The notes beneath the pieces are model-generated. The model was not told where the DNA came from. It did no database searches and saw nothing but the letters and a program-made list of their open reading frames with translations. Below, piece by piece: positions 1 through 10,514 of a stretch of 10,514 nucleotides of DNA. Position numbers and translations under genes: made by a program. Numbering within the stretch: position 1 is the first letter of the stretch; each line of letters begins with the position of its first letter. The DNA comes from Candidatus Eiseniibacteriota bacterium (GTDB lineage: Bacteria > JAFGKV01). The DNA is taken from contig JALOPK010000279.1 of assembly GCA_025453925.1 (NCBI GenBank), positions 1 through 10,514 on the forward strand, written 5' to 3'.

Positions 1-236
1 CGCCCCCGCTCGGTCTTGAGATTGAGCGAGATGCTGCGCTTGCCGCGGTTTATGGCGAAGAAGTAGAGGCTGGTGCCGTTCTTGAACGGTCCGAACGCCC
101 GGGAATCATCGCCCCGACCCGGTACCTCCACCTTGATGACGTCTGCGCCGAGATCGCTCAGGATCATGGTGCAGAATGGTCCGGCCAGGACCCGGGTGAG
201 GTCCACCACGCGAATCCCCTCAAGCGGTCGCGCCAC
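1..236 (-). CDS. Class III (CaiB/BaiF, formyl-CoA transferase family) CoA-transferase, N-terminal part
   Basis: This is the first 78 codons of a gene that runs off the left edge. The start is GTG at 236-234, preceded by a strong ribosome binding site (AAGGAGG, 6-base spacer). It overlaps the end of the molybdopterin-subunit gene by 17 bp, so it belongs to the same operon. The protein opens with [18 protein letters not shown], then [17 protein letters not shown] and [12 protein letters not shown], which is the canonical N-terminus of family III CoA-transferases (formyl-CoA:oxalate, carnitine, succinyl-CoA:acid types). These enzymes move CoA between carboxylic acids. The catalytic Asp, normally further along at about residue 170, lies outside the window, so activity and substrate cannot be judged. 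By context it may activate the acid left after the upstream enzymes act, but that is an inference. Confidence 0.9.
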
Positions 237-2452
237 GTCGACCCTCCTTCTCGATGATGGCCGACACCACCTTCTCAGCCGTGATGGGCATGGACGTGAT
301 CCGGATCCCCAAGGCGTCCTCCAGGGCGTTGGCAACCATGGGGGCGGCCGGGAGCATGGGATGCTCCCCGATGCCCCGAGCACCGAACGGCCCATCCGGC
401 TGGGGGGTCTCCACGATGATCGGCACGATCTCATCGGGAATGTCCATGGCCGTGGGAATCTTGTAGTCCGTGAAATTGGGGTTGAGGAGCCTGCCGCGCT
501 CGTCGTACCGCATGTCTTCGTAGAGCACGGTGGCGATACCCTGGACCAGTCCGCCCACGATCTGGGCCTTCACCATGCCGGGGTTGATGGCCTTCCCGGC
601 ATCCAGGGCCTCCACCACCTTCCGCACCCGCATCTGGCCGGTTTGGCGGTCCACCTCCAAGGTGAGGGCGGCGGCTCCGACCGTGTAGTGGACATTGGGG
701 TGGCCGCCCTGGCTGGTCTCGGGATCGGACTGAGACGAAGCGAACTCCGGCATGAACATGCCCCGGCCCATGACGGGCCCGCCGCGGTACGTGCCGTCGT
801 GGGTCTGAATGCCGGCGATGACGAAGTCCCGCAACGGGAGCCGGAACTCCGGACGGGTTCGGCAGCGCAGAGACTCGTCCTCCAGGTAGAAACAGTCTCT
901 GGGGATGGCGAACGCTCGCTCCGCCAGGTCCATGATCTGTTCCCGCGCATCGATCGCCGCCCGTTTCACCGCATTGCCGGTGCTCCACGTAATGTGGGAT
1001 GCCACGGTCTGCCACTCGTAAGGGTTTCGGTCGGTGTCGGGGGTCTCCACGCGGATCTTGTGCGGGGGAACGGTGAGGATTTCCGCGACGATCTGCGCCA
1101 TGACCGTGAGCAACCCCTGGCCGATCTCCATGGCGGAGATCAGGACATTGATGCTGCCGTCCTCATTGAACTTGAGGAACGCGGTGGACGACGCATTGGG
1201 CGGCATGGCGGGCGCCTTCCAGAACAGGGAGAAACCCTTGCCCACCGCCTTCTCCGGCGAAGACGGCTCCACGGCTTCTCCCCACCGGATCTCCTCCGCG
1301 ACCCGGTCGATGGCTTCCCGCAACCCGTTGGGATTCATGGCCGCTCCGTAGGCGAGAGTGTCACCCTCCCGGATCGCGTTCAGACGGCGAAAGGCTACCG
1401 GGTCCATGCTCACGGCGCGTGCCGCCTTGTCGACCACGCTCTCCAGCCCGAACAGGAACTCGGAGTAGCCGAATCCGCGGTACGGGCCGCCCGGGGGGAG
1501 GTTCGTGTACACACAGATGGAGTCGATGGAGACGTGCGGTATGCGGTAGGGGCCAGTGGCGGAGAGACCCACGGCGTTCACCACGTTGGCGCCATACTCC
1601 ACGTATGCGCCGGCATCCCATACCAGGCGGTGGGCGAGGGCCGTGATGGTGCCGTCCCGCGTGACGCCGAGGCGTAGATCGGCGCGCAGACCGAGTCGCT
1701 GGTAGGTGTTGTAGAACTCCTGTTCCCGCGACCAGCACACTTTCACTGGCCTCCCTTTCAGCCGGGCGGCCAATGCCGCCGCCAGGATCTCCATGGTGAC
1801 GCCGGCTTTCCCGCCGAACCCTCCGCCCACGTATGGCGTGATGACGCGGACGTCCTTGTGGCTGAACCCCAATGGTGCCAGGGCTTCGGCGAAGAGGTTG
1901 CGCTGCGTGTGGGGCGACTGGGAGGCCGTCCACACCGTGAGGCGGCCCGAATGATCGAAGTACGCGACGGCGCCATGGGGTTCGATGGCGCAGTGGGCGT
2001 AGCGGGGGACGGTGAATGTGCCTTCCACCACCACATCGGCCTCGGCGAATCCCTTGTCCACCACACCCTGTCGGGTTTTTCTCCAGTGGGCGATGTTGGT
2101 GCCGGCCCTGGGGAAGAACCAGGGGACGTGGGCATAGGAGCCCAGCTCGGGATGTACGAGGCCCGCCCCTTCGTCCAGCGCCTGCATCTGGTCGAAGATC
2201 GCGGTGAGCGGTTCATACTCGACGCGCACTCTCGCGGCGGCCCGTGAATACCCTGACCACCCCCGGCATGCCCTCGGCCTCGGATGCATCGATGCCCCGG
2301 ATGAGCGCGTGGGCGTGGGGGCTCTCTACGACGCAGGCATAGTGGAGATTGGGTCCGAACTCGAGGTCGTCAACAAACTGGGCGGCGCCGGCCACTTTTT
2401 CCCGGCCCTCCAGGCGCGGGGTGCTGGATCCGATGAACCGATACTCGCTCAT
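220..2452 (-). pseudogene. Xanthine dehydrogenase-family molybdopterin-binding (large) subunit, broken by internal deletion and frameshift
   Basis: The start is ATG at 2452, overlapping the 2Fe-2S subunit stop (ATGA). Residues 1-71 (MSEYRFIGSS to VRVFTG) are a normal N-terminus with SPHAHA and MPGV. The frame then meets TGA at 2215-2213. From about 2241 another frame continues AAARVRVEYEPLTAIF and runs intact for 673 residues to TGA at 222-220. The stretch normally between these points, including the VRYVGEPVA-type motif, is absent: roughly 45 residues by family memory. The rest is complete: GGGFGGK (1827-1807), PGGPYRGFGYSE (about 1494-1459), MEIGQG, and the catalytic Glu in GIGEHPM (codon 366-364). 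The loop is YRGFG, not the AYRCSFR of CO dehydrogenase, so this is a purine or N-heterocycle-type hydroxylase, not CoxL. It would be the catalytic partner of the next two genes. As written no full protein is made. The break is either a real mutation or an assembly fault. Confidence 0.88.
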
Positions 2453-2907
2453 GGCGAACCTCCCGCTGCCATCACCGCATCGATGATGGAGCGGTACCCG
2501 GTGCAGCGGCAGAGATTTCCTGCGAGAGCTTCCTTGACCTCCTCCTCGCTTGGGTGGGGGTTGTCCCGCAGCAACTCCGTGGCGGTGAGAATCACGCCCG
2601 GGGCGCAATACCCGCATTGGAACGCGTCGAGGGCGATGCACGATTCCTGGAGCGGCGTGAGGCATTCGGCCCCGACCCCTTCGAGGGTGGTGATTTCGTG
2701 GCCGGCGACTTCCACGGCGAGAATGAGACAGCTTCGTGCGCTACGTCCATCAAGCAGGACCGTACAGGTTCCGCAGTCGCCGCGATTGCAGCCTGCTTTG
2801 GGGCTCTTGATACCCAGCCGGTCGCGGAGCACATCGAGGAGCACGTCGTGTGGATCCACCGCCACGGTGCGGGCTTCGCCGTTCAGCACGAAGGTGATAT
2901 TCGTCAT
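2449..2907 (-). CDS. 2Fe-2S iron-sulfur (small) subunit of a xanthine dehydrogenase-family molybdenum hydroxylase
   Basis: This 152-residue protein has the normal family length. The N-terminal plant-ferredoxin-type domain carries C40, C45, C48 (GCNRGDCGTC) and C60 for the distal cluster. The C-terminal helical domain carries C98, C101 (QCGYCAPG) and C133, C135 (NLCRCTGY) for the cluster near the molybdenum cofactor. All eight ligands are present. It passes electrons from the Mo centre to FAD. The ATG overlaps the stop of the FAD subunit by four bases (ATGA), and its own stop overlaps the start of the molybdopterin subunit in the same way, giving the order FAD, Fe-S, Mo. No twin-arginine leader is visible, so it is probably cytoplasmic. 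Family assignment is very secure; the substrate is not determined by this subunit. Confidence 0.97.
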   Translation of the reverse strand: MTNITFVLNGEARTVAVDPHDVLLDVLRDRLGIKSPKAGCNRGDCGTCTVLLDGRSARSCLILAVEVAGHEITTLEGVGAECLTPLQESCIALDAFQCGYCAPGVILTATELLRDNPHPSEEEVKEALAGNLCRCTGYRSIIDAVMAAGGSP

Positions 2908-3794
2908 GGGAGCCTCCCGAGGGCGACAGGGCCGCGGGCATGAAGTCGCCGCACCGCCTCTCGCAATCCGCGCTCCAACATCACGCCCGCCAAGTGGCGC
3001 CGGTATGCGGCGGTGGCACGCATATCCGTGATGGGAGCGATTTCGCGCGCGAGGGCCGCGGTGGCGAGCCTCAGCACACCCTGATCCAGTACCGCGCCAT
3101 CGAGAATTGACTCGACGAACCGCGCACGCCGGGCGGCCGGGGCCAGGGCGGAGTGGGCAATCCGGTAGGTGAAGCCGTCAACAGCCATGACCGCGATTCC
3201 CGCCTGCGCCAGATCCTCACCCCGGTAGCGCCCCAGCTTCATGTAGCAGGAGGCATGGGGCTTGATCGGGCGAGGGATGGAGACCGAGACCACAAGCTCG
3301 CCGGGCTGGAGGGCAGTGATCTTGGGGCCCGTGAACCACTCGTGGATAGAGATTGCGCGGCTGCCGTGAATCGAAACCACGTGCACCTGGGCATCATGCA
3401 CGAGGAGGGCGGGACCACAGTCCAGAGAGGGGACCGCCGAGCAGAGGTTTCCCACGAGGGTCGCCCGGTTCCGGATCCCCACCGAGGCGACGGTGCCCGC
3501 GCTCTCGGCGATCAGGGGAAAGTCTGTCCGCACGGACTCCGCGCGCAGGAGGTCGGAGAACGTCGCCAGGGCGCCGATCTCCAGCTTCCCATCGGCCACG
3601 TGAAGACGCTGCAACTCGGTAATGCCCTTGATGTCAACCACGATGGAGGGTCTGGCGCGGCCTTCCTTCAGGTTCACCACCAAGTCCGTGCCGCCGGCCA
3701 GAATCGCCGCGGCCGCAGCGTGCCGGTCCATCAAGGCGAGCGCCTCGTCCAGGTTCGAGGGTCGGGCGTAGGAAAACTGGTGCACGATAGCCAT
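2904..3794 (-). CDS. FAD-binding (medium) subunit of a xanthine dehydrogenase-family molybdenum hydroxylase
   Basis: The protein has 296 residues from ATG 3794, chosen because GGAAGGAG lies just upstream and because MAIVHQFSYARPSNLDEAL is the usual family start; the open frame extends to 3854 without support. The FAD contacts are visible: ILAGGTDL at 31-38 and IRNRATLVGNLCSAVPSLD at 107-125, the second being the TIGGN-type motif with Val replacing Gly. KLGRYRGEDLAQAGIAV at 186-202 and the C-terminal CO_deh_flav_C region follow. It would accept electrons from the 2Fe-2S subunit and pass them to NAD or another acceptor. It starts 23 bp after the cyclase stop, the widest gap in the operon, and ends in an ATGA overlap with the Fe-S gene. 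The protein looks intact. Confidence 0.95.
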   Translation of the reverse strand: MAIVHQFSYARPSNLDEALALMDRHAAAAAILAGGTDLVVNLKEGRARPSIVVDIKGITELQRLHVADGKLEIGALATFSDLLRAESVRTDFPLIAESAGTVASVGIRNRATLVGNLCSAVPSLDCGPALLVHDAQVHVVSIHGSRAISIHEWFTGPKITALQPGELVVSVSIPRPIKPHASCYMKLGRYRGEDLAQAGIAVMAVDGFTYRIAHSALAPAARRARFVESILDGAVLDQGVLRLATAALAREIAPITDMRATAAYRRHLAGVMLERGLREAVRRLHARGPVALGRLP

Positions 3795-3817
3795 ACGCGC
3801 TCCTTCCGCAGCCGGGA

Positions 3818-4639
3818 TCAGTCTTCCGGCGGCGCCATCGCCACGACCCGGCACATGGACGATTCCAGTTCGATCCCGCGCAGGGGGAAGAGACCGATCC
3901 AGACCCGTCGGTTGCTCACCTTATCGATGTCGCCGCCCAGGTTCTCGGCGTGCACGAGGCGCTTGGGGAAGAGCTTCAGGTGCATCACCTGGTAGTACTC
4001 ATCGGGCGGGAACATCTCGTCCCACCGCTTCCCATGGCGTTCCATCAGCGCCCGCTCCGCCTCCAGGAAACGCTTCGGATGCCAGTCGCGGATGATCGTG
4101 TTCATCGGATGGTCCGCGCTGCCGCAGTCGACGCCGATCCACTTGAGCCGCATGTCCAAGGCCCAGGTGTGGAAATCGGGACCCGGGCCCGGATGCTTCA
4201 CGAAGTAACGGATCTCGTCTGAATCCGGCTGATCCCACGAGAACCGATGGTAGCCGGTATTGATGATGAGGATGTCGCCGGCGCGGACATCCACCTTGCT
4301 CATGAGGAGGTCGGGTGTGTAGAGGCCGTAGTCGTGCACATCCGAGGAGATGTCCACCACCACGCCGGGTCCGATCCACTCCGCAAGCGGCACCTGGCCG
4401 ATTGTGCGGCCGCTGGCGTGGAAATGGATCTCGCCGTCGATGTGGGTGCCGACATGATTGCTGGTGGTGATGATCTGGCCGTTGGCTCCCTGGCCCATGT
4501 GGGCGCCTGCCAGACGTTTGAAGTACTGGATCCCCAACGGCATGTAGCTGGGCCACGGCGGCGTGTGGACACTCAGGGGCTGGGTCAAGTCATACACGCG
4601 GACCCTGTCCATGAAGCTCAAGAAGTCATCAGTGCGCAT
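3818..4639 (-). CDS. Cyclase-family metal-dependent hydrolase (PF04199, kynurenine formamidase/isatin hydrolase superfamily)
   Basis: The protein has 273 residues. The ATG at 4639 has AAAGGAG about six bases upstream and lies inside the end of the DUF1116 gene (22 bp overlap). DLTQPLSVHTPPWP near residue 17 is the family start, and HVGTHIDGEIHF at 62-73 is the metal-binding signature, giving H62, H66, D68 and H72. The Pro usual two residues after the Asp is Glu here. A second conserved block, VDCGSADHPMNT, falls around residue 174. Members of this family hydrolyse amide bonds of formamides or small cyclic amides and imides with a divalent metal. Placed between a carbamoyltransferase-like trio and a molybdenum hydroxylase, it plausibly opens a hydroxylated heterocycle, but the substrate is unknown. 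It is somewhat longer than KynB (about 210 residues), so it is not KynB itself. There is no signal peptide. Confidence 0.9.
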   Translation of the reverse strand: MRTDDFLSFMDRVRVYDLTQPLSVHTPPWPSYMPLGIQYFKRLAGAHMGQGANGQIITTSNHVGTHIDGEIHFHASGRTIGQVPLAEWIGPGVVVDISSDVHDYGLYTPDLLMSKVDVRAGDILIINTGYHRFSWDQPDSDEIRYFVKHPGPGPDFHTWALDMRLKWIGVDCGSADHPMNTIIRDWHPKRFLEAERALMERHGKRWDEMFPPDEYYQVMHLKLFPKRLVHAENLGGDIDKVSNRRVWIGLFPLRGIELESSMCRVVAMAPPED

Positions 4640-6054
4640 GATTGCTCCTTTCCGGGAGGCGAGGCGAGGGCGAGGGCCAACGCCTCCGCGGCGGCGAGGA
4701 ACGGTTCGATGGGTGCCTCGACCACGCCGGCCCCCACCTGCCCGACCCCCGGTTCGCGATGGGCGACGCCGGTATCAATGAACGGCCGGATACCCGTGCG
4801 GGCCACCTTGATCACGTCGATACCCACCGGCGTCCCCCGGAAATCAAGACTGGGGATTCGGTAGGCGCCGTGCTCGGCGGCGGTGATCTCGTACATCGCG
4901 AGGGTGAAACCCGAGGCATCCTGGGCGGTGCCACCCACGAATTGGACGATGGCCGGGGCAGCCGCGATGGCGAAACCGCCCAGCCCGCCTGTCTCGGTAA
5001 TGGCGCTGTCGCCGATGTCGGGATTGGCGTCGGCCTTGGAGAAACCGGGGAAGAACAGCGCGTCGGGCACCGGCGCGGGCGCGGTGAACCACGCATCGCC
5101 CGTCCCGCTCACCTGCACGCCGAATTCCGTGCCGTTGCGGGCCATTGCCACGGCGATACTGCTGGCCGGGATCCCACGGGCGGCATCCAGACTCGCCTTG
5201 CAGGCAGCCATGGAGAGGTTCAGGAAGAAGTGATCGTTTCGGTCAATGAACCGCAGGACCGCCGCGGCGGTGTCGGGCCTGCATGTCTCCACCAAAGCGG
5301 GGGCCACGGCGCGATAGAACAGCGATGTCGCCGCCCGATTCCGGTTGTGCACTTCGTCTCCCATGTGCAAAGCCTGGGCGATGAGAGCGCGCAGGTCCAC
5401 GGCCCCGAGCCGCTCCAGGCCGGCCTGAAGCGCGGGATACAATGTGCGCTCCATCCAGCGCAGCCGTTCGATGACATCGGCTCCGTAGGCGCCGTACCGA
5501 AGGACTTTGCCCAAGCCCTCGTTCATGGTGCAATGGGCGCGGGTGCCGTGCTCGATGTCCTCGACGACGAACACGGGCATGGAAGATGAGATGATGCCTG
5601 CCATCGGACCCACCGCGGCATGCTCGTGACACGGCGCGAAGCGAACCGCCCCCGATGCCGCCAATCGTTCCGCTTCATCCGGGCTGGCCGCGCGCTTCTC
5701 GTGCAACAAAGCGCCCATGACCGCGCCGCGCATGGGACCGCACATCTGCTCCCAGGTAACGGGCGGCCCGGCATGGAGGAGAGTGTCCGGCGTCATGCCG
5801 GGGATGCAGTCCCGGGCGATCCCCATGCCCGCGAGATGGGGTCGCGCCGCCATGATGCGGGCCACCGCAGTCTGGTTGGCCGCGGCGATCGTGTCGGCAT
5901 GCCGCCGGAACACGGCCATGACCTCGGGCGAGAGCGCGGGCGGCCGCCACTCCACCTGGAGAGCGCTTCCCCCGGCGGCCCGAATGCCGTCACAGAACCA
6001 CGGCAGCCCGATGTTGACCACCGCCGGAAGACGATCAAGGAGACCAGGCCTCAT
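4618..6054 (-). CDS. allG: DUF1116 protein, AllG/YlbE-type subunit of an oxamate carbamoyltransferase-like complex
   Basis: The protein has 478 residues from ATG 6054. That start overlaps the fdrA stop (ATGA) and has GGGGAGG upstream; an in-frame extension to 6195 would lie inside fdrA and shows no family character. Landmarks are VVNIGLPWF at 12-20, HAGPP at 94-98, CGPMRGAVMGALL at 105-117, FAPCHEHAAVGPMAG at 139-153, LGKVLRYGAYG at 181-191, ALHMGDEVHNRNRAATSLF at 228-246, NDHFFLNLSMA at 273-283, MARNGTEFG at 304-312 and DIGDSAITETGGLGGFA at 346-362. The family is highly conserved and this copy appears full length. In E. coli YlbE (AllG) is reported to work with FdrA and YlbF as oxamic transcarbamylase. 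Family membership is certain; the same reaction here is inferred from the complete trio and could differ in acceptor. Gene order is DUF2877, FdrA, DUF1116, with ATGA overlaps between them. Confidence 0.93.
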   Translation of the reverse strand: MRPGLLDRLPAVVNIGLPWFCDGIRAAGGSALQVEWRPPALSPEVMAVFRRHADTIAAANQTAVARIMAARPHLAGMGIARDCIPGMTPDTLLHAGPPVTWEQMCGPMRGAVMGALLHEKRAASPDEAERLAASGAVRFAPCHEHAAVGPMAGIISSSMPVFVVEDIEHGTRAHCTMNEGLGKVLRYGAYGADVIERLRWMERTLYPALQAGLERLGAVDLRALIAQALHMGDEVHNRNRAATSLFYRAVAPALVETCRPDTAAAVLRFIDRNDHFFLNLSMAACKASLDAARGIPASSIAVAMARNGTEFGVQVSGTGDAWFTAPAPVPDALFFPGFSKADANPDIGDSAITETGGLGGFAIAAAPAIVQFVGGTAQDASGFTLAMYEITAAEHGAYRIPSLDFRGTPVGIDVIKVARTGIRPFIDTGVAHREPGVGQVGAGVVEAPIEPFLAAAEALALALASPPGKEQSCALMTS

Positions 6055-7452
6055 GCGGGCCTCCCCGGGACGATGGTGGCGGCCAGGTAGGCGGCAGCGG
6101 CATTGGAGGGCGCCACCAGCGCCCCCGCGTCTCCCAGCGCACGTTCCACCGCAGACCTGCATTGCGGGTCGCGTTCCGTGCCGGTGACCGCGCATACCAC
6201 CGCGAGTCGCCGTCCTTGCCGGGCAGCCGCGGCACAGGTGGCACGGATGGCGGGAGCCAGTTCCGCGGCCGGATCAGGGTGGGCGCCGTACCCCAGCACC
6301 ACATCCAGCAGCATCACGGCCACGCCGGGATCCGCCGCCTCCTGCATGATCCTGCGGCATCGCAGGGAGTAGTCAATCATCGGATGCGGCCTTCCGACGG
6401 TGAACTCGTCAGCGCCAAGATCCAGCACCGTGTGCCCTGTGCTGGTCCAGGTATCCGCCAAGGATGAACCACCGACATTGCCGTGGACAAGTCCAAGATG
6501 GGGCGCCATCACCGCGGCAGCCTCACTGCAGAGCGTGCCCCCGCTGAAAAGACCCCTGACGAACCGCTGACAGGGGAGAAAGCCCCGCCTCGCCTCCGCC
6601 GCCGCGGTATCCAACTCAGCCATCCGGGAGGCGAGAAGGGATCCGATGGCGGCGGCGCCTTCGCCCCTGGCCAGCATCGACGCGGCGATGCCCGCCTCCT
6701 CCAAGGTTGCCGCGCAGTATGCCCAGGGGCCGGCTGCGCCCGGCCTACCTCCCATGAACGCCGTCACCACGGGCTGGGCTGCTCCCGCGGCCTCGGCGGC
6801 GATGGCGGCTGTCACGTCAGGGTCGGGAGGCTTCGAGATGAGTACAATCACGCCGGTCGCGGGATCGCATGCCAGCAGGCGAAGCGCTTCCAGGAACATG
6901 ATGCCACCGACTTGGCGGCCGGCGTCGCGCCCGCCCACCCCGATGGCAAGCGAGATGCCGGTCCCCAGATTGGAGACGACGGTGCTGACCTCCTGGAGAC
7001 CCGTCCCGGACGCCGACACGATGCCGACGGATACTCGATTCACCACATTGGCGAATACCGGCTTCGAAGGCCTCGTCCGCGGCGAACCGGCCCGGGACGG
7101 AGATCAGCGCCAAGGAGGCTCCCTGGAGCCGGGCGGCTCCTGCCGCGAGGGTCCTCGGCGCATCCGGCGCGCGTGGCGCGGAATCCGCGTGCAGCATCTC
7201 ATCCAGCGCCGCAGCCGCCATGTCGGCAGCCTTTGCGTCTTCCGCCTCGATCGCCACCAGCAGGTCGTCCGGGCCGGCCGCTTCCATCTGCGGCGTGAGG
7301 AGCCCGGCGGATTTGAGGATCTCCTTGTTTGTGGGCGTGCCCATGACCAACGCGACATCCCGGACGCCCGGCGTTCCCTTGAGCCGCTTCGCCGCGGCCA
7401 TGAGCGCCACCGAATCGAAGTAGGAGCCGGCGAGGACGATGCCGTGAATCAT
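6051..7452 (-). pseudogene. fdrA: FdrA (AllF), succinyl-CoA synthetase alpha-like subunit, broken by internal deletion and frameshift
   Basis: The start is ATG 7452, overlapping the DUF2877 stop (ATGA). Residues 1-132 match FdrA: MIHGIVLAGSYFDSV, MGTPTNKE at 38-45, DLLVAI, ALISVPGRFAADEAFEAG. The frame is then lost at about 7053-7060 and a +1-shifted frame resumes at FANVVNRVSVGIVSASGTGLQEV (from 7055), running intact through GGRDAGRQVGGI, SKPPDPDV, LFSGGTLCSEA, DEFTVGRPHPMID, LLLDVVLGYGAHPDPA and VTGTERDPQCRS to TGA 6053-6051. The missing piece is the second half of the first Rossmann-like domain, ending in the MGPDCGTA motif, about 48 residues compared with my memory of E. coli FdrA. The C-terminal half could start at GTG 7046 but has no Shine-Dalgarno. 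The family is CoA-ligase-like and reported as a subunit of oxamate carbamoyltransferase. The flanking genes are intact, so the damage is either recent or an artefact. Confidence 0.9.
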
Positions 7453-8318
7453 GAAAGCGCCCTTTCCAGGGTACAGAACATGCCGGTCAATAGATCGGCG
7501 CCCGAAGTGGCGCCCATCCGGAGGAGCCGGTCGCCATGGGCGCTGACCGCCGCGCCGTCACCGCGCGAAAGTCCTTCGACAAGGGCCTTTACGGGCGCCG
7601 CGAACGATCCCTCCGCCGCCATGGTCAGCGCGGTGCCCGAGAGGAGGGTAGTCTGCGGAGTGTGCCGGCGGAACTCGGCGAAAGGCATGACGAATCGATC
7701 TATCCCGAGCCAGGCGAGCACGTGCCGCGCGGCGAGGTGCCCGACGAGGAAATCGTCGCCGCCCGGGGTGAGGCCGATGCCGGTCCCGCAGAGCCTCCGC
7801 ACCCCTTCGGCTTCCCTTCCGCCAAACAGGAGTTGAACCCCTCTCTCGATCTCCTGGTTGCAGGGGATCTCAAACCCGCACCGCACCGGCGCATCCTCGT
7901 GGAGCAGCCATGCCAGACTCCCGGCCGGGGCGCGGGCTGCCATGTCTTCCCTGCTCACCGCGACCAGGCCGCGCACACTCCGGTCGTCTGCTGCGCCCAA
8001 GTCCAGGCGGGAACACCACCTGTAGGTCGGGACGAGGAGAAAGCGGCGGCCTCCCACCAGGAGCCGCTCGTCGTGTATGCTCAGCGAGGACTCCTGAACC
8101 ACGGTAAGATCCCGCAGAACGACATTCACCGGCCCGTTGCCCACGCCCTCGTCCACCACGGAGACCGTCACTCTCTCACCCACAAAGTTCACTGCGTGGC
8201 GGAAACGCGAGTGGACGGCGTAGGTCCCCGGGGCGATTCTGTCGCCCCAGGAGACAACCGGAGCCAAAGCGCCAGGCTGACTTATGTTGGCGTCGGAACC
8301 CCACGATCGGGCGCGCAT
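7449..8318 (-). CDS. allH: DUF2877 protein, AllH/YlbF-type subunit of an oxamate carbamoyltransferase-like complex
   Basis: This is the first gene of the operon: 289 residues from ATG 8318 with GAAGGAG six bases upstream. The DUF2877 signature GTGIGLTPGGDDFLVG is at 178-193, followed by PQTTLLSGTAL at 221-231 and GATSGADLLTGM at 269-280, the usual C-terminal block. The N-terminal half (about 1-150) is beta-rich and poorly conserved, as is normal for the family. Length is close to E. coli YlbF (about 270). In E. coli this protein is reported with FdrA and YlbE as part of oxamic transcarbamylase; its own contribution is not clear. The stop overlaps the fdrA start (ATGA). There are no membrane segments or signal peptide, so it is probably cytoplasmic. 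The frame is intact. Confidence 0.88.
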   Translation of the reverse strand: MRARSWGSDANISQPGALAPVVSWGDRIAPGTYAVHSRFRHAVNFVGERVTVSVVDEGVGNGPVNVVLRDLTVVQESSLSIHDERLLVGGRRFLLVPTYRWCSRLDLGAADDRSVRGLVAVSREDMAARAPAGSLAWLLHEDAPVRCGFEIPCNQEIERGVQLLFGGREAEGVRRLCGTGIGLTPGGDDFLVGHLAARHVLAWLGIDRFVMPFAEFRRHTPQTTLLSGTALTMAAEGSFAAPVKALVEGLSRGDGAAVSAHGDRLLRMGATSGADLLTGMFCTLERALS

Positions 8319-8362
8319 GATGCTCCTTCGGAATCCGGCCCACGGCTTTCCTCAACGGGACG

Positions 8363-8390
8363 ATGTTCGCCGATCACGGTGGCGTGTCAA
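8363..8390 (-). promoter_or_regulatory. Predicted sigma70-type promoter of the DUF2877-to-CoA-transferase operon
   Basis: On the minus strand a perfect TTGACA (8390-8385) is followed after 16 bases by GAACAT (8368-8363), which keeps the key A2 and T6 of a -10 box but matches only three of six positions. The implied transcript starts near 8355, about 37 bases before the ATG at 8318. The weak -10 beside a perfect -35 would suit an activated promoter. Sigma-factor preference in this lineage is unknown. Confidence 0.45.
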
Positions 8391-8396
8391 GGGGGA

Positions 8397-8408
8397 GACC
8401 GATCGGTC
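8397..8408. promoter_or_regulatory. 12-bp perfect palindrome, candidate operator
   Basis: GACCGATCGGTC reads identically on both strands and lies 6 bp upstream of the predicted -35 box of the catabolic operon. That is a usual place for a dimeric activator, or for a repressor site. CGATCGG recurs at 8421-8427, as if half-sites were repeated. No regulator gene is in the window to pair with it. Confidence 0.35.
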
Positions 8409-8496
8409 CGGGTGGAGACGCGATCGGAAGGCGCAGGTCAGGCACACCCGCCACCGACGCCTGCTGTGCGGCGTGGCGTGCCCCAAGCGGGAGCAC

Positions 8497-8533
8497 GGAA
8501 CAAGACGGGGCGACGGCGCGGGCCCGTCGCCCC
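8497..8533 (-). terminator. Rho-independent-type terminator after the Omp28-like gene
   Basis: On the minus strand, 22 bases after the stop codon, a perfect 10-bp GC-rich stem (GGGGCGACGG with CCGTCGCCCC) closes a 7-base loop and is followed by GTCTTGTTCC. The stem is very stable. The T tract is interrupted, so termination efficiency is uncertain. It separates the surface-protein gene from the operon downstream and supports the operon having its own promoter. Confidence 0.65.
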
Positions 8534-8555
8534 GAAGGCAGGATCCAAGGCTCAG

Positions 8556-9872
8556 TTAGTTCGTGACGACCACCCTGGCTGCAACGTCTCTGCCGCCCGC
8601 GGCAAGCCGCACGACGTACAGCCCCGGCGCCACACGGGCACCGGTGTTGTCGGCCAGATCCCACACGAGGGTGTGGAACCCCGCGTTGGAGGATTCCGGG
8701 AGCAGCCGGCGCACTTCGCGGCCGGCTACATCGAAGACCGTCAGAGAGATCGAACCGCTCACGGGCACCGAGTAACGTAACGTGACGTCTCCCGCCGACG
8801 GGCACGGCCGAGCCGGCTCCAGGTGAAGCGCCGTGGGCGCGCCCCATGTGGTGGGAACCGACACGCTCACGGGAGAGTGGAAACGCTCGATGCCGGAGAG
8901 GGAGACATCCGACAGCGTGTAGCGATAGGTCGTGCCGGCAGCGACATCCCGATCGACGTGCTCATAGGTGTGGGGGACCGCAGTCGTGCCTGCGCCGGGG
9001 ATCATTCCATCGGTGATCACTTCCTCGCGCCCATCGACGATGCGGCGGATACGGAACCCCGCGTTCTGAGTCTCGGACGCCGTCGTCCAGGAGAGAAGCA
9101 CGCCGTCGCGGGTGGTCTGGGCGGAGAAGTCCAGCAGCTCGACCGGCGTGACTTGCCCCATGTGCCCGCCCTGGAGGATCTCCTTGGTGGCATCGTCCTG
9201 CAGGAAGGCGACGATGGTGCAATCGCGATCACGCCATCCCGCGGGTATCTGGAAGGGCAATTGGAGGGAGACCATCTCCCCGGAGGGGAGGTTCACCGGC
9301 GTGCCCGCAGCCGAGGGGAAGATGTGGAGCGCGGTGAAGTAGAGATGATCGAACCCCTGCCAGTTGTACGTCGAATCATCGCCCGTCGCCACGCACCGCA
9401 GGCTGGCCGAAAGGTCGGGACTCCCGGGCTCATTGGAGATCTGGACATTGACCATGCCGTCTCCGGTGGCCCCGTCATAGGCAAGCAGCGTCAGGTCCAG
9501 CGTGGCCGGGCTCGCCACACCCTCGCGCTGGTTGTAGTATGGCACGTAGTTGACCGGCTGTACGTCGCCGCCCAGGACTCTGACGATGCCGTCGAACATG
9601 ACGGTTGGATACCCGGTGACTGTATAGTAGTTCTTCCGATCGACACAGCCCGCGACCTGAAACACGTCGCTGACGTGATACGCCACCACGGCAAGCCGGT
9701 CTCCAACCTGTTGCTCGAGATTGTAGAGGCCCTCCATAGCCGAAGGGCACCAGCCGCACCAGGTGCCGGTGAATTCCTCACCCACCACGGTGCGCAGCGC
9801 GGCATCGACCGTCACTGGGACGGCCAACGAGAGGGCAAGCAAAGAAGCAAGCAGCGGGAGACGGACCTTCAT
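8556..9872 (-). CDS. Exported Omp28-like/thioredoxin-fold protein with fibronectin-III-like and FlgD-like Ig C-terminal domains
   Basis: The protein has 438 residues from ATG 9872, chosen because GAAGGAGGG lies upstream and a signal peptide follows at once; a TTG-started extension to 9914 has no support. The Sec signal is 1-24 (basic MKVR, hydrophobic LLASLLALSLAV, cleavage after VDA). A thioredoxin-like domain follows: EEFTGTWCGWCP with C39 and C42, and the cis-Pro loop GYPTVMFDG with P89. Residues 120-235 form the beta-rich region seen in Omp28-related proteins. A region at 247-340 (LLDFSAQTTRDGVLLSWTTA) resembles fibronectin III. The end at 355-438 (SLTVFDVAGREVRRLL, AGFHTLVWD, APGLYVVRL) is a FlgD-like Ig or type IX-style sorting domain. 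It is likely exported and surface-attached. The role of the CGWC pair (disulfide exchange or structural) is not settled. It has no evident link to the catabolic operon. Confidence 0.88.
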   Translation of the reverse strand: MKVRLPLLASLLALSLAVPVTVDAALRTVVGEEFTGTWCGWCPSAMEGLYNLEQQVGDRLAVVAYHVSDVFQVAGCVDRKNYYTVTGYPTVMFDGIVRVLGGDVQPVNYVPYYNQREGVASPATLDLTLLAYDGATGDGMVNVQISNEPGSPDLSASLRCVATGDDSTYNWQGFDHLYFTALHIFPSAAGTPVNLPSGEMVSLQLPFQIPAGWRDRDCTIVAFLQDDATKEILQGGHMGQVTPVELLDFSAQTTRDGVLLSWTTASETQNAGFRIRRIVDGREEVITDGMIPGAGTTAVPHTYEHVDRDVAAGTTYRYTLSDVSLSGIERFHSPVSVSVPTTWGAPTALHLEPARPCPSAGDVTLRYSVPVSGSISLTVFDVAGREVRRLLPESSNAGFHTLVWDLADNTGARVAPGLYVVRLAAGGRDVAARVVVTN

Positions 9873-10102
9873 CACGGGTTTCCCTCCTTCCGGTCGTCTG
9901 AACCCCTTGCACAACGCTGGCTGTCAATGACGTGCACCGCCAGTCGTTCGCCGCGGGATGAGCTTGCGCCGCGCCCATCGCCCTCGACCCGCACGGCACC
10001 CCGGCAACCGAGAGGCACTGCGGTGTCGGCACCCCTCAGTGGCCGCCGCGGGGGAAGGGCGCGGAGGAAGCATCATTCCTCCATTCCTCACAATGGGAGC
10101 AC

Positions 10103-10131
10103 ACTCTACGTCGTGTCGACGCCGATGTCAA
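10103..10131 (-). promoter_or_regulatory. Predicted sigma70-type promoter of the Omp28-like gene
   Basis: On the minus strand a perfect TTGACA (10131-10126) is followed by exactly 17 bases and TAGAGT (10108-10103; four of six matches, with T1, A2 and T6 kept). This is the best promoter match I found in the window. Transcription would start near 10096 and leave a 5' leader of about 224 nt before ATG 9872, unusually long for a structural gene. Confidence 0.55.
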
Positions 10132-10275
10132 CTGAATAGCAACCAGCGAGAGAAGAGGGAATTGGAGAGCGGTGCACGACCACGCAGACACAGCCTGAGC
10201 CCGGGTCCCGGGCCGGTGATCCATGGAGACCCTCGAGCGCTCAAGCCGGGGGAAAGGAGATGCCGCCATGAAGAG

Positions 10276-10330
10276 GCGCCTGGCCGGTGACGAGCGCCCG
10301 CCAGGCGCTAAAACACCCCAGGGCGTGGGG
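10276..10330 (-). terminator. Tandem hairpins after the right-edge gene, probable terminator
   Basis: Reading the minus strand, a short stem CCCCA/TGGGG with a 5-base loop starts six bases after the TAA stop and is followed at once by TGTTTT, the T run of an intrinsic terminator. A second hairpin, GCGCCTGGC paired with GCCAGGCGC (9 bp, 15-base loop, 10308-10276), follows and is trailed by CTCTT. Either could terminate; the first has the better T run and the second the better stem. Confidence 0.5.
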
Positions 10331-10335
10331 AGGCC

Positions 10336-10514
10336 TTATGGGTGGTCGATAGCGAAGTCGAACTCGCCCAGGTACCCACCTCCGCCGAGGTTTCCTGTGG
10401 TGTCTACTGCACGGATGCGATACATGCAGTTCACCGCCGGATCTCCCAAACACCACGGCGAATCGCTGAAGGATGGGGCAAGGGTCATCCCGAGCGGAGT
10501 CCACGGTCCGCTCA
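10336..10514 (-). CDS. C-terminal fragment of a secreted protein with a fibronectin-III-like domain
   Basis: The last 58 codons of a gene entering from the right edge, ending at TAA 10338-10336. The visible protein includes DSPWCLGDPAVNCMYRIRAV, then DTTGNLGG and GEFDFAIDHP. The YRIRAVDTTGNLG block followed by GEFDF is the typical last strand of fibronectin-III-like repeats in secreted proteins of FCB-group bacteria. Two Cys (in PWCLG and VNCMY) could form a disulfide. The fragment ends right after the repeat without a FlgD-like sorting domain. What lies upstream (protease, polysaccharide binding or purely structural) is outside the window, so no function is assigned. This frame was preferred over two overlapping open frames because only it gives recognisable protein. 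Confidence 0.7.
   Translation of the reverse strand, partial: SGPWTPLGMTLAPSFSDSPWCLGDPAVNCMYRIRAVDTTGNLGGGGYLGEFDFAIDHP

What the first reader, a model, noticed from the sequence alone, without database searches (positions are those of the whole stretch)
1..8318. Operon joining an FdrA/DUF1116/DUF2877 carbamoyltransferase trio to a molybdenum hydroxylase, a PF04199 hydrolase and a class III CoA-transferase
Eight co-directional genes are linked by ATGA overlaps or gaps of at most 23 bp. In E. coli the trio is reported as oxamate carbamoyltransferase in allantoin breakdown; here no allantoinase, allantoate hydrolase or ureidoglycolate dehydrogenase is present. Instead there is a three-subunit N-heterocycle-type hydroxylase, a cyclic-amide-type hydrolase and an acid-activating CoA-transferase. 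This suggests a pathway that hydroxylates a purine, pyrimidine or similar ring, opens it, splits off carbamoyl phosphate (energy yield) and activates the residual acid with CoA. I do not know this exact combination as a described pathway; the substrate is open.
Basis: partly seen in the sequence, partly recalled or inferred. Interest (0 to 1): 0.68.

Follow-up and report, generated by a model that had tools for sequence, protein, structure and literature searches.

The report
Widespread oxidative uracil breakdown operon
This operon, found in at least 15 mostly uncultured bacterial phyla, very probably lets anaerobes break down uracil by oxidising and opening its ring, turning one part into carbamoyl phosphate (usable for ATP) and the other into a malonate-type acid; I found no description of this route.

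Summary
The eight-gene minus-strand operon is real, but in this assembly allF and the molybdenum-subunit gene are each broken by a ~130-145 nt deletion, and the CoA-transferase is cut by the contig end. Both broken genes are intact in the sister genome.

The combination is no accident. AllFGH + a distinctive PF04199 subfamily + a three-subunit Mo hydroxylase lie together in 66 fetched loci from at least 15 phyla. In a 386-genome sample, 30 of 31 genomes with the PF04199 subfamily also carry AllG (p = 2e-34). AllG also travels with carbamate kinase (p = 9e-10), while allantoinase was over cut-off in only 1 of the 8 cluster genomes checked.

Variant loci point to the substrate. Two carry a CodA-type cytosine deaminase and a uridine phosphorylase around the PF04199 gene. 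One carries a yeast-type cytosine deaminase, two carry a ligase scoring best as malonyl-CoA synthase, and permeases carry a Glu-Asn signature motif. I propose uracil -> barbiturate -> malonurate -> carbamoyl phosphate + malonamate -> malonate -> malonyl-CoA. This resembles the rare oxidative pyrimidine route, with a PF04199 hydrolase in place of barbiturase and phosphorolysis in place of urea release. No step has been assayed.

The parts
7449..8318 (-). allH-like (DUF2877, PF11392), carbamoyltransferase subunit
   Evidence: PF11392 77 bits; ATGA overlap with allF; 48% identical in the sister genome
6051..7452 (-). allF/fdrA-like carbamoyltransferase subunit, interrupted: frame change and about 49 residues missing near 7055-7060
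   Evidence: PRK06091 at 94 + 285 bits in two frames; intact 517-aa orthologue in L010:9138-10688
4618..6054 (-). allG-like (DUF1116, PF06545) carbamoyltransferase subunit
   Evidence: PF06545 330 bits; 76% identical in the sister genome
3818..4639 (-). PF04199 metal-dependent ring-opening hydrolase (proposed barbiturate hydrolase)
   Evidence: PF04199 115 bits; HxGTHxD invariant in 44 homologues; model closest to isatin hydrolase, Z 23.3
2904..3794 (-). FAD subunit of Mo hydroxylase (CoxM/XdhB type)
   Evidence: PF00941 158 bits, PF03450 54 bits
2449..2907 (-). 2Fe-2S subunit of Mo hydroxylase (CoxS/XdhC type)
   Evidence: PF01799 99 bits, PF00111 31 bits
220..2452 (-). molybdopterin subunit of Mo hydroxylase (proposed uracil hydroxylase), interrupted: frame change and about 42 residues missing near 2237-2241
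   Evidence: PF02738 268 bits + PF20256 234 bits in one frame, PF01315 in another; intact 787-aa orthologue L010:3167-5527
1..236 (-). class III CoA-transferase, N-terminal part only (contig end); GTG start overlapping the Mo gene
   Evidence: PF02515 102 bits over profile positions 1-74; full 395-aa orthologue in L010, 445 bits

Best explanation
The operon encodes an oxidative, energy-conserving uracil (pyrimidine) degradation pathway. Proposed steps: (1) the three-subunit Mo hydroxylase oxidises uracil at C6 to barbiturate; (2) the PF04199 hydrolase opens the barbiturate ring to malonurate (ureidomalonate, an acylurea like oxalurate); (3) AllFGH, a relative of E. coli oxamate carbamoyltransferase, phosphorolyses malonurate to carbamoyl phosphate and malonamate; (4) carbamate kinase, encoded elsewhere in the genome, makes ATP from carbamoyl phosphate; (5) an amidase (amidase-signature or nitrilase family, supplied by neighbouring genes in many relatives) converts malonamate to malonate and ammonia; (6) the class III CoA-transferase, or a malonyl-CoA-synthetase-like ligase in some relatives, makes malonyl-CoA. 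Shown by computation: gene content, conservation across phyla, co-occurrence, protein families, fold of the hydrolase. Inferred: every substrate and every reaction. In this particular assembly two of the genes are broken, so whether this strain runs the pathway is unknown; the sister genome has them intact.
For: Conserved cluster: 27 of 34 AllG loci with at least 6 kb on both sides also hold PF04199 and the Mo subunit; 66 loci in all, at least 15 phyla. Genome sample: AllG in 41, PF04199 subfamily in 31, both in 30 of 386 (p = 2e-34); carbamate kinase in 32/41 AllG genomes vs 98/345 others (p = 9e-10). Uracil-producing enzymes inside variant clusters: cytosine deaminase (421 bits; nearest solved structure E. 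coli CodA type, 295 bits) and uridine phosphorylase (TIGR01718, 293 bits, over cut-off) directly flank the PF04199 gene in L114; both also in L135; CodA-like deaminase one gene from PF04199 + CoA-transferase in L079; a yeast-type cytosine deaminase in a cytosine deaminase / malonyl-CoA-synthase-like / PF04199 / amidase row in L141. Malonate: ligases whose best NCBIfam match is malonyl-CoA synthase in L127 (488 vs 387 bits for the next) and L141 (387 vs 368). Amidase beside CoA-transferase in 9 loci of the first set; CN-hydrolase in others. Cluster permeases read E-N-[TI]-G (two read E-N-N-S), whereas loci without PF04199 or Mo genes read Q-N-I-G; L025 is best matched by uracil permease, 344 bits; Gln-to-Glu at this site lets UapA recognise uracil, hypoxanthine and guanine (PMC5972032). 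AllFGH makes carbamoyl phosphate from an acylurea in E. coli (PMC11326118). An oxidative uracil -> barbiturate -> malonate route exists (PMC3758960). PF04199 model nearest to isatin hydrolase, a cyclic-amide opener.
Against: No activity has been measured. The loci with cytosine deaminase + uridine phosphorylase (L114, L135) carry an aldehyde:ferredoxin-oxidoreductase-family gene where others have the Mo hydroxylase, so they tie uracil to PF04199/AllFGH but not to this Mo enzyme. The Mo enzyme in L127 is of another subfamily (AYRGAGR-type motif) and L141 holds no Mo gene. One permease subgroup (L013, L110) scores higher as xanthine permease than as uracil permease despite its E-N-I-G motif. The ring-opening amidase beside AllG-Mo in G087 has 4 of 5 specificity residues of cyanuric acid hydrolase, not of barbiturase. 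16 of 66 loci have thiolase (with GNAT and OB-fold genes) in place of the CoA-transferase, which the malonyl-CoA ending does not explain. No amidase lies next to the window operon.
Confidence: 0.74

Rival explanations
1. Same chemistry on a different pyrimidine: thymine or a substituted uracil is the main substrate, giving 5-methylbarbiturate, methylmalonurate and methylmalonyl-CoA.
For: All permease and enzyme evidence is compatible with uracil or thymine; uracil permeases of the NCS2 family can carry thymine (PMC6308229); the GNAT-thiolase variant could handle a different acyl-CoA.
Against: Cytosine deaminase and uridine phosphorylase in variant clusters feed uracil, and the ligases match malonyl-CoA synthase.
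Confidence: 0.1
2. Purine or hydantoin-type ring: the Mo enzyme makes xanthine, urate or parabanate, the hydrolase opens it, and AllFGH acts on oxalurate as in E. coli; the CoA-transferase then handles oxalate.
For: E. coli AllFGH uses oxalurate (PMC11326118); best NCBIfam matches of the CoA-transferase are CoA:oxalate and formyl-CoA transferases, all below cut-off; some cluster permeases score as xanthine permease.
Against: Allantoinase over cut-off in only 1 of 8 cluster genomes checked; no oxalyl-CoA decarboxylase among the recurrent neighbours; cluster AllG sequences fall apart from E. coli AllG and the carbamate-kinase-linked ones; uracil-producing enzymes sit in variant clusters; known Mo hydroxylases do not make parabanate in one step (own knowledge).
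Confidence: 0.1
3. In this organism the operon is a decaying remnant: allF and the Mo subunit are pseudogenes.
For: Two frame-breaking deletions in an eight-gene operon.
Against: No other stops; the coding parts measured on either side of the breaks keep dN/dS 0.10-0.32 against the sister species; two deletions of similar size in one short contig fit an assembly error equally well. rpoB of the same MAG is intact, which does not decide it.
Confidence: 0.35
4. The genes are neighbours by chance or serve separate pathways.
For: None found.
Against: 30 of 31 genomes with the PF04199 subfamily carry AllG, p = 2e-34; the same set recurs in shuffled gene orders across phyla.
Confidence: 0.01

Closest known systems
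Oxidative pyrimidine pathway of Rhodococcus/Nocardia (uracil dehydrogenase, barbiturase, ureidomalonase; described in PMC3758960, citing Soong 2001, 2002)
   Same: Proposed uracil -> barbiturate -> ureidomalonate -> malonate logic.
   Different: Barbiturase of the AtzD/Bar fold is absent from all 31 sampled genomes with the PF04199 subfamily and a PF04199 hydrolase stands in its place; ureidomalonate is proposed to be split by phosphate into carbamoyl phosphate + malonamate instead of by water into urea + malonate.
E. coli allantoin branch, AllFGH oxamate carbamoyltransferase + AllK (PMC11326118, PMC9843812)
   Same: Same three subunit families; proposed phosphorolysis of an acylurea to carbamoyl phosphate, then carbamate kinase.
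   Different: No allantoinase/AllC/AllD neighbours; AllG of another subgroup; Mo hydroxylase, PF04199 hydrolase and CoA-transferase instead; carbamate kinase usually unlinked.
Isatin hydrolase (PF04199; 4J0N, 4M8D, 5NMP)
   Same: Fold (Z 23.3, 3.0 A over 232 residues) and HxGTHxD metal motif; opens a cyclic amide.
   Different: About 21% identity; kynurenine formamidases follow at Z 21-22; substrate pocket not matched to isatin.
Reductive, Rut and URC uracil pathways (listed in PMC12507026)
   Same: Uracil breakdown.
   Different: None of their marker genes was among the recurrent neighbours (a D-hydantoinase/dihydropyrimidinase-type gene lies several kb away in five loci); chemistry here is oxidative and ends at malonate.
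Comammox/AOA allFGHK clusters (PMC12625717)
   Same: allFGH used outside enterobacteria.
   Different: Those adjoin biuret/triuret genes and allK; no Mo hydroxylase or PF04199 gene is reported with them in the passages read.

Membership tests
Oxamate carbamoyltransferase (AllFGH) | AllF, AllG and AllH subunits encoded together | tested here: met
   PF06545 330 bits, PF11392 77 bits, PRK06091 in two frames; allF is interrupted in this contig, intact in the sister genome
Oxamate carbamoyltransferase (AllFGH) | Allantoin-pathway context (allantoinase, AllC, AllD) | tested here: not met
   Allantoinase TIGR03178 below cut-off in the window genome and in 7 of 8 cluster genomes checked (window's included); none of the three in the operon
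Oxamate carbamoyltransferase (AllFGH) | Carbamoyl transfer with oxalurate/oxamate | not testable with these tools
   Needs an enzyme assay
Molybdenum hydroxylase (xanthine oxidase family) | FAD, 2Fe-2S and Mo-cofactor subunits | tested here: met
   PF00941/PF03450, PF00111/PF01799, PF01315/PF02738/PF20256
Molybdenum hydroxylase (xanthine oxidase family) | Active-site Glu (GxGE motif) | tested here: met
   E740 (L010 numbering) invariant in 12 orthologues; GIGEHP in the window
Aerobic CO dehydrogenase | AYRCSFR active-site loop of the large subunit | tested here: not met
   The loop reads YRGFGYSEF and is aligned to the CODH loop
Xanthine dehydrogenase | Score above a curated XDH equivalog cut-off | tested here: not met
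   Best XdhA match 431 bits against a cut-off of 780, for the longer of the two fragments of the broken window gene
PF04199 cyclic-amide hydrolases (isatin hydrolase, kynurenine formamidase) | HxGTHxD metal motif and fold | tested here: met
   H62, G64, T65, H66, D68 invariant in 44 sequences; isatin hydrolase Z 23.3
Classical oxidative pyrimidine pathway | Barbiturase of the AtzD/Bar (PF09663) family | tested here: not met
   0 of 31 genomes with the PF04199 subfamily; 3 of 11 AllG genomes without it
Classical oxidative pyrimidine pathway | Oxidation of uracil to barbiturate | not testable with these tools
   Inferred from neighbours only
Class III CoA-transferase | Full-length PF02515 fold | tested here: inconclusive
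   Window copy cut after 74 profile positions; full length in the sister genome

The most novel reading that the evidence does not exclude
A further, oxygen-independent route of uracil catabolism, distributed over at least 15 phyla of mostly uncultured bacteria: Mo hydroxylase -> PF04199 barbiturate hydrolase (unrelated to known barbiturase) -> a malonurate carbamoyltransferase built from AllFGH, conserving ATP through carbamoyl phosphate and yielding malonyl-CoA.
Probability: 0.68. Interest if true: 0.85.

Novelty: new variant of a known kind. Interest (0 to 1): 0.77.

Why it matters
If right, it offers candidate genes for a uracil-oxidising hydroxylase, a second kind of barbiturase and a second activity for the AllFGH carbamoyltransferase, and it assigns a fermentable, ATP-yielding nucleobase diet to many uncultured bacteria (Elusimicrobia, Cloacimonadota, Kiritimatiellae, Fermentibacteria, Bdellovibrionota and others). 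It also warns that annotating DUF1116/FdrA genes as 'oxamate carbamoyltransferase' is probably wrong for many genomes, since 30 of the 41 AllG genomes sampled carry this PF04199 subfamily. Each step can be tested with purified enzymes and commercial substrates.

Tried and rejected
Allantoin/oxalurate pathway: rejected as the main role. CO dehydrogenase: active-site loop absent. Xanthine dehydrogenase: below cut-off. I first took the PF09663 gene beside AllG-Mo in G087 as decisive for barbiturate; reading its specificity residues (R195, T321, R325, A345, G346 in AtzD numbering) made it mostly cyanuric-acid-hydrolase-like, so it counts only as weak support. In G140 and G275 the PF09663 gene is not next to AllG, PF04199-subfamily or Mo genes. 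Role of the GNAT/thiolase/OB-fold trio: the GNAT fold was confirmed, no convincing function found. Amidase in the window's own contig: none found. Full-text searches for barbiturase, malonamate, ureidomalonate, uracil dehydrogenase, oxidative pyrimidine and DUF1116 found no paper describing this combination; the library holds open-licence papers only.
Full report
WHAT IS THERE. On the minus strand lie allH, allF/fdrA, allG, a PF04199 gene, and the FAD, 2Fe-2S and Mo subunits of a xanthine-oxidase-family hydroxylase, followed by the first 78 codons of a class III CoA-transferase. Junctions are ATGA overlaps, longer overlaps, or one 23-nt gap, so the finding's description holds.

allF and the Mo-subunit gene are each interrupted. 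Against the sister genome the window lacks residues 132-180 of AllF and 73-114 of the Mo subunit, with a change of frame. No other stops occur, and the coding parts on both sides of each break are under purifying selection between the two species (dN/dS: AllF 0.32 and 0.21, Mo subunit 0.10 and 0.11). rpoB is intact in this MAG. I cannot tell a recent double deletion from a local assembly error; function should be tested on intact orthologues.

CONSERVATION. A scan of GTDB contigs with the AllG alignment gave 80 named loci. With HMMs built from the operon's own proteins, 27 of 34 AllG loci that extend at least 6 kb on both sides contain the PF04199 gene and the Mo subunit; in total 66 fetched loci hold AllG + PF04199 + Mo-hydroxylase genes. 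They span at least 15 phyla, among them Elusimicrobiota, Cloacimonadota, Verrucomicrobiota, Kiritimatiellota, Bdellovibrionota, Bacteroidota, Chlorobiota, Ignavibacteriota, Caldisericota, Spirochaetota, Chloroflexota, Bipolaricaulota, Eiseniibacteriota, Effluviviacota and Fermentibacterota. That scan kept only the hits nearest to the window's AllG, so I also used a 386-genome sample drawn by the genome tool: AllG in 41 genomes, the PF04199 subfamily (E <= 1e-100) in 31, shared by 30 (Fisher p = 2e-34). Of 42 AllG loci from that sample (42 because one genome has two), 21 have PF04199 and Mo genes adjacent; in others PF04199 lies elsewhere in the genome. Full carbamate kinase genes occur in 32 of 41 AllG genomes against 98 of 345 without AllG (p = 9e-10), usually unlinked; 7 of the 8 cluster genomes checked one by one have one, the eighth being the window's own genome, where only a short fragment was found. 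Allantoinase over the curated cut-off occurs in 1 of those 8 and not in the window's genome. In the AllG tree all rows with the PF04199 + Mo context fall in a 100-row group (support 92) that excludes E. coli AllG and the carbamate-kinase-linked AllGs; the tree is a quick one with long branches outside that group.

WHAT ELSE TRAVELS WITH IT. (a) Acid activation: CoA-transferase III in 19 of 66 loci, or a thiolase usually accompanied by an OB-fold protein and a GNAT-fold protein in 16; never both (p = 0.0018; GNAT fold). Two further loci carry an AMP-forming ligase whose best NCBIfam match is malonyl-CoA synthase: L127, 488 bits against 387 for the next family, and L141, 387 against 368; both are below that model's cut-off of 558. 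(b) Amide hydrolysis: an amidase-signature protein with the CoA-transferase in 9 loci of the first set, and CN-hydrolases in Elusimicrobia and several other lineages. Two unrelated amidase families recurring in these clusters suggests that the carbamoyltransferase leaves an amide. (c) Transport: NCS2 permeases in PF04199/Mo loci read E-N-T-G or E-N-I-G (two Anaerolineae loci read E-N-N-S), whereas the two permeases next to AllFGH loci without PF04199 or Mo genes read Q-N-I-G. Changing Gln to Glu at this position lets the purine transporter UapA recognise uracil, hypoxanthine and guanine (PMC5972032). The L025 permease is best matched by the uracil permease model (344 vs 205 bits for xanthine permease), but L013 and L110 score better as xanthine permease, so this line is supportive, not decisive.

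THE SUBSTRATE. In L114 the order is allH, allF, a PRTase-like gene, allG, an aldehyde:ferredoxin-oxidoreductase-family gene, cytosine deaminase, PF04199, uridine phosphorylase. The deaminase is nearest to E. coli-type cytosine deaminase among solved structures (295 bits, next family 216) and the phosphorylase passes the TIGR01718 cut-off (293 vs 280 bits). L135 repeats the arrangement and adds GNAT and thiolase genes. A CodA-like deaminase also lies near PF04199 and CoA-transferase in L079 and between allH and allF in L081. In L141 an unrelated, yeast-type cytosine deaminase (110 bits to 1UAQ-type chains, next family 60) heads a row with the malonyl-CoA-synthase-like ligase, PF04199 and an amidase. 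Cytosine deaminase and uridine phosphorylase both release uracil. From uracil, a Mo hydroxylase gives barbiturate; ring opening gives malonurate, an acylurea closely analogous to oxalurate, the substrate formed or split by E. coli AllFGH (PMC11326118); phosphorolysis gives carbamoyl phosphate and malonamate; amide hydrolysis gives malonate; CoA transfer or ligation gives malonyl-CoA. These reactions are inferred, not shown. An oxidative uracil -> barbiturate -> malonate + urea route was described long ago and is considered rare (PMC3758960).

THE ENZYMES. The PF04199 protein keeps the HxGTHxD metal motif in all 44 aligned homologues; its model (pLDDT 91.5) is nearest to isatin hydrolase (Z 23.3, 3.0 A over 232 residues), kynurenine formamidases following at Z 21-22. 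The Mo subunit keeps the catalytic Glu and lacks the CO-dehydrogenase Cys loop, and is below every characterised-family cut-off in NCBIfam.

WHAT DOES NOT FIT YET. The GNAT/thiolase variant has no place in a malonyl-CoA ending. The deaminase/phosphorylase loci lack this Mo hydroxylase and have a tungsten-enzyme-type gene instead, and the Mo enzyme of L127 belongs to another subfamily, so the uracil link to the Mo enzyme itself is one step removed. A PF09663 gene next to AllG and a Mo gene in G087 looked like barbiturase, but its specificity residues are mostly those of cyanuric acid hydrolase. No amidase adjoins the window operon.

VERDICT. Best reading: an oxidative, carbamoyl-phosphate-yielding uracil pathway, confidence 0.74; not described in the papers I could search, which does not cover subscription journals or preprints.

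Noticed in passing
window 7055-7060 and 2237-2241: Two frame-breaking deletions (about 143 and 131 nt) in allF and in the Mo-subunit gene relative to the sister genome; assembly error or recent decay.
   Followed up: partly
L114:10477-12369, L135:2532-4445, L092:9967-11586, L102:2-1621: An aldehyde:ferredoxin-oxidoreductase-family gene (PF02730/PF01314) follows AllG or precedes the deaminase where other clusters have the Mo hydroxylase: possible replacement of the hydroxylase by a tungsten enzyme.
   Followed up: partly
L114:7903-8982, L092, L100, L102, L115, L121, L129: About 360-aa conserved protein 0-18 bp from AllG, only a weak PRTase-CE match in one member; unknown role.
   Followed up: partly
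L012:1085-3368, L024, L029, L060, L108 and others: GNAT + SCPx-type thiolase + ChsH2-type OB-fold trio alternates with the CoA-transferase, never both; function unknown.
   Followed up: partly
window 8559-9914 (-); L010:11752-13143: Protein with an N-terminal CGWC motif and a C-terminal FlgD Ig-like domain, about 71% identical and in the same place beside the operon in the sister genome; apparently exported.
   Followed up: no
L011 (G002, same family as the window): Its cluster has a different gene order, and its AllG groups with that of G014 from another lineage rather than with the window's, suggesting horizontal exchange.
   Followed up: partly
L149:1-4574 (G087): AllG - AYRGAGR-type Mo subunit - AtzD-family ring-opening amidase in one row; four of five specificity residues are those of cyanuric acid hydrolase.
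   Followed up: partly
L127:3791-16202 (G085): Malonyl-CoA-synthase-like ligase, FAD, FeS, amidase, AllF, AllG, Mo, AllH and an E-N-I-G permease in one row, with PF04199 homologues in tandem elsewhere in the genome (C86).
   Followed up: partly
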